From Caballeronia sp. dw_276 (GTDB taxonomy: Bacteria > Pseudomonadota > Gammaproteobacteria > Burkholderiales > Burkholderiaceae), in the NCBI RefSeq assembly GCF_018449635.1, contig NZ_JAAVUV010000002.1, positions 576,197-640,196 of the forward strand: a stretch of DNA of 64,000 bases. Reading direction: 5' to 3'. The notes below the pieces were generated by a model. That model saw only the letters and a list, made by a program, of their open reading frames with translations, was not told where the DNA came from and searched no databases. This document shows, one piece after another, positions 1 to 64,000 of this stretch; the stretch's first letter is position 1, and the number at the start of each line of letters is the position of its first letter. A program made the position numbers and the translations under genes.

Positions 1-2
1 CT

Positions 3-890
3 TCTCCCGACGTGGCCGAGCGTGTTGCGCTTTTGCAGGCTTCGCGGCTGCCATATCGCGATGCATTTGCCGGACAGAAGTTGCCGCCCGTTCCCGCGAG
101 CCTGACGGCGAAGATCGATGAAATGGCCCGAGCGGCCAAGCTCAAGGCCGAAAGCCAGACAAGCCAACCCGATGTCAGCGTCAATGATCCGGTGGTTGAG
201 CGCGCGCCCGGAAGTCCGGCGTCGCCGACTATTCGTTCGCGCCTGCGCGTGGCCCCGGCGTGGCTTGCCGTTGCATTCCTCGGCGGCGCATTCGCATGCG
301 GCCTCGTGCTGCGGCTCGGACCCGGCGCGGGGCCTGCGTCGAACGTGGGAGCGTCGATTGCATCAGTGGGAACAGGTGTGTCGCCGTGGATCACGGCTGC
401 GGCGAGCTACCAGCAACTTTATTCGCGTGACACGGTTGCCAACGTCAACAGCGATACCGACCTGTCCATCAAGACCGTCAACGAAATCCGCCAGGACGAT
501 GGCCTTGCGCTGCGCATTCCGGACTTGAGCGCGGCGGGGCTGACGTTCAAGCGCGTGCAGCGCCTGCGCTTCAACAACAAGCCGCTCGTACAGATCGTGT
601 ATCTGCCAAAGGAAGGCGCGCCCATTGCGCTGTGCGTGATGAAAGAAGTGAAGCCGGATGCGGCGGTGGCAGACCAGAAGGTTGCATCGATGACCGTGGT
701 CACCTGGCGTCAGGCCGAACTCGGCTATGCGTTGATCGGGCAGCCGCAAGGTGTCGATCTGACGGCGCTCGGCAAGCAGATCTCAAGCAGTCAGGTCGCG
801 CCGCTTTTCAGCCGCAACGAATCTCGCGCGGCAGACGCTGCGTTTTTGGCATCGGCCAAAGTCCCGTTCAATACCCGCTCTGTTTTCTAG
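3..890 (+). CDS. Anti-sigma-factor-like membrane protein, 5' end cut by window
   Basis: The reading frame is open to the left edge, so the true start lies upstream; the first in-window start is a GTG at 12. The visible 295 codons give a soluble N-terminal part, one membrane segment (about residues 82-103 counting from the GTG, AWLAVAFLGGAFACGLVL) and a C-terminal soluble domain of about 190 residues. This matches the layout of proteobacterial anti-sigma factors that sit beside an ECF sigma factor; the partner sigma gene would be expected just left of the window. No CxxC zinc motif is visible in the part shown. It is followed, after an 88-bp gap, by a FecR-like gene on the same strand. The family call is moderate and the sigma partner is inferred. 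Confidence 0.6.
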   Translation, partial: SPDVAERVALLQASRLPYRDAFAGQKLPPVPASLTAKIDEMARAAKLKAESQTSQPDVSVNDPVVERAPGSPASPTIRSRLRVAPAWLAVAFLGGAFACGLVLRLGPGAGPASNVGASIASVGTGVSPWITAAASYQQLYSRDTVANVNSDTDLSIKTVNEIRQDDGLALRIPDLSAAGLTFKRVQRLRFNNKPLVQIVYLPKEGAPIALCVMKEVKPDAAVADQKVASMTVVTWRQAELGYALIGQPQGVDLTALGKQISSSQVAPLFSRNESRAADAAFLASAKVPFNTRSVF

Positions 891-925
891 TCGCGCGGAA
901 TAATTTCATCGCTTCGCTGTTGTGT

Positions 926-963
926 TTAATGCACCAGCCATTTCCTGGCTCGCGGCGCATTAA
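926..963. other. Nested inverted repeat between anti-sigma-like and FecR-like genes
   Basis: Outer arms TTAATGC (926-932) and GCATTAA (957-963) enclose inner arms AGCCA (936-940) and TGGCT (946-950). There is no U-tract, so it is not a classical terminator. It lies in the 88-bp gap ahead of the FecR-like gene and could be an operator or an attenuating hairpin. No function can be assigned from sequence. Confidence 0.4.
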
Positions 964-978
964 CGCACAGCGGAACGC

Positions 979-1923
979 ATGAGATATCGCCTCGAATACT
1001 TCCTGTTTCTGTTGCCCTCGCGCGGACTGCGCCAATTGCTCGCGTTCGGCTTGTTGTTTGCAGTATCGCAAGCTCATGCCGGCTGGACGATTGCAAATGC
1101 CGAAGCGCCCGCCACAGTCATTCGCGCAACGAACGTCTATCAGCTAGGCGCGGGTGAGGCGCTGCGCGACGATGACCTGATCGAATCCGCGCCACGCAGC
1201 GTCGTCCAGCTTCAGGACGACGCCGGCAACCTGCTAGCGCTCGGCGCACAGACGCGCGTGCTGCTTCAGGCGGGGTTGCGCGTGTCGCTGCTCGATGGCT
1301 GGTTGAAGGTCGCGCATGCGTGCGTCACGCAGCCGTGCGCGGCGCCTGTTATCGATACGGAACGAGGCGCCCTCGAGTTCGGAGCGAACGCGGCGGCGGT
1401 TATCGCAGCGCTTCCCGGCGCCGATGACGGCAAGTCGACCATTGCTGTCTTTAGCGAAAGCGGCACGCAAACGTTGGCCGCTTCCGCGCGTCGAAGCACG
1501 ATCACGCCGGGAAGCTTTGCTTATGCAACCGCGAGCGCACCGCCGCAGATTGCGCAGCGTCCGTCGAGCGCATTTCTCGCCGATATGCCGGTCGCTTTCC
1601 GCGACGCGTTGCAGCGTCTGCCAGTGACGCCGGCCACGCATGACAGTGCAATAAAACCGCAGCGCGCCGTGGCCTACGACGATGTTTCCGCGTGGCTCGT
1701 AAGCGACCTGCCTGCACGCAAGCGCTTCCCCGCACGCTTCCGGCCGCGCCTGAGCGACCCCGCGTTCCGCCGCGCCATCGACCAGAACCTCAAGGCGCTG
1801 CCCGAGTGGCGCGTCCTGCTCTATCCGCCCGCGCCACGTCCCGATGCCCGCCAACGTGCCTTGCAAGCCTTTCGCGTCAATACCTCCGCGCTACCCGCGA
1901 ACTCACTGTATCAACACCCATGA
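979..1923 (+). CDS. Exported FecR-like domain protein
   Basis: The 314-residue product begins with a long signal peptide (hydrophobic LLAFGLLFAVSQAHA, cleavage expected near residue 35). A beta-rich FecR-like region follows at about residues 36-165, with the usual pattern of a threshold sentence about VVQLQDDAGNLLALGAQTRV. The C-terminal 100 residues are basic and proline-rich, without a known domain. FecR-type domains in the periplasm usually take part in signalling or bind cell-envelope material. The stop codon overlaps the ATG of the next gene (ATGA at 1920-1923), so the two are translationally coupled. The domain call rests on overall pattern, not on a catalytic motif. Confidence 0.6.
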   Translation: MRYRLEYFLFLLPSRGLRQLLAFGLLFAVSQAHAGWTIANAEAPATVIRATNVYQLGAGEALRDDDLIESAPRSVVQLQDDAGNLLALGAQTRVLLQAGLRVSLLDGWLKVAHACVTQPCAAPVIDTERGALEFGANAAAVIAALPGADDGKSTIAVFSESGTQTLAASARRSTITPGSFAYATASAPPQIAQRPSSAFLADMPVAFRDALQRLPVTPATHDSAIKPQRAVAYDDVSAWLVSDLPARKRFPARFRPRLSDPAFRRAIDQNLKALPEWRVLLYPPAPRPDARQRALQAFRVNTSALPANSLYQHP

Positions 1924-2813
1924 AACGCAAACTCTCTCTTAGCGCCAAGTTCAACCTTGTCTTCCTGATCGTCTTTGCAATCGGGCTGAGCGCGGCGGGC
2001 GTGGTCGCAGACCGTTTGTTGCAAAAGCAGGCGCTCGATGAAACCGTTCACGACGCCAACGTGCTGATCAGCGCGGCCGCATCGATGCAAAGCTATACCG
2101 CGACCCACGTGACGCCGCTTCTTGCCACGCAGATCAAATATCAGTTCGTGCCCGAATCCATTCCGGCGTTCTCGGCCATCGAAATGCTGAATCTGCTGCA
2201 AAAGGATTTCCCGAACTTTTCGTACAAGTCGACCATGCTCAATCCGACCAATCCCCGCGACCGGCCGACCGATTGGGAAACGGACGTGATCACGCATCTG
2301 CACGATCATCCCGATCTGAAACAAATGACCGGCCAGCGCGTTTCATCCGGCAACCCGACCTTGTTCCTCGCGCGGCCGAGCCGCATCACGGACGTCGCGT
2401 GCATGCAGTGCCACAGCACGCCGAGCGCGGCGCCAGCCACCATGATCGATAAATATGGCTCGGCGAACGGTTTCGGCTGGGCCATGAACGACGTGATCGG
2501 CGCGGAATTTGTATCGGTGCCGATGACGCAACCTATCGAACGTGGACGCGCCTTATGGCGCACGTTCATGCTGTCGCTCACCGCGGTGTTCGCGGTGGTG
2601 CTGATCGTGATGAACGTGATGGTGAACCTGCTGATTACGCGGCCCATTCAGTCGCTCTCGCGCGCCGCCGATGAAATGAGTCTCGGCAAGCTCGCCGATA
2701 CGCCGCTGCCGACGGGTGGATCGGATGAAATCGCGTCGCTGGCGGTATCGTTTGGACGCATGCGGACGAGCCTGATCGAGGCGTTCAAGATCCTCGATGA
2801 AGGCGCGCACTGA
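1920..2813 (+). CDS. Membrane sensor with DUF3365-like haem-motif domain and HAMP domain
   Basis: The chosen ATG at 1920 gives 297 residues; the frame extends upstream but there it overlaps the FecR-like gene. An N-terminal membrane helix (residues 10-31) precedes a periplasmic domain of about 170 residues carrying CMQCH at 161-165, the CxxCH signature for covalent c-type haem. A second membrane helix (about 207-235) leads to a HAMP domain (ITRPIQSLSRAADEMSLGKL) and the protein stops there, with no kinase or methyl-accepting domain. The layout fits the DUF3365 (Tll0287-like) sensors, thought to sense redox state or gas. It ends 2 bp before the Ser/Thr kinase gene, so the kinase may be its output module. 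The haem and the partner are inferences. Confidence 0.75.
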   Translation: MKRKLSLSAKFNLVFLIVFAIGLSAAGVVADRLLQKQALDETVHDANVLISAAASMQSYTATHVTPLLATQIKYQFVPESIPAFSAIEMLNLLQKDFPNFSYKSTMLNPTNPRDRPTDWETDVITHLHDHPDLKQMTGQRVSSGNPTLFLARPSRITDVACMQCHSTPSAAPATMIDKYGSANGFGWAMNDVIGAEFVSVPMTQPIERGRALWRTFMLSLTAVFAVVLIVMNVMVNLLITRPIQSLSRAADEMSLGKLADTPLPTGGSDEIASLAVSFGRMRTSLIEAFKILDEGAH

Positions 2814-2815
2814 TC

Positions 2816-4228
2816 ATGACGGCATCCGCCGATATCCCATCCGAACTCGGCCGATACCGCATCGAGCGTGTGCTCGGACGTGGCGCAATGGGCATTGTGT
2901 ACCTCGCGTTCGATCCGCAAATCGAGCGTCATGTCGCGCTTAAAACCATCCGCAACGAGTTGTTGCCGGCGGGTTCCGAAGGCGGATCGATGCATGAACT
3001 GACCGCGCGTTTTCTAAACGAAGCGCGTGCAGCCGGGCGTCTTGCGCATCCGAATATTGTCTCGGTGCATGACTACGGCGAGGCGGGAGACACGGCGTAC
3101 ATCACGATGGAATATGTGCGTGGGGAGAGTCTCGCCGCGCGCCTCGCGCAGCATGCCCGCAATCAGACGCGTATTGAACCGGCGCGTGCTTTGGGTTGCT
3201 TTGTGCAACTGCTCGATGCGCTCGACTATGCGCATCACGAGGGCGTGATTCATCGCGATATCAAGCCCGCAAATTTGCTGATCACGCAACGCGGCGAATG
3301 CAAGATCACGGACTTCGGCATTGCGCGGATCGAAGCGTCGCATCTCACGCAACTGGGCACGGTGATCGGCACGCCCAGCTACATGTCGCCGGAACAGTTC
3401 ACGGGTGAGACCATCGATGCTCGCGCCGATCTCTTTTCCGCCGCGGTCGTCCTGTATGAAATGCTGACGGGCGTATGTCCGTTTGCGGGCACGCCGACCG
3501 TCGTCATGCGGCAAGTGCTGAGCGAAACGCCAGTGTTGCCGTCGGAACGCGCGCCGGACTTGGCCAGCTTTATCGATGCGATGTTGATGAAGGCGCTTTC
3601 GAAACGGCCCGAGGATCGATACGGCTCCGCGCGTGAATGGCGCGATGTGCTGTTGGGCGCGCTCGGCGCGGCGCAATCCGACGACAGCGATCAGACCGTC
3701 ATTGCGTTTGCAAAGCCGGTTGCGTTGCTGGAAGCGCCCGAACTCGCCGAGCCTTCAATGGAATGGCCGCCCGAATTGATCGCGCAACTGGAGGAGCGGC
3801 TGGCGAGTCACGTGGGGCCGGTCGCCACAATCTTGCTGCGTCGTGCGACGGCCAGGTCTTCGGACTTCAACGCATTGCGCGAGCGGCTTGCCGCGCATTT
3901 CCCCACGGACGCCGCGCGTCGTGATTTTAATTCGCTGTTGATGCGGCTGGAAACGCCGGGGGAAGGATCGCGGGTTTTGTCGGGTATGAAGCGGACTTCA
4001 ATGCCCAAAAGTGAGTCGGTGAATTACGCAAGTATAAAACCCGACGTGCTGCAAGACGCCACGCTTAAACTCGCGGCTTATGTCGGGCCGATCGCACGCG
4101 TTATCGTGGTGCGCGCCGCCGCGAATGTGCCAGATATCGATACGTTTTACGACCGTTTGATTGCGGCCGTGCAGGATCAAAAAGATAGCGATGCGTTGCG
4201 GCGGGATCTTGGTATCGCGCCGGATTAG
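2816..4228 (+). CDS. Ser/Thr protein kinase, PpkA-like, next to T6SS
   Basis: The 470-residue protein has a full Hanks-type kinase domain: glycine loop GRGAMGIVY at 21-29, catalytic lysine in ALKTIRNE (K43), HRDIKPANLL with catalytic D148, DFG at 166-168 and the activation-loop SPEQ. It has no membrane segment, unlike PpkA of Pseudomonas, which has a TM and a periplasmic domain. The C-terminal part carries two copies of a unit of about 60 residues (roughly 325-385 and 415-470), each with a VGPIA/V core, then a helix pair; the function of the unit is unknown to me. Kinases of this type phosphorylate the FHA protein of T6SS loci to trigger assembly, and such an FHA gene lies at 11058-12515. The last 4 bp overlap convergently with tagF. 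Confidence 0.85.
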   Translation: MTASADIPSELGRYRIERVLGRGAMGIVYLAFDPQIERHVALKTIRNELLPAGSEGGSMHELTARFLNEARAAGRLAHPNIVSVHDYGEAGDTAYITMEYVRGESLAARLAQHARNQTRIEPARALGCFVQLLDALDYAHHEGVIHRDIKPANLLITQRGECKITDFGIARIEASHLTQLGTVIGTPSYMSPEQFTGETIDARADLFSAAVVLYEMLTGVCPFAGTPTVVMRQVLSETPVLPSERAPDLASFIDAMLMKALSKRPEDRYGSAREWRDVLLGALGAAQSDDSDQTVIAFAKPVALLEAPELAEPSMEWPPELIAQLEERLASHVGPVATILLRRATARSSDFNALRERLAAHFPTDAARRDFNSLLMRLETPGEGSRVLSGMKRTSMPKSESVNYASIKPDVLQDATLKLAAYVGPIARVIVVRAAANVPDIDTFYDRLIAAVQDQKDSDALRRDLGIAPD

Positions 4229-4824
4229 CCTTCTAGCAATCGCAAGAACAACGCTGCATCGGGCGCACCGTCATGCTTATGCAGCACTTGCGGCGCATGC
4301 AATTCCGTTGCCGTCCACCATACGCTCGCAACATCTGCTTCGCTCGAAAAGCGCTTGAACGTATCACGCCAGACCAGCGTCTCCGCGCCATCATCGAGTT
4401 GCTCCAGTTCCGTCTCGAACTCCGTCAGCGCGAACCTCGCCTTCAACGTCGATAACGCCAGGGCCGCCGCATGTTCGTACCAGACCGAACTGCTGCGCAG
4501 CCAGTCGCCGAAGACCGCTTGGTCCATCGGCCGCGCCACCACGAACGGAAAATAACGCCCGACCGCATCGATCCCCGGCATCATCACGCCCGCATACGCG
4601 GCGTCATCCATCACCCCGGGTTTCATCGCGAAGCACCATAGCGGCATGCCGAGAAAGTCTCGAAGCCATGCATCGCCGAGACGTTGTTGGGCCGTAATCA
4701 AACCGCGTTGCAGCCACGCGTCCCATTGCACGACAAACTCGTGCGACAACCCCCTTCCCACGAAGTCGCCATGTGTGCGCACTTTTCCGTAGAAGCCCGT
4801 GCCCGCTTCTTCAAGCTTGGTCAT
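4225..4824 (-). CDS. tagF: T6SS-associated protein TagF (ImpM/BMA_A0400 family)
   Basis: The 199-residue product has the family's characteristic N-terminal run (GFYGKVRTHGDFVGRGL), followed by WDAWLQRGL and a GRYFPFVVARP motif. TagF is a cytosolic protein that in Pseudomonas restrains T6SS assembly by binding the FHA protein, acting opposite to the kinase. Its length is typical for the single-domain form, without a fused PppA phosphatase. Its start overlaps the stop of tssM by 4 bp (ATGA), so it is the last gene of the secretion operon. No separate PppA phosphatase is visible in the window. Confidence 0.9.
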   Translation of the reverse strand: MTKLEEAGTGFYGKVRTHGDFVGRGLSHEFVVQWDAWLQRGLITAQQRLGDAWLRDFLGMPLWCFAMKPGVMDDAAYAGVMMPGIDAVGRYFPFVVARPMDQAVFGDWLRSSSVWYEHAAALALSTLKARFALTEFETELEQLDDGAETLVWRDTFKRFSSEADVASVWWTATELHAPQVLHKHDGAPDAALFLRLLEG

Positions 4825-7800
4825 AATTGCGCCGGGCAGCGGAAGCGGTCGAGCACGCCCGCGCGAAACGGATTGATTACGCTGCTCGCGGTGAGATCGA
4901 CCGAGACCAGGCCACCATCGAACGCCGCCTTGAAATGGTCAGGCTGACCGGCAGGCGCGATCCGGGCGGTATCGAGGAGATGGAACAACGCCCATGGACC
5001 GTCCGCGTGCGCCGCACTCGTTGATGCCGGATCAAGCTCGACGTGCGCCTGTCCCGTGCCCTTGCCGCTCGGCCACTGGAAGGCGGCGGTCGCGCCAGGC
5101 GTGCTGTCGGTTGCGACCAGTTGCACGCCGTCTATATCGAGCACAAAACGTTTGACGGATGGATCGATGGACGCGAGCTTCGCCGAAAATCGCACCGATA
5201 CATCATGGCCGCCGTCGCGAAACAACGCGTCGCGTATCTGCGCGGCATTTTGGAACTGCGCGAGGACGTCGTCGGGGATGCCGAGCGAGCGCGCCTCCGG
5301 ACGCCAGCGCCACACGGCACCCGAGGTGTCCACGCGGTTCTGCAAGTTCTTCTGGAAGAAGTCATCGATCAAACCGCCCGGCCCGAGAATGCGACCGAAA
5401 TCATCCGGCGCGGCATCACGCGTCGAAGTACGCACGAGCGGATAGCGGCCGTCGAGCGCTTGCCTGCAAGCCGGTGCAACCGTCGATGCCCAAAGCGCAC
5501 GAACCTGCGCGCGCTGGCTTTGGACCTGCACGGTATCGGCGTTATCGGCGACGCCTTGCAGCACCGAACCCAGCGGCGCGGGCGCGCCTTGCGCGAGCAG
5601 CTTGAGACGGTCGAGCGAACTCGTCGGCGGCAAGGGCAGCGATTGTTTGCGCGCGGAATCGACGGCTTGCAGCGTCGCGGCGGCTTCCTTCAATGCACCA
5701 ATCGAGTCGTCGATGGGCGCGCCCGATGTCGCTCCCGGCTTGCCCGCAAGATCATGCAGGGACTGAAAATGCGTGTTGACGAGCGCGGCGCTGTCGGCGG
5801 TCGCAGCGGGTTGCACGGCTGACCCACCCAGGCTTTTGCGCAATGCACCGAACTTGCCGGTGGCAGCGTCCGCGCCAGAACCAGGCGCAACGAACGTAGT
5901 CTCATTCGATGCCGCTTCGATCAGCGCGCGCAAGGGCGAATTTTGCGAACCCATCAGGTTCGCAACGCGCGCGCCCTGGTCGGGCGCGGAGAACGGCACG
6001 ACGCCGACATCGCCAAGCAGACCGTCCCATTGCCGGATGCTTTCCTCGCAATACAAACGCGTCAGGGCCGTGCGAAGGTCATCGATACCCGCCGCATCCG
6101 GCTTCGTTTCCGCACGCCCCAACACCCAGTCATCCTTTGCGATATTGGCGAGCGTCATCTCGCGCAAGCGCAGGAATGCGGTGAAGCCGGCTTGGGTATA
6201 AGCGCCGTCGATACCCTGCGTCAACGGCGTCCCGCTCTTGCGCACGAACACGAGCAGACCACTTGGCCCCGCCGCCTTGGCGACGGAAAAATCCGCCAGA
6301 TGCAGTTGCGTGAGCTGTTGCTGGATGCGGCTGTTCAGGCGCTGCGCAAGCGGTACGCGGCTCAAAGTGGAGCGCGCTTGGGCGATCAGATTCTGATTGA
6401 GCGGCAGGTTTGAATCAAACTGTCCGCGACGGAACAGCGCTTCGAGATGCTGGTCGATACTCGCGCGTTGCGCGTCGCTTGCTGTTTTCAGCGGACCGCG
6501 CTGCCAGTCTCGCATGGCCCAGCTTCTCAGCGCGTCGGGATCGTAATGCGTCGGGTCGCCGAGCATCAGGTAGGCGCGCAGCACTTCGTATTGAAGCGCG
6601 GCATTGTTGGCGTCCCCTCTGCGCAGCTCCTCTTCCATCCGCTGCACAACAATGGGCAACAACGTCTGGCGCAACAATCGCTGATAGACACGCTGCGCTT
6701 CGGCGCCGAGCTTCTCGCGCTGATCGAGTCCGAGCTTTGCCCACCAGGCATCGCCACGGCTTTCGCGTTCGGCTTCGCCGCCGGGAAGATCACGGGCTGC
6801 ATCGAGTACGGGAAGTACCGCGAGCGGATCATCGCCCAGCGTGGTTTGCTGCACGCGCTGCTGAAGCGCGGCGATCTGCTGCCGGCTTTCTTCAACAAAG
6901 CGGCGGTTCGCGCGATCGCTCACGAAGAGGCCAATCAATCCCGCGATCAGCACCGCCCCGACCACGCCGATGGCCATCTGCTGGAACCGCGCGCGCCGCC
7001 GCTCCACACGCGGGTTGCTGCCCGCAAGACCGGCTTCCTCGAAGATCACATCGCGCAGCAGACGCTTCACGAAATACGCGCGTCCACTCGATGTATCGGC
7101 GAGCAGCACTTCACGTTGCAAGCCGAGCGCCGCCGCCATGGAACTCATCATGCGATCCAGCGGACGACCGCTTTGCGTACCGCTCGTGAAGTAGACGCCG
7201 CGCAACAACGCAGCGCGATCGAAGCGCGATTCGCTGAACGCGTCATCGAGAAAACGCTGCAACGACCCTTCGATACCCGCAAACTGCTGCGGGAACGAAT
7301 AGATCAGCGCGCGACGGCGCACATCGGTTTCCTGCTGCATGCGTTGCAGCACGCGATCCTGAAGTTGCCGGTGCAGCAGACGGAATTCGTCGGGGAAACG
7401 CTGCAGCGGTTGCTCTGCGTTTTCCGCATTTTCTTCAGGCGAATGCGGAAAGGTCACGCCCCAGACTTGCTCGCGTTCGTCGCGGCCGAGATCATCGAAG
7501 AATTCGGAGAAGCCCGAGAGCATGTCGCTCTTCGTGACCACTACGTACACTGGAAAACGCATGCCGAGCTGCTTGTTCAACTCGCTCAGGCGTTCACGAA
7601 CCGATGCCGCGTGCGCGGAGCGCTGGGTGTCGGTCTGCTGCAACAAATCCGCCGCCGATACCACCACCATCACGCCGTTGAGCGGACGGCGCGGACGGTA
7701 TTTGCGCAGCATCGCGAGGAAGCCGATCCATGCGCCGCGATCTGCTTCGGCGTGGCTGTCTTGCGTGGTGAAGCGGCCGGCAGTGTCGAGGAGAACGGCG

Positions 7801-8378
7801 TCGTCGGTGAACCACCAGTCGCAATGACGCGTGCCGCCCACGCCGCCAATGGCTTGAACGCCCAATCGATCCGCTAACGGAAAACGCAAGCCGGAATGGA
7901 CCAGCGCAGTAGTCTTGCCTGCGCCCGGCGCCCCGACAAACATGTACCACGGCAAATCGTAGATGGTCTGACGGCGTGCGCTGAACCACGACTTCCAGCC
8001 TTTGCTGTCTTTACCGGTGGCAGTGCTGCGCAAGGTTTTCAACGCTTCTTCGAAACGTGTGCGCAGTATGGAAAGGTCGGCGTCGGCGGCTTTGCGCGCT
8101 TCGCTCGGCTCGCGATTCGCCGGGTTCACCGAATCCGCGATAAGGCTGCGCACAAAGCTCGAACTCGCGAGCCGCGTCTTCAAAGCACGCGTGCCGAAGT
8201 ACATCGCCCAGCCGGCAAACAGCAGCGCGATCGCGATCCACCTGCTCGTCGTGCTGCCAAGCGGCGCGCTGCCATTGAACGCGAGCAACGGGCCTTCGAA
8301 CCACACAATGAACGCCAGCGCCATCACGCCGAAGAACGACATGACCACCGGCTTTCTGAATCCGCTTAACCACCTCAT
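4821..8378 (-). CDS. tssM: T6SS inner-membrane scaffold TssM (IcmF/VasK family)
   Basis: The 1185-residue protein has two N-terminal membrane helices (about 10-30 and 46-63), a cytosolic NTPase-like domain with Walker A GAPGAGKT at 149-156, a third membrane helix near residue 480 (AIGVVGAVLIAGLIGLFVS) and a large periplasmic part. Length and order match full IcmF proteins. TssM forms the membrane complex with TssL and, in most systems, is tied to the outer membrane by the lipoprotein TssJ. No TssJ is encoded in this operon; the only one in the window is at 28793-29476. Four-base overlaps on both sides (tssL and tagF) show tight coupling. Confidence 0.97.
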   Translation of the reverse strand: MRWLSGFRKPVVMSFFGVMALAFIVWFEGPLLAFNGSAPLGSTTSRWIAIALLFAGWAMYFGTRALKTRLASSSFVRSLIADSVNPANREPSEARKAADADLSILRTRFEEALKTLRSTATGKDSKGWKSWFSARRQTIYDLPWYMFVGAPGAGKTTALVHSGLRFPLADRLGVQAIGGVGGTRHCDWWFTDDAVLLDTAGRFTTQDSHAEADRGAWIGFLAMLRKYRPRRPLNGVMVVVSAADLLQQTDTQRSAHAASVRERLSELNKQLGMRFPVYVVVTKSDMLSGFSEFFDDLGRDEREQVWGVTFPHSPEENAENAEQPLQRFPDEFRLLHRQLQDRVLQRMQQETDVRRRALIYSFPQQFAGIEGSLQRFLDDAFSESRFDRAALLRGVYFTSGTQSGRPLDRMMSSMAAALGLQREVLLADTSSGRAYFVKRLLRDVIFEEAGLAGSNPRVERRRARFQQMAIGVVGAVLIAGLIGLFVSDRANRRFVEESRQQIAALQQRVQQTTLGDDPLAVLPVLDAARDLPGGEAERESRGDAWWAKLGLDQREKLGAEAQRVYQRLLRQTLLPIVVQRMEEELRRGDANNAALQYEVLRAYLMLGDPTHYDPDALRSWAMRDWQRGPLKTASDAQRASIDQHLEALFRRGQFDSNLPLNQNLIAQARSTLSRVPLAQRLNSRIQQQLTQLHLADFSVAKAAGPSGLLVFVRKSGTPLTQGIDGAYTQAGFTAFLRLREMTLANIAKDDWVLGRAETKPDAAGIDDLRTALTRLYCEESIRQWDGLLGDVGVVPFSAPDQGARVANLMGSQNSPLRALIEAASNETTFVAPGSGADAATGKFGALRKSLGGSAVQPAATADSAALVNTHFQSLHDLAGKPGATSGAPIDDSIGALKEAAATLQAVDSARKQSLPLPPTSSLDRLKLLAQGAPAPLGSVLQGVADNADTVQVQSQRAQVRALWASTVAPACRQALDGRYPLVRTSTRDAAPDDFGRILGPGGLIDDFFQKNLQNRVDTSGAVWRWRPEARSLGIPDDVLAQFQNAAQIRDALFRDGGHDVSVRFSAKLASIDPSVKRFVLDIDGVQLVATDSTPGATAAFQWPSGKGTGQAHVELDPASTSAAHADGPWALFHLLDTARIAPAGQPDHFKAAFDGGLVSVDLTASSVINPFRAGVLDRFRCPAQL

Positions 8379-9703
8379 GACGCGGCTCCTGGCGAGAGAA
8401 TCACAATGGCGACGCGACGGTTTTTCGCGCGGCCGGCAGGGGTATCGTTCGATGCAATCGGCTCGGTATCGCCCCGTCCTTCCGAGCTCAGGCGCGCCGG
8501 CGTATTGATCCGCGCGGCGATGATCGCGCGCACGGTATCGGCGCGTGCCTGCGACAGCGCCACGTTCGACGGAAACCGCGCCGAGATGATGCGCTGGTTA
8601 TCGGTATGGCCGATCACCACGACGTTGCCCGGTTTGTCCTGCAATGCATCGGCAATGCGCTGCATCAGCGGCGCGAAATGCGGATCGAGGTCGGCGCTGC
8701 CCGATGCAAACAATTGCGTGCCCGTCGCGGTGTTGTTGATGGTAACGGTGGTGCGGTCCGCGGAATCGCCGACCGTGACCAGCCCCTGCGCAATTTCAGG
8801 CGCGAGGAATCCGGCGAGCGTCGCGGCGAGTTTGGGCGCCGCATCGACCTTCGATGCCAGCACGGGCGCCGGCGCCACGCGTATCGAACGCATGGAAGCA
8901 AATACCGGGTCTGAAAAGTCGTTGATCCGGAAGCTCAACACCAGGCTCGCGGTGACGAGCACGAATGCGGCAAGCGCAAGCGCGACCCACAGCGGCACGA
9001 ACTGCAGCAAGCGCTTGCGTTCACGCGGCGCCGGCTGCCAATGCGGCGACAACGCGCGTTCAACGGGGGCGCGCTGCGCGCGAATCATTTGTTCGAGCCG
9101 TTCGCGGATCACGTCGAGTTGCGTCTTGCCGCCTTCGATCAGGCGATATCGTCCGTCGAAACCGAGTGCGAGCATCACGTAGATCAGTTCGAGCAGATCC
9201 ACATCGATAGCCGGTGTTTGTGCAAGACGCTGCAGGATCACGAACAAACGCTCGCCGCCCGATGCTTCGTTGTGGAATGTCACGAGCAGACTGCGGCGGC
9301 CCCATACGCCCGCGCCCCACGGCGTGGCAGCAATCGACTCATCGATAAACGTGCACAGGCAATAGCGCGCCGGGCCGAGTTGTGCATCGGGCACGCCGAA
9401 CGCGCGGCCGTTGGTTTCAAACGTGCGCACCATCTGGATCAGCTGCGTACGCAATGCCTCGAGGTCCGGGTGGCTCGTCAGGCGCCGCAACGGCAACGCG
9501 AGTTCAAGCAACGGGTTCGCGGCGCGCAACAGCGGGTTGCGGCCGGCGAGCGTGGCATCGAGTGGCGCCAACGCAGGCGCCGCCGCTGCGGACCTCAGCG
9601 TGGCCGGGCGCTCGCGCTTCAGGCCGGGCGTGGGCATCATGATGGTGCGCGCGGCGTCGAGGAAACCGGAGTCGTCGATGGCCGGATTCGTGTCGTTAGT
9701 CAT
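8375..9703 (-). CDS. tssL: T6SS membrane protein TssL (DotU/IcmH) fused to OmpA-like domain
   Basis: The 442-residue protein holds a cytosolic DotU-type helical domain (about residues 55-225, with CTFIDESIAATPWG), one membrane helix near 235-260 (VPLWVALALAAFVLVTASLVLSF) and a periplasmic OmpA-like peptidoglycan-binding domain at the C terminus (GHTDNQRI and GRGDTEPIASNDTPAGRAKNRRV). This is the extended form of TssL, which can grip the cell wall itself. The ATG at 9703 has an AAGGA ribosome site 8 bp upstream. It overlaps tssM by 4 bp. The built-in wall anchor may matter because the operon lacks tssJ. Confidence 0.96.
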   Translation of the reverse strand: MTNDTNPAIDDSGFLDAARTIMMPTPGLKRERPATLRSAAAAPALAPLDATLAGRNPLLRAANPLLELALPLRRLTSHPDLEALRTQLIQMVRTFETNGRAFGVPDAQLGPARYCLCTFIDESIAATPWGAGVWGRRSLLVTFHNEASGGERLFVILQRLAQTPAIDVDLLELIYVMLALGFDGRYRLIEGGKTQLDVIRERLEQMIRAQRAPVERALSPHWQPAPRERKRLLQFVPLWVALALAAFVLVTASLVLSFRINDFSDPVFASMRSIRVAPAPVLASKVDAAPKLAATLAGFLAPEIAQGLVTVGDSADRTTVTINNTATGTQLFASGSADLDPHFAPLMQRIADALQDKPGNVVVIGHTDNQRIISARFPSNVALSQARADTVRAIIAARINTPARLSSEGRGDTEPIASNDTPAGRAKNRRVAIVILSPGAAS

Positions 9704-9718
9704 TGCGGTGTCCTTGTT

Positions 9719-11053
9719 TCATCGGCGGATGGCCCAGCATTCCATGGTCAAGCCGGGGAATTCGCCGGCCACGTGCAGCGCCATGCCGGCCGATGCGTTG
9801 AGCGCTTGCCAGCCATCGTTCTTGTCATCGAGTTCGAAATAGGTGAAGCCCGCATGGAACGGCAGCTGGCGCGGCGCAACCGGCAACGCACGCAAGCCGA
9901 TACCCGGCAATTGCAGGTTGACCAGATCGCGGATCTTTTCAACCGCGCCGATCTTCACCTGGCTGCCGAATGCGGACAGCAGCGTTTCGGTCGATACCTG
10001 TGCGCGCACGGCGAGCACAAAGGTCGCGTTCGTGAAGAGCGAGCGGTCGGCGACCAGGGCCACACGCAGGCCGTATTTGCGCTCCTCCAGCGGTATCGAT
10101 ACAACGCCCGGATCAGCAACCCGGCTCAAGGCAAGGCGCAACGCTTCAATTACCGGCGTGAACGTTTCCTTCAACCTGTCATGCCGATACACGGGAAACA
10201 CAGGCGGCCTGCGGTCGCGCTGGCTGAAGGTCGCAAGCTCCCCGGCGAGCTGCACGGTGGCCTGAAATAGCGCCTCGGGATGCAGTCCGGTCATCGACCC
10301 GAAATGCGCGACCAATGGCTGCGCCCGGTTGACGATCTGCAGCAACAGGAAGTCGGAGATCTCCGCCATGCCCGCAGCTTCCGGCTGCGATAAGCGCCCC
10401 GCCAGCGCTTCACCACGTTGTTGCAGCAAGCCGTTGAGTTCGGTCGAAAAACGCGCGAGCTTGCCCGCCACGCTGAAGTCGAGACACGGCGCGCAATACT
10501 CATCGTCGAGCACCACGCGCGAATCGCTCAGGCGTTCCACTACGCGCGCCACGCCCACATAAGCGTGTGCGTTCGCGACATCCGGTTCGAGCGCGAGCTT
10601 CAATCGCAGCTTGCCGACCTGCAACAACGTGCTGACGGCGTCGGGATCGTTGCTGTCATGGACATCGAATTCTTCCGCCCGATACCGCGCGAGATTGTCC
10701 GCACGTTCGGGGCCACCGGATTCAGTGGCGCCCGGCCGGCGCACCGGCAACGCGAGCACGACGAGCAGGTTTGCCGTGCCTTCGGGAATGTCGAGCGGCT
10801 CGGGAAGGTCGTCATCGGCGGGGAGGTTGAAAGGCGTGCCATCGGGCAAGACACCAGCCGCTGAACGCAGCGCGAGTTTGCCGAGTTTCAGCAACGCTTC
10901 ATCGATTTCCACCGATGTAAATCCCCAACCGTAAGCACGCAGGCTTTCAACGCGCGCTTCGAGTTGTGTCTGTACGTACCGGTCGTGCTGCTGCAGATGC
11001 TGCGGCTGCAGGAACATGCCTTCCGACCAGATGACCTTGCTGTTCCAGTACAT
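9719..11053 (-). CDS. tssK: T6SS baseplate protein TssK
   Basis: The product is 444 residues from the ATG at 11053, opening with MYWNSKVIWSEGMFLQPQHL, the diagnostic TssK start; the upstream in-frame extension overlaps the FHA gene and was discarded. TssK is a trimeric adaptor that links the TssF-TssG baseplate to the TssL-TssM membrane complex. Later landmarks include HAGFTYFELD near the C terminus. The gap to the upstream FHA gene is 4 bp and to tssL 15 bp. Length is normal for the family. Confidence 0.96.
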   Translation of the reverse strand: MYWNSKVIWSEGMFLQPQHLQQHDRYVQTQLEARVESLRAYGWGFTSVEIDEALLKLGKLALRSAAGVLPDGTPFNLPADDDLPEPLDIPEGTANLLVVLALPVRRPGATESGGPERADNLARYRAEEFDVHDSNDPDAVSTLLQVGKLRLKLALEPDVANAHAYVGVARVVERLSDSRVVLDDEYCAPCLDFSVAGKLARFSTELNGLLQQRGEALAGRLSQPEAAGMAEISDFLLLQIVNRAQPLVAHFGSMTGLHPEALFQATVQLAGELATFSQRDRRPPVFPVYRHDRLKETFTPVIEALRLALSRVADPGVVSIPLEERKYGLRVALVADRSLFTNATFVLAVRAQVSTETLLSAFGSQVKIGAVEKIRDLVNLQLPGIGLRALPVAPRQLPFHAGFTYFELDDKNDGWQALNASAGMALHVAGEFPGLTMECWAIRR

Positions 11054-11057
11054 GGCG

Positions 11058-12515
11058 TTATTCGCTTGGGGTTGAACGTGTGAGTGCGTCGAGCTGCGCC
11101 TGGTACGCGCGGCTGAAGGGTTCGCCGAAGGTGCGCTGGAAGTCGTCGCCGGCATCGCGCGCAACGTGCTCCCATGTATCGACGAAACGCTGCCAGAGGC
11201 GCGCGCGGCGGTTGCTCAGCAATGCATCGAGACCCTTCGCGGCATCGAGCGATTTGTCGATGGTCACAGGATCGATACGCGACATGGCGTGTTCGAGCGC
11301 CGCGCGCATGCCCGCAACGACCGCGAGTTCGTGCGCCTGGATGTCGTGGAAAGCTTCTTGCAATGCGTCTTCGGGCGCGAGATAACCCGCGCCGCGTGCG
11401 CCGAGCATTTGCGTGAGCGCCATGTCGACGTCGGGGAAAAACTTGAGCGGATTATTGTCGCGCTCTTCGATCAGCGTCATTGCAATGCGCGTTTCGCGCT
11501 TGGCCATCGAGCGGGAGCGCAACGCGGTCATGGTGCCTTGCGTCGCAACGCGCAACATGCCGCCGACGAGACGTGCGAGGTCCTGCGCGGGAATGTGGCG
11601 GACGGTGCTGGCGTCTATGCCGAGGCCATCTAGTAGTGCTGCAAGCGTGGCGTTGTCGTTGTCGTCAGCGATGCGCGCAGCAGGCTTTGGCTTGAACTCT
11701 GTTTTGGGAACGAGCGGCGAGACGGGCTCCTGCATTTCTATCGGCGGGATGAACGGGTCGAAGTCCTCGGGGATGGCTGCGGCAGGCGCTTCATCTAAAA
11801 GCGGCAATGTCGGAACCGAAGACATCGCGCGTTCCGGCGACACATGCTCGAAACCCTTGCTCGATCCCGACACCGCGAACGGCGACACTTCCGGTCTGGC
11901 TGGACCCAAGCCAAGCGAACTGTCGGGCACGCCAAGCGCATCGATCAATTCCTGATTTGCGTTCACACCGAATCGCGCAGGTTCGTGCAGGAGCGGTGTG
12001 GCCGCGAGCGGATCAGGCGTGAACGGTGCGGCTGCGTGGCTCTCCTTCGATGCCTCGTGCGGCGCGTTCCAGTCATCCGGAATCAGCGGCGCGACGGGCT
12101 TCACGTCCCAGTCCGGCTTTTCCGGCGAAGGCGCGGAAGGCGCCGGCATGTCCGGGCGCGTCATCATGGTCATGTTCTGCAGATCCTGCTCAATGCACAC
12201 ATCAAGCGAATACGGCCCAATGCGCAAGCGGTCCCGGTCGTGAAGTTCCGCCTCGCGCGAACCATCGAGAATCTGATCGTTCAGCAAAGTCGGATTGCTG
12301 CCTGCATCGATCAGGACAAATGCCCCATCGCGCCATTCAATGCGCGCCTGCACGCGCGAGATTGCACGTTGCGTGTCGGGCAGCACGACGGTGCACTCGG
12401 GCGCACGGCCAAGCGTGCCGCCGGCTGTATCGAATGCGATGCTTCGCGACGCGCTCATGTCGCCGCCGCTCAGCGTCAGCTTGAGTGTTGCTGCGTTGGG
12501 ATCATTCAATGACAT
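11058..12515 (-). CDS. tagH: T6SS FHA-domain protein (TagH/Fha, ImpI family)
   Basis: The 485-residue protein has an N-terminal forkhead-associated domain (about 1-110; GRAPECTVVLPD, RAISRVQARIEW, LLNDQIL), a long Pro/Glu-rich linker, and the conserved T6SS C-terminal domain (about 290-480; FFPDVDMALTQMLGARGAGYL and FQRTFGEPFSRAYQAQL). FHA domains bind phosphothreonine, and in T6SS the partner kinase phosphorylates this protein to license secretion while TagF restrains it. All three parts occur in this locus. It sits between vgrG and tssK. Confidence 0.92.
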   Translation of the reverse strand: MSLNDPNAATLKLTLSGGDMSASRSIAFDTAGGTLGRAPECTVVLPDTQRAISRVQARIEWRDGAFVLIDAGSNPTLLNDQILDGSREAELHDRDRLRIGPYSLDVCIEQDLQNMTMMTRPDMPAPSAPSPEKPDWDVKPVAPLIPDDWNAPHEASKESHAAAPFTPDPLAATPLLHEPARFGVNANQELIDALGVPDSSLGLGPARPEVSPFAVSGSSKGFEHVSPERAMSSVPTLPLLDEAPAAAIPEDFDPFIPPIEMQEPVSPLVPKTEFKPKPAARIADDNDNATLAALLDGLGIDASTVRHIPAQDLARLVGGMLRVATQGTMTALRSRSMAKRETRIAMTLIEERDNNPLKFFPDVDMALTQMLGARGAGYLAPEDALQEAFHDIQAHELAVVAGMRAALEHAMSRIDPVTIDKSLDAAKGLDALLSNRRARLWQRFVDTWEHVARDAGDDFQRTFGEPFSRAYQAQLDALTRSTPSE

Positions 12516-12524
12516 GCAATCTCC

Positions 12525-14501
12525 TTATTTGGCGACCTTGCGCGAGCCGTCGTCGGCGTCGCGTGGCGGGGTCGGCGGCGGTGGCGGCACACTCACCGGA
12601 ACAGGCGGAATGCCGGGGCCGATGGGTATCGGAAAACTCGACATCTCGATGGTCTCGGGGCCGATCAAAATGTACGAAGCTCCCGCGCGCAACGCGATGG
12701 TCGCGGTCGCCTCGATCTCCACCGCCATGCCCGCTTTGATCTGCACAGCCATGCCGGCATTCAGCGAATAGGCTTCGCCAACGAACTGGTTGTGTGTGGT
12801 CATGGTCGCGGCCGTTACGCCGCCAAGCACGCTCGACTTGCAGCTGCCCATCACGGTGTCGTTGCGGGTGCCGTTCGTCTTCACGAACTCGCTGCCACTC
12901 ACACTCAAATGACGATCGTGTTTCACGTTCATCAGCGCGTCATGCTTGACCCACGTCTCGTGATCGCGCTCCGCGTGGAAAAACAGTTGCTCATCGCCCT
13001 TGCGGTCGTCGAGCCGCACTTCGTTGTAACCGTTGCCGCCTTTGGTCGAATTGCTCTTGAGCGTGGAGATGGCCGCGTTCGCAGGCAACTCATACGGCGG
13101 CATGTTGGTCGAGTTGTAGACCGCGCCCGTGATCACCGGACGATCCGGATCGCCCTCGATGAACTCGACGAGCACCTCTTGCCCAATGCGCGGCAGTTGC
13201 ATCGAACCCCAGCGTTTGTTGGCCCAGCTCTGCGACACACGCACCCAGCAACGGTCGAGTTTCTGCGCGCCCGATGACTGCGCAAGTTGCTCCCAATGGA
13301 ACTGCACCTTCACGCGGCCGTATTGATCGGTGAGGATCTCATCGCCATCGGGACCCACCACTACGGCCGTTTGCGGACCGCCTACGCGCGGCTCAGGCGT
13401 GGTTCGGGCAGTGCGGAAAGTGTTATCGGCGCGAATTGCCTTGAAGCTGCAATCGAAGATCGGCAACGTGCTGTCACTGGTCGATACATATGCGTCAGAG
13501 ACAATCTCCGCACGCGTTTCCGTGATCAGATACTGGCGATCCTGCGCGGTCGCAGGATGATCGCGCAAACGTATCAGGCCGCCCGGAATGAGACCGCGCG
13601 ATGTGCTGCGCGCATCGATGGAATCATTTTGCGTCTGATGGATTTCCACGTTCACGCGTGCAAGACGGTCGCCATCGGCGGCCTTGATGTGACCCGTCAA
13701 ATGCTCCTGCATCACGTAGCGCGCGGGATCGAAGGGCGCTGCGCGAGTCGCACGCGAGACGAGCCCGTGACTGTTACTCACCGATGCCTTCTCGAAGTCG
13801 TACTCGTTGACTTCATACCGGCCGGTCTGCAACGTTGCGCCCGACACCCAACGGTACACACATTCCTCGTCCTGGTCAGGCGTGTCCCAGGCCTGATACG
13901 GAATGGTCTCGTAGTGCGGAATGGGTCTGTGTTCGCTGTTCGAATCGGTCAGTACGAGCGTATGTTTGCCGCCTGCGTGCTCGAGAAAATAGTGAATGCC
14001 TTCGCGTTCGAGCAGACGGCTGACAAAGTCGAAGTCGCTCTCGCGATACTGCACGCAATGTTCAAGCGGCGGATAACTCGCGCTGCACGCGTTGCGAAAG
14101 TCAATATCGAATGGTTCGAATACGGCGCTCACGATCTGCGGCACCGTCTTCTGATAAAAGAACCTTCTATGCGACGACTGCGTCAGCAACCACAATCTCG
14201 GATGCACGATCGCCTCATAACGCGCCATGCGGTTATGCGTCGTGTCGCCAGGAACGATCAGCCGAAGCGTGGTGACAATCCCGTTGAACTGCCGCTCGCC
14301 GCTCACCGGATAATCGAGCGTGACGGACAGATTCTGGCCAAGCACATCGCCCGGGTCTATGTCGTTACGCGGGCTCAGGAAAGCGAGCTGGAACTCGCTC
14401 ATGCGGCCGAGCGCTTCGATCGTCGACATGCGCATGAACACGGCCGTATCGCCTAGCGCGGCGCATTCCATGCGGACGTGGCGAGTACTAGTCGAAAGCA
14501 T
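12525..14501 (-). CDS. vgrG: T6SS spike protein VgrG (TssI)
   Basis: The ATG at 14501 was chosen because AGAGGAG lies 8 bp upstream; an in-frame start at 14522 has no such site. The product is 658 residues: gp27-like base (about 1-330), gp5 OB-fold with DQYGRVKVQFHWE, and a beta-helix needle. The C-terminal tail (about the last 40 residues) is proline-rich (VSVPPPPPTPPRDADDG) with no recognisable effector domain. It overlaps the end of tssH by 14 bp. No PAAR, adaptor (DUF4123) or obvious toxin-immunity pair follows; the next gene is the FHA gene. Confidence 0.95.
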   Translation of the reverse strand: MLSTSTRHVRMECAALGDTAVFMRMSTIEALGRMSEFQLAFLSPRNDIDPGDVLGQNLSVTLDYPVSGERQFNGIVTTLRLIVPGDTTHNRMARYEAIVHPRLWLLTQSSHRRFFYQKTVPQIVSAVFEPFDIDFRNACSASYPPLEHCVQYRESDFDFVSRLLEREGIHYFLEHAGGKHTLVLTDSNSEHRPIPHYETIPYQAWDTPDQDEECVYRWVSGATLQTGRYEVNEYDFEKASVSNSHGLVSRATRAAPFDPARYVMQEHLTGHIKAADGDRLARVNVEIHQTQNDSIDARSTSRGLIPGGLIRLRDHPATAQDRQYLITETRAEIVSDAYVSTSDSTLPIFDCSFKAIRADNTFRTARTTPEPRVGGPQTAVVVGPDGDEILTDQYGRVKVQFHWEQLAQSSGAQKLDRCWVRVSQSWANKRWGSMQLPRIGQEVLVEFIEGDPDRPVITGAVYNSTNMPPYELPANAAISTLKSNSTKGGNGYNEVRLDDRKGDEQLFFHAERDHETWVKHDALMNVKHDRHLSVSGSEFVKTNGTRNDTVMGSCKSSVLGGVTAATMTTHNQFVGEAYSLNAGMAVQIKAGMAVEIEATATIALRAGASYILIGPETIEMSSFPIPIGPGIPPVPVSVPPPPPTPPRDADDGSRKVAK

Positions 14502-17091
14502 AGGTGAACTCCTCTGCTGCAACGCCTACGTGCACGCGAGCAAGCGCTTTTCCATCGATCACGCGAGACAGGAATTCTGTGCTGATACGCGGCAAGAGAC
14601 TGTTGGTGAGAATTGCGTCGATCATGCGGCCGCCGCTCTCAAGACGCGTGCAGCGCACGGCGATCTGGGCCACGACCTCTTCGTCGAACGTGAAAGGCAC
14701 TTGATGGGTACGGGTCACGCGCTCTGCTACACGGCCGAGTTGCAGACGGATGATCGCTCGCAGCATCCCGTCGCTTAAGGGGTAATAGGGGATCGTGACC
14801 ATGCGGCCCAGCAACGCCGGCGGGAACGTATGCAGGAGTTCCGCGTGCAGTTGCTCTTCAATGGTTTCCACTGCAGGCATGTTCTGCGGATCGCGGCACA
14901 GATGCGCGATGCACTCAGTGCCTGCGTTCGTAGTCAGCAGGATCAGCGTGTTGCGGAAGTCGATGGAACGGCCTTCGCTATCTTCCATCCAGCCTTTATC
15001 GAAGACCTGGAAGAAGAGCTCGTGCACGTCTGGATGCGCCTTCTCCACTTCGTCGAGCAGCACGACGCTATGCGGCCGGCGACGCACCGCTTCTGTCAGC
15101 ACGCCGCCTTCGCCAAATCCCACATAGCCCGGAGGCGCGCCCTTCAACAACGAGACCGTATGAGCTTCCTGATACTCACTCATGTTGATGGTGATGAGGT
15201 TCTGCTCACCGCCATAGAGCAGTTCGGCGAGCGCAAGCGCGGTTTCCGTCTTGCCTACACCCGACGTTCCCGCGAGCATGAACACGCCGACCGGCTTGTT
15301 CGGATTGTCGAGGCCCGCACGCGACGTGCGGATGCGCCGCGCGATCATCTCTGTTGCGTGACCCTGACCAATGATGCGACGGTCCAATAGCTCGCCGAGA
15401 CGCAGCACGTTATCGATATCGTTCTTCACCATCTTGAGGACGGGCACGCCGGTCCAGTCCTGGACCACGGCGGCGACCGCCTGACGATCCACACCCGGCA
15501 GAATCAACGGCGCATCGCCCTGGTGGTCGGCGAGCAACGCCTGTTGCGTTCTGAGCGCGGCGAGATCTGCGCCCGGAGCGCCGTCGCGCAACTGCGCACG
15601 GCGGGCAAGAATGTCCTTCACGAGTTCGCGCTCGGTCTTCCAGCGCGCGTCGAGCTGGGCGAGCCGCTGCGTTTCATCTTCCAACGCCTTCGATGCCACC
15701 TCTTGACGCGCGGCGGTATCGATACCGATAAGACTTTCGCGCTTGATGACCTCCAGTTCGGTCTTCAAGGCGGCGATGCGTTTCTGCGCGTCGTCCACTG
15801 CGGGCGGCGTCGCGTGCTGGCTCACTGCAACACGGGCGCAGGCGGTATCGAGCAGGCTCACGGACTTGTCGGGCAACTGGCGTGCCGGAATGTATCGATG
15901 CGACAAGCGCACGGCTGCTTCAATGGCCTCGTCGAGAACCTGAACGCCGTGATGCTGTTCGAGCGCACCCGCAATGCCGCGCATCATGGTGATGGCGCGT
16001 GCTTCGTCGGGTTCGCGCACTTGGACGACCTGAAAACGCCGCGTCAATGCGGGATCTTTCTCGATGTGCCGCCGATACTCCGACCATGTAGTCGCCGCGA
16101 TCGTGCGAACCGTGCCACGCGCAAGCGCGGGCTTGAGCAGGTTCGCGGCATCGCCGGTTCCGGCCGCGCCGCCCGCGCCCACGAGCGTATGCGCCTCATC
16201 GATGAAAAGAATCACCGGACGTTCCGCCGTCTGCACCTCCGCGAGCACCTGACGCAGGCGCGTTTCGAACTCGCCCTTTACCCCGGCGCCGGCCTGAAGC
16301 AATGCAACATCGAGTGTGCGCAGCGTGACATCGCGCAGCATGGGGGGCACGTCGCCGGCCACGATCCGCTGCGCGAGACCTTCGACCACGGCCGTCTTCC
16401 CCACGCCCGCTTCGCCCGTCAATAGCGGGTTGTTCTGTCGACGGCGCATGAGGATATCGATGACCTGACGAATTTCTTCATCACGTCCGACGATCGCATC
16501 AAGCTTGCCCGAGCGCGCTTGTTCCGTCAGGTCGACGGTGAAACGCTGCAACGCATCCTGATTGGTTACTGGCGCGGTAGAAACCGCCGACGCTGCATTG
16601 GAGGCTTCCACATTCTCCGGCGAACCGGCGAGTAAAAGGTCGAAGTCGTCCACGAGTTCATCGAGTATTACCCGGTCAAATTCACGCGAGATTCCGCGCA
16701 GCGCGTTGCGCAAGGACGGCGTCTTCAATGCGCCCACAATCAAATGCGCGCTTCGCACTTTCGATGCATTGAACAACAACGATCCATACACCCAGCCGCG
16801 CTCGACCGCCTCTTCCAGTTGCGACGAGATGTCTGTTATCGACGTAGACCCGCGCGGCAACCGATCCAGCGCCTCAGTCAGATCCCGAGCCAGCGCGGAA
16901 GGCTCTACACCAAAATGCTTGATGATCCGGTGCAGATCCGAGTCGGGCGAATTGAGCAACTGATGCAGCCAGTGCGTCAGTTCCACATACGGGTTGCCCC
17001 GCAGACGACAGAACGTCGTGGCACTTTCCATCGCGCGATAGCTGAGTGTGTCGAGTTTGCCGAACATCACGGCGCGGCTGATTTCTGCCAT
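14488..17091 (-). CDS. tssH: T6SS disassembly ATPase TssH (ClpV)
   Basis: The ATG at 17091 gives 867 residues starting [14 protein letters not shown]; the open frame upstream lies inside tssG and is spurious. There is a Clp N domain (1-150), AAA1 with Walker A GEAGVGKT (226-233) and Walker [10 protein letters not shown], a coiled middle domain, and AAA2 with GTSGVGKTE and [11 protein letters not shown]. ClpV recycles the contracted TssB-TssC sheath. The gene is intact, unlike the ClpV fragment at 31297-32043. It begins 2 bp after the tssG stop. Confidence 0.96.
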
Positions 17092-17093
17092 GG

Positions 17094-18131
17094 TTAATCC
17101 TGTGCGAAAGTCTTGACGCGGCCGTGGGGGCCGAGCGGTTTGAGTAGGAGTTGCGTGGCGTCCGACGATGCAGGACGCGATAACAACCAAGTCGTGTAAC
17201 CAAGTCGTTGTTGCGATCCAAGCGCGAGACGCGGCACTTCGGCGCGCCGCAGTTGCAGATTCAGATCCCATTCGAGCGGATCGCGCACGTAGTTGCGGAT
17301 CCAGTCGGCGAGACGCACGAGGCTCGCGCCGCCGGGCAGGAATCGCTGATAGTCGACCATCGAAAGCGGACCAAGGACGACGCGAAACTTGTGCTGCCGG
17401 TCCCACGCGCAAGCGCCGAGCATGGTTCCGATACCGAGGCGGCCGCTTTCATCGGCAGCGCCGAGACGGCTCAACGAACGCGCCGGCAAGTCGATCCAAT
17501 GACCGACGTTCTGCTTCAGTTCGACCGGGATATTGAAGAAACGCATCAACACAAGGCGCAGGCCGGCGGCGTGACGGGTCGGACCGCTGAGCACGCCGGC
17601 GAAATGAAGCTTCGCAAAATCCGGAACGCTGTCGCGATTGCGCAGCGCAGGTTCACCGAGTCCGAACGTGCTGCCTACGTACGCCGAAAAACGATCACCA
17701 TTGTTGCGATCCAGGCTGACTGTCGGCTGCGCAACGGCCCATGATCGATAAAACAGCGACGTCATACGGTGATGGAACACATCGAGAAAGCGCGCGAAGG
17801 TCGGATCGTTTGCATTGCGCGTTCTATCGCGGATGTATTCGGTCAAGTGCGTCGGCATCGGGCCATTCGGTCCGAGCAGGCCGAAGAAATTCACCACGAG
17901 CTTCGGCGCCTTGTCACCCTCGCCGTTCAAGCTGAAATTGCGCAGCGTGGTCGGGAAGAAGATGAGGTCGGGTTCCTGACCGAAGCGCACGGCGTCATCG
18001 CGCGGACGAAGCGATGAACCCACGCGCGGCAAGCCTGGATATGCGCATTCGAGCAAGCGCACGGCCTGGAAGAAGTCGAAGCTTTTTGCATCGGCGGAAA
18101 GGCGATTGAGGATGGTCACAGCGTTTTGCAT
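17094..18131 (-). CDS. tssG: T6SS baseplate protein TssG
   Basis: The 345-residue product contains the family's opening SFDFFQAVRLLE, the VNFFGLLGPNGPMPTHLTEY motif and FLDVFHHRMTSLFYRSW. TssG pairs with TssF in the baseplate wedge. The gene overlaps the tssF stop by 16 bp and ends 2 bp before tssH. Length is normal. A second, divergent tssG copy lies at 29482-30495. Confidence 0.95.
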   Translation of the reverse strand: MQNAVTILNRLSADAKSFDFFQAVRLLECAYPGLPRVGSSLRPRDDAVRFGQEPDLIFFPTTLRNFSLNGEGDKAPKLVVNFFGLLGPNGPMPTHLTEYIRDRTRNANDPTFARFLDVFHHRMTSLFYRSWAVAQPTVSLDRNNGDRFSAYVGSTFGLGEPALRNRDSVPDFAKLHFAGVLSGPTRHAAGLRLVLMRFFNIPVELKQNVGHWIDLPARSLSRLGAADESGRLGIGTMLGACAWDRQHKFRVVLGPLSMVDYQRFLPGGASLVRLADWIRNYVRDPLEWDLNLQLRRAEVPRLALGSQQRLGYTTWLLSRPASSDATQLLLKPLGPHGRVKTFAQD

Positions 18132-19972
18132 AATCCGCCCCCCGGCGCCCAGCGCATGATTTCGCCACGCGTCGCGCTCCTGACTACGGTCTCCGTGAAC
18201 GAGTTCAGCGACACGTATTGCGTAAAGAAGCGCGCTAGCACCGCGCCGAACAGAAACGCGCTTGCGCCTTCGAAGCCGGTTTCATCGATAAGCAGGTTGA
18301 TCTCGAGGCCTCGTCCAAACACGATCGGTCCCCGCGATGGCAAACGACGCGTAACCGGATGTGTATCGATGGAACGAAGGCCGTCGATCTGACGCACCGC
18401 CGCGCCGTCGCCGGCGGGCGCGTAGAGGCCGAGCAAATCGCGCATTGCCTGCGCGCCTTGACCCTCGTTGCCATCCACAAGCGACGCATAGTTAAGGGAC
18501 AAGTGGCTCAGCAAGCGCCACGCAACCGGACCCTCTGCGTACGATGGCAACGGCCGGCTCGGACCGCCGACGCAACGCGCGCTGAGCACGGGCACTTCCA
18601 GATCGACGGTGAAATCGGTCGCCGTATCGCCGAGCGGCATGGTCAGCGTCAGGTCGCGGTTGGTGCACAAGACGCTTAGCCCAAGTTGATGAAGCTCGCC
18701 CGGGTATGGCGCGTCGGTTGTATCGACCAGAGCGATGAACGTCTCGCTGCCAAGGTAATTCGAGCGCACGCCGCGTTCGTTTTGTCGCGATGAAGGCGGT
18801 CGTTTCTCACGGCGCACCTGGTAAAACGCGCCGTCGCCCGAGTCGGGAATGCCCATGTCGCGCGCGCGATAAAACGGCTGGAAGGGCAGTTCGGCGCCGC
18901 CGCCTGCGCGGTATCCGGTCACGCCTTGAATCTGATAGACCTCGAAGTCCATCGGCCGCGTGCGGTCCACCACAACGTGATGCTCGAACTGATCGCCAAT
19001 CACCGCAATGCGGTCGGCGCGGCGGGGAAACAGGTTGATGCACGGCGTGCAGTGAAGGGCGAAGTGCGACGCATCGACGAGTTGTTCAAGCGTCTGATCC
19101 GCACGCGAGAGCAATACGATCAACTCGATTTCATCGCTGTTGCAACGAGCCATGTCCGGTTGGAGTCCGTCGATGGAAACGAACATGAAGCGCTGTGAAA
19201 ACGCGAAATACTCCTGCAACAAGCGATACCCGGGAAACGACTGGCCGCTCACTGGAAGCAAGGCTTCGTCGTCGGAGAAGCCGAGCGGTCGAATAGACGA
19301 TGCGGGCAACAACTTTCCTTCAACAACTACGCCAAGCGTTGAACCAAGCAGCAACTCATATAAACGCGCCGGCAAACCCTCTCCGCCGCGCAAATAAAAC
19401 GGCAAATTATCGAGCGAAATATCGCTGATTTTTTGATTGTTCAGCGCACGCAAACGCAGGCGCAACCCCGCCTTCACGCCGCGTGGCAACGCTACGTCAA
19501 CGCCTGTGAGCGTGCCTGTATGCGTGAACAAACGCGCTTCAATCAATTCGATGGGCCACATCGTCATTGCATGCGCGGTACGAAATTCACAGCGCGTGGA
19601 ACTCTCGCCATCTAGCCGTCCATGCAAGGCCGTACCGCGTGGGACCTGGACGCCATCGGCGAGTGACGGATGTGTCATGTCGGGCTGCACTTCCACGATC
19701 GTCATTGCCGGCGTCGGTGCGAGATAGTGCGGATAGACCAGCTCTGCAAGATGTTGCGTGAAGCGTGGAAACTCGGCATCGATTTTCATCTGCACGCGCG
19801 CGGAGAGAAAGCTGAAGCCTTCCAGCAAGCGCTCAACATATGGATCTGCGCATTCGAAACTTTCAAGCCCGAGGCGTCCCGCGACCTTCGGGAATTCCTT
19901 CGCGAATTCCCCGCCCATCTCGCGGACGTGCTGAAGCTCCTGGCTGTAATACTCGATCAGTTTTGGATTCAT
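18116..19972 (-). CDS. tssF: T6SS baseplate protein TssF
   Basis: The 618-residue protein opens MNPKLIEYYSQELQHVREMG, then EFAKEFPKVAGRLGLE and DPYVERLLEGFSFLSARVQ, all characteristic of VasA/ImpG-type TssF. It ends with a region like LYTQYV/IMRWAPGGG. TssF forms the baseplate wedge with TssG and TssK. It is full length, so it is the reference for judging the truncated copy at 30492-31298. It lies 24 bp downstream of tssE. Confidence 0.96.
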   Translation of the reverse strand: MNPKLIEYYSQELQHVREMGGEFAKEFPKVAGRLGLESFECADPYVERLLEGFSFLSARVQMKIDAEFPRFTQHLAELVYPHYLAPTPAMTIVEVQPDMTHPSLADGVQVPRGTALHGRLDGESSTRCEFRTAHAMTMWPIELIEARLFTHTGTLTGVDVALPRGVKAGLRLRLRALNNQKISDISLDNLPFYLRGGEGLPARLYELLLGSTLGVVVEGKLLPASSIRPLGFSDDEALLPVSGQSFPGYRLLQEYFAFSQRFMFVSIDGLQPDMARCNSDEIELIVLLSRADQTLEQLVDASHFALHCTPCINLFPRRADRIAVIGDQFEHHVVVDRTRPMDFEVYQIQGVTGYRAGGGAELPFQPFYRARDMGIPDSGDGAFYQVRREKRPPSSRQNERGVRSNYLGSETFIALVDTTDAPYPGELHQLGLSVLCTNRDLTLTMPLGDTATDFTVDLEVPVLSARCVGGPSRPLPSYAEGPVAWRLLSHLSLNYASLVDGNEGQGAQAMRDLLGLYAPAGDGAAVRQIDGLRSIDTHPVTRRLPSRGPIVFGRGLEINLLIDETGFEGASAFLFGAVLARFFTQYVSLNSFTETVVRSATRGEIMRWAPGGGLCKTL

Positions 19973-19996
19973 GGTCGGGGTCGGTTATGACGCGAT

Positions 19997-20527
19997 TCAG
20001 TTCGCACCGGCTTGTTCGGACACGTTGACCTTCCCTGCTTCGAGGTCGAGTTCGGTCCGCAGATATAGGCGTTCGGGTACGGGGTGCGCGTGCAGATCCC
20101 CTTCAACGATGAACGCAATCGCGTTGTGTTGACCGGTCGTTACGCCGGACTGCACCGCGCGCACGCGCAACGTGCCTGGAATGATTCGTGGCTCGAACGC
20201 ACGGATGGTGTCCGCCATCAGGCGCTCGATCTGCACGATGTCCACATTGGATGCGCTCTTGCCGGCAAGATCGGAGAACCCGAAATTCAGCACCGAGTTC
20301 GCGACATGCGGGAAATGCCCAATCTCCTGCGATGCGGATATTCCCTGCGCATTCAAAAGCCATCCGAGATCGCGCATCACGCTCTGTCGCAACGCACGTG
20401 CAGAACTCGCACGTTGCTCCCGCACTTCGCGGGTGGCATCGCGATCGTGATCGGTCAGGCGTTCGAGCAATGAGGGCTGGATGCGTCCCGCGTTGCGCGC
20501 GATCGTCGGCGGCTTCGTCACAATCAC
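19997..20527 (-). CDS. tssE: T6SS baseplate protein TssE (gp25-like)
   Basis: The 176-residue product has the gp25-like core: PSLLERLTDHD, SVMRDLGWLLNA, HFPHVANSVLNFGFSDLAG and IRAFEPRIIPGTLRVRAV. TssE is the lysozyme-fold baseplate component that starts sheath polymerisation. The start is GTG, overlapping the hcp stop as GTGA at 20524-20527. Length is ordinary for TssE. Confidence 0.93.
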   Translation of the reverse strand: MIVTKPPTIARNAGRIQPSLLERLTDHDRDATREVREQRASSARALRQSVMRDLGWLLNAQGISASQEIGHFPHVANSVLNFGFSDLAGKSASNVDIVQIERLMADTIRAFEPRIIPGTLRVRAVQSGVTTGQHNAIAFIVEGDLHAHPVPERLYLRTELDLEAGKVNVSEQAGAN

Positions 20528-21015
20528 GCTTCCGCGTTAGCAGGAATGTTCCACTTGCTTTCTACCACGCCGCCGAGCGCCGAGCCCGACGTCGGATCTT
20601 GCTGCTGATAACTCACGTGGAATTTTTCGAAGTTGAGCGTCACGGTTTCCGTGAAACGATCCTCACCGTCCGAACCACCCGTCGAGTAATTCGTGACCAG
20701 CACTTTTTCCAATTCGATGATGTAGTACTCGAGCGGCTTCGTTCCGCCGGCCTTGCGTACCGTCAGCTTGCCGGTCGGATAATGCTTGCCGGTCGTGCAG
20801 GCCGTGACTATGGACGGCGTCGAGCGGTCGGTGTATTTGGTGACCGACAGGTCGTGGACCGCAACCTTGCCGCCGCCACCACCCGTACCCAGGTGCATCG
20901 TCCCGGACTGGCTCATGCCCCAGCTCCACGAGAGGATGTCGATCTCGTCCTTATGCACCGAATCCAGCGATTCGCCTTTGACTGTACCGAGATCCAAGAA
21001 AATATCGACTGCCAT
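20524..21015 (-). CDS. hcp: T6SS tube protein Hcp (TssD)
   Basis: The 163-residue protein begins MAVDIFLDLGTVKGES and carries the Hcp1-type features ILSWSWGMSQSG, a glycine-rich loop (GTGGGGG) and VTLNFEKFHVSYQ. Hexameric rings of Hcp stack into the inner tube and carry effectors. An AGGAAA ribosome site lies just upstream of its ATG. It is separated by 68 bp from tssC, the largest gap but one inside the operon, and could have extra promoter input there; no clear promoter was assigned. Confidence 0.96.
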   Translation of the reverse strand: MAVDIFLDLGTVKGESLDSVHKDEIDILSWSWGMSQSGTMHLGTGGGGGKVAVHDLSVTKYTDRSTPSIVTACTTGKHYPTGKLTVRKAGGTKPLEYYIIELEKVLVTNYSTGGSDGEDRFTETVTLNFEKFHVSYQQQDPTSGSALGGVVESKWNIPANAEA

Positions 21016-21083
21016 GATTTGGTTTCCTAAATAGGTTATTGCGATTGAACAAACGTTCGGGTCGAGCCCGGGACCAAATAAAG

Positions 21084-22601
21084 TTACGCGGCCTTGGCTG
21101 AGGGCAGCTTCGATACAAGGCGCAACGAAACCGTAAGACCTTCGAGTTGATAATGCGGACGCAAGAAGAACTTCGATGTGTAGTAACCCGGATTGCCCTC
21201 CACTTCTTCCACAACCACCTCGGCAGCTGCGAGCGGACGGCGCGCCTTGGTCAACTCCGACGAATTCTCAGGATCGCCATCGACGTACTGGAGAATCCAG
21301 TCCTGCAGCCAGCGCTGCATATCGTCCTTCTCCTTGAAACTGCCGACCTTGTCGCGCGCAATGCACTTCAGGTAATGCGCAAAGCGGCTGCAAGCGAAGA
21401 GATACGGCAAGCGCGCTGCAAGGTTTGCGTTGGCGGTTGCATCCGGATCTTCGTATTCGACCGGCTTGTTCAACGACTGCGCGCCAATGAATGCAGCAAA
21501 GTCCGAGTTCTTCTTGTGCACCAGCGGCATGAAACCGTTCTTCGCGAGTTCAGCTTCACGACGATCGCTGATCGCGATTTCGGTCGGGCACTTCATGTCG
21601 ACACCACCGTCATCGGTCGGGAATGCGTGCACCGGCAGGTTCTCCACCGCGCCGCCCGACTCAATACCTCGAATCCGCGAGCACCATCCATAGGTCTTGA
21701 ACGAGCGGTTGATATTCACGGCCATTGCATAGGCTGCATTTGCCCAAGCGTATTTCGATGCATCCGCGCCAGCCGTATCTTCTTCAAAATCGAACTCTTC
21801 AACCGGGCTCGTCTTTGCGCCATAAGGCGTGCGTGCAAGGAACCTCGGCATGGCCAAGCCGATATAACGCGAATCATCCGAGTCGCGCAGCGAACGCCAT
21901 GCGGCGTGCTCCGGCGTCTGGAAGATCTTGGTCAGGTCGCGGGGGTTGGCGAGCTCCTGCCAAGAGTCCATCAGCATTACGGCCGGGTCGGCCCCAGCGA
22001 TAAACGGTGCGTGCGCTGCCGCCGAAATCTTGCCCATCTGCGTGAGGAAATCCACGTCCGGGCCGCTGTTATCGAAGTAATAATCTGCCACCAGCGCACC
22101 ATAAGGCTCGCCGCCGAACTGACCGTACTCTTCTTCATAAAGCTTCTTGAAGAGCGGACTTTGATCCCATGCAACGCCCTTGTACTTGCGCAACGATCGA
22201 TGCAAATCGTTCTTCGAAATGTTCAGCACGCGCAGCTTGAGCGTCTCGTCGCTTTCGGTGTTCGTCACGAGATAATGCAGGCCGCGCCACGCGCTTTCGA
22301 GTTGCTGGAATTGCTCGGTATGCAGGATCACGTTCACTTGAGCGCTGAGCTTTTCATCGATCTTCGCAATCAGCGATTCGATGGTCGCAAGCGCGTCGTC
22401 GGATACGAGATGCGTGTCTTGCAGGACTTGTTCCGCAAGCGTGCGAACTGCGGTTTCCACCGCTTCCTTGGCTTTATCTGTGCGTGGCTTGAACGCCTTT
22501 TGCAGCAGGCGCCCGAACTCGCCGGACGCATCCGCCTCGGTTGTCTGCGTCTCTTGCAGGTTGCTTGTCTGCTGTTGCATGTTGTCGCTGGCATCTGCCA
22601 T
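21084..22601 (-). CDS. tssC: T6SS sheath large subunit TssC (VipB)
   Basis: The 505-residue protein contains FQQLESAWRGLHYLV, KYKGVAWDQSPLFKKLYEEEYGQ (only the first part quoted as key), GAVALVADYYF-like YGALVADYYFDN and the conserved C-terminal GNPGYYTSKFFLRPHYQLEG. With TssB it forms the contractile sheath. An alanine/glutamine-rich N-terminal extension (about 30 residues) precedes the conserved core. Its gap to tssB is 48 bp. Confidence 0.96.
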   Translation of the reverse strand: MADASDNMQQQTSNLQETQTTEADASGEFGRLLQKAFKPRTDKAKEAVETAVRTLAEQVLQDTHLVSDDALATIESLIAKIDEKLSAQVNVILHTEQFQQLESAWRGLHYLVTNTESDETLKLRVLNISKNDLHRSLRKYKGVAWDQSPLFKKLYEEEYGQFGGEPYGALVADYYFDNSGPDVDFLTQMGKISAAAHAPFIAGADPAVMLMDSWQELANPRDLTKIFQTPEHAAWRSLRDSDDSRYIGLAMPRFLARTPYGAKTSPVEEFDFEEDTAGADASKYAWANAAYAMAVNINRSFKTYGWCSRIRGIESGGAVENLPVHAFPTDDGGVDMKCPTEIAISDRREAELAKNGFMPLVHKKNSDFAAFIGAQSLNKPVEYEDPDATANANLAARLPYLFACSRFAHYLKCIARDKVGSFKEKDDMQRWLQDWILQYVDGDPENSSELTKARRPLAAAEVVVEEVEGNPGYYTSKFFLRPHYQLEGLTVSLRLVSKLPSAKAA

Positions 22602-22649
22602 GATCGGTCCTCGTGGCTTACTGATTGATAGGGATCCAAACGCGCGAGA

Positions 22650-23150
22650 TCACTCTTGCGGCTTGGGCGCAGAAGCTAGCGCGCTGAGAAGAGCCGGGTC
22701 GTCCAGCAGTTTGCTGACCAGCTTTTCGGCATCGGTTTTGCCGTCCATATAGGTCAGCAGGTTCTGCAACTGGCTGCGTGCTTCGAGTAATTTCGCAAGC
22801 GGCTCGACCTTGCGGGCGATCGCTGCGGGCGAGAAGTCGTCCATGCTTTCGAAGGTCATGTCCACGCCCATCTTGCCGTTGCCCGTCAGCGTGTTCTCGA
22901 CCTGCATGGCGACGCGCGGCTTCATGGAACGCAGGCGTTCGTCGAAGTTGTCGATGTCGATTTCGAGGAACTTGCGATCCGCCACCGGTTGCAACGATTC
23001 CTCGGGCGTACCCGACAAATCGGATAAAACGCCCATTACGAAAGGCAGATTGACCTTCTTCTCCGAGCCGTAAACTTCGACGTCGTATTCGATCTGCACG
23101 CGCGGCGCACGGTTGCGTGCGATGAATTTCTGACTGCTTTCCTTAGCCAT
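22650..23150 (-). CDS. tssB: T6SS sheath small subunit TssB (VipA)
   Basis: The 166-residue product opens with SSQKFIARNRAPRVQIEYDV, followed by LPFVMGVLSDLSG and FLEIDIDNFDERLRSMKPR, the hallmark of TssB/VipA. It forms a cog-like sheath with TssC. Its start lies 32 bp downstream of tssA. Length and sequence are normal. Confidence 0.97.
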   Translation of the reverse strand: MAKESSQKFIARNRAPRVQIEYDVEVYGSEKKVNLPFVMGVLSDLSGTPEESLQPVADRKFLEIDIDNFDERLRSMKPRVAMQVENTLTGNGKMGVDMTFESMDDFSPAAIARKVEPLAKLLEARSQLQNLLTYMDGKTDAEKLVSKLLDDPALLSALASAPKPQE

Positions 23151-23182
23151 CTTCCTGTTCTCCAGTGAATGAATTGAACGAG

Positions 23183-24244
23183 CTATTCGGGTGCCGACAT
23201 GCCGGCCGCTCCAACTACGCTGGTCAGTTGAGCCAGCCCTTCGGGTGCAAGGTCCTTCAGCAAGTCGACGAACGACTTGTCGACCAGTCCTCGTGCGCGG
23301 TGCAAAAGTAGCGGCACGGGGCTGGAGGGTTCGTGGCGCGCGTAGTAGTCGCAGAGCCGGTCGAGCGTGGCGATTACATCGGCGCGTGTGGCGAGCTGGT
23401 TTGCTGCCGGCGCTGAGGCATTCGTCGCGGGCATTGTTTGTACGGGATCGAGCGCATCAGGTTCGGACGTTTTACCGATGCCCAGCTTTGCCAAACACTC
23501 ACCAACAAGCGCCTCGCCTCGCCGCAACGGCGTCTTCAACGCAACCAGGTCGAGCGCTTGCGCCATGCCGACGTGTTCCACCAGCACGGTCTCAATCCGC
23601 TCCGCATGCTCGAGTGCCGTGCTGAATGCAGCCTTGAGCAATACCGCGCGATCGATCGCGGCAGCAGTCGCCGCTTCAATTTCCGCAAGGCTCATGACCG
23701 TGCGCACAGCGGGTGGCGTCATCTCACCGGTTGCGTAGAACCACTCGCGCAACGTAACCGGCAACGTTTGCGATGGAAGCTGCGGCAATAACGGGGTATC
23801 GAGAAGCTCTCCAAGTACGCCCGATGTATCCACGAACGCCGCGAGTGCATTGATACGCGTGGTCGGATCGTTGCCGTCGTTGGCGTCGAGTTGCGGGTGT
23901 ACGTGATTCCAATGGCGCTCCAGAAGGCCGCTTGCAAGCGCGAGTCCATCAGCGAGGCCAACCATGCCGACGATCGCAAGGCGTGCACGCGCCAGGAACG
24001 CGACGACCCTCAAGTCACGGCTGCGCGACATCAGCTCCGCGCACAACGCGTTCGCCGCAGTCCAGTCGGCTGGTACGGCCGCGACAACGGTCTTGCCATA
24101 TTCCGCTTCCGGCTTCCCGTTTACCGCATCTTCCAGCAGCCGGAACGACGGGTCGTATTCGAGATCCACACCGCACGCAAACTCTGCAGAGATGTCCTCA
24201 AGCCAGGCGGCCCATTCGATATGCGTGATGAAATCAGGTGTCAT
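23183..24244 (-). CDS. tssA: T6SS assembly protein TssA (ImpA N-terminal domain)
   Basis: Start chosen at the ATG at 24244, giving 353 residues beginning MTPDFITHIEWAAWLEDIS; an earlier in-frame TTG at 24313 adds 23 residues of no family character. The ImpA_N domain spans about residues 5-130 (GVDLEYDPSFRLLEDAV, DLRVVAFLARARLA, LLERHWNHVHPQLD). The C-terminal part ends in a helical region with LDRLCDYYARHEPSSPVPLLLHRA, typical of TssA. TssA guides baseplate priming and sheath growth. It is the first gene of the operon, so the operon promoter should lie in 24245-24480. Confidence 0.92.
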   Translation of the reverse strand: MTPDFITHIEWAAWLEDISAEFACGVDLEYDPSFRLLEDAVNGKPEAEYGKTVVAAVPADWTAANALCAELMSRSRDLRVVAFLARARLAIVGMVGLADGLALASGLLERHWNHVHPQLDANDGNDPTTRINALAAFVDTSGVLGELLDTPLLPQLPSQTLPVTLREWFYATGEMTPPAVRTVMSLAEIEAATAAAIDRAVLLKAAFSTALEHAERIETVLVEHVGMAQALDLVALKTPLRRGEALVGECLAKLGIGKTSEPDALDPVQTMPATNASAPAANQLATRADVIATLDRLCDYYARHEPSSPVPLLLHRARGLVDKSFVDLLKDLAPEGLAQLTSVVGAAGMSAPE

Positions 24245-24480
24245 GTGGGACTTCAGAACAGGTCGGTTAGGGAACTCGTTTAGGCGGCGATCAATGCGCC
24301 TCTTACCTAACAAAACATCTTGAAGCGCGGTTTATTCCGGTTTGTTTTAACGCGCAATCTATTGAAAATGTTTCTGAATGAAACAAGAGTTTCCCGCGCG
24401 GCGGGAAGGAGGTATTCACGCGCGATTCAGTGCTCGGTTTTCACAGCCGGCCGTGATAAACCATCGGATTACTAAATTAT
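24245..24480 (-). promoter_or_regulatory. Probable promoter region of the T6SS operon, with hairpin
   Basis: This gap upstream of tssA is relatively AT-rich for the window, as expected for an operon promoter. No sigma-54 match (GG-N10-GC on the minus strand) and no strong -35/-10 pair was found. A perfect inverted repeat TTCCCGC-gcg-GCGGGAA lies at 24391-24407 and might be an operator or a 5' leader hairpin. The transcription start cannot be placed. Confidence 0.35.
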
Positions 24481-24485
24481 TAAGA

Positions 24486-24518
24486 CGAAAAAAAGCGCGC
24501 CAGATACCGGGCGCGCTT
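24486..24518 (-). terminator. Rho-independent terminator of the yceI transcript
   Basis: The stem AAAGCGCGCC (24491-24500) pairs with GGCGCGCTTT (24509-24518) across an 8-base loop. On the minus strand it is followed directly by a run of T (A-run 24487-24493 on plus). It lies 18 bp after the stop of the YceI gene, so it ends that transcript before the divergent T6SS promoter region. Confidence 0.85.
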
Positions 24519-24536
24519 TCAGGTACTGCACTTCGC

Positions 24537-25205
24537 TCATTGCGCTGCAGCGTGCGGCTCGTCCGCATCGAACTCCGCCTGAATCGCGACGTGCACGTCG
24601 TCGCCCACTGCGGGATACCACGTCGATAAACCAAACTGAGCGCGGCTGAAGTGACCATCGGCGGAAAAGCCGAGTGTTTCTTTTTTTGTCAGCGGATCTT
24701 TTGCATGTCCATTGAACGTAACCGCAAGCGTCACCGGCCGTGTCGTGCCGCGTATGGTCAGGTCGCCGGTCAACTCGCCCTTTTGATCGCCCGTGCGTTT
24801 GAACTGCGTGCTGACAAAATGAATGGTCGGGTACGTCTCCACGTTCAGCACGTCGGTGCCCTTGATCATCTTGTTGAGGATCGGGACGTTGGTGTCAAGA
24901 CTATTGGCATCGATCGTCGCCTCGACAGTACTTTGCTCCATGCCACCCGCGTTCCAGTTCAGCTGCGCATCGACTTTATCGAAGCGCATGACAAAGCGTG
25001 AATACTTGAAGTGATCTACGTCGAAGCTGACGTTCCAGTGATGTTCGTCGAGCTTATAGCGCCCCGCCGGAACGCTGGCTTCATTCGGCGATACAGAATG
25101 CGTCACCACGCTCAGCGCGGTGCACGCGGACAACGAGACCAATCCCGCCACGAGCAGTCCTGCCCGAAAGGTACGCAGGTTCGATAAGAATCTGGATCGC
25201 ATCAT
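24537..25205 (-). CDS. YceI-family lipoprotein
   Basis: The ATG at 25205 has AAGGA 7 bp upstream and gives 222 residues. The N terminus is a lipoprotein signal ending in the lipobox LSAC, so it is probably membrane-anchored on the outside of the inner membrane. The YceI fold follows (GRYKLDEHHWNVSFDVDHFKYSRF, ETYPTIHFVSTQF, GDLTIRGTTRPVTLAVTF, FSRAQFGLSTW), an isoprenoid-binding lipocalin-like barrel. YceI proteins are often acid- or base-stress induced. It follows the DUF3455 gene with a 16-bp gap and ends at a clear terminator. Confidence 0.9.
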   Translation of the reverse strand: MMRSRFLSNLRTFRAGLLVAGLVSLSACTALSVVTHSVSPNEASVPAGRYKLDEHHWNVSFDVDHFKYSRFVMRFDKVDAQLNWNAGGMEQSTVEATIDANSLDTNVPILNKMIKGTDVLNVETYPTIHFVSTQFKRTGDQKGELTGDLTIRGTTRPVTLAVTFNGHAKDPLTKKETLGFSADGHFSRAQFGLSTWYPAVGDDVHVAIQAEFDADEPHAAAQ

Positions 25206-25221
25206 GGCTGTCCTTGTCATG

Positions 25222-25725
25222 CTATTTGTAGAAGACGTAGTTCGCGATATACGGAGAACTGCCCGTCTGGTGTTCCGACGTACATGCACTTGCGGGCATC
25301 AGGCCGCCAACGGTATTGATGCGCTGGACATAACGAATGCTGGACAGGGTACCGCTTGCGCCTGTGCTGTGCGTTTCGAGCAACAACTGCGGAATGCTTT
25401 CAGTCGTATTGCTGGGCGTTTGCGCGAGCACGTGTCCGACTATACGACTTCCATCATCCGCCTGCCACGACGGTCCGGCCGCATGCTTGATCACGGCTTG
25501 GCCGCTGGGATCGTAGAGCGTTGCGAGCGGGCTCTTGAATATCCACGCAAGCTGATGCTGGGCATCGACCTCGCACGAATAGATCTGCACGCCGGAAGCG
25601 GTCGTCGATATAACCTGCTCCGCTTGCGGGGGGTCAATGGATGACGCAGCGGATGCGGCCGAACACGCCGCGATCGCCGAAACAAAAAACGCGGCGCGCA
25701 TGGAAAGACTGGACAGAATGGACAT
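25222..25725 (-). CDS. Secreted DUF3455 family protein
   Basis: The 167-residue product from ATG 25725 has a signal peptide (MRAAFFVSAIAACSAASAAS). The mature part matches the DUF3455 pattern: GVQIYSCE, WIFKSPLATLYD, GSRIVGHVLA and a late SSIRYVQRINTVGG with a paired cysteine (C in SAC-T). The function is unknown; members are common in Burkholderiaceae and fungi. It is followed closely by the YceI gene and is probably co-transcribed with it. A start 12 codons earlier is possible. Confidence 0.8.
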   Translation of the reverse strand: MSILSSLSMRAAFFVSAIAACSAASAASSIDPPQAEQVISTTASGVQIYSCEVDAQHQLAWIFKSPLATLYDPSGQAVIKHAAGPSWQADDGSRIVGHVLAQTPSNTTESIPQLLLETHSTGASGTLSSIRYVQRINTVGGLMPASACTSEHQTGSSPYIANYVFYK

Positions 25726-25810
25726 GGAATTCCCGCTTGAATGATTCACTGTGAACTGCAAGCCACGCGTCTGGCAAGATGCATTAGGTTGCTTGCGGCG
25801 CCATACACGA

Positions 25811-26554
25811 TCAAATTCGATCCAGATTGGCCGATGCGAATGCCCAGTTCAAATGCTGCGAAACCGTGGCGACCAGATAGTCGGGACGGCGATTCTGATA
25901 GTCCAGGTAATACGCATGTTCCCATACGTCCACCGTCAAGAGGGGTGCAAGCCCGCGCGTGAACGGTGTTTCCGCGTTGCTCGTCTTGACCACGGCAAGC
26001 TCGCCCTGGTCCACGACGAGCCATCCCCAACCACTGCCAAATTGCGATGCCGAAGTCGCAACCAGCGCCTTCGTCAGCGCTTCGACGGAACCAAATTTGC
26101 GCACGATGGCCGCCTGCAATTTTTCGCTAGGCTGCGTCGCAACAGGGCTCAGGGAATTCCAGTAGAAGTTATGGTTCCACGCTTGCGCAGCGTTGTTGAA
26201 AACATCGGAGAGATTCGGCTGATCGTGCGTTTGCATGATCAACTGTTCGAGCGACGCCTGAGCCAACGGCGTGCCGGCCAGCAACTTGTGCAGATTGTCG
26301 AAATACGCACGATGATGCTTGCCGTAATGAAATCCGATAGTACGTGCCGAGATCACCGGCTCAAGCGCATTTTCCGCGTAAGGAAGCGGCGGCAAGGTTT
26401 GCGGCGACGACCCCAGATAAGCCGGCACAGTGCCGAGCGTCGGTTTGGCATCGGCTGGCGCAGCGCCGAAAGCCAGCTTCGATAACGCCGCGCCAGCCGA
26501 TGCCAGCGTTCCGGTTGCAATCAGACGGCGGCGGGAAATGAGCGAATTGAGCAT
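25811..26554 (-). CDS. Tat-exported Fe/Mn-type superoxide dismutase
   Basis: The 247-residue product from ATG 26554 opens with a twin-arginine signal (ISRRRLIATG followed by a hydrophobic stretch), so it should be exported folded to the periplasm. The mature enzyme has the SOD metal-ligand motifs: FHYGKHHRAYFDNL (His), WNHNFYWNSL (His) and DVWEHAYYLDY (Asp and His). It would disproportionate superoxide outside the cytoplasm. Cytosolic SodB lacks such a signal, so this is a second, exported form. It lies upstream of the DUF3455/YceI pair (86-bp gap), suggesting an envelope stress group. Confidence 0.92.
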   Translation of the reverse strand: MLNSLISRRRLIATGTLASAGAALSKLAFGAAPADAKPTLGTVPAYLGSSPQTLPPLPYAENALEPVISARTIGFHYGKHHRAYFDNLHKLLAGTPLAQASLEQLIMQTHDQPNLSDVFNNAAQAWNHNFYWNSLSPVATQPSEKLQAAIVRKFGSVEALTKALVATSASQFGSGWGWLVVDQGELAVVKTSNAETPFTRGLAPLLTVDVWEHAYYLDYQNRRPDYLVATVSQHLNWAFASANLDRI

Positions 26555-26657
26555 TGGTGGAACCCGTATGTGTGGAGTGGTTGCAGCCGTTACCGTTTGT
26601 GGTTTCTCCTGGCTGCTTTTGACACAACACCTCATGTCCCGGGTCTATTCCGTCGAT

Positions 26658-26691
26658 GGGTTAAAACGGTTAGCGCTAACGCGTTTAACCC
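26658..26691. other. 34-bp nested inverted repeat at the 3' end of acdS
   Basis: A perfect 12-bp palindrome, GTTAGCGCTAAC (26669-26680), is flanked by near-matching arms GGGTTAAAACG (26658-26668) and GCGTTTAACCC (26681-26691). It overlaps the acdS stop codon (26685-26687). There is no U-run on either side, so it is not a standard terminator. The core resembles operators of LacI/GntR-type repressors. It could act as an mRNA 3' hairpin for acdS or as an operator 104 bp ahead of the superoxide dismutase start. Confidence 0.5.
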
Positions 26692-27701
26692 TCTCGGAAG
26701 ATGAAGCTGTAAGCGTTTAACGCCGGCACGCCGCCAAGATGCGCGTAAAGCACCCTTGATCCCGCAGGAAATTCGCCGCGCTTGACCTTGTCGATCATCC
26801 CGTGCATCGACTTGCCTTCGTAGACCGGGTCGGTCAGCACGCCTTCCAGCTTTGCACAAAGCCGAATTGCATCGAGTGTGCCTTCATTCGGCAAACCATA
26901 TTCAGGGCCGCCATAACGCTCGTCCAGAACGATATCCCTTGCCGTGATGTCGTGCCCTAGCTCGACCTGCTCAGCCGTTTGCCGCGCGATCCGGTGGATC
27001 TGCTCGCGAGTCTTTTCAGGCTTAGCCGACGCATCGATGCCGATCACGCGGTCCGCACGGCCATCGGCTGCAAAACCGACGACCATGCCCGCCTGCGTGC
27101 TGCCGGTCACCGAGCACACCACGATGTAATCGAACTTGAAGCCGAGTTCCGCTTCCTGCTGCCGCACTTCCTCGGCGAAGCCCACGAATCCAAGGCCGCC
27201 AAGCGGATGATCCGAGCAACCGGCAGGAATTGCGTAAGGTTTGCCGCCCGCCTGCCTGACGCTTTCCAGCGCGTCTTCCCAGCTTTTGCGAAAGCCGATA
27301 TCGAAGCCATCCGCCACGAGGCGTACATCGGCGCCCATGATCCGCGACATCTGGATATTGCCGACGCGGTCGTAAACCGCATCCGAATAGTTGACCCAGT
27401 TTTCCTGCACCAGCACGCATTTCATGCCCAGATGCGCGGCGACGGCGGCAACCTGGCGCGTCTGATTCGACTGAATTCCGCCGATTGACACCAGCGTATC
27501 GCAGCCCTGCGCGATCGCCTCGGGGATCAGGTATTCGAGCTTGCGGGTTTTATTGCCGCCGAATGCAAGGCCGCTATTGCAGTCCTCGCGCTTGGCATAC
27601 AACTCGACTTTCCCGCCAAGATGTTCCGATAAACGCTTGAGCGGTTGGATTGGCGTGGGGCCAAACGTCAATGCATGCCGCGGAAATTTCTTCAAGTTCA
27701 T
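26685..27701 (-). CDS. acdS: 1-aminocyclopropane-1-carboxylate (ACC) deaminase
   Basis: The 338-residue PLP enzyme cleaves ACC, the ethylene precursor of plants, to 2-oxobutyrate and ammonia. The PLP lysine is K51 (FGGNKTRK), S78 lies in GGIQSNQTR, and the two residues that separate true ACC deaminases from D-cysteine desulfhydrases, E295 ([10 protein letters not shown]) and L322 ([10 protein letters not shown]), are both present. AGGAG lies upstream of the ATG at 27701. It is divergent from acdR across a 159-bp control region, the standard layout. The product is cytosolic and is linked to plant-growth promotion in the rhizosphere. Confidence 0.97.
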
Positions 27702-27758
27702 GTCTCGCTCCTGTGATCAGCCAGGTCGCCGCAACCATTTGCGTCGATACGAACATGT

Positions 27759-27773
27759 TAGAAAAATTCGTAG
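27759..27773. promoter_or_regulatory. Candidate Lrp-type box between acdS and acdR
   Basis: The 15-mer TAGAAAAATTCGTAG matches 11 of 15 positions of the Lrp consensus YAGHAWATTWTDCTR. It sits 58 bp upstream of the acdS start in the divergent acdS-acdR gap, where the Lrp-type regulator AcdR binds in studied rhizobacteria. The match is by eye only. The rest of the gap is AT-rich and probably holds both promoters. Confidence 0.45.
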
Positions 27774-27860
27774 ATAGCGGTGTTGCAAAGAAAAATGCTT
27801 TATCTTTATTAGCGCGGTTTAATCGGGCTATATGCTTAATTAAAGTTTGGGGAATCGCCT

Positions 27861-28382
27861 ATGAACGCAACAACAATTCGTGCCAGTTCGCGTATCGCCG
27901 GGGAGAAGCCCGATTTTTCAGGCAACGAGGTTGATCGCGTCGACCGCGCGATTCTCAGGCAACTTCAACGCGATGCATCCATCTCCAATGTCGCACTTGC
28001 AGCGAAAGTGAATCTGAGCGCGCCGGCCTGCTTGCGCCGCGTGGAGAGGTTGAAGCAGGCGGGGTTTATCAGCGGCATTGTCGCGTTGCTTGCGCCAAAG
28101 AAATTGAACGCCGGAATGCTGGTGATGATTGGCGTGGTGCTGGATCGATCAACGCCAGAGTCCTTCGCCGCCTTCGAAAAAGCCGCACAGAAAGTGTCCG
28201 GCTGCATGGAATGCCATGTGGTTACGGGGGAGTTTGATTACTTCATGCTGATCCGCACGCGCGACAGCGAGAGCTTCAACAAGCTGCATGCCGAACAATT
28301 GCTTTATTTGCCGGGCGTGCGGCAAGTGCGCAGCTTCATGGTGCTCAAGGAGATTTTATCGACCACGAGTTTTCCCGTATGA
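27861..28382 (+). CDS. acdR: Lrp/AsnC-family regulator of acdS
   Basis: The 173-residue protein has an N-terminal winged helix-turn-helix ([30 protein letters not shown], key part [16 protein letters not shown]) and a C-terminal RAM/AsnC ligand domain ([34 protein letters not shown]). It is divergent from acdS, and in characterised systems AcdR activates acdS in response to ACC. A GGGGAA ribosome site precedes the ATG. The name rests on family and position. Confidence 0.92.
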
Positions 28383-28440
28383 ACTCGATGGTCATATTAA
28401 AATGCCGTCGATACCTCAACCGGATAAGGGACTTTTACGC

Positions 28441-28770
28441 ATGGCATCGGACACGACCAATACGCAATTCGACAACGCCTCGATCATCAAACGCGCGAAC
28501 ATTTACTTCGATGGAAAATGCGTGTCGCATACGGTCCTGCTCAGCGACGGCACGCGCAAGACGTTAGGCGTGATCTTCCCTGCATTGCTGACCTTTTCGA
28601 CGCAAGCCGCCGAGCAGATCGACGTCAACGCCGGCCGCTGCCGCGTGCGAAACCCCGGTGAGGAACAATGGCGCGAGTACGGCCCGGGCGAATCCATCTC
28701 GGTGCCGGCGAATACCAGTTTCGATATTGAAGTGGTCGAGACGCTGGATTACGTCTGCCACTATTTTTAA
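28441..28770 (+). CDS. ppnP: Pyrimidine/purine nucleoside phosphorylase PpnP (DUF1255)
   Basis: The ATG at 28441 gives 109 residues; the open frame upstream overlaps acdR. The single cupin-like domain has [38 protein letters not shown] and [16 protein letters not shown], matching the YaiE/PpnP family, which phosphorolyses several nucleosides. It lies 58 bp after acdR and may share its transcript. Length is near the family norm (about 95-105). Confidence 0.92.
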
Positions 28771-28792
28771 GTTGGTTGAGCCCGGCCAGATG

Positions 28793-29476
28793 CTAGTCGA
28801 CCGGTCGCGCCCAGTCATCCCGTGAAGATGCGACCTTCGCTGTTGGTTTCGATACCGCGCCTTGCGTCGTCGATACCGTTTTGGGCGGCTGAGGGTCGGT
28901 CGCCGGTCGAGGCGTACTGCGCACCGTTGCCTGTCGGGTGCCGGCCGGCGATCCCTTGCCGACAAGCGCCATCGAACTATCCTTCACCTCGATGCGAACC
29001 GGGTCGCTCTGTTTCCACTGCTTGCGTGGCATCACCATCCGCCATGTAGCGCGTTGACTGTCCTCCCGAAAGAACGCAACGACCGCAACGAACTGCGCGT
29101 CGTCATTCATCGGCTCGCTGATGCTCGCGTTCGCATCCGGTCGAAGCACGACATCCGTTGTGCTCAACAGGTCGGGCTTCAAGGCATCCAGATCATTGCT
29201 CTCCAATTGCGCATAGTCGAGCTGCTCGAACGCTTGTGGCGTCTTCAATTGATATACCCGAATCACCGTCGATAACGATTGCCCCGCGCCACTTGTGTTG
29301 ACCGATGACCGGCTGATGAGGTCGAGGTTCATCGTCCTGATCTGGGTTGTGAATGCCCATTTCGCTGCGTCCACTGTGCCGGTTTTGACGGATTGGGCTA
29401 CGCCGCAGCCGCCGATGGCTAAGGTGGCGCATAGCACGACGCTTAGGCTTGCGCCGCGTTTGGTTCTGTCGCTCAT
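28793..29476 (-). CDS. tssJ: T6SS outer-membrane lipoprotein TssJ (second system)
   Basis: The product is 227 residues from ATG 29476 (an ATG 6 bp earlier overlaps the tssG stop). It has a lipoprotein signal ending IGGC (MSDRTKRGASLSVVLCATLAIGGC) and a TssJ/SciN-type beta domain (TVIRVYQLKTPQAFEQLDY, DDAQFVAVVAFFRE, WRMVMPRKQWKQ). TssJ holds TssM to the outer membrane. The C-terminal 60 residues are a Pro/Ser/Thr-rich tail with no domain. It belongs to the remnant system at 28793-32462 and is the only tssJ in the window, while the complete system at 4225-24244 has none. Confidence 0.92.
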   Translation of the reverse strand: MSDRTKRGASLSVVLCATLAIGGCGVAQSVKTGTVDAAKWAFTTQIRTMNLDLISRSSVNTSGAGQSLSTVIRVYQLKTPQAFEQLDYAQLESNDLDALKPDLLSTTDVVLRPDANASISEPMNDDAQFVAVVAFFREDSQRATWRMVMPRKQWKQSDPVRIEVKDSSMALVGKGSPAGTRQATVRSTPRPATDPQPPKTVSTTQGAVSKPTAKVASSRDDWARPVD

Positions 29477-29481
29477 TTGCA

Positions 29482-30495
29482 TTATTCCGTTTTGTCGCTT
29501 TGACCATTCCATATGCCAAGCTGCACGCGCGTGATCGCGCCTGTTCTGTATGGGCGCTCGACCTGTTCCAATTGGCTCGTGTACCCAAGGCGAACCTGAT
29601 CCGAAGCAATGTCCGCCCGTGGCATCAGTTCCGGCGAGACGTGCATTTCCAGATGTACATTTGCCTCGTATCCGAGATAAAAGCGCAGCAACGCCATAAT
29701 TTCGCTGTGAACTTGGCGACCAGGCGTGAGGCCCAACACCGACTCGCATGTTGTCGGCGTGATGACCACCCGCACGCAGTTACCGCGATCGTAGAAACCG
29801 CGTCCGAGTACGCAGTTCTCGCCCAATGCCGTCGGTTCGAACTCGTCCAGATGAATCCAGACCGGATGGAATTCGGTGACCATGATGGTTGCATCGGGCA
29901 CGGCATGTTGCAGCACGCCCGCAAGACCTTCAGCCGTGCGCGTGCGCTGGCTGGCAAGACCCAACATTGAAAGCAGCTTGCGCGTGCCAACCGTCTGCTC
30001 GATTGCGGGATGCCCGATCCCCAATCCCACGAGACTGACGAGACACCGCGAGACATCGTCCGTACCGCCCTTTTTGAAACCCGCTGGAAAGCGATACTTC
30101 CTCCATGCCCTGTAAAACTGCGTCGCGATCCGATGATGAAACATATCGAGAAACGCGGACAGCGGCTCGGCGCCATCGCGGTTCTGCGCGATTTCATCGA
30201 TGAAATACGATGGCATGCGCGCGTCGACGCCGTAGAGCCCTAGAAATGTGGTGCGCACAGATGCAGGTTTGGATACGTCGTTGTAGTCATATTCAACCGC
30301 ATCGATCTCCTTGCCCGGAAAGCCCAGACGATGTCGCGAGCGGAACCGGATCGGATCGCTCGATGGGGAGTCCGTCGTACCAAGCGGCGCGACATCCGGC
30401 CTTGCAAGCTCAAGCAACTCGCAGAAGCGCATGAAGTTCATCTGCATGGCGTTCTGCAGCAACGCGGGTAATAACGCAGGAAGCGGGGCGTTCAA
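29482..30495 (-). CDS. tssG: T6SS baseplate protein TssG (second, remnant system)
   Basis: The likely start is a TTG at 30495, overlapping the tssF stop (TTGA) with AAGGAG placed 7 bp ahead; this gives 337 residues. An in-frame TTG at 30519 lacks that spacing. The core motifs include TTFLGLYGVDARMPSYFIDE, FLDMFHHRIATQFYRAWRKY and LGYEANVHLEM. It is only distantly similar to the TssG at 17094-18131, so it comes from a different T6SS class, not a local duplication. The gene looks complete although its partner tssF is broken. Confidence 0.9.
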   Translation of the reverse strand: MNAPLPALLPALLQNAMQMNFMRFCELLELARPDVAPLGTTDSPSSDPIRFRSRHRLGFPGKEIDAVEYDYNDVSKPASVRTTFLGLYGVDARMPSYFIDEIAQNRDGAEPLSAFLDMFHHRIATQFYRAWRKYRFPAGFKKGGTDDVSRCLVSLVGLGIGHPAIEQTVGTRKLLSMLGLASQRTRTAEGLAGVLQHAVPDATIMVTEFHPVWIHLDEFEPTALGENCVLGRGFYDRGNCVRVVITPTTCESVLGLTPGRQVHSEIMALLRFYLGYEANVHLEMHVSPELMPRADIASDQVRLGYTSQLEQVERPYRTGAITRVQLGIWNGQSDKTE

Positions 30496-31298
30496 AATGG
30501 CGCTCCTTCGCCCTTGCAATCGGCGAACGTGATGCGGCGCCCCGTGGGCAACGACACGATCACAAGCCGCGTGTACAGATTTACCGTGGCATAAAGCGCG
30601 AGAAAGCGGTTCAGCATTTCGCCGAACAACGCGAGGTCACCATTGCCTGCAAACTTGTCGCTTTGAAGCGTGACTTCGATTTCCACGCCGCGCAGCAAGC
30701 CGCCTTTGACGAGCTTTTGCAGCGGACGGTGTTTGACATCGGTGATTGCTTCAATGCGCCGGCGATTCAGTTCGCCATCGGTCCAGTCGTAGAGCGCGAG
30801 CGAGCCACGCAGGATTTCGGCATCTAGGAGCGACAGATAGTTGGGTGCAAGGTGAGACAGCACGCGCCAGTGAAACCGGTCGCCAGTTGGCGGATAAACG
30901 GGCAACGTGGGCGCAGTCAGATTTCTCACCAATGCCACGTTCGTAAAGCCGCCGCGCGTGCGATCGATGCTGGCTTCTCTTAAGCCTTTGCGCGGAAGCA
31001 TGCCGTTCGTGCCCGTCACCGAAAGCGACAGCGTTTCGTCTTGCAACGCGGTCTTGCTTTCCCACGCGTGTCCACCCAGCACCACCCACGTATCGAAGCG
31101 CCCCGACGGCCCGCGTCGTGAGCGAGTGTGGAAATAGCGCTCGGGCATCTCATGTCGCAACATGCCGCCGCGATGACGAAACGATGCAAACGGCGCGTAC
31201 TCGAACCGCGAACCGTTCGAGGTCTCGAAGCCGACAACCTCATCAACCGAATACGCTTCGACAAAATCCCCGCTCTTTTTCACGGCATGTACGCGATA
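30492..31298 (-). pseudogene. tssF: 5'-truncated tssF of the remnant T6SS
   Basis: Only the C-terminal part of TssF remains (about 269 codons against 618 in the intact copy), with VEAYSVDEVVGFE, the PFASFRH region, FHWRVLSHLAPNYLSLL and LFGEMLNRFLALYATVNLYT. Reading back, TssF-like sequence continues to TAT-CGC-GTA (31298-31290) and then meets an in-frame TGA at 31301-31299, which belongs to the fused clpV fragment. The longest open frame would start at a GTG (31283) with no ribosome site. The loss of the N-terminal 350 or so residues removes most of the protein, so it is called a pseudogene. Confidence 0.88.
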
Positions 31299-32043
31299 TC
31301 AGGAAGCGCATACCGTGTCTCAGCTAAAGGGCTCGCCGCCGGGATACGTCGGTTATGGACAAGGTGGCGTGCTGACTGAAGCCGTGCGTCGCCGGCCTTA
31401 TAGCGTGATTCTTCTGGACGAAGTCGAGAAGGCGCATCGCGATGTGCTCAACGTGTTTTATCAAGTCTTCGATCGCGGTTTCATGCGCGATGGCGAAGGA
31501 CGTGTCATCGATTTCCGCAATACGGTGATTGTGATGACATCGAATCTGGGCAGCGAGCAGATCATGGCCGCGCAAGATGCCGCTCAGGCAGCCGCTCAGG
31601 CAGCCGCTCATGAAGCCGGCGGCGATGTGACCACAAGCATGCTGATGGAAGCGATCAGGCCCGAGTTGATCGCTCATTTTCAGCCGGCGCTGCTTGCGCG
31701 GTTCCAGACGGTGGTCTATCGGCCGTTGTCTGTTGAAGCGATGACGACCATCGTGAGGATGAAACTCATGAAAGTGGCCCAGCGAATCGAACGCAAGTTT
31801 GATCTACCGCTGATCTGCGACGATGCGTTGATTGGCGAACTGGTACGCGCATGTCAGTTGCCGGATTCGGGCGCGCGCAATATCGACAGCTTGTTGGATC
31901 AGCAGATCCTGCCCGTGCTGTCGCGCGAATTGCTTTTGCGGGCGGCGCAAGACACGAAGGCTGGCGCAATCAAACTTTCGTATTCGGATGATGACGGAAT
32001 CGGCGTTGAGTTCGATATGTCCACAGAAAGCACGAAACCATGA
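31297..32043 (+). pseudogene. tssH: 5'-truncated tssH (clpV) of the remnant T6SS
   Basis: The frame from TAT at 31297 reads [21 protein letters not shown], which is the interior of the second AAA domain of ClpV; the equivalent stretch in the intact TssH lies near residue 650. Walker B ([11 protein letters not shown]), the arginine-finger region (NTVIVMTSNLGSEQ) and the C-terminal domain follow, but the N domain, AAA1 and the AAA2 Walker A are gone. A 12-bp tandem repeat (31579-31610, unit GCCGCTCAGGCA, about 2.7 copies) encodes an AAQA run. The only start is a GTG at 31315. The stop overlaps tssE by 4 bp. Confidence 0.9.
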
Positions 32044-32462
32044 CCCGAGGCGGCCCCGGATTATTCGAAGCATTGACGGGTCACTTTGCCAACGGCGATC
32101 CGATTCACCTGCACAAGCCCAACGACCAAACCTTCCTGTCGGTGCGCGACAACATCCAGCGGATCTTGAACAGCCGCCGCGATTCGCTCGCGCATTTGCC
32201 GGATTATGGGCTCGGTGATCTGTCGAAGATTTATCGGCACATGCCCGCGTCGGCGCATACGTTGCAGCGAGAAATCGAAAGTACGTTGCTCAAATACGAG
32301 CCGCGTTTGAGCGCCATCGAAATCGAGGCGGCTGAAAAACAGGACGACATGCTGCTCAGTTTCACGATGACATGTCACTTGCATAAAACCGGGCTCGTGC
32401 GTTTCGGCACGCATTTCGCGCCTGATGGGAAAGCACGCCTCACCACGCAGGAAGAGGGCTAA
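32040..32462 (+). CDS. tssE: T6SS baseplate protein TssE (second, remnant system)
   Basis: The 140-residue gp25-like protein has GLFEALTGHF, FLSVRDNIQRILNSRRDSLAHLPDYG (key part RDNIQRILNSR), GLGDLSKIYRHMP and LLKYEPRLSAIEIEA. It appears complete and is coupled to the clpV fragment through an ATGA overlap. With no intact sheath, Hcp or membrane-complex genes of its class here, it is probably a leftover. It overlaps the next, convergent gene by 4 bp. Confidence 0.9.
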   Translation: MTRGGPGLFEALTGHFANGDPIHLHKPNDQTFLSVRDNIQRILNSRRDSLAHLPDYGLGDLSKIYRHMPASAHTLQREIESTLLKYEPRLSAIEIEAAEKQDDMLLSFTMTCHLHKTGLVRFGTHFAPDGKARLTTQEEG

Positions 32463-33292
32463 TCCACCAACGCCCCATCTTCATCGAAGAAAGGATACGG
32501 ACCATCAAACTGCTCGACATACGCATGATGTGAAACCAGCCCGACATCCGCGTTCCAATAATGCAGCGCGAACGCGCCGGGCTCAAGCACGAATCGCGAT
32601 GGCGCATCGGCGTGCAGATCGAGCACGACCTGATGCGCGGTCGATGGCGCTATCGATGCGATCGTTCCGCCAAAGCGACGATGCACCGGCCGATGCACAT
32701 GCCCGCACAACACGCGTTCCACGTTCGGATGCTTTGCGATCAGCGCTTCGAGCTTGGCGGCAGCTTCGGCATCGAGCGCCATGTCGTCCATATGCCCGAT
32801 ACCGGTCGCAAACGGCGGATGATGCAACGCGACGATAACCGGTCGCCCACGTGCCTTGTCCAGCTGACGTTCGAGCCATTGCAGACGAGCATCGCACAAG
32901 GTGCCGGGGCTCGATTGGGGAACCTGCGAATCCAGCGCGATCACGCGCAACTCGCCAAGGTCGAAAGCGAATTGCACAAAGTCGGTACCTGTACCCTCTT
33001 TCTGCAAATAATCGGCATCGAAGACTTTGCGCAGCGTAGCGCGATCGTCGTGGTTTCCGACCATCAAATACACGGGCATTGTCAGCGGCTTCAAACAATC
33101 GGCCACGTGCCGATACTCCTCCACCGTCCCAAAGTCCGTCAGATCACCGGTCACCAAAACCGCATCGGGTCGTGGACTCATTGTGTTCAAGCGCTCAACG
33201 GTCTGACGCAGGCAAGCTGCGGTATCGACCTTGCGGTAAGCCAGCGCGCCAGGAACCTTGATATGCAGGTCGGAAATCTGAGCTAACAGCAT
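32459..33292 (-). CDS. Class III phosphodiesterase (CpdA/GpdQ-like metallophosphoesterase)
   Basis: The 277-residue enzyme has all five metal motifs of calcineurin-type esterases: QISDLHI (D and H), VTGDLTD, GNHD, ALHHPP and GHVHRP. Its closest styles are CpdA (cAMP phosphodiesterase) and GpdQ (glycerophosphodiesterase). It begins 20 bp after the ABC ATPase stop and is the last gene of the importer operon, so an imported phosphodiester is a more likely substrate than cAMP. That substrate idea is inference. No signal peptide is seen, so it acts in the cytosol. Confidence 0.85.
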   Translation of the reverse strand: MLLAQISDLHIKVPGALAYRKVDTAACLRQTVERLNTMSPRPDAVLVTGDLTDFGTVEEYRHVADCLKPLTMPVYLMVGNHDDRATLRKVFDADYLQKEGTGTDFVQFAFDLGELRVIALDSQVPQSSPGTLCDARLQWLERQLDKARGRPVIVALHHPPFATGIGHMDDMALDAEAAAKLEALIAKHPNVERVLCGHVHRPVHRRFGGTIASIAPSTAHQVVLDLHADAPSRFVLEPGAFALHYWNADVGLVSHHAYVEQFDGPYPFFDEDGALVD

Positions 33293-33312
33293 GACAACAT
33301 TCTCCTGATGTT

Positions 33313-34371
33313 TTAGTGCAGTGCGACCCAGCCTTCGTCGCGTACCGATATGCCTACAATAGTCCCCTGCGCCAGTTCGACGCGTCCGGGGACATCGACT
33401 ATCACCGCATCTGCGGCGGCGTCCTTGATCTTGAGACGCGTGCGTTCACCGAGGAACATCGCCGACTCGACTGCGCCTCGCAATTGTGCGGCCTCGGGGT
33501 TGACGAGTTCGGCGTCCTCGGGCCGGAAAAATACTTCCGTGCGCGCGCCGTCACGAACGCGCAATCGAGCGACGAGCCCCTGTACGTTGATCGTGCCTCC
33601 GGGCGCAACAAACGCATCATCGCGGCACTCGCCCGCGACGCGATTCAACGTGCCGATGAACTGCGCGACCGCGCGCGTCGCTGGCTGATAATAGATCTCG
33701 CGCGGCGTTCCGCACTGCTCGATCCGCCCTGCACTCATCACAACAATACGATCGGCAAGCGCCATCGCCTCCGACTGGTCGTGCGTCACATAGATGCTCG
33801 TCACGCGAAGCTCGCGCAGCAGCGCATTCATCTCGGCACGCAGCGTTTCGCGCAGACGTGCATCGAGTGCGGTCAGGGGTTCATCGAGCAACAATACGCG
33901 TGGTCGTGGCGCCAATGCGCGCGCAAGCGCAACGCGCTGCCGCTGACCACCGGACAGCTCGGTGATGGGCTTGTCGGCGTGCGCGGTGAGTTCGGTCATC
34001 GCCAGCAATTCATCGACCCGGCGACGCGCCGCCGACGCTTCCACTTTCTGAATCCGCAGACCATAACCCACGTTGCCGCGCACCGTGAGGTTCGGAAACA
34101 ACGCGTAGTTCTGAAAGACCATGCCGACCTGCCGACGCTCGATGGGCAGCGCGGTGACATCGTCGGCGCCGAAGCGGACGTGTCCGCCCGCGTCGGGCTT
34201 TTCGAGTCCGGCGATAAGGCGCAACGTCGTGGTCTTGCCGCAGCCCGACGGCCCGAGCAACACCAACGTTTCGCCGGGTTCTATCGATAAATCCACGGGC
34301 TCGAGAACGCGTTGTCCGCGGAACGTTTTCGCGCATCGGCTGAGGGTGACGGGAACGGCTTCAAGTCTCAT
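33313..34371 (-). CDS. ABC transporter ATP-binding protein (PotA/PhnT-like)
   Basis: The 352-residue protein has Walker A GPSGCGKTTT, the Q-loop VFQNYALFP, signature LSGGQRQRV, Walker B LLLDEPLTALD and a C-terminal TOBE-type domain (about 245-350). This form couples to importers of polyamines, iron, phosphonates or phosphodiesters. It overlaps the upstream permease by 4 bp and precedes the phosphodiesterase. The solute cannot be read from sequence alone. Confidence 0.93.
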   Translation of the reverse strand: MRLEAVPVTLSRCAKTFRGQRVLEPVDLSIEPGETLVLLGPSGCGKTTTLRLIAGLEKPDAGGHVRFGADDVTALPIERRQVGMVFQNYALFPNLTVRGNVGYGLRIQKVEASAARRRVDELLAMTELTAHADKPITELSGGQRQRVALARALAPRPRVLLLDEPLTALDARLRETLRAEMNALLRELRVTSIYVTHDQSEAMALADRIVVMSAGRIEQCGTPREIYYQPATRAVAQFIGTLNRVAGECRDDAFVAPGGTINVQGLVARLRVRDGARTEVFFRPEDAELVNPEAAQLRGAVESAMFLGERTRLKIKDAAADAVIVDVPGRVELAQGTIVGISVRDEGWVALH

Positions 34372-35261
34372 CGTGCGGTCTTTACAGTTGGTGTTTGAAC
34401 GGGCAACGCGCCAGGGACACGCCTCGATTCACGCTTGCGCTTCGCCGCCGCGCGGGCGCTTTGTGCGCCGGCTGGATCGACGCCGAGCCACTGCATCGCG
34501 ATCAACAGCGGCATTGTCATCAATAGAAAAAGTATCGTGTATGCGCTGCCAATTTCAAGGCGCATCGACGCATACGCGTCTGCAAGTCCGACGGGCAGCG
34601 TCTTGGTATCGGGCGTATGCAGCATCCACGTCAGGTTGAATTCGCCGATAGACAATGTCAGTACTGCCAGGGCGCCGGCAACAATGCCGGGCCTTGCATT
34701 AGGCAACACGATGGTAACGAACCGCTGCGTGAACGACGCACCCAGACTCGCCGCACCTTCTTCCATCGTGCGCAAATCCGTTCCGGCGCAAACGGCCGCG
34801 ACCGAGCGCACCATGAACGGCAGCGTGAAGACCACGTGCCCAGCCACGATGAACCACATGCTGGACCGGAAGGCGCTCCATCCGCCATACACGGAAAGCA
34901 ACGCGAGCGCCGTGGCGAGTCCCGGCAACGCAATCGGCAAGACGAGCAACTCTTCGATCCATCTTGCCGAGCGGCTGTTGCTGCGCGCGAGCGCATAGGC
35001 TGCGGGCACGCCGATCGCAAGCGTGATGGCGAGCGTGGCGAGCGCGATTTCTATCGATAACCAGACCGAACCTTGATACATCGCCCACACTTGTTCGAGC
35101 CACTTGAGCGTGAGTCCGCTCGATACACCGCGAAAATAGTTGACGGTCAAACCGGCCATGACCGACATCACCACAGGCACGACCATGAACGCAACGAGCG
35201 CGAGCGTGACCACCGTTTGCGCCGCCACGAGCAGACCGCGCGGCTTCATGAATTCAGGCAT
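34368..35261 (-). CDS. ABC transporter permease (PotC/PhnV-like)
   Basis: The 297-residue membrane protein has six hydrophobic segments and the permease EAA motif (EEGAASLGASFTQRFVTIVLP, key EEGAASLGAS) that docks on the ATPase. The C-terminal 30 residues are basic and cytosolic. It starts 9 bp after the other permease and overlaps the ATPase start. It forms the second half of a heterodimeric channel. Confidence 0.92.
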   Translation of the reverse strand: MPEFMKPRGLLVAAQTVVTLALVAFMVVPVVMSVMAGLTVNYFRGVSSGLTLKWLEQVWAMYQGSVWLSIEIALATLAITLAIGVPAAYALARSNSRSARWIEELLVLPIALPGLATALALLSVYGGWSAFRSSMWFIVAGHVVFTLPFMVRSVAAVCAGTDLRTMEEGAASLGASFTQRFVTIVLPNARPGIVAGALAVLTLSIGEFNLTWMLHTPDTKTLPVGLADAYASMRLEIGSAYTILFLLMTMPLLIAMQWLGVDPAGAQSARAAAKRKRESRRVPGALPVQTPTVKTAR

Positions 35262-35270
35262 CGAGTAACC

Positions 35271-36095
35271 TCATGCAGTGGCCGCAACCGTCGCGCCCGT
35301 GAGGCTGCGCGCAACCGCAAGCACGGCCCATGTAACGAGTCCAAGCACGATCGACAACGCCGCCGCCGTCGCCAGATTCGCGTTGAGCGTGAACTCGGTG
35401 TAGATGGTCATCGGCAGGACGTCGAGGTCGGTGGCGAGCGTGAACGCGGTGCCGAATGCGCCCATCGCGGTTGCGAAACAGACGGCGCCGGCCGCGATCA
35501 ACGCGGGCATCAGCGCAGGCAGGACGACATCGGCGAAAATCCGCCATGGCGATGCACCCAGCGAACGCGCCGCCTCTTCCAGCGATGCATCGAGCTTGGT
35601 TGCGGCCGCCATGACCGTCACGATGACGCGCGGTATCGAGAAATACAGGTAACCGAGAAACAGGCCGCTGAGCGAATACGCGAACACCCAGCGATCGCCC
35701 GTAAGCCGCGTGGAGATGGCGCCAATCAAACCCTGGCGCCCCGCGAGCATGATCACCATGAAGCCCACCACCACGCCCGGAAATGCGAGCGGAAATGTCA
35801 GCAGCGCGACCAACAAGCGCTTCGCGGGGACATTGCGGCGAGCGAGAAACAACCCCGCCACCGTCGATAACACCAGCGTTGCTGCCGTCACCGCGACCGA
35901 CAACGCGATCGTCGCAAACAAGCTATGCAGATAGCGCGCGTTCGTCAGCACCTCGCGATACGCGGTGAACGCATTGGGCACGGCGCTCGCCTGCAGCAAC
36001 GCGACGAGCGGCAGCAGCCAGAACGCGATGAACACCGCGAGCGCGGGCGCGAGCAACGCAATGCGTGCGCGCGTGGAGAAGGTGGAATCTTGCAT
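35271..36095 (-). CDS. ABC transporter permease (PotB/PhnU-like)
   Basis: The 274-residue membrane protein has about six helices, beginning RIALLAPALAVFIAFWLLPL, and an EAA loop ([22 protein letters not shown], key EEAARSLGAS). It pairs with the permease at 34368-35261. It lies 9 bp downstream of the binding protein gene. Confidence 0.92.
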   Translation of the reverse strand: MQDSTFSTRARIALLAPALAVFIAFWLLPLVALLQASAVPNAFTAYREVLTNARYLHSLFATIALSVAVTAATLVLSTVAGLFLARRNVPAKRLLVALLTFPLAFPGVVVGFMVIMLAGRQGLIGAISTRLTGDRWVFAYSLSGLFLGYLYFSIPRVIVTVMAAATKLDASLEEAARSLGASPWRIFADVVLPALMPALIAAGAVCFATAMGAFGTAFTLATDLDVLPMTIYTEFTLNANLATAAALSIVLGLVTWAVLAVARSLTGATVAATA

Positions 36096-36104
36096 GGCTG
36101 AAAA

Positions 36105-37118
36105 TCAGTGCATCACTCGAAGATACTCTTCGCCGAACGCGCCTTGCTTGGCCGCCATCTTCGCGAAATCGACGTCCTTCGCACGCGCATAGTCGGAAGC
36201 CGGCAGGAATTTCGCGGCGACATCGGGTGGCAGCGTTCCGCCGCGAACCGGGCGCAGGAATGCGTTGGCCCAGAGACGTTGACCGGCATCGGACAGCACG
36301 AAATCAAGCACTTTCTCGCCGTTCGCCTGATGCGGCGCACCCTTCACAAGACTCATCACATATGGCACGACGATGGTCCCTTCCGTCGGAATCACGAACT
36401 CCACGTTCGCGTGATCCTTATACTTGGCGCGATAAGCATCGAAGTCATAGTCCAGCAGGATGGGAATCTCGCCGGACATCACGCGCGCGTACGCGGTCTG
36501 CTTCGGCACGATCGGCGCATTGGCTTTCATCTTCGCGAACCAGTCGAGGCCGGGTTTGAAGTTGTCGAGCGTGCCGCCCAACGCCTGGTTCACCGCGACA
36601 GCGCCCGCATAACCCACGAATGCCGACGATGGATCCAGGTATCCGACCATTCCCTTGTATTCGGGCTTCAGCAAATCGGCCCATGAACGTGGAACCGGCT
36701 TGCCATCGAGCGCATCCTTGTTCACGAAAAAGCCCAGTGTGCCCGAGTGAATAGCGAACCAGTAACCGTTCGGGTCCTTCATGCCGGCAGGGATATCGTT
36801 CCAGTGCGCGGGTTTATAGGGCTGCACGAGGTCCTTGTCCTTCGCCTGGAACGCCGACGACACGCCCAGATACACCACATCCGCAATCGGGCTCTTCTGC
36901 TCGGCCATCATTTGCGCGATGGCCTGGCCTGAACTCTTGTTATCGAAGGGAACGCGAATGCCCGTTTGCTTCTGGATCGCTTCAATCTGGCTCGCCCAGT
37001 CCGCCCATTCCGGCGGGCAGTTGTAGCAGATCGCGGTGCCGTCGGCATAGGCCGCGCCGGCCGCGCAAAAGGTGGCCGTCGCGGCAAGCAGCGTGGCGAG
37101 GATATGACGGATTTTCAT
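36105..37118 (-). CDS. ABC transporter periplasmic binding protein, family 1
   Basis: The 337-residue protein has a signal peptide (MKIRHILATLLAATATFCAAGAAYA, cleaved after AYA). The mature part (GTAICYNCPPEWADW, ADVVYLGVSSAF, YWFAIHSGTLGFFVNKDAL) belongs to the extracellular solute-binding family 1 group that takes polyamines, ferric iron, 2-aminoethylphosphonate or phosphodiesters. A CYNC pair near the mature N terminus is unusual. Its ATG overlaps the LacI regulator stop by 4 bp. Confidence 0.9.
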   Translation of the reverse strand: MKIRHILATLLAATATFCAAGAAYADGTAICYNCPPEWADWASQIEAIQKQTGIRVPFDNKSSGQAIAQMMAEQKSPIADVVYLGVSSAFQAKDKDLVQPYKPAHWNDIPAGMKDPNGYWFAIHSGTLGFFVNKDALDGKPVPRSWADLLKPEYKGMVGYLDPSSAFVGYAGAVAVNQALGGTLDNFKPGLDWFAKMKANAPIVPKQTAYARVMSGEIPILLDYDFDAYRAKYKDHANVEFVIPTEGTIVVPYVMSLVKGAPHQANGEKVLDFVLSDAGQRLWANAFLRPVRGGTLPPDVAAKFLPASDYARAKDVDFAKMAAKQGAFGEEYLRVMH

Positions 37119-38170
37119 GCAGGATTCTCCGGTTCGAGAGCGGCCATTCGGGCCGCGGGTTCGATGTATGGCGCGATGGTCGCGCCAGTTCGCACGCTAT
37201 GAGGCAACTTGAAGGGAATGAGGTTGGCGGCATCGCTGTCGGGCAAACCGAGTCGCCTCGCCAGATGACGCCAGGCGTGCCGGCCGATCTCGCGATTGGG
37301 CGTGGCGACGCTCGAAAGCGCGGTCGATAGCCATTCGCCAAGCGGAATGCCATCGAAACCAAGCACGGAGATATCGCGGGGAACCGATAACCCCGCATGA
37401 CGCAGACCGCGAATCACGATCATCGCGAGGCGGTCGTTGCTGCAGAAAAGCGCGGTCGGACGGCGTAACGGATCCGAGAGATGCGCGAGCAATTCGAGGG
37501 GCAGTTCTTCCGCGTTGAAGTCCATCTCGAGTGGCGCGTAGGGCGTGAGGCCGGCATCGAGCATGGCGTTCTCGTAACCGAGATAACGCAGGCGCGCCCG
37601 GTCCGATTCAGCGAACGATCCAGCCAGCATCAGCACGCGTTTGTGGCCACGCTGCAAGAGCGCGCTCACACCATCACGCGCCGCCCGTCTGTTGTCCACC
37701 GATACCGCGGCACGACGAGCCGTGTCGTTGTGCGCAAGCACGTAAGGCAGCCCGATGCGATCGAGTTCATCGAGCAGCGGATTGGATTCGGCATCAGCCA
37801 CGGTCGCGATCAGGCCGTCCACGCGCTGCTCGCGCAAGGTCTCGATGGCGCGGCGTTCGCGCGCGCTGTCATACGCGGTGGTCATCAACATCAACCGATA
37901 GTCACTCGCGGATGCGGCTTCATCTATGCCTTGCAACGACTCCGCAAACACTGGATTCGCGAGCGTCGGCACGACCACGCCGACCAGGCGCGTACGCACG
38001 CCGCGAAGCTGCCGCCCGCGGGCGCTCGGCATGAAATCCAGCGCTTCGATGGACTCGCGCACCTTCGCGAGCGTCTCGGCGTTGAGCAGCTCCGGCGTAT
38101 TGAGCGCACGCGATACGGTGGCAATGGACACGCCTGAATGCGCGGCGACGTCCCTGATGGTGGAGTGCAT
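37115..38170 (-). CDS. LacI-family transcriptional regulator, first gene of the importer operon
   Basis: The 351-residue protein has the LacI helix-turn-helix at the N terminus (TIRDVAAHSGVSIATVSRALN) and hinge helix (ARGRQLRG), followed by the periplasmic-binding-like effector domain (LVGVVVPTLANPVFAESLQG). It leads an operon of binding protein, two permeases, ATPase and phosphodiesterase, and so probably represses its own operon. A matching operator-like dyad lies 22 bp upstream of its start. Confidence 0.93.
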   Translation of the reverse strand: MHSTIRDVAAHSGVSIATVSRALNTPELLNAETLAKVRESIEALDFMPSARGRQLRGVRTRLVGVVVPTLANPVFAESLQGIDEAASASDYRLMLMTTAYDSARERRAIETLREQRVDGLIATVADAESNPLLDELDRIGLPYVLAHNDTARRAAVSVDNRRAARDGVSALLQRGHKRVLMLAGSFAESDRARLRYLGYENAMLDAGLTPYAPLEMDFNAEELPLELLAHLSDPLRRPTALFCSNDRLAMIVIRGLRHAGLSVPRDISVLGFDGIPLGEWLSTALSSVATPNREIGRHAWRHLARRLGLPDSDAANLIPFKLPHSVRTGATIAPYIEPAARMAALEPENPA

Positions 38171-38191
38171 GAGCCGGTGACAGTAGAGAGA

Positions 38192-38205
38192 TGAAAACGG
38201 TTACA
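38192..38205. promoter_or_regulatory. Candidate LacI-family operator
   Basis: TGAAAACGGTTACA is an imperfect 14-bp palindrome with the central CG typical of LacI-type operators (compare TGAAACCGGTTTCA). It lies 22-35 bp ahead of the LacI regulator ATG, where binding would block the operon promoter. The rest of the gap to the next gene (38171-38467) shows no other gene. Confidence 0.55.
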
Positions 38206-38467
38206 GCGGACGGATTATCTGAGCGCCGTGTGACGCTGGCATGACTGCCCATGCGCCCGATGTCATCTTTTTGGAACCTGTCCTTACCGACTCTTTCTGC
38301 CTGTTATGTGTAAGTAACCATGGCGAAAGCGGAGCGCCTTTTGGGCTTCATGTGCGGGTGTTCCAATGCGCTCGGAAACGAAAAATGGCTTTCAAGTCCG
38401 GACTCGTCCCCCAAAGGCCTCACGGCCATACGCTTCACACACAACAAACGACATCGGAGCTTCACAC

Positions 38468-40153
38468 ATGTTTCGTCGAGCCTTATTGGTTGGCGTACCC
38501 ACCGCAGCAATGGCCATCGGCCTGTATGCATGCGGTGGCGGCAACGACAGCAACCCCGACTCGTCACAGTCGATCCAGAACCGTCTCGCGACGGCCACCC
38601 CGATCAAGCACGTGGTCGTGATCTATAACGAGAACGTCTCGTTCGATCATTACTTCGCGACCTATCCGAACGCAGCGAACCCGGCCGGCGAGCCGGCGTT
38701 CACGGCCGCCGCCGGCACGCCGACGGTGAACGGACTCTCCGGATCGCTGTTGACGGCGAACCCGAACTTCACGAACACGGCGAACGGCGCCGCAGCCGCA
38801 AACCCGTTCCGTCTGGACCGCACGCAAGCCGCGACGGCCGACCAGAACCACGCGTATCGTGCAGAACAGCAGGCCTATGACAACGGCCTGGCCGACCTCT
38901 TCCCGAAGTTCACGGGTAAGGGCACGGCGGGCGGTGCCGGCGCGTTTGGTACGGCAGGCCAGGTCATGGGTTATTACGACGGCAATACGGTCGGCGCCTT
39001 GTGGAACTACGCACAGCACTTCGCGATGAGCGACAACGCGTACACGGACACCTATGGTCCGTCCACGCCAGGCGCGCTCGAAGTGGTATCGGGTCAGACC
39101 AACGGCATGCAGATCGTCAAGGCGAGCCAGGGTCCGGTGAGCGCGACGAACACGGGCGGCTACTACGTCAATGACGGCCAGGGCGGCTTCACGATGATCA
39201 ACGACGTCGACCCGGCGAACGACGTGTGCTCGAGCACGACGGACACCGCGTTGATGGCCGGCAAGAACATCGGCGATCTGCTGAATGCGGCGAACATCTC
39301 GTGGGGCGGTTTCATGGGCGGCTTCAACCTGGCCACCGTGAACAGCAACGGCACGACGTCCTGCAAGCGCAGCACGCTGTCGCCGGTCGTCGGTCAGGCA
39401 ACGGCTGACTACGTGCCGCATCACAACTGGTTCCAGTATTTCGCGTCGACGGCCAACCCGACGCACGCACGTCCGAGCTCGCAGGCTGTTATCGGCTTGT
39501 CGCTCGAAGCCGATGGCAAGACGCCGGAACCGGCTAACCACCAGTACGACACCGACGATTTCTTTGCATCGGTCAAGGCTGGCAACTATCCGTCCGTTAG
39601 CTTCATCAAGGCGCCGGCGTTCCAGGACGGCCACGCTGGCTATTCGGATCCGCTCGACGAACAAGCGTTCACCTCGAAGATCGTCAACTTCCTGCAGCAG
39701 CAGCCGGATTGGGCGAGCACCGCTGTGATCGTGGCGTGGGATGACTCGGACGGCTGGTACGACCATGCGTATGCAACGCCGACGTCGGCTTCGTTCGACG
39801 CCATTGCGGACCAAGTGAACGGTGCCGGCAAGTGCGGTACGGGCACGGCTCCGCTGGGTGTGAAGGGCGCGCCGGTCAATGGCCGTTGCGGTCCGGGCAC
39901 GCGGATCCCGTTTGTCGTGATCTCGCCGTGGGCGAAGGTGAATTTCGTGGACCACACGCAGATCAGCCAGGCATCGGTCACGCGCTTCATTGAAGACAAC
40001 TGGCTCAATGGCAATCGTCTGGGCGGCGGTTCGTTCGACGCGACTGCCGGCAGCATTATGGGCATGTTCAACTTCAGCGGTGCGGGCAACAACCCGAAGG
40101 TGTTCATCGATCAGAACCTCGGGTCGCCGGTTGCATCGGTTCCGACAATCTGA
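38468..40153 (+). CDS. Exported AcpA-type phosphoesterase (phospholipase C/acid phosphatase family)
   Basis: The ATG at 38468 gives 561 residues; the open frame upstream is not conserved in style. A lipoprotein signal (MFRRALLVGVPTAAMAIGLYACGGG, lipobox LYAC) precedes the catalytic domain. IKHVVVIYNENVSFDHYFATYP carries the metal/nucleophile motif ENxSFDHYF of the phosphoesterase superfamily, and VIVAWDDSDGWYDHA and GPGTRIPFVVISPWAKVNFVDH carry the second half. Codon use is markedly G/C-ended with many AAC and ACG codons, suggesting strong expression. It is probably secreted or surface-bound. A real terminator follows at 40214. Confidence 0.88.
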   Translation: MFRRALLVGVPTAAMAIGLYACGGGNDSNPDSSQSIQNRLATATPIKHVVVIYNENVSFDHYFATYPNAANPAGEPAFTAAAGTPTVNGLSGSLLTANPNFTNTANGAAAANPFRLDRTQAATADQNHAYRAEQQAYDNGLADLFPKFTGKGTAGGAGAFGTAGQVMGYYDGNTVGALWNYAQHFAMSDNAYTDTYGPSTPGALEVVSGQTNGMQIVKASQGPVSATNTGGYYVNDGQGGFTMINDVDPANDVCSSTTDTALMAGKNIGDLLNAANISWGGFMGGFNLATVNSNGTTSCKRSTLSPVVGQATADYVPHHNWFQYFASTANPTHARPSSQAVIGLSLEADGKTPEPANHQYDTDDFFASVKAGNYPSVSFIKAPAFQDGHAGYSDPLDEQAFTSKIVNFLQQQPDWASTAVIVAWDDSDGWYDHAYATPTSASFDAIADQVNGAGKCGTGTAPLGVKGAPVNGRCGPGTRIPFVVISPWAKVNFVDHTQISQASVTRFIEDNWLNGNRLGGGSFDATAGSIMGMFNFSGAGNNPKVFIDQNLGSPVASVPTI

Positions 40154-40213
40154 TTTTTTAGTCAAGGCTCGCGTTGCACGTTGACGCGAACCGAAGCCTT
40201 AACTTCGTGCCTC

Positions 40214-40244
40214 GTCGCCGTCCCTTCAAGGGCGGCGACTTTTT
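40214..40244 (+). terminator. Rho-independent terminator of the phosphoesterase gene
   Basis: GTCGCCGTCCCTT (40214-40226) pairs with AAGGGCGGCGAC (40228-40239), with one bulged base, and TTTTT follows (40240-40244). It lies 60 bp after the phosphoesterase stop and 30 bp before the cytochrome peroxidase ATG, so the peroxidase needs its own promoter or read-through. Confidence 0.85.
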
Positions 40245-40273
40245 CACTACTGCTTTACGTATCCTCAGGTCCC

Positions 40274-41704
40274 ATGTCGCATACCGCCACACCTTCCATG
40301 TCGCCGAATGCCGGGCAGAAACCACGCCTGCCGCGCGCAAAAACCGTCCTGCTCTGGTGCGTCGCCACGGCCTTTGCCACCGCGATCGCGTTTTGCATCT
40401 GGGCTGTGCTTTATCCGGCGACCGTGCCCGCGCGGATTGGCGATATCGTGGAAGACCTGACGGGTGCAAATCCCAATCCCGTGATGCTGAGCCGTCCGCC
40501 GGTCGCGCCGCTGAGCGCCGTGGCGCTGCTCGGCCAGAAGATTTTCTTCGATAAATCTCTGTCCGCATCCGGCACACAATCGTGCGCGTCGTGTCACAGC
40601 CCCGACCACGCGTTCGGACCACCGAACAACTTGTCCGTCCAACTCGGCGGACCACACATGACGCTGCAGGGGTATCGTCCGCCGCCTTCGCTGATGTACC
40701 TGTATTTGCAGCCCAATTTCAGCATCGGCCCGGATGCCGGCGAAGCAGAAGCGCCACCCGATTTTGCCGCCCTTGCCGCGCAAGCCGCCGGAACCGCCCG
40801 CGCGCAAAAGAACGCCGGCGCTGCGCCCGCCGCGCCCGCAATGGTGCCGCAAGGCGGTTTCTTCTGGGACGGCCGCGCCGACACGCTGCAGGCACAAGCT
40901 TCGGGCCCGATGCTCAATGCCGTTGAAATGGCCAACACCAGTCTCGACGATGTCTCCGCCAAACTGCAGCGCACCAGCTACATGGGCGACTTCAAGACCT
41001 TGTTCGGCCCGAACATTTTCAAGAGCACGGAACTGGCGACGTCCGAGGCAATGTTCGCGGTCGCGCGTTATCAGATCGAAGAGCAGGCGTTCCATCCGTA
41101 TTCGAGCAAGTACGATTACTGGCTCGAAGGCAAAGCGCGCCTGACGCAAGCCGAACTGCACGGCCTGCGTCTTTTCAACGATCCCGACAAAGCCAACTGC
41201 GCCGGCTGCCATTTGTCTAAGCCGAGTTCCGACGGCACGCCGCCGATGTTCACCGACTACCAGTACGAGGCACTGGGTGTTCCGCGCAACACGAAGCTCG
41301 CAACCAACAACGATCCCAAATTTTTCGACATGGGCGTATGCGGGCCATTCCGCAGCGACATCAAGGAACAGACGCAATATTGCGGCATGTTCCTCACGCC
41401 TACGTTGCGCAACGCGGCGACGCGCCAGGTCTTCTTCCACAACGGCGTCTATCATTCGCTCGACGACGTCATGGCGTTCTATAACGAGCGCAATACCGCG
41501 CCGGAAAAGTTTTATCCGAAGGGCGCCGACGGCAAGGTCAACAAGTACGACGATCTTCCGGCGCAGTTCCACGCGAACGTCGACGTAGCCGATGCACCGT
41601 TCGATCGCAAACTCGGCGACAAGCCCGCGATGACGGACCAGGAAATGAAGGACATCATCGCGTTCCTGCATATCCTCGACGATGGGTATCGCAAAGGCTC
41701 TTAA
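40274..41704 (+). CDS. Di-haem cytochrome c peroxidase, MauG/CcpA family
   Basis: The ATG at 40274 gives 476 residues with an N-terminal membrane anchor (about 24-47). Two CxxCH motifs, CASCH at 104-108 and CAGCH at 309-313, are spaced as in di-haem peroxidases, and GQKIFFDKSLSASGTQSCASCH and FLTPTLRNAATRQVFFHNGVY are family landmarks (short parts quoted). An Ala-rich insertion (about 165-190) is atypical. The enzyme would reduce peroxide or oxidise a partner in the periplasm. It lies directly downstream of the phosphoesterase and overlaps the convergent phoX stop by 4 bp. Confidence 0.92.
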   Translation: MSHTATPSMSPNAGQKPRLPRAKTVLLWCVATAFATAIAFCIWAVLYPATVPARIGDIVEDLTGANPNPVMLSRPPVAPLSAVALLGQKIFFDKSLSASGTQSCASCHSPDHAFGPPNNLSVQLGGPHMTLQGYRPPPSLMYLYLQPNFSIGPDAGEAEAPPDFAALAAQAAGTARAQKNAGAAPAAPAMVPQGGFFWDGRADTLQAQASGPMLNAVEMANTSLDDVSAKLQRTSYMGDFKTLFGPNIFKSTELATSEAMFAVARYQIEEQAFHPYSSKYDYWLEGKARLTQAELHGLRLFNDPDKANCAGCHLSKPSSDGTPPMFTDYQYEALGVPRNTKLATNNDPKFFDMGVCGPFRSDIKEQTQYCGMFLTPTLRNAATRQVFFHNGVYHSLDDVMAFYNERNTAPEKFYPKGADGKVNKYDDLPAQFHANVDVADAPFDRKLGDKPAMTDQEMKDIIAFLHILDDGYRKGS

Positions 41705-43656
41705 CTCTTGCCGAGCTTGATGCTGGTTGTGTCCGCGGTGAGATAACCCACGGTGGCCCCGAAGCGGTCCTTGAAGTTGGCGCGCACGAGCGGGTCAAGC
41801 GTGGCCTTCACCTTGTCGTGGACCGGGCTTTCCCAGTCGCCGGCGTGCTGGAAGTTCGTCATGATGTAGGTCCAGCCGTTGATTTCATCGACAGCATGAA
41901 GGCCGGTCGATTCCGCGCCGGCCGGACACGACAACACGCGCGACAAGGTCTTCGTATCGACGTTATAGGCCCACAGGAAGTTGTTCACGTGCATGCTCGA
42001 ATCTTCGCCAATGAAGAGCGTGCGCAGCTTCTCCGAGAATTTCACGTTGTCCGGATTCGCGATCTTCGCGGCGTTCGCGGTGTTGCCCAAGGCATCGGGC
42101 GTCGCGAGGTCTTCGCCCACGAGTGCTGCCGGCGCGGCCATATCGACCGGAACCCATTCGCTGTTGATCACGGCGCCGCTCGTGTCCTTCTGCCCTGACT
42201 TCAGGTTCAGCGCATAGACCGCGCCGGCGCTGATGGCGGCGTCCACGGCGACATCGGTCGATGCCGAGTTGCCCTTCACCATCGACTTCTCGACGCGCGA
42301 CATCGCGGTGTAGACAACCTTGTCCTTCGCGTTGACGGTCGTGCCTTCCAGCTTCGTAAAGCCCAGACTTCCGCCGATAAACGCCGCATAGCGATGCGTC
42401 TCAAGATACGCGGCGGCCTTCTCCATGCCCGGCTTGATGCGAATCCAGTTGAATGTGCCGTTGTAGTTGATCTTCTTGAAGCTGGTATCGAGCGGATCTT
42501 TCGTCGCGACATCCATGATGTCCGATGCCTTCAGACGCGAGGCCATGGCCTCGATCTCGGCGCTCGTCGCATTGCCGATCCTGATCCACGTGAGGTTCGC
42601 CGACCCTGCTCCCGCCGATGACGTTTGCGCCCACTTCGCCACATACAAGGTGCCGGAAGACAAGTCCTCCGCACGATCCGCGATGAACATGAACAAGCCG
42701 CCGTTGGTGGCGTCGTCGCCCATCATGACCGTGCGCTTGTCCGGCATCACCTGAACCAGTTCGTGCGAGATGCGCCCGAGGCAGTAATGCTTCTTGATCG
42801 TGCCCGTGCCGTCCGGGTTCACCGTGACTTCAGGCAAGTGGCCGTAGTTGTACGGGTTGGCGCGGGTTGCATCGCCGTAAAGGCTTGTGCTGTATGCCTT
42901 GAATTGCGCGTTGGTCGAAATGGTCGTGGCGTCCGGCTCGTATTCTTCGCTCGACAAATGCGTGTTCCACGGCGAAAGACTCGCACCGCACGTGATCCAC
43001 AAGCCGTTCGCCTTCGACGTATCCACGTTGTGATACTTCACGAGCGTGAGCTTGCCGGTGGTCTGGTCCTGATCGAGCGTCAATACCGCGATAGGCGAAG
43101 GCAATTGTCCATACGCCGAGACAAGGCTTTGATCGCGCGTCGCGTATTCGAACTGGACCACGGCGAACACGGCCTTGCCCTTGATGCCCGCGACCGTGGG
43201 TTTATCGAGGGAAAGCAGCGAACTGCCGTCCGGGCAATCCGAAAAGAACTGGCGCTCCTTGCCCGGCACCGACCGGTCGATGATCGGCTGATTGTTGATA
43301 TCGAAATAACCGCCGCTCAGGATCGTGCCGCCGTTGCCGTTCGGAACCAGATCGCCGGTCACGAAGAATGGCTGATACGCGAGCTTGTAGTCCTGCGTGC
43401 TGCCGTCGCTCATGGAAACGGTGAGCGTGGATGCGACCGTGGTGGTTGCCATGGCTGCGGGGTTGGCCAAGGAAGGCGCTGCCATCGACGAAAACGCCGC
43501 CGATTTGAACGATGCCGACGTGCCAGCCACCGCGTCGTCACCCCCGCCGCAACCCGCCAGCAGCGTCGAAACGGAGAAGGCGCCCAAGGGCAGCATGGGT
43601 GCGCCGACCAGCAGTTTCAGGGTCTTTCGGCGGGAGAAATTGGGCTGCTCTTGCAT
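41701..43656 (-). CDS. phoX: PhoX-family alkaline phosphatase (DUF839)
   Basis: The 651-residue protein has a twin-arginine signal (FSRRKTLKLLVGAPML) with a cysteine after the hydrophobic region (LLAGC), so it may be a Tat-exported lipoprotein. The body carries PhoX landmarks: NGLWITCGASLSPWNTHLSSEEYEPD (key part CGASLSPWNTHLSSEE), GHLPEVTVNPDGT, HELVQVMPDKRTVMMGDD and FIGEDSSMHVNNFLWAYN. PhoX uses Ca and Fe and hydrolyses phosphomonoesters in the periplasm. A PHO box lies 85 bp upstream, supporting phosphate control. It converges on the peroxidase gene with a 4-bp overlap. Confidence 0.9.
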   Translation of the reverse strand: MQEQPNFSRRKTLKLLVGAPMLPLGAFSVSTLLAGCGGGDDAVAGTSASFKSAAFSSMAAPSLANPAAMATTTVASTLTVSMSDGSTQDYKLAYQPFFVTGDLVPNGNGGTILSGGYFDINNQPIIDRSVPGKERQFFSDCPDGSSLLSLDKPTVAGIKGKAVFAVVQFEYATRDQSLVSAYGQLPSPIAVLTLDQDQTTGKLTLVKYHNVDTSKANGLWITCGASLSPWNTHLSSEEYEPDATTISTNAQFKAYSTSLYGDATRANPYNYGHLPEVTVNPDGTGTIKKHYCLGRISHELVQVMPDKRTVMMGDDATNGGLFMFIADRAEDLSSGTLYVAKWAQTSSAGAGSANLTWIRIGNATSAEIEAMASRLKASDIMDVATKDPLDTSFKKINYNGTFNWIRIKPGMEKAAAYLETHRYAAFIGGSLGFTKLEGTTVNAKDKVVYTAMSRVEKSMVKGNSASTDVAVDAAISAGAVYALNLKSGQKDTSGAVINSEWVPVDMAAPAALVGEDLATPDALGNTANAAKIANPDNVKFSEKLRTLFIGEDSSMHVNNFLWAYNVDTKTLSRVLSCPAGAESTGLHAVDEINGWTYIMTNFQHAGDWESPVHDKVKATLDPLVRANFKDRFGATVGYLTADTTSIKLGKS

Positions 43657-43740
43657 GTCTTCTTATCCGGTTTGTGGGTAGGTCGCGACCGGTTTTGCAT
43701 TTCACCGGCGCGCGATGAAGGCGAAGTGTAAGTTTCATGT

Positions 43741-43758
43741 ATGAAAGCTATATGACAG
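43741..43758 (-). promoter_or_regulatory. PHO box upstream of phoX
   Basis: On the minus strand the site reads CTGTCAT-ATAG-CTTTCAT, two 7-bp repeats 4 bp apart, differing from the PhoB consensus repeat CTGTCAT at one base. It lies 85 bp ahead of the phoX ATG in the correct orientation. This implies PhoB-dependent expression at low phosphate. Only the sequence match supports it. Confidence 0.8.
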
Positions 43759-43825
43759 TTATAGGTATTGAATTTGGAAGCAAGACCAGTCGCGGCACCG
43801 CGTTTGCTAAAAGATGTGGAGAGAC

Positions 43826-45646
43826 ATGCCCTCCCTTCCCACCAGCGCAGGCACGCACGTGACGACCGAAACGAAGCTCGACAAACCCATCGCGGAGCTG
43901 CTTCAGGGCACGCTGAAAAAACGCCTGAAGGCGTCCTTGCGAGATGTTTTTGGCATAGAAGCACTCCGGCCCGGCCAGGAAGAGGTGATCCGCAGCGTGC
44001 TTGATGGCCGGGACACGCTTGCCGTCATGCCGACCGGCGCCGGCAAGTCGCTGTGTTATCAGCTGCCGGCGCTGCAGCTTGGCGGCCTGACGCTCGTGGT
44101 GTCGCCGCTGATATCCCTGATGAAGGATCAGTCGGACAAGCTGCGCAAATCCGGCATTGCGGCTGTCGCGCTGCACAGCGGGCTTTCTGCTGCGGACGAA
44201 CGGCAGGCGATTCGCGATATCGATTCAGGCGCCAGCCGTTTTTTGTTCCTAACGCCTGAGCGGCTGGCGAAGGCGGATTTTGCCGAGATGCTGAGCGAGC
44301 GTGGCAAGCCTGAGGTGCAGTTGATCGTGATCGATGAAGCGCATTGCATATCGCAATGGGGTCACGACTTCCGGCCGGCTTTCGTGGAAATGCTGCAATC
44401 CATCAAGGCGCTCGGAAGGCCGCCTGTTCTCGCGCTGACCGCAACCGCAACGCCCGCGGTCGTGAAAGATATCCTGCGCGAACTCGACCTGAAGAATGCG
44501 AATGTCATCAACACAGGGGTGTATCGCGACAATCTAGTGTTTGCAGTCGAACAACTGACCAATCCGAAAGAGAAACACGCGCGTTTGCTCGAGCGAATTC
44601 AAGCGCTCGAAGGAACGGGCATTGTCTATTGTTCGACTGTTGCCGAATGCAACGCAGTGCATGCAGAACTCGTGGAAGCGGGAATCCAGGCCGACCGGTA
44701 CAACGGCAAGATGTCGGGTGCGGAACGCAACGCGGCGCAAGACGCATTCATGAATAACCGATGCCGCGTGATGGTGGCAACCAACGCGTTTGGCATGGGT
44801 ATCGACAAGCCGGATATCCGGTTCGTGATTCACCATCAGATGCCGGGAAGCCTCGAAGCGTACTACCAGGAAGCCGGCCGCGCCGGGCGTGATGGCGGCG
44901 AAGCGCATTGCATCCTGTTGTTCGAGTTGAAAGACAAGCAAGTGCAACAGTTCTTCCTCAGCGGCCGGTATCCGAGCGTGGAAACGCTTACCCGTTGCGC
45001 CGATGCTCTGCGCAAGATGGTTCGCGAAAATGACCGCAAGGTAATCGATACACCCGTCGAAGCGTTGCACGAAGCATTGCCCGACATTGGTACGAACAAG
45101 TTGCGCACGGTGCTATCCGTGTTGCAAGACATGCGGATGATTCGCCGCACAGGCAAAGGCAAAGGCAGCGTTACTGTCTTCGACAACCGCGCGCCGCACG
45201 ATATGCACGACGCTGCGCAACGCTTTACAGAGATGGCCGCACACGATCGCGAAGTGCTTGAGCGAATGATCGGTTACGCGCAAAGCGCTCAATGCCGATG
45301 GCGCATCCTGCTCGACTATTTTCACGCGCATCTCGACGCGGCGCGCTTGCATAAAGCGGTATCGATCATGCCGGATGAACTCGATGGCGGTGTCTGCTGC
45401 AAATGCGACAACTGCGTTTCACCGCCGACCGTTACGCCGAGCGAACGTGAATTGCATGAGCCCGTTTCCCGGCCAAAGCGACTCGCCAAATCGTGGAATC
45501 CCGGCGATTTGGTTCAGGTGCGCAAATACGGCGGCGGGCGCGTGGAAATGGTCAGCGGCGACCGCGTAGCCGTTTCGTTTCCGGACGGCGAGACAAGGAC
45601 ATTCATTGCACGCTATGTAAAGGCAGCGACTTCACGGAGGGCTTGA
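43826..45646 (+). CDS. recQ: ATP-dependent DNA helicase RecQ
   Basis: The ATG at 43826 has GGAGAG just upstream (606 residues); an ATG at 43814 is an alternative. Helicase motifs are clear: LRPGQEEVI, Walker A MPTGAGKS, DEAHCISQWGHDFRP, TATATP, FGMGIDKPDIRFVIHH and QEAGRAGRDG. The zinc-binding RQC region has cysteines at CRWRILLDYF and CCKCDNC. The usual HRDC domain is missing; instead the C terminus (about 555-600, GDLVQVRKYGGGRVEMVSGDRVAVSFPDG) looks like a small SH3-like barrel (DUF3553-like). It unwinds DNA in recombination and repair. It is separated by 2 bp from the cupin gene. Confidence 0.94.
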   Translation: MPSLPTSAGTHVTTETKLDKPIAELLQGTLKKRLKASLRDVFGIEALRPGQEEVIRSVLDGRDTLAVMPTGAGKSLCYQLPALQLGGLTLVVSPLISLMKDQSDKLRKSGIAAVALHSGLSAADERQAIRDIDSGASRFLFLTPERLAKADFAEMLSERGKPEVQLIVIDEAHCISQWGHDFRPAFVEMLQSIKALGRPPVLALTATATPAVVKDILRELDLKNANVINTGVYRDNLVFAVEQLTNPKEKHARLLERIQALEGTGIVYCSTVAECNAVHAELVEAGIQADRYNGKMSGAERNAAQDAFMNNRCRVMVATNAFGMGIDKPDIRFVIHHQMPGSLEAYYQEAGRAGRDGGEAHCILLFELKDKQVQQFFLSGRYPSVETLTRCADALRKMVRENDRKVIDTPVEALHEALPDIGTNKLRTVLSVLQDMRMIRRTGKGKGSVTVFDNRAPHDMHDAAQRFTEMAAHDREVLERMIGYAQSAQCRWRILLDYFHAHLDAARLHKAVSIMPDELDGGVCCKCDNCVSPPTVTPSERELHEPVSRPKRLAKSWNPGDLVQVRKYGGGRVEMVSGDRVAVSFPDGETRTFIARYVKAATSRRA

Positions 45647-45648
45647 TC

Positions 45649-46185
45649 ATGAAACACGAACTCGATTCGGCATTTCATCCGGCAGATATCTCGTTTGAGA
45701 CGCTCAGGCTTGCGCCGCATGCCTGGGTGCCAAACAACAGGCGCTTGCCGGTATTGATCTACCGACGTGCGCTTGATCCATCCACGAAGGATCTCGGCAA
45801 GGCTTTCGAAGCATTGTTTGAACGCAACGAATGGCCGCCGCAATGGCGCGACAGCATCTTTGATTATCATCACTTTCACTCGACGGCGCACGAAGCGCTT
45901 GCGGTGATATCAGGGAAAGCGGACGTGATCGTCGGCGGGCCGGGTGGCGAAGTTGTTTTCATAGAAGCTGGCGATGTCGTGCTGCTACCGGCCGGAACGG
46001 GACACTGCCTGCAATCAACGGAAGGACGTTTTCAGGTTGTCGGCGCGTACCCCGGAGGGCAGCAATGGGATATCCGGCGCGAGGCTTTATCGAAGGACGA
46101 AATCGCTGCAATGGAAGCGTTGCCGTTTCCACGCAGCGATCCGGTGGCTGGACGCGAAGGTCCGTTGCTCCAGGAATGGACGTGA
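45649..46185 (+). CDS. Cupin protein (YjlB-like)
   Basis: The 178-residue protein has a cupin core with HFHSTAHEALAVISGKADV and VVLLPAGTGHCLQ, giving His ligands for a metal. The style matches the YjlB-like cupins of unknown function. A GGAGGG ribosome site precedes the ATG by 7 bp, and it is coupled to recQ with a 2-bp gap. It converges on the dehydrogenase gene, 3 bp apart. No substrate can be assigned. Confidence 0.8.
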   Translation: MKHELDSAFHPADISFETLRLAPHAWVPNNRRLPVLIYRRALDPSTKDLGKAFEALFERNEWPPQWRDSIFDYHHFHSTAHEALAVISGKADVIVGGPGGEVVFIEAGDVVLLPAGTGHCLQSTEGRFQVVGAYPGGQQWDIRREALSKDEIAAMEALPFPRSDPVAGREGPLLQEWT

Positions 46186-46188
46186 ACG

Positions 46189-47223
46189 TCATTCCATGAC
46201 GATCTGAACCTTGACGTCGGTTGGATTGCCGCTTGCGGCTTCCTCGAAGGCCTTGATGCCATCGGCGAACGCGAACGAGCGGGAAATGAACGGCTTTACG
46301 TCGAGCCGTCCGGACGCGATCAACTGGATCGCGCGTGGGAACATGTTGGCGTAGCGGAACACAGATTCCATGCGCACTTCCTTGATCTGCACGGCGACTA
46401 TATCGATAGGCACCGGGTGCTGCGGCATGCCCACGAGCACAATGCAACCCCCCGGACACAGCAAGTCGACGATGCCATCGAACGCCTTCTCGTTGCCGCT
46501 TGCCTCGAAGACAATGTTCGCGCCCCAGCCATCGGTAAGTTCGGCGACCACGTCCTTCACCTTGCGATCGCGGATATTCACAGCCGTCACGCCTTGCACG
46601 CCACCGATCAAATCGAGCTTCTCAGGCACGAGATCACAGACGATCGCGCGGCTGCAACCACCGGCAAGCGCGGCCAGTGCACACATCATGCCGATCGTCC
46701 CTGCGCCGAGAATAACGGCCACGTCCCCCGGCTTTATCTTCGCCTTCGTCGCCGCCTGCATGCCGATAGCCAACGGTTCCACAATCGCGCCTTCGCCGAA
46801 CGTCACGTTGTCCGGCAGCTTGAATGTGAATGCTGCCGGATGCACGACAAACGGCGTCAGGCATCCATGCACCGGCGGTGTCGCCCAGAAACGCACGCTC
46901 GGGTCGAGGTTGTACAAACCCTCACGCGAGGCACGTGATTCCATATCCGGTACGCCCGGTTCCATGCAAACGCGGTCGCCTACTTTCAGATGCGTGACTT
47001 CATCGCCAATCTGGATCACTGTGCCGGCCGCTTCGTGCCCTAACACCATCGGCTCGTTGACAACAAATGGGCCGATGCGGCCGTGCTGATAATAGTGGAT
47101 GTCGCTGCCGCAAATGCCTACCGTGTTGATGCGGATGCGTACATCGCGCGGGCCGACGACCTGCGGCAATGTGAACGGCCGCAAGCTGATGCGGCGCGCT
47201 TCTTCAAGAACCAGTGCTTCCAT
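46189..47223 (-). CDS. Zinc-dependent polyol dehydrogenase (xylitol/sorbitol dehydrogenase type)
   Basis: The ATG at 47223 gives 344 residues with a GAGGG ribosome site. Catalytic zinc ligands lie in [11 protein letters not shown] and GHEAAG, with E in VEPLAIG; the Rossmann motif is GAGTIG. The structural-zinc cysteine loop is replaced by [12 protein letters not shown], as in sorbitol and xylitol dehydrogenases. It would oxidise xylitol or sorbitol to the 2-keto sugar with NAD. It sits in a locus with an SDR, a SorC regulator and a sugar-type ABC importer, supporting a polyol role; the exact polyol is inferred. Confidence 0.85.
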
Positions 47224-47261
47224 GATTGAAGCCCTCTGCAAAGGAATTACGTGGATAAAAA

Positions 47262-48005
47262 TCAGCCGGCCTGAAAGCCGCCGTCCAAAGCGAGGCTTAC
47301 GCCGTTGACCATGCTCGAGTCGTCGCCGAGAAGGTAGGCAATCGTGCGCGCCGCTTCATCAGGCTGCACGAACCGGCGCAACGGAATGCGCGCTAGCATG
47401 GGATCGGACTTGGCGGGTTCGCTCCAGACCTTTTCTGCCATCGGCGTGAGCGTGATGACCGGATTGACCGTGTTCACGCGTATGCCATGCACGCCGAGTT
47501 CGACGGCCATCACGCGGCTCAATGCATCGAGCGCCGCCTTCGAAGCGCAATACGACGCATGCAATGGCGTGCCGACTTGCGCCGCGATACTCGATACGTT
47601 GACGATAGCGCCGCCGTTGCCCCTGGCGATCATGCTGCGCGCGCATTCCTGCGCGACGATCATTGCGGCGCGAACGTTCACTGCCATCGTAAGATCGAAA
47701 GCGTCGATGGTTGCATCGAGGAAAGCGCCGAGCTCGGCAATGCCCGCGCAGTTCACGAGCAAGTCAACTGGCTGCGCTTCTTGTGCAGCTTTCAACGTGG
47801 CGGCAGCATCCGCGAGATCGACCGCTATGGTCTTGCAACCGATCAACGCGTTCAGCGCATCCAGATCGGCTGGCGAACGGCTCAACGCAACCACGTGCGC
47901 GCCGCGCCCGGCCATCAGCAACGCAGTCGCGTAGCCAATGCCTTTTCCTGCGCCGGTGATCAGCACCGTCTTGCCTTCAAACTCGCGATTACGATCGACG
48001 TTCAT
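47262..48005 (-). CDS. Short-chain dehydrogenase, xylulose reductase-like
   Basis: The ATG at 48005 gives 247 residues with a weak GAG site; an in-frame ATG at 48023 would overlap the regulator by 11 bp. It has the NAD-binding [15 protein letters not shown], and catalytic SSI...YCASK. The pattern [20 protein letters not shown] is close to dicarbonyl/L-xylulose reductases. It is expected to interconvert a polyol and a ketose. It is flanked by the polyol dehydrogenase and the SorC regulator. Confidence 0.85.
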
Positions 48006-48012
48006 TATGTTC

Positions 48013-48993
48013 TCAAGGTTCATCGCAGAGACGGCGCGCGGTTTCTTCGTCCGTCACCAGCACCGATGGATAACGCCCGCGCAACGCAGCGCGCGTCACT
48101 ACGAACTTCTTCGCGCCGCCACTCACCAGCACGACGCGCTTGATCTTGCGCAGATCGTCGAGCGTGATCGCAACCGTGCGGCGATTCAGCGGATGATCGA
48201 TCGCCTCGCCATCGGCGTCCATGAAATGGCCGAGCATGTCGCCGACCGCGCCCGCTTTCTCAAGCGTTCGAACCTGCTCGGGATCGTTGATGCCATACGT
48301 CACCACGAGAGATTCCGTCAGGTCGCCGCACGTCAGCAACGCAAGATCGGATTGACGTGCGCGGTCATACGTCTCTCGCACAGCGCCTTCCTCCAGCAGC
48401 ATGTCCCGCACCTTCTGGCTGCTCACGTAAATCGGCGCCGCGAACAGGAAACCATCGGCCTGACACAGGTTCGCGAAGTCCGAAACGATATCGAACGTAT
48501 TGATGCTGGGGCAATGCGACAGCCCCCCCTGCAGCGATACCGCCGACACCGGCCCGTAAGCACGCTGCGGCAATGCGCGGAGCACAGCGCGAATCGTGCG
48601 GCCCCAGCCGAGGCCAATGGTCTGCCCTGACTCGATCTGACGCGCCAGATAATTCGCGCCGCCAATGCCGATCGCGGCCATGTTCGCTTCGGTATTCGCC
48701 CCGGTCGGGACCACGACCGCGGCCTCCAGACCGAAGCGTTTGGTCAGGGCCTCTTCCAGCGCAACACACGGCGCGAGCCGGCTGTTGATAGTGATCTGTA
48801 CCATGCCGGATTCGCGGCTCGCGGCGAGCAGCCGGTTCACGCGCACGCGATTGCTGCCAATGCGCTGCGCGATCTCCTGCTGGGTGAGATTGCCGACGTA
48901 GTAATGCCACGCTACACGCGCCTGCAACTCCTCTTCCGTATCGACGGAGGGTTCAGCTGACGCGGTCACGGCGGACGGTGCGGATTTGTTCAT
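48013..48993 (-). CDS. SorC/DeoR-type sugar-binding transcriptional regulator
   Basis: The 326-residue protein has an N-terminal helix-turn-helix (LTQQEIAQRIGSNRVRVNRLL) and a large C-terminal sugar-phosphate-binding domain with VVVPTGANTEANMAAIGIGGA, IGLGWGRTI and VLVSGGAKKF. SorC proteins sense a phosphorylated sugar or polyol and switch the neighbouring catabolic genes. It lies between the importer genes and the dehydrogenase genes. Its binding site may be the dyad at 52405-52424, which is inference. Confidence 0.92.
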   Translation of the reverse strand: MNKSAPSAVTASAEPSVDTEEELQARVAWHYYVGNLTQQEIAQRIGSNRVRVNRLLAASRESGMVQITINSRLAPCVALEEALTKRFGLEAAVVVPTGANTEANMAAIGIGGANYLARQIESGQTIGLGWGRTIRAVLRALPQRAYGPVSAVSLQGGLSHCPSINTFDIVSDFANLCQADGFLFAAPIYVSSQKVRDMLLEEGAVRETYDRARQSDLALLTCGDLTESLVVTYGINDPEQVRTLEKAGAVGDMLGHFMDADGEAIDHPLNRRTVAITLDDLRKIKRVVLVSGGAKKFVVTRAALRGRYPSVLVTDEETARRLCDEP

Positions 48994-49054
48994 GAGCGTG
49001 ATGGGTTTCGATGAGGGCGGCGTGATGGTAATGCACAGTCCCTCACGTCTCCTT

Positions 49055-49935
<881 letters not shown>

Positions 49936-49939
<4 letters not shown>

Positions 49940-50874
49940 ACGGCCTCCCGATAAACAAAACGAATGTAGAGCCGCGACAGTACGATCGTAAGGATCAGCA
50001 GCAAGACTGCCTGGGCGGATGCCATGCCTTGATCGAAGAGACGGAACGCGACGCGCTGGATATAGATGCTGATAAATTCAGTCGCTGTTCCTGGGCCGCC
50101 ACGGGTCATGGTGAAGACCGCATCGAACATCTTGAGCATGTCGGCGGAACGCAGGATGAGGATGGCGGTCAGGCCCGGCAACAGATATGGCCGCTGCAGG
50201 TGCCACAAAATCTTGCTCCACTTCGGCGTCTCCAGACGCGCGGCTTCTTCCGCTTCCTTCGGGACCATCGCGAGGCCGGCCAGCAGGATCAGCGCGCAGA
50301 ACGGCGTCCATTGCCAGATGTCCATGATCATCACGGAGACAAACGCAAGCGTGGGGTCGGCCAGCCAGTCGAGCGGCGGAATTCCAAAGAAGCTCAGCAG
50401 ATAGTTGACCACACCGAATTGCCGGTTGAAGATCAGACGGCCGATCAAACCAACCACGGCATACGTGGTCGCCATCGGGATCACCAGACCGACACGCGCC
50501 GCCACACGCAACCACGGCAACGCCGTACGATGCAGCATCAATGCGGCGAACAGTCCGAACGCAATCTCCACAGGCAAGGTCAGGCAGAGGAACAGCACCG
50601 TGCGGCCGAGCGCGCCCCAGAAGGACGGGTCGGTCAGCGTGGCGATGTAATTATCGATACCGACAAAGGACGTACCGGACGCGAGATCCGCCAGCTTGTA
50701 CTGGTGAAACGAGTTGTAGACCGCGAGCAGCAGCGGATAAATGCCGATGATCGCCAGCGCCGCGACGGCGGGAAATAAGAACCAGAACGCGGGTGAGCGC
50801 GGCATGAAGCGAAATCGCGCGCGCGGCCGCGGACGCATGGCGCCGGTCGCTGGTGGAACCGTGGTCTTGAGCAT
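49936..50874 (-). CDS. Sugar/polyol ABC transporter permease (MalF-type)
   Basis: The 312-residue membrane protein has six helices after a basic 25-residue head, with the EAA loop [16 protein letters not shown]. It is the CUT1 partner of the MalG-type permease. It begins 66 bp after the binding protein gene. Confidence 0.93.
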
Positions 50875-50940
50875 GAACTTCTCCGCAGGTTGACTCGGTG
50901 AGCGGGAGGCATCGCACGCGCAATGCCTCTCTCTCCGGCT

Positions 50941-52293
50941 TTACTTGAGCAAAGGCTTTTTGCCGTCGTAATAACCCGCCTTCTTCAGGATGTCTTCCGT
51001 CTTCGTGCCAATAGTCTGAGCACCGTCCTTCACCGATACCTGACCCAGCATGATCTTGCTGCCCCACTCGCCGATCACTTCCGACACGGCTGGCCATTCC
51101 GGGAAACGCGGCCGGTAGTCAGGCACGCCGCCTTGCCACGATTCGACCATCGGCTTCACGAACGGATACTTGCTCTGTACGTCCGCTTCCTTGTAGACCG
51201 CTGTACGACCGCTGACACCACCCGCGTCAAGATACGGCTTGGCCATCGCCTCGGACGTGATCCACTGGATGAACAGCCACGACGCCGCCTGCTTTTTCGC
51301 ATTCGACTTCGCGTTCACTGCCAGCGAAAAGCCGCCGAGCGCAGGCTTGAGCCCGGCCGGGCCCTTGGGTTCGGTCGTAATCGCAAGACAGTCGCCAATC
51401 TTCGACTTGCTCGGATCGGTAAGCGTGGGATAGAACGCGGACCATTCCGTGATCATCGCGACCTGTCCTTGCGCGAGCGCGTTCACGGCCTCCGCGTGGT
51501 CATAATCGACAATGCCCGGCGGCATGTACTTCATCAACTTTTGCCGGTACTCCAGCCCCGCCTGCGATTGCGGCGACATAAGGTTCGACTTGAACTTGGC
51601 ATCGAGCAAAGAGCCGCCGTTGGGCCACAACATGCGCATGAAGCTGTCGGCGGATTGCGTTTCACCTCGACGCGATTGCAGCGCATAGGCGAACTGGTTC
51701 TTGTCGGGCTTGGTCAGCTTCGGCGCATAGACGTTGAGGAGTTCATCCCACGTCTTCGGCGGCTCGTTGAAACCCGCGTCCTTCAACATGCACTTGTTGT
51801 AGAACATCAGGCCCGAGTAGTTATCGAACGGCAGGCCGTACGTGGTCTTGTCCCACGTGCCGAACGAGTCCAGCAGGATGGGGAAGAAGCCCGGCAGATT
51901 CAGCTTCGGGTCAGCGAGCTTGGGGTTGTCGGTGAAAGTCTTGATAGGCACGAGCCACTTGTTGCTCGCGAATTCGCCGATCCACACCACGTCCACGAGC
52001 ACCACATCCTGATCGCCCCCGCCCACGAAATTGAGCACCTGCTTTTCGCGGGTGTTCTCGTAAGGGATAACCTCAGTACGCACTTTGATGCCGGTCTCTT
52101 TCTCGAACTGGGGAATCAGTTTCGATGCCGCCTTGTAGCCCGGACGGTCGAGAAAAACCGCTTTGATGGTTGTGCCGGAATAAGGCTCGGCTGCTTCCTT
52201 GAGCGTCCACGCGGACGCGTTCGATACCGATATCAAGGACGCCGTAACGCCCAGCAGCGCGAACGCCGCGGCCTGCGTGCAATGCTTCTTCAT
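50941..52293 (-). CDS. Sugar/polyol ABC transporter periplasmic binding protein
   Basis: The ATG at 52293 has AGGAG 7 bp upstream and gives 450 residues; the longer frame is spurious. It has a signal peptide ([20 protein letters not shown]) and a family-1 binding fold ([25 protein letters not shown] key part [31 protein letters not shown]). It resembles sorbitol/mannitol-type (SmoE-like) binding proteins. It heads the minus-strand importer genes, divergent from the ATPase. Confidence 0.92.
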
Positions 52294-52404
52294 GCCTGTC
52301 TCCTGGGTAGTTCTTTTTAAAATGCCCAAAGCGGTCGAGGCCGGTTGAGCCGTTCTAGCGTGCTGAAGGTCCGACTTGTGATTCCACTCTCGCTGCCGTT
52401 TCAC

Positions 52405-52424
52405 TTGTAATTTCAGTTTTACAA
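52405..52424. promoter_or_regulatory. Inverted repeat in the divergent control region of the polyol importer
   Basis: TTGTAA (52405-52410) and TTACAA (52419-52424) form a perfect 6-bp dyad with an 8-bp spacer, and a second small palindrome ACAATTGT overlaps its right arm. It lies between the divergent binding-protein gene (52293) and ATPase gene (52564) in an AT-rich patch. It is a plausible SorC-regulator operator serving both directions. Confidence 0.5.
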
Positions 52425-52563
52425 TTGTATATTTGGACGCGAACAGGTTGTCAAGAACAAATTCGAAAAGCACCGCTTGCTGCGTTGCAAGGCAAACCGC
52501 ACGCAAAGCAACTTACCTTGCTCGGGTCTTGACCGAAGGCGCGGGCATCTGCAGGAGACACGC

Positions 52564-53688
52564 ATGAGTGCAGTCCAGTTGCATCAGATCCGCAAGGCGT
52601 TTGCCGGAACGGAAGTGCTGAAGAGCGTCGACATCGCGGTGACCGACCGTGAGTTCATGGTGTTTGTCGGCCCTTCTGGGTGCGGCAAATCCACGTTGCT
52701 GCGCACCATTGCCGGCCTCGAACGCAGCGACTCGGGGCAAGTACTGATCGGCGGCGAAGACGTCACGGACCTCGAACCATCGCAACGCGGCGTAGCGATG
52801 GTGTTCCAGTCATACGCGCTATATCCGCATATGTCGGTGTACGAGAACATTGCGTTCGGACTGCGGATGATCAAGCTGCCCGAAGCGCAAATCAAGGAAC
52901 GCGTGCAACGCGCCGCACAAATTCTGCAGATAGAACAATTGCTCGAACGAAAGCCTCGGGCGTTATCGGGCGGCCAACGCCAGCGCGTTGCGATAGGACG
53001 ATCGATCGTGCGCGAACCGAAGGTATTTCTCTTCGATGAACCGTTGTCCAATCTCGACGCCGCATTGCGCGTGCAGATGCGCCTTGAGTTGATCAAGCTG
53101 CACAAGCAGCTCAATGCAACCATGATCTACGTGACGCACGACCAGACGGAAGCCATGACCATGGCGGACCGGATCGTGGTGTTGAATCATGGGAAGGTCG
53201 AGCAGATCGGTTCGCCGCTGGAGCTTTACCGGACACCGGTGAACCGTTTCGTTGCGGGGTTTATCGGATCGCCGAAGATGAATTTCCTGCCTGCGAAAGT
53301 TCAGAAGACGGACGCAACAGGGGTCGTGATCGGGTTGCCGGGAGGCGCGTCCATCGCGTTGCCTTTCTCGGCCGACGGCGTGAAGGCAGGCGATACGCTG
53401 AGCTTCGGCATACGTCCCGAGCATCTGATGGAAACCGCCGCGAGCGGCGCGGAAGGGAAGCTGTCCGGCACGGTCATGGTGGTCGAGCACCTTGGCGGCG
53501 AGACCTTGCTGCATGTGAATCTGGACGGCGATGTTCTGATCCAGGTAAAAGGCTCGGGAGAATCGACGGCGGTTGATGGACAACCTATCGATGCAGGTTT
53601 CAACCTGCGTCACACGCATCTGTTCCGCGAAGATGGCGAAGCGCTCAAGCGGCTTCAACCGGTTGCGGCGAGCGCGGCGACGGCCTGA
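52564..53688 (+). CDS. Sugar/polyol ABC transporter ATP-binding protein (UgpC/MalK-type)
   Basis: The ATG at 52564 (GGAGA upstream) gives 374 residues; the open frame before it is not coding in style. Walker A GPSGCGKST, Q-loop VFQSYALYPHMSVYENIAFG, signature LSGGQRQRV, Walker B FLFDEPLSNLDA and a C-terminal MalK-type regulatory/TOBE domain are present. It is transcribed away from the binding protein and permeases, so the importer is split across the control region. Confidence 0.95.
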   Translation: MSAVQLHQIRKAFAGTEVLKSVDIAVTDREFMVFVGPSGCGKSTLLRTIAGLERSDSGQVLIGGEDVTDLEPSQRGVAMVFQSYALYPHMSVYENIAFGLRMIKLPEAQIKERVQRAAQILQIEQLLERKPRALSGGQRQRVAIGRSIVREPKVFLFDEPLSNLDAALRVQMRLELIKLHKQLNATMIYVTHDQTEAMTMADRIVVLNHGKVEQIGSPLELYRTPVNRFVAGFIGSPKMNFLPAKVQKTDATGVVIGLPGGASIALPFSADGVKAGDTLSFGIRPEHLMETAASGAEGKLSGTVMVVEHLGGETLLHVNLDGDVLIQVKGSGESTAVDGQPIDAGFNLRHTHLFREDGEALKRLQPVAASAATA

Positions 53689-53718
53689 TCGAGCGCTCAT
53701 CAAAACGCGCGCAGGCAT

Positions 53719-53760
53719 AAAAAAAACGCGAGGCGCCTAACATTCCGGGAGCCTCGCGTT
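53719..53760 (-). terminator. Rho-independent terminator of the haem-motif lipoprotein gene
   Basis: AACGCGAGGC (53725-53734) pairs perfectly with GCCTCGCGTT (53751-53760) across a 16-base loop. On the minus strand the stem is followed by a T-run (A-run 53719-53726 on plus). It lies 31 bp beyond the lipoprotein stop codon. The hairpin could also slow the convergent ATPase transcript but has no T-run on that side. Confidence 0.85.
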
Positions 53761-53790
53761 CTCTCATGCACCTGTTTTACACCATACCGC

Positions 53791-56133
53791 TTACTTGATC
53801 AGGCTCAGGTAATTGCCACTTGGGTACGCGGTGTTCAACCACGTCGTCAAACGATTCACCTGTGTCTTGTCGATCCCGTCAGCTTGCATCTGCGGAATCT
53901 GGTTCCACGTCCACGTCGGGAAGTTTTCAACCGTGCCGCCCGATACCGTCCCGTGAACATAGTCGATCGCGCACAGGCTTCGCATGCTCCAGAAGCAGGT
54001 GGTCTCGCCGGAGACTGCATTGGCCTGGCCTTCGCGTTGCCACGAGTTGATGTTGAAACTGGTCGTGGTGTCCATCCAGTTCGACAAGAACGCGTTGACG
54101 ACCGCTTGCTCCGTTGCGGGGCTGGTGCCTTTCCAGACACCGGCCTGACCGCCGTTCCATACATCCAGCGGACTGCTGTCGCGAATGGTCCAGCCGCGCG
54201 TGACATCGGTTACGCCCACGCCGTTATCCATTTCCTGCGCGCCCTTCAGCACGTACAAGAGGTTGCGAATCGGCTCAGGACGGCCGCTGCTTTGCGATAG
54301 GTTGTTGAGCAGGCCATACGCGTATTGCCAGTCGGTCGGCAAATGCACGTTATGCGCGCCCGAACCCGGGTTCAGCAGGATCTGCAGGTAATACCACTGG
54401 TTCGCCTTCACGTAATGCGCCACCGCGCTGCCGAACATGCTGTTGTCGGCGGGGAAGCCCTGGATATGCGGCGATACGTTGAAGACAAACCGCCAGTATC
54501 CGCACCAGCCGCGTTTTTCGGCTTTGGGCGCTTTCTGCGTGTTGACCCAAGCCGTCGGACAATTGGTTTCCAGCGAGAAATCCTGTGCAAGCTCCCACGA
54601 TTTCATCAGTTGCCACTGAGCCGTGCCATACAGGTTCTTCTGTTGCGCGATCGTGTAGCTGCCGCTCACGCCTTCGTTCGGCGGCGCAAACCGTTCGCCG
54701 AATTCAACGCCCCAGTAATAGAGGTTGCCGAAGATATCGCCGGTCTTGCCTTGCGCGTAACTCGTGCCGCCATTCGCAAGCTGGCTGCGCATGTTGTACG
54801 TAGCCGTACCTGTTCCTTCACCCGCGTATTCCTTGTTCAAGTTGCCATTCGTGAAATAGTCGCCCCATGCATCTTTAGGGTGAATGCGCGGAACCCAATG
54901 ATTCCAGTCCGGCAATTGAAAGGCGATCGGGATTTCGCGGAGGTTGATTTGCCCCTTCGTCGATATCGCCGCTTTATTGACGCCACTCGGGAAGATCGTG
55001 GCAAGCGTATCGAGGTCATTTTCCGATACCGCATCAATCCCGGCGCCGCACGTCCAGTCGCTTACCGGCGCGCTATCAAGACCAGGACCCGGCTGATACG
55101 GCGGATTCCACGGACGGCATTTTGGTCCCGGCACAGGATTCGTGCTGGCGAGGCTACGGATATAGCTGGCGATCTGCATGCCCTGATTCTGCGACAAGCC
55201 ATGATATTCGCTTCGTATGACGATCGAATTATTCGAGTAATTGAACTTGAACAAATCGTTTCCGCTCGCGCTGTGGCAGTCCATGCAATGCGCCTTCAAC
55301 TGCTTGCCCGAATTGATCGGCGAGTCAATCAGCGTTGCGGTTTGCCACAGCTTCTGACCCGCGGAGATATCGGCTGTATTCGCAAGCGGCGCGGTCCATT
55401 TGGTCGGATCGTCCTGCGCGAAACTGTTGCTCGCAATCAGCGCGTTGCCCGATGCATCGAGCAGGTTGAACGAGAGCACGCGATAACCCGAGCTCACACC
55501 GTCAGTTGTGTTGAAACGGAAATTGATGGTGTTGCTGCCGTTGATACCACCCGTCACTGGAACGTTGAGCTTGATGGTGTCGTAACCGCCGCCGATGCCA
55601 CCGTACGCCTTGGCGTTGCCCAGCACCGTCACGTTTGCATTCGTCAGATCGATCCACTTGCCGCCGTTGACCTGAATCGAACCCTTGGCATCGTACGAAA
55701 GATTGTTGACCTGCATGGTCAAGGTCTTGGCCGATGCACCTGCAGGGACTGCGAGCGTAGCAGGTACGACAACGTTGCTGCCTGCGCCCATCACTTCGAG
55801 CGGCATGACCACGGCGCCAACAACCGGCGTCGTGGGCGTGGTGGCCGCCGGCGTGGTCACAGGCGTGGTTGGTGTTGCGGGCGTCGTGGTTGCGGGAGGC
55901 GTCGTGACTGGCGTCGCGGGCGTGGTGCTCGACGGCCTGCGCCTGCGCGCAGCGGCCGCAACGCTGCTGTCGTTGACGGTCGCAGCGCTGGCCGAGTCAG
56001 GCGTTGCACTGGCCACAGCTGCTGCAGTATTGCTGGATCCTGCGGCAGTATCGGAGCTGTCGCCACCGCCGCATGCGCTCAACATCGCGCTGGATGCGAA
56101 ACAAATTAACAATGCCTTATTGAGTTTTATCAT
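53791..56133 (-). CDS. Large secreted lipoprotein with CxxCH motif, unknown function
   Basis: The 780-residue protein starts with a lipoprotein signal (LLICFASSAMLSAC). Residues 22-105 form a low-complexity Ser/Ala then Thr/Pro linker with TPAT/TTPV repeats and a RRRR stretch. Residues 110-240 look beta-rich (LAVPAGASAKTLTMQVNNLS), perhaps a carbohydrate-binding or Ig-like module. CMDCH at 283-287 is a single covalent haem motif followed by a cytochrome-like helix (GLSQNQGMQIASYIRSLAS). The last 400 residues contain many Trp and Asn and match nothing I recognise. It is expected to be anchored to the outer membrane. No substrate or partner can be named. It is a single-gene unit with its own terminator. 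Confidence 0.7.
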   Translation of the reverse strand: MIKLNKALLICFASSAMLSACGGGDSSDTAAGSSNTAAAVASATPDSASAATVNDSSVAAAARRRRPSSTTPATPVTTPPATTTPATPTTPVTTPAATTPTTPVVGAVVMPLEVMGAGSNVVVPATLAVPAGASAKTLTMQVNNLSYDAKGSIQVNGGKWIDLTNANVTVLGNAKAYGGIGGGYDTIKLNVPVTGGINGSNTINFRFNTTDGVSSGYRVLSFNLLDASGNALIASNSFAQDDPTKWTAPLANTADISAGQKLWQTATLIDSPINSGKQLKAHCMDCHSASGNDLFKFNYSNNSIVIRSEYHGLSQNQGMQIASYIRSLASTNPVPGPKCRPWNPPYQPGPGLDSAPVSDWTCGAGIDAVSENDLDTLATIFPSGVNKAAISTKGQINLREIPIAFQLPDWNHWVPRIHPKDAWGDYFTNGNLNKEYAGEGTGTATYNMRSQLANGGTSYAQGKTGDIFGNLYYWGVEFGERFAPPNEGVSGSYTIAQQKNLYGTAQWQLMKSWELAQDFSLETNCPTAWVNTQKAPKAEKRGWCGYWRFVFNVSPHIQGFPADNSMFGSAVAHYVKANQWYYLQILLNPGSGAHNVHLPTDWQYAYGLLNNLSQSSGRPEPIRNLLYVLKGAQEMDNGVGVTDVTRGWTIRDSSPLDVWNGGQAGVWKGTSPATEQAVVNAFLSNWMDTTTSFNINSWQREGQANAVSGETTCFWSMRSLCAIDYVHGTVSGGTVENFPTWTWNQIPQMQADGIDKTQVNRLTTWLNTAYPSGNYLSLIK

Positions 56134-57100
56134 TATTTATGTTTTTGCGGAAAAGATTAGAAACCTCACGAAAAAAGCTGGTGAGGCTTGACGTCTTCAG
56201 AAGAAGCGTGATTTCCGCGGAAGCGAACACTTGCATGCTACGGACAGCGGCGAACGTGATTAACGCATGCACGGCGGTGCATTGATAATCCGTTCAACTT
56301 ATTCGTCAGATAAATTAGACAAAGTCGGCTGCTTTATGACGTGTTGTCTCAAGGCCGGCTGGTTTCGGCATAGGCTCTACCTCCACGCAAAAGTGGTCTG
56401 GATTCAATGCGAATTTGACGGGAACCACGCCCCGAAAGGCCGGGCGATCGACTCGAAATAGTCAGACAACAATACGCTACTAAATCATAAGTACTTGTTC
56501 AATCGAGGAAAAATAAATTCAGCCACCCTCGATTTGAAGTAAAAATTGCTTAATCAAAGGCAAAAACAAAAGGTTGCATGATTTGCACGAATCGAAAGCG
56601 CCATTGCACAATATGTCGAATCGTGCAATTTCCGAGGATAAATATGAATCGGGCATGACAATGGCGAATATCTAAAAGCATCGCCATTGCGCGTTCAAAT
56701 TCAAAGCCCTATATAACCCCTTTGCGCCGGGATTCTAAACGTATCGAATTGATTACTCGAACCCAAGAGTGTGACATTTTGTTAGATTTGGATTACAAGT
56801 CTATTCTTCTTATTAATTAATATTTAGGGTCGCAATTGAATCCGGCTGATGTCGGCCGCCTCGGAACGTGGCGGATAAAGACAGCCGGTTGGCTGCCAAA
56901 GCCTTGCCTGCAGGTACTTGGCGTTTTGTCTTAACTATGTGCGTAATGTCCTTAAGGGCAAATACTTTAGACATTTCAGATGACCCGCAGGCCACCGGAA
57001 GGCCAAATCTAATCAGTCGCGATTGTTGGTCATCGGCCACAAAAATTTTTCTAAGACATCGCACGTCGTCTTTCAGCCAAGTTGAATCAGACGTCGCATC
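56134..57100. other. Gene-poor region with an AT-rich core
   Basis: No convincing gene was found here. Short open frames (56267-56461 plus; 56813-57115 minus; 56868-57173 plus) lack ribosome sites, family character and typical codon use. The stretch from about 56440 to 56830 is far more AT-rich than the rest of the window and contains many homopolymer A/T runs. It may hold the promoter of the haem-motif lipoprotein and a horizontally acquired or decayed segment. The right end is the control region of the nitrogen operon, described separately. Confidence 0.6.
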
Positions 57101-57127
57101 GTGCATGGCGAGCACTTTAACGGTGCT
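57101..57127. promoter_or_regulatory. NtrC-like binding site
   Basis: AGCAC-TTTAACG-GTGCT (57111-57127 overall, GCAC 57112-57115 and GTGC 57123-57126) has the GCAC-N7-GTGC layout of NtrC sites such as those at glnA. A further GTGC at 57101-57104 puts three half-sites one helical turn (11 bp) apart. The dyad centre is about 107 bp upstream of the start site predicted from the sigma-54 match at 57200, a typical enhancer distance. Confidence 0.65.
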
Positions 57128-57199
57128 TGTGGTTCATCCTTTTCCCACATCGGTGCAAATCTGCGGTCCCTGAACACGGCCCAGAGGGCTCTCCTTCCA

Positions 57200-57216
57200 T
57201 GGCACGCTTCATGCAT
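57200..57216 (+). promoter_or_regulatory. Sigma-54 (RpoN) promoter of the nitrogen operon
   Basis: TGGCACG-CTTC-ATGCA matches the sigma-54 consensus TGGCACG-N4-TTGCW at all fixed positions but one. The invariant GG (57201-57202) and GC (57213-57214) have the required 10-bp gap. Transcription would start near 57226, inside the palindrome at 57217-57253 and about 60 bp before the first gene. Confidence 0.75.
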
Positions 57217-57253
57217 AGTGAATTATATTCAAGTAGCTTGAATATAATTCACT
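57217..57253. promoter_or_regulatory. 37-bp perfect palindrome over the predicted start site
   Basis: Arms AGTGAATTATATTCAAG (57217-57233) and CTTGAATATAATTCACT (57237-57253) are perfectly complementary around a TAG spacer. A 17-bp perfect arm is most unlikely by chance. It overlaps the predicted sigma-54 start site and lies 35 bp before the first ATG, so it may be a repressor operator or a stable 5' hairpin in the mRNA. A natural candidate binder is the XRE-cupin regulator at 62274-62915, which is inference. Confidence 0.8.
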
Positions 57254-57288
57254 AACCCATCATTGCGGCGCGACCGCACGGGAGCATC

Positions 57289-58146
57289 ATGCATAAGCCA
57301 CTTCGTACGTTTGTCCTGTCGATGACCGGCGCGTTTGCGCTGCTTGCATCGGCGCCCGGGTTCGCGCAGGGCAACGACCTGCTTGCACGCGTGAAGGCGA
57401 ACAAGGAGATCACCGTAGGCACAGAGGCGCGTTATGCGCCTTTCGAGTCGATCGAGAACGGCAAGATCGTGGGGTACGACGCGGACCTGCTGCAGTACAT
57501 ATTGAAGTCGCTGCCCGATGTAAAACTCAAGCAGCTCGACCTCCCATTCCAGGGCTTGCTGCCCGGCCTCGATGCCAAACGCTTCGACATGGTGATCACC
57601 GCCGTCACGGTGAACAAAGACCGTGCGAGCCATTTCGCCTTCACGTTGCCTGTTGCCGATGCCACCGCAGGCGTGCTGGTGCGTTCCAACGAAGCATCGA
57701 TCAAATCACCGAACGACCTGAATGGCAAGATCGTGGGCTCGCAAACGGGTTCCGCCCAGTTGCAGGCCTTGATGGCGCTCGATAAAAACCTGAAGGCCGC
57801 GGGCGGTCCGGGCATCAAGCAAATCAAGCAGTACGTCGCTTTCGATGAAGCCTACGCGGACCTCGCGGTCGGCCGGCTCGACGCGGTCGCGCAGTCGGTC
57901 GCGAACCTCGGGCCCTTGCTGAAGTCGCGTCCGGGCGTTTTCACAGTATTGCCGCAGAGCATTGGACCGAAGAGCTACTTTGCGTGGGTCGCGCGCAAGG
58001 ACGAGGACAGCGCCGCGCTGCTCAAGGTCTTTAGCGATGGCATTGCGCGTGCGAACAAGGACGGCACCATGAAAGCGCTGCAGATGAAGTGGTTCGGCAC
58101 GACCATGGATGTTCCTTCTGACGCAGTTCCCGAACCGTCGATGTAA
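57289..58146 (+). CDS. Polar amino-acid-type ABC transporter binding protein
   Basis: The 285-residue protein has a signal peptide (FVLSMTGAFALLASAPGFAQG) and a family-3 solute-binding fold (VGTEARYAPFESIENGKIVGYDADLL key part ARYAPFE; GSQTGSAQ; AVGRLDAVAQSV). Such proteins bind amino acids, opines or guanidino compounds. It is the first gene of the operon whose control region lies at 57101-57253. The next gene starts 15 bp later. Confidence 0.93.
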   Translation: MHKPLRTFVLSMTGAFALLASAPGFAQGNDLLARVKANKEITVGTEARYAPFESIENGKIVGYDADLLQYILKSLPDVKLKQLDLPFQGLLPGLDAKRFDMVITAVTVNKDRASHFAFTLPVADATAGVLVRSNEASIKSPNDLNGKIVGSQTGSAQLQALMALDKNLKAAGGPGIKQIKQYVAFDEAYADLAVGRLDAVAQSVANLGPLLKSRPGVFTVLPQSIGPKSYFAWVARKDEDSAALLKVFSDGIARANKDGTMKALQMKWFGTTMDVPSDAVPEPSM

Positions 58147-58161
58147 TCACCGTTCATCGAC

Positions 58162-58824
58162 ATGAACCCTCCCGATCTTCTCGCGCGGTGCGCAAGCTAT
58201 TTGCCGCAATTGCTGGACGGCGCGATCACCACGTTGTGGCTTTCCGCCATTGCGGTGGCGTGCGGTTTCTTCGCGGGCATCTTCATCTACATGATGTCGG
58301 CGAGCGAAAGCCGGACCTTGTCCACGGCCGCGCGCGTGTACGTCAGCGTGTTTCGCGGCACGCCCGTGCTCGCGCAACTACTGGTGTTCTATTACGTGCC
58401 CTCGGGCCTCGGATGGGCGATTCCCGGCGTGGTCGCGGCGGCAATCGGGTTATCGATGAATACGGCTGCGTATCAGTCGCAAATTCTCGGCACGGGATTC
58501 ACAGCTATTCCACGCGGGCAGATCGAGGCAGCGCAGACTTTCAATCTGACGCGGCGCCAGACCTTGTGGCATGTCGAGATCCCGCAAGTGGTCGCGCTGA
58601 CGCTGCCCGCGCTGGTCTCGGAGATGATCGATATCGTGAAGGCGTCGGCGGTGGTATCGGTGATTGCCGTGACGGACCTGATGCGTGTCGGGCAGCAATT
58701 GTCTTCGTTCAGCTACCGGCCGCTCGAGGTCTATACGCTCGCCGCGTGCTTCTATCTCGTGATCACGTCGATGCTTTCCCTCGCTGGAAGGGGAATCGAA
58801 CGGCGCATGGCACGGAGGGCGTGA
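58162..58824 (+). CDS. Polar amino-acid-type ABC transporter permease 1
   Basis: The 220-residue HisM/HisQ-type membrane protein has about five helices and the EAA loop of this family (IEAAQTFNLTRRQTLWHVEIPQ, key EAAQTFNLTRRQ). VFRGTPVLAQLLVFYY is typical of the N-terminal half. It begins 15 bp after the binding protein and ends 5 bp before the second permease. Confidence 0.93.
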   Translation: MNPPDLLARCASYLPQLLDGAITTLWLSAIAVACGFFAGIFIYMMSASESRTLSTAARVYVSVFRGTPVLAQLLVFYYVPSGLGWAIPGVVAAAIGLSMNTAAYQSQILGTGFTAIPRGQIEAAQTFNLTRRQTLWHVEIPQVVALTLPALVSEMIDIVKASAVVSVIAVTDLMRVGQQLSSFSYRPLEVYTLAACFYLVITSMLSLAGRGIERRMARRA

Positions 58825-58829
58825 CCAAC

Positions 58830-59483
58830 ATGAACAGCTTTCTCGCGCTCATTCCACGCTTTGCGGATGCCATTGTCGTTACGCTCGAAGTCAGCGTGCT
58901 GGCGGCCGTCGTTGGCGCGTCCGGCGGCTTTATGTTGAACGCGTTGCGCCTCACGTTTCCGAAGTGGCTCAGCGCGCCATATCGCGTGTATGTATGGCTT
59001 GTTCGGGGTACGCCGTACCTTTCGCAACTCGTGATTGTCTACTTTGGCCTGCCCGTAATCGGCATCACGATGACCGCCGTACAGGCGACCATTGTTTCGC
59101 TTGCGATCTATTCCGCCGCCTATTTCGCGGAGATCTTCCGCGCGGGCTGGGCCAGTATTCCACGCGGACATATGGAAGCGGCGCGCGCATTCGGCATCAG
59201 CCGATGGTCCGCGTTTCGCAGCATCGAACTGCCTCAGGCCGTTGCATTCGCCGTCCCGTTGCTTGCCAACCAGACCATTCTCGTCATCAAGGAAAGCGCG
59301 GTTGCATCGATCATCACGGTGCCGGAACTGACCATGACCGCAAGCGACATTGTCTCGTCCACATACACCTACATTGGCCCATACGCGATGTTGATCATCT
59401 GCTACTGGCTCCTTACGCAATGCGTTGCTGTTGCCTTCAAGTGGGCATCGGCGTTCATCGCACTTTCGCGCAAACCCTCATGA
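58830..59483 (+). CDS. Polar amino-acid-type ABC transporter permease 2
   Basis: The ATG at 58830 (GGAGGG upstream) gives 217 residues; the long frame starting earlier overlaps permease 1 out of phase. It has VWLVRGTPYLSQLVIVYF, the EAA loop MEAARAFGISRWSAFRSIELPQ (key EAARAFGISRW) and four to five helices. It completes the channel with permease 1. Its stop overlaps the ATPase start as ATGA. Confidence 0.93.
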   Translation: MNSFLALIPRFADAIVVTLEVSVLAAVVGASGGFMLNALRLTFPKWLSAPYRVYVWLVRGTPYLSQLVIVYFGLPVIGITMTAVQATIVSLAIYSAAYFAEIFRAGWASIPRGHMEAARAFGISRWSAFRSIELPQAVAFAVPLLANQTILVIKESAVASIITVPELTMTASDIVSSTYTYIGPYAMLIICYWLLTQCVAVAFKWASAFIALSRKPS

Positions 59484-60283
59484 GTTCACTTCCCATTCTC
59501 GAACTTCGCGCCGTGGGCAAATCGTATGGTGCGAATCGTGTGCTCAAGGGCATCGACCTCACCGTACAGCGCGGCGAAATTGTTTCGCTGATCGGACCGT
59601 CGGGCTCCGGCAAGACAACGGCGCTGCGCTGCATGAACTTCCTCGAAGCCTACGATGAAGGCGAGGTCTGGATCAAAGGCCAGTTGCTTGGTTATCGATC
59701 GGCGGGCCGCACAGAGCGTGACCGCGATAGCGAAAAGAGTATTGCCGAAGTGCGCCGGCCAGTTGCAATGGTCTTCCAGCAATTCAACCTGTGGCCACAT
59801 ATGACCGTGCTCGGCAACGTGGCGGCGCCACTGGTGCTATCGAAGAAAGCAGGCAAGGCCGATGCACACAAACAAGCGCTCGCTGCGCTCACACGCGTCG
59901 GTCTCGCCGAGAAGGCGAATGCGTATCCCGCGTCGCTGAGCGGCGGCCAGCAGCAACGCGTGGGCATTGCGCGCGCCTTGGCGATCGAACCCGAAGTCAT
60001 GCTGCTCGATGAACCCACGTCGGCGCTCGACCCCGAACTCGTGGAAGAAGTGTTGAGCGTGATCCGCTCGCTCGCGCAAGACGGCATGACGATGGTGATG
60101 GTCACGCACGAGATGAATTTCGCCGCCAAGATCTCGGATCACGTGGTGTTCATGGAAGCCGGAAAGATTGTCGAAGCAGGACCGCCTGAGCAACTCTTCG
60201 GCAACACGCGCACGCCGCGTTTGCAGCAGTTCCTGAAGCCCTGGTTCGATCGCAGCCTGACATCGGTCTCGGGAGTCGCATGA
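59480..60283 (+). CDS. Polar amino-acid-type ABC transporter ATP-binding protein
   Basis: The ATG at 59480 gives 267 residues. Walker A GPSGSGKTT, Q-loop VFQQFNLWPHMTVLGNV, signature LSGGQQQRVGIARAL, Walker B VMLLDEPTSALD and switch His THEMNFA are intact. An insertion after the first strand (LGYRSAGRTERDRDSEKS) is longer than in GlnQ. Its stop overlaps the start of the amidohydrolase (ATGA), so transport and catabolism are co-translated. Confidence 0.95.
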   Translation: MSSLPILELRAVGKSYGANRVLKGIDLTVQRGEIVSLIGPSGSGKTTALRCMNFLEAYDEGEVWIKGQLLGYRSAGRTERDRDSEKSIAEVRRPVAMVFQQFNLWPHMTVLGNVAAPLVLSKKAGKADAHKQALAALTRVGLAEKANAYPASLSGGQQQRVGIARALAIEPEVMLLDEPTSALDPELVEEVLSVIRSLAQDGMTMVMVTHEMNFAAKISDHVVFMEAGKIVEAGPPEQLFGNTRTPRLQQFLKPWFDRSLTSVSGVA

Positions 60284-61527
60284 TGCAAGACGACGCGATT
60301 AAAGCTGCCTCAAGCATCGATGCGAGCCGCCTTCTCGAATCCATCCAGACGCTTGCGAAATTCGGCGCCCGTGATGACGGTGGCGTCGACAGACCGGCAC
60401 TTTCCGCAATCGATATAGACGCGCGGCGGCATCTGATCGAACGCGCTGTTGCACTTGGCTGCACGGTCCGCACGGATGCTTGTGCAAATCTCTTCTTCCG
60501 GCGCGAGGGTCTCGAAGACTTGCCGCCGGTAATGACCGGCAGTCATATCGATACACAACCCACGGGCGGCAAACTCGACGGTTGTTATGGCGTGCTCGCG
60601 GGCTTCGAATGCCTCGCCGCGTTGAACGATGCCGGCATCCCGACGCGCCGCCCGTTCGAAGTAGTTGCATGGACCAACGAAGAAGGCACGCGCTTCCAAC
60701 CCGGCGCAATGGGTTCGAGTGCGTTCGTCGATCCTGCGTTGTTGGACCGTTATAAAGAAGCGAAGGACGGCGACGGCATCACGCTCGGTGCCGCACTTGC
60801 CGCTCATCGCGATGCCTTTTCTTCGCTCGAAACACGAGCCTCGCAAGACGCCCATGCATTCATTGAATTGCATATCGAGCAAGGTCCGCTACTCGAACTC
60901 GCCGATATCCCGCTCGGCGTAGTCACCGGCATCCAGGGCGTTCGATGGTACGCGGTCCACTGCAAGGGCGCGGCGGCTCACGCCGGCACCACCCCCATGC
61001 ATGCGCGCCACGACGCCATGACGCTCGCCGTCGCGGTGCGTGCGGAGATATCGGCGCTTGCTCACCAGTTAGGCCGCGACGACACGCGCATTACCTTCGG
61101 CCGATGGACCGTCTTGCCCAACTCCATCAACACGATTGCTTCGGACGTCACGTTCACGGTCGACTTCCGCCATCCGGACGCATCTGTCCTCGATGCGTTC
61201 GATACACAACTGAACGCGTGCATCGAACGTCATGCGGCCACGCACGAAGCGCTGTTCACGCATCCGCCGGTCACCTTCGCGCCCTTGGTCGTCCGGCGCG
61301 TCGCGGAAGCATGCAACGCGCTCTCATCACCCTCGATGAACATCACCTCCGGCGCATTCCACGACGCCATGTACCTGGCGAAGCATTGCCCGACCGCAAT
61401 GCTTTTCGTCCCGAGTCGCGGCGGCATCAGCCATAACCCGCTTGAAGCCACCGACGACGATCACCTCGTTCTGGGCACGCGCGCGCTCGCGCACTGCCTG
61501 GTCCGTCTTTGCAACGAAGCACCTTGA
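60280..61527 (+). CDS. M20-family amidohydrolase (N-carbamoyl/allantoate hydrolase type)
   Basis: The 415-residue metalloenzyme has GSHIDTQPTGGKLDG (metal His and Asp), WTNEEGTRF (Glu pair), ELHIEQGPLLE (metal His) and the late HDAMYLAKHCPTAMLFVPS with a further His. This is the AllC/HyuC/N-carbamoyl-L-amino acid hydrolase group, which cleaves ureido groups and releases ammonia or CO2 plus ammonia. In this operon a ureido intermediate formed from a guanidino compound is a reasonable substrate; that is inference. Confidence 0.88.
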   Translation: MMQDDAIKAASSIDASRLLESIQTLAKFGARDDGGVDRPALSAIDIDARRHLIERAVALGCTVRTDACANLFFRREGLEDLPPVMTGSHIDTQPTGGKLDGCYGVLAGFECLAALNDAGIPTRRPFEVVAWTNEEGTRFQPGAMGSSAFVDPALLDRYKEAKDGDGITLGAALAAHRDAFSSLETRASQDAHAFIELHIEQGPLLELADIPLGVVTGIQGVRWYAVHCKGAAAHAGTTPMHARHDAMTLAVAVRAEISALAHQLGRDDTRITFGRWTVLPNSINTIASDVTFTVDFRHPDASVLDAFDTQLNACIERHAATHEALFTHPPVTFAPLVVRRVAEACNALSSPSMNITSGAFHDAMYLAKHCPTAMLFVPSRGGISHNPLEATDDDHLVLGTRALAHCLVRLCNEAP

Positions 61528-61552
61528 AACCTATACGACTGAAGGAGTCACC

Positions 61553-62245
61553 ATGAGCACGCCGCACGTTGAACATCATCACGACAACAGCCATGAACTC
61601 GGCGAGAACGCCACGCTGCGCGAACCCATTTCCGCCGATGGCACGCCGGAGATCGGCAAGACCTATACGGTGCCGGCACGCAATGGCCGCGCGGTTCGTG
61701 TGAAGGCGGGTCAGACGATCCGCATTATCAACACGCACGGCACGCAGGTCTGCGACACCTGGATCTTCAATGCCAGTCACCTCGATGAATTCCTTTCGTT
61801 CGAACACGTGCGCGCGTCGCTCGACAAGGTGATCCCGCAAGCCGGCGATCCGCTGATGACCAACCATCGCCGGCCGATTGCCGAGCTTGTCGCCGATACT
61901 TCGCCCGGCGTACACGACACGCTGATGGCGGCTTGTGATTTGTATCGATACAAGAATCTCGGCGTGCATGGCTATCACGACAATTGCGCCGACAACATGC
62001 GCATGGCGCTGAAAGCGATCGGCCTGCGTGCGCGTGAAGTACCGCAACCGTTCAACCTGTGGATGAACATTCCCATCAAGCCGGACTATTCCATCGAGTG
62101 GCTCGCGCCGGTGTCGAAGGCGGGCGATCATGTGGACATCAAGGCCGTGATGGATTGCGTGGTGGTGATGTCCGCGTGCCCGCAGGATATTATTCCCATC
62201 AACGCGCTCAATCCGCTCGAAGTCGAATTCACGGTGCTGGCGTAG
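61553..62245 (+). CDS. DUF1989 (urea carboxylase-associated) family protein
   Basis: The ATG at 61553 has GAAGGAG 7 bp upstream and gives 230 residues. Three cysteines that bind metal in this family are visible (QVCDTWIF, YHDNCADNM, VMSACPQD), with a HGYHDNC motif. DUF1989 proteins accompany urea/guanidine carboxylase, and two of them form carboxyguanidine deiminase. Here there is a single copy without a carboxylase, next to an M20 hydrolase and a ureohydrolase, so a deiminase role on another guanidino compound is likely but unproven. The N-terminal His-rich run (HVEHHHDNSHE) is unusual. Confidence 0.88.
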   Translation: MSTPHVEHHHDNSHELGENATLREPISADGTPEIGKTYTVPARNGRAVRVKAGQTIRIINTHGTQVCDTWIFNASHLDEFLSFEHVRASLDKVIPQAGDPLMTNHRRPIAELVADTSPGVHDTLMAACDLYRYKNLGVHGYHDNCADNMRMALKAIGLRAREVPQPFNLWMNIPIKPDYSIEWLAPVSKAGDHVDIKAVMDCVVVMSACPQDIIPINALNPLEVEFTVLA

Positions 62246-62273
62246 ACCCCTAAACTTTAGAAGAGCCTTCCCG

Positions 62274-62915
62274 GTGGCCACAAAAATTCCCGCAGCACGA
62301 AAATCGGCCAGCGCACGCCCGCGAGCAGGCAACCCGGTCGAGGTCCAGGCTGATCCGGCTGCAGCACTCGGCGTGCGTCTCAAACACGCCCGCATGGTCA
62401 AGCAACTGACCCTGAAGGCGCTCGCAGAGCAAGCCGGCTGCTCGGAAAGCATGTTGTCCAAACTGGAAGGCGGCCACGCGCAGCCATCGCTTGCGACGCT
62501 TCACAAAATTGCGCTCGCGTTGTCGACTAATGTCGGCGCGCTGGTTTCCGGGCCCGACATCAACACGTCGCCTGTGCAGCGTGCGAGCGAGCGGCCGATG
62601 ACCGAGTTTCCATCGGCGGGAAAGCGGCTTTCGATCATGCTCGAACGCGTGATCGTGCCCGCCGCCGGACAGTTATTGCAGAGCGACATTCATGTGATCG
62701 AACCGCTTGCAAGCAGCGACGAACAGATCAGCCACGCGGGCGAAGAACTCGGTTATGTGATCGAAGGCGAGTTCGAACTGACGCTTGGAGAAGAGTGTTA
62801 TTTGCTGCACGCAGGCGATACGTTTTACTTTCCCAGCACCGTGCCACACAGTTACCGCAATCCAGGCACGACGGTGACACGCGTGCTGTGGACCAACACA
62901 CCGCCTACTTTCTGA
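62274..62915 (+). CDS. XRE-family regulator with C-terminal cupin domain
   Basis: A GTG start gives 213 residues. After a basic 30-residue tail there is an XRE helix-turn-helix (LTLKALAEQAGCSESMLSKLEGG) and then a cupin domain (DEQISHAGEELGYVIEGEFELTLGEECYLLHAGDTFYF, key parts GEELGYVIEG and HAGDTFYF). The PuuR-like layout is common for operons of amine and amino-acid catabolism, where the cupin senses a metabolite. It lies inside the operon and could bind the palindrome at 57217-57253. Confidence 0.92.
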   Translation: MATKIPAARKSASARPRAGNPVEVQADPAAALGVRLKHARMVKQLTLKALAEQAGCSESMLSKLEGGHAQPSLATLHKIALALSTNVGALVSGPDINTSPVQRASERPMTEFPSAGKRLSIMLERVIVPAAGQLLQSDIHVIEPLASSDEQISHAGEELGYVIEGEFELTLGEECYLLHAGDTFYFPSTVPHSYRNPGTTVTRVLWTNTPPTF

Positions 62916-62925
62916 CGAGAACATC

Positions 62926-63864
62926 ATGCCCGGCACCGATAGAAGCCAGATGGCGCTTCCGCGTTTCAGCGGCATTCCCACGTTCATGCGCGTGCCGTAT
63001 TGCACGAACATCGACGAGCTCGATATCGTGCTTGCCGGTGTTCCGTTCGATGGTGGTGTCACGGCGCGGCCTGGGGCGCGTTTTGGTCCGCGCGAGATCC
63101 GCAACATGTCGAGCATGACGCGCGCGATTCATCATGTATCGCGCTTCAATCCTTTCGATGTCTGCCGTGTTGGCGACATCGGCGATGTGCCGTTCACCGA
63201 TCTCTTTCATCTTGAACGTTCGCACGAAGATATCCGGCGCTTTTTCGAACCTGTGTTTGCAGCGGGCAAGATTGCGTTGAGCGCGGGCGGCGACCACTCG
63301 ATCACGTATCCGATTTTCCAGGCGATGGCGCCGAAGGCGCCTATCGGCATGGTGCATATCGATGCTCACACCGATACATGGGACAGTTTCAAGGGATCGA
63401 AATTCACGCATGGCGCGCCGTTTCGGCGGGCGGTCGAAGCGGGTCTGCTCGACCCGAAGCGCACGATTCAGATCGGCATTCGAGGCGCGCAAAATTCCGA
63501 TGAAGGCTGGCGCTATTCGTTGGAAAGCGGCATGCGGGTCGTGTTTATCGAGGAGTTTGACGAACGCGGAGTGAATGCGATCATCGGGGAAGCGCGCAAG
63601 GTGATTGGCGATGGCCCGGCGTATCTTTCGCTTGATGTCGATGGTCTGGATCCGGTCTATACGCCGGGGACGGGTACGCCGGAGATTGGCGGGCTTACGA
63701 CGCGGGAGACGCAGGCGCTGTTGCGCGGGCTTGACGGTATGAATTGGATCGGCGGGGATGTGGTAGAGGTTTCGCCACCCTACGACCCGAGTGGTAATAC
63801 GGCACTTGTTGCCGCTACGCTCATGTATGAGATTCTTTGTTTGCTGGCGCGGCGGGTTGATTGA
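62926..63864 (+). CDS. Ureohydrolase (agmatinase/guanidinobutyrase/guanidinopropionase type)
   Basis: The 312-residue enzyme has the binuclear manganese motifs GGDHS, DAHTDTWD and SLDVDGLDP, and the family's GARFGPREIRN and GTPEIGGLTTRE. It hydrolyses a guanidino group to urea and an amine. The N-terminal pattern (LPRFSGIPTFMRVPY, then an IRNMSSMTRAIHHVSRFNP run) recalls guanidinopropionase more than agmatinase, judged from memory. It is the last gene of the operon. Confidence 0.88.
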   Translation: MPGTDRSQMALPRFSGIPTFMRVPYCTNIDELDIVLAGVPFDGGVTARPGARFGPREIRNMSSMTRAIHHVSRFNPFDVCRVGDIGDVPFTDLFHLERSHEDIRRFFEPVFAAGKIALSAGGDHSITYPIFQAMAPKAPIGMVHIDAHTDTWDSFKGSKFTHGAPFRRAVEAGLLDPKRTIQIGIRGAQNSDEGWRYSLESGMRVVFIEEFDERGVNAIIGEARKVIGDGPAYLSLDVDGLDPVYTPGTGTPEIGGLTTRETQALLRGLDGMNWIGGDVVEVSPPYDPSGNTALVAATLMYEILCLLARRVD

Positions 63865-63887
63865 TCGGCTGATTGTGGGGGGCGGTC

Positions 63888-63977
63888 GGGGGTGGGGGTG
63901 GGGGTGGGGGTGGGGGTGGGGGTGGGGGTGGGGGTGGGGGTGGGGGTGGGGGTGGGGGTGGGGGTGGGGGTGGGGGT
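63888..63977. repeat. Fifteen tandem copies of GGGGGT
   Basis: Fifteen perfect 6-bp units run from 63888 to 63977, followed by imperfect G-rich sequence (GGGGGGGTTTG). It lies about 25 bp after the ureohydrolase stop. The G-runs could form G-quadruplexes on the plus strand. Long perfect runs of this kind vary by slippage and are prone to sequencing and assembly error. Confidence 0.95.
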
Positions 63978-64000
63978 TTGGGGGGGTTTGGCGCTGTGGT

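Follow-up and report, generated by a model that had tools for sequence, protein, structure and literature searches.

The conserved composite promoter upstream of a predicted eight-gene operon (57289-63864) in the window, a 64,000-nucleotide stretch of the 6.8-Mb genome of Caballeronia sp. dw_276 (G000:C12:576197-640196), is likely to act as an AND gate. As judged from sequence, NtrC and sigma-54 would activate transcription, and the XRE-cupin protein encoded in the operon would block it until an inducer is present. An original prediction for this DNA had held that the operon is switched on by nitrogen limitation and gated by a second regulator at a palindrome; it is right on the structure of the promoter and probably right on its function.

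The sigma-54-type box, TGGCACGCTTCATGC (TGGCACG-CTTC-ATGC), has its GG at 57201-57202 (-25/-24) and its GC at 57213-57214 (-13/-12), with +1 placed at 57226 by taking the second G of the box as -24. It matches 9 of the 10 letters of the consensus GGcacg-N4-ttGC, as given in the available part of PMC5491218, such that the box predicted at 57200 with one mismatch and a 10-bp GG-GC gap is present as described. The predicted GCAC-N7-GTGC dyad about 107 bp upstream of the implied start was also found: GCAC-TTTAACG-GTGC is centred on 57119 (-107), and carries 8 of 8 core letters and 9 of the 12 letters of TGCACC-N5-GGTGCA. The palindrome over the start is indeed perfect, with arms of 18 nt (57216-57233 and 57237-57254) rather than the 17 bp first proposed, separated by a spacer of 3 nt; its first base lies two past the -12 C. 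Within it, a 17-bp operator core at +2 to +18 reads ATTCAAGTAGCTTGAAT, matching 15 of the 16 letters scored over the 17 bp of the consensus ATTCAAGTnACTTGAAT.

Features of the promoter region and of the predicted operon, with positions in the window
Feature	Position	Strand	Remark
GTGCA half-site, first of three (-125)	57101..57105	+	GTGCA or GGTGCA at about -122 to -125 also in many relatives
NtrC-type dyad GCAC-N7-GTGC, centre -107	57112..57126	.	exact core in 21/38 promoters
GGTGCA half-site, third of array (-74)	57152..57157	+	at least one GGTGCA/TGCACC in 36/38 promoters
Predicted sigma-54 promoter (-24 GG, -12 GC, +1 at 57226)	57200..57214	+	GG-N10-GC in 38/38 promoters
Extended perfect palindrome, -10 to +29	57216..57254	.	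outer arms imperfect in aligned relatives
Conserved operator core, predicted XRE-cupin regulator site	57227..57243	.	conservation and regulator co-occurrence
SBP_bac_3 ABC transporter solute-binding protein (SBP), first gene	57289..58146	+	
ABC permease (BPD_transp_1)	58162..58824	+	
ABC permease (BPD_transp_1), second	58830..59483	+	
ABC ATPase (ABC_tran)	59480..60283	+	
M20 hydantoinase/carbamoylase-family amidase	60280..61527	+	TIGR01879, 366 bits (cut-off 204)
DUF1989 protein	61553..62245	+	urea-amidolyase-associated models match below cut-off
XRE-cupin protein, predicted binder of 57227-57243	62274..62915	+	HTH_3, HTH_31 and Cupin_2 above cut-off
Ureohydrolase (Arginase family)	62926..63864	+	closest solved relative 3-guanidinopropionase

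Motif counts within the window were rejected as proof, since box and dyad occur there at chance level: the sigma-54 pattern with at most one mismatch is found once, compared to 2.54 expected from shuffles, and GCAC-N7-GTGC three times, compared to 2.77 expected. Across the full 6.8-Mb genome, the dyad followed after 50-80 bases by TGGCA-N7-TGC is found at a single place, compared to 0 for the reversed control. The case for the elements as regulatory sites rests on their conservation. A search with the SBP covered 61 genomes (37 of the same genus), 13 of which, own genome included, have a match of at least 80%. The GG-N10-GC box and the palindrome core align in all 13 same-genus orthologous upstream regions, and the eight genes, including the XRE-cupin gene, follow in the same order in each of the 13 fetched loci. 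The operator pattern TTCANGTNNCTTGANTNNNNTTC is present in 18 of 58 same-genus genomes (0 for reversed controls); in 17 of these it lies upstream of the SBP and first permease of the operon, the whole of which was checked in 13 of the 17, and the match in the remaining genome (G064) is a stray one without these genes.

A wider set was assembled from an alignment of the 13 regulators, which led to 35 named loci and, with four same-genus loci and the window, to 40 regions from Caballeronia, Paraburkholderia, Burkholderia, Pandoraea, Rhodoferax, Polaromonas, Noviherbaspirillum, Paracidovorax, Pollutimonas and Comamonas. The core ATTCAAGTnACTTGAAT is present in 38 of these, a number to be read in light of the descent relating the promoters, which makes the counts other than independent trials. 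One of the two regions lacking the core is L110 (Noviherbaspirillum aerium), in which neither the SBP nor either of the two permeases was found; the other is L116 (Candidatus Burkholderia pumila), which retains only remnants of the operon genes. At L110, an open reading frame at 3912-4811 that reads like an insertion sequence integrase lies upstream of the ATPase gene, where the SBP and permeases would be. In all 38 core-bearing promoters a GG-N10-GC occurs 27-31 nt upstream of the operator TTCA, at exactly 27 nt in 34 of them, with 7-10 of the 10 box consensus letters. Three promoter stretches (L063, L065 and L074) are the same as those of L107, L082 and L105, leaving 35 distinct cores in 12 variants, among which seven letters on each side are nearly invariant. 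Of the predicted elements, the box accompanies the core in 38/38 promoters and the exact dyad does so in 21/38; the outer palindrome arms are not kept perfect in aligned relatives, and the part conserved across genera is the 17-bp core. In the upstream regions of ten paralogous SBPs (42-46% identical; L016-L025), boxes of 8/10 and exact dyads are absent, and operator matches do not exceed 11/16. At the level of sequence, box and operator core are conserved as one unit, in fixed order and near-constant spacing, before the same operon across Burkholderiales.

Scanning ~220 bases upstream of the box, the exact GCAC-N7-GTGC was found in 20 of the 35 distinct promoters (21/38 overall); the 17/38 promoters without it have at best half-sites. 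It occurs in 1.0% of 10250 random windows drawn from these loci and in 0.7% of 7600 shuffles. The dyads are centred at -96, -104 to -108, -117 and -146/-147, positions that would be compatible with helical steps. The 150 bases preceding the box contain a GGTGCA or TGCACC half-site in 36/38 promoters, compared to 6.6% of 10285 control windows; the other two promoters (L109 and L111) possess the dyad and no full half-site. In the C. cordobensis group, GGTGCA/TGCACC occurs at about -124 and -104, followed by an AGTGCA-type site at about -71, and the dyad in the window appears as the middle member of such a GGTGCA-type half-site array.

The genome itself encodes the corresponding proteins: an NtrC gene scoring 671.1 bits with its neighbour in the frame (cut-off 558.6), and two RpoN genes above the TIGR02395 cut-off (G000:C3:112698-114179 and G000:C23:373411-374859). 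Over the genome as a whole, the NtrC pattern shows no enrichment when one mismatch is allowed, with 26 matches compared to 49 for the reversed control. Fifteen of these 26 places (L117-L131) were examined for boxes of at least 8/10 within 260 bases either way. Twelve of the 15 have no such box, including L117, the sole perfect pattern match, and L121 and L123 lie by boxes of 8/10. The remaining place, L118 (G000:C1:360344), combines a 10/10 box with a dyad core of 7/8 at -140, upstream of a CP-ATPgrasp gene that we take to be of the same family as a DUF404/DUF407 gene of B. cenocepacia. The latter is strongly NtrC-dependent (log2 -8.2) according to the available part of PMC5491218. At the glnK-amtB promoter, a dyad with the exact core is present, though its distance from the 8/10 box is -298; these places are weak anchors only.

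The second regulator postulated at the palindrome can be named, in that the operator co-occurs with the XRE-cupin gene: the palindrome-binding protein is very likely the XRE-cupin product of the operon itself. Eighteen plasmid loci with related regulators (19 identifiers, two being one record) were chosen out of lists of 121 and 323 records so as to cover a broad spread; a further locus, L143 of P. phymatum, has the core and was left out of this count. Operators of at least 14/16 were found at 7/8 loci with a regulator identity of 45-52%, at 1/4 with 42-43% (a Variovorax locus, 15/16) and at 0/6 with 33-37%. With a threshold of at least 13/16, the corresponding counts are 8/8, 1/4 and 1/6. For 200 shuffled palindromes, the mean number of loci at the higher threshold is 0.01, compared to the observed 8/18, and 0.4 (maximum 4) at the lower, compared to 10/18. 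No box of at least 7/10 lies within ~45 bases upstream of the operator in the five alphaproteobacterial operator loci or in Variovorax, and the regulator-operator pair therefore looks separable from the sigma-54 promoter. Three of the alphaproteobacterial loci (L147, L148 and L150) carry two operators 20 bp apart beside the XRE-cupin gene, again without a box. Genes for an M20 protein, carbamoylase or Zn-dependent hydrolase are among the annotated neighbours in 6 of the 18 loci, two of the six being without an operator; a regulator relative in Azospirillum that adjoins arginase-family as well as carbamoylase genes lacks an operator at its locus. In the own genome, the shorter pattern TTCAAGTNNCTTGAA occurs with one mismatch at 11 further places which, over 17 bp, score 12 (seven), 13 (three) and 14 (one) of 16. 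The latter, L040 (G000:C12:156773; ATTCAAGCTACTTAAAT), is a second operator match in this genome, and a second target of the regulator is conceivable.

Versions of the operon also occur on plasmids of Klebsiella pneumoniae (L141, 7929-13492) and Pantoea dispersa (L142, 7986-13556). These comprise seven genes without the ureohydrolase and adjoin insertion sequences, with a transposase gene following the regulator. Both retain a box of 8/10 and an exact-core dyad, AGCACCATTTGAGTGCA (-154) and AGCACCATCACTGTGCA (-153), respectively, together with a weaker operator (14/16 letters in Klebsiella, 13/16 in Pantoea). The distance between box and operator is 24 in Klebsiella and 20 in Cupriavidus. In P. 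phymatum STM815, where the operon lies at about 627-634 kb of plasmid pBPHY01 (NC_010625), box and operator are present and the promoter has no dyad of at least 7/8. A regulator match was found in 19 Klebsiella plasmid records; 272 such records have an SBP match at E 1e-60, although identity is <60% for most matches of that search, which may represent different importers.

The genes of the operon overlap or are closely spaced, and the first four encode an amino-acid-type importer; the operon likely serves nitrogen scavenging. Among solved structures, the ureohydrolase is nearest to 3-guanidinopropionase (P. aeruginosa GpuA, PDB 3nip; 373 bits), with guanidinobutyrase at 285 bits. It differs from GpuA in its setting, alongside an ABC importer, M20 amidase, DUF1989 protein and XRE-cupin regulator, and in the replacement of Tyr157, a specificity position of 3-guanidinopropionase according to the available part of PMC10833137, by the aligned Phe155. 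Because the NCBIfam agmatinase model TIGR01230 also matches above its cut-off (199.6 bits, cut-off 174.3), a substrate related to a guanidino or ureido acid is only a guess.

From these features we infer a scheme of NtrC activation, XRE-cupin repression, ligand induction and feedback. Specifically, under nitrogen scarcity, phosphorylated NtrC would bind the half-sites near -125, -104 and -74 and loop to RNA polymerase at the sigma-54 promoter, such that NtrC and RpoN would switch on the operon under nitrogen limitation. An XRE-cupin dimer at +2 to +18, together with flanking half-sites, would obstruct polymerase or keep it from opening the DNA, and would let go of the operator once the cupin domain binds a compound related to the operon substrate, namely a guanidino or ureido acid. 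The regulator would also limit its own expression, because it is encoded by the seventh gene of the operon.

Each half of this arrangement resembles known systems. NtrC sites of comparable layout lie near -108 at glnA, and rut/RutR is an example of an NtrC promoter that also has a pathway repressor. A -24/-12 box, a dyad ~100 bp upstream and importer genes for nitrogen compounds are shared with glnA and with the B. cenocepacia NtrC regulon, as described in the available part of PMC5491218, whereas the promoter considered here has, at its start site, a further predicted operator for the operon's own pathway regulator. The regulator shares an XRE helix-turn-helix, a C-terminal cupin and a palindromic core-promoter site beside its own operon with Pseudomonas PsdR, PauR and ErfA (PMC7901475, PMC10965056, each as far as available). 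In the available part of PMC7901475, the P. aeruginosa XRE-cupin proteins with determined regulons are repressors, mostly of adjacent genes; three motifs have been determined and are palindromic, and the proteins are thought to leave DNA on sensing a pathway precursor. The operator differs in sequence from that of PsdR (ATTCAAG-N3-CTTGAAT here, TTAAG-N5-CTTAA in the available part of PMC10965056), and differs from the sites of the Pseudomonas repressors in lying at the start of what is predicted to be a sigma-54 promoter accompanied by NtrC-type sites. Searching the text of PMC7901475 for RpoN, NtrC, sigma or nitrogen gave 0 occurrences. The best NCBIfam match of the regulator is E. coli PuuR (equivalog NF007408); an assignment as PuuR was rejected, as 73 bits is far under the cut-off of 211, and the neighbouring genes differ.

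The box could be sigma-54 dependent and yet respond to a different signal, if an enhancer-binding activator other than NtrC occupied the GGTGCA array. Many NtrC relatives are encoded in the genome (19 NtrC-model matches >250 bits, one of them above the cut-off), and the promoters without an exact dyad would agree with such an activator. However, the half-site and its spacing match the NtrC consensus TGCACCAnnnTGGTGCA given in the available part of PMC8743547, the Klebsiella and Pantoea versions have kept their exact-core dyads, and the operon contains no activator gene. In addition, several ABC-transporter and ureide genes lose expression in a B. cenocepacia ntrC mutant (PMC5491218, available part). 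We regard a different activator as unlikely, and favor NtrC. A change of role for the XRE-cupin protein, from repressor to activator or coactivator of sigma-54 transcription, is compatible with the position of the palindrome alone, but a dimer on +2 to +18, or on the extended element from -10 to +29, would obstruct polymerase. Insofar as the P. aeruginosa relatives with determined regulons repress (PMC7901475, available part), this role is very unlikely.

Two further explanations concern the palindrome itself. Acting as RNA, it could form a hairpin at the 5' end of the transcript, serving to protect the mRNA or to sense a ligand, and the leader from +1 does fold into a hairpin of 8 bp closed by a loop of 3 nt. 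The 75-nt leader nevertheless folds no better than shuffles (z -0.83), and the core is near-fixed in the 35 distinct promoters, where the rare changes break pairs or leave wobbles and none is compensated. The element also occurs beside related alphaproteobacterial regulators, at operators for which the scan found no sigma-54-type box; altogether, a function as RNA is highly improbable compared to one as a DNA operator. Least probable of all is transcription from a sigma-70 promoter. The right arm of the palindrome does contain a perfect TATAAT (57243-57248), but most aligned relatives differ at this position (e.g. ATTTAATTC or ATACACTC), whereas the -24/-12 letters of the predicted sigma-54 promoter are kept.

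A search of the available literature found no study of the ATTCAAGTnACTTGAAT operator or of the eight-gene operon. What the analysis adds for this operon, which recurs among many Burkholderiales, is a promoter type together with a 17-bp operator and a candidate for the regulator. If the proposed gate is true, a start-site repressor site on a sigma-54 promoter, combined with a global nitrogen activator, would constitute a natural and compact switch with two inputs. Confirmation of the substrate would help to assign a role to a DUF1989 protein. More tentatively, and with less than even confidence, ATTCAAGTnACTTGAAT might mark an undescribed branch of XRE-cupin repressors that spans alpha-, beta- and gammaproteobacteria and is linked to M20 carbamoylase-type genes. 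Its operator would have docked on an NtrC/sigma-54 start site in the beta- and gammaproteobacterial operons, producing a portable AND gate of nitrogen scarcity and substrate that is also carried on plasmids. In the same tentative scheme, the DUF1989 protein might be a guanidino-acid deiminase, with the M20 enzyme cleaving the ureido-acid product and the ureohydrolase providing a dispensable second route.

Beyond the operon, 15 perfect tandem copies of GGGGGT (63888-63977) start 24 bases after the final base of the last gene and stop 23 bases short of the contig end, and the assembly may have broken at this repeat.
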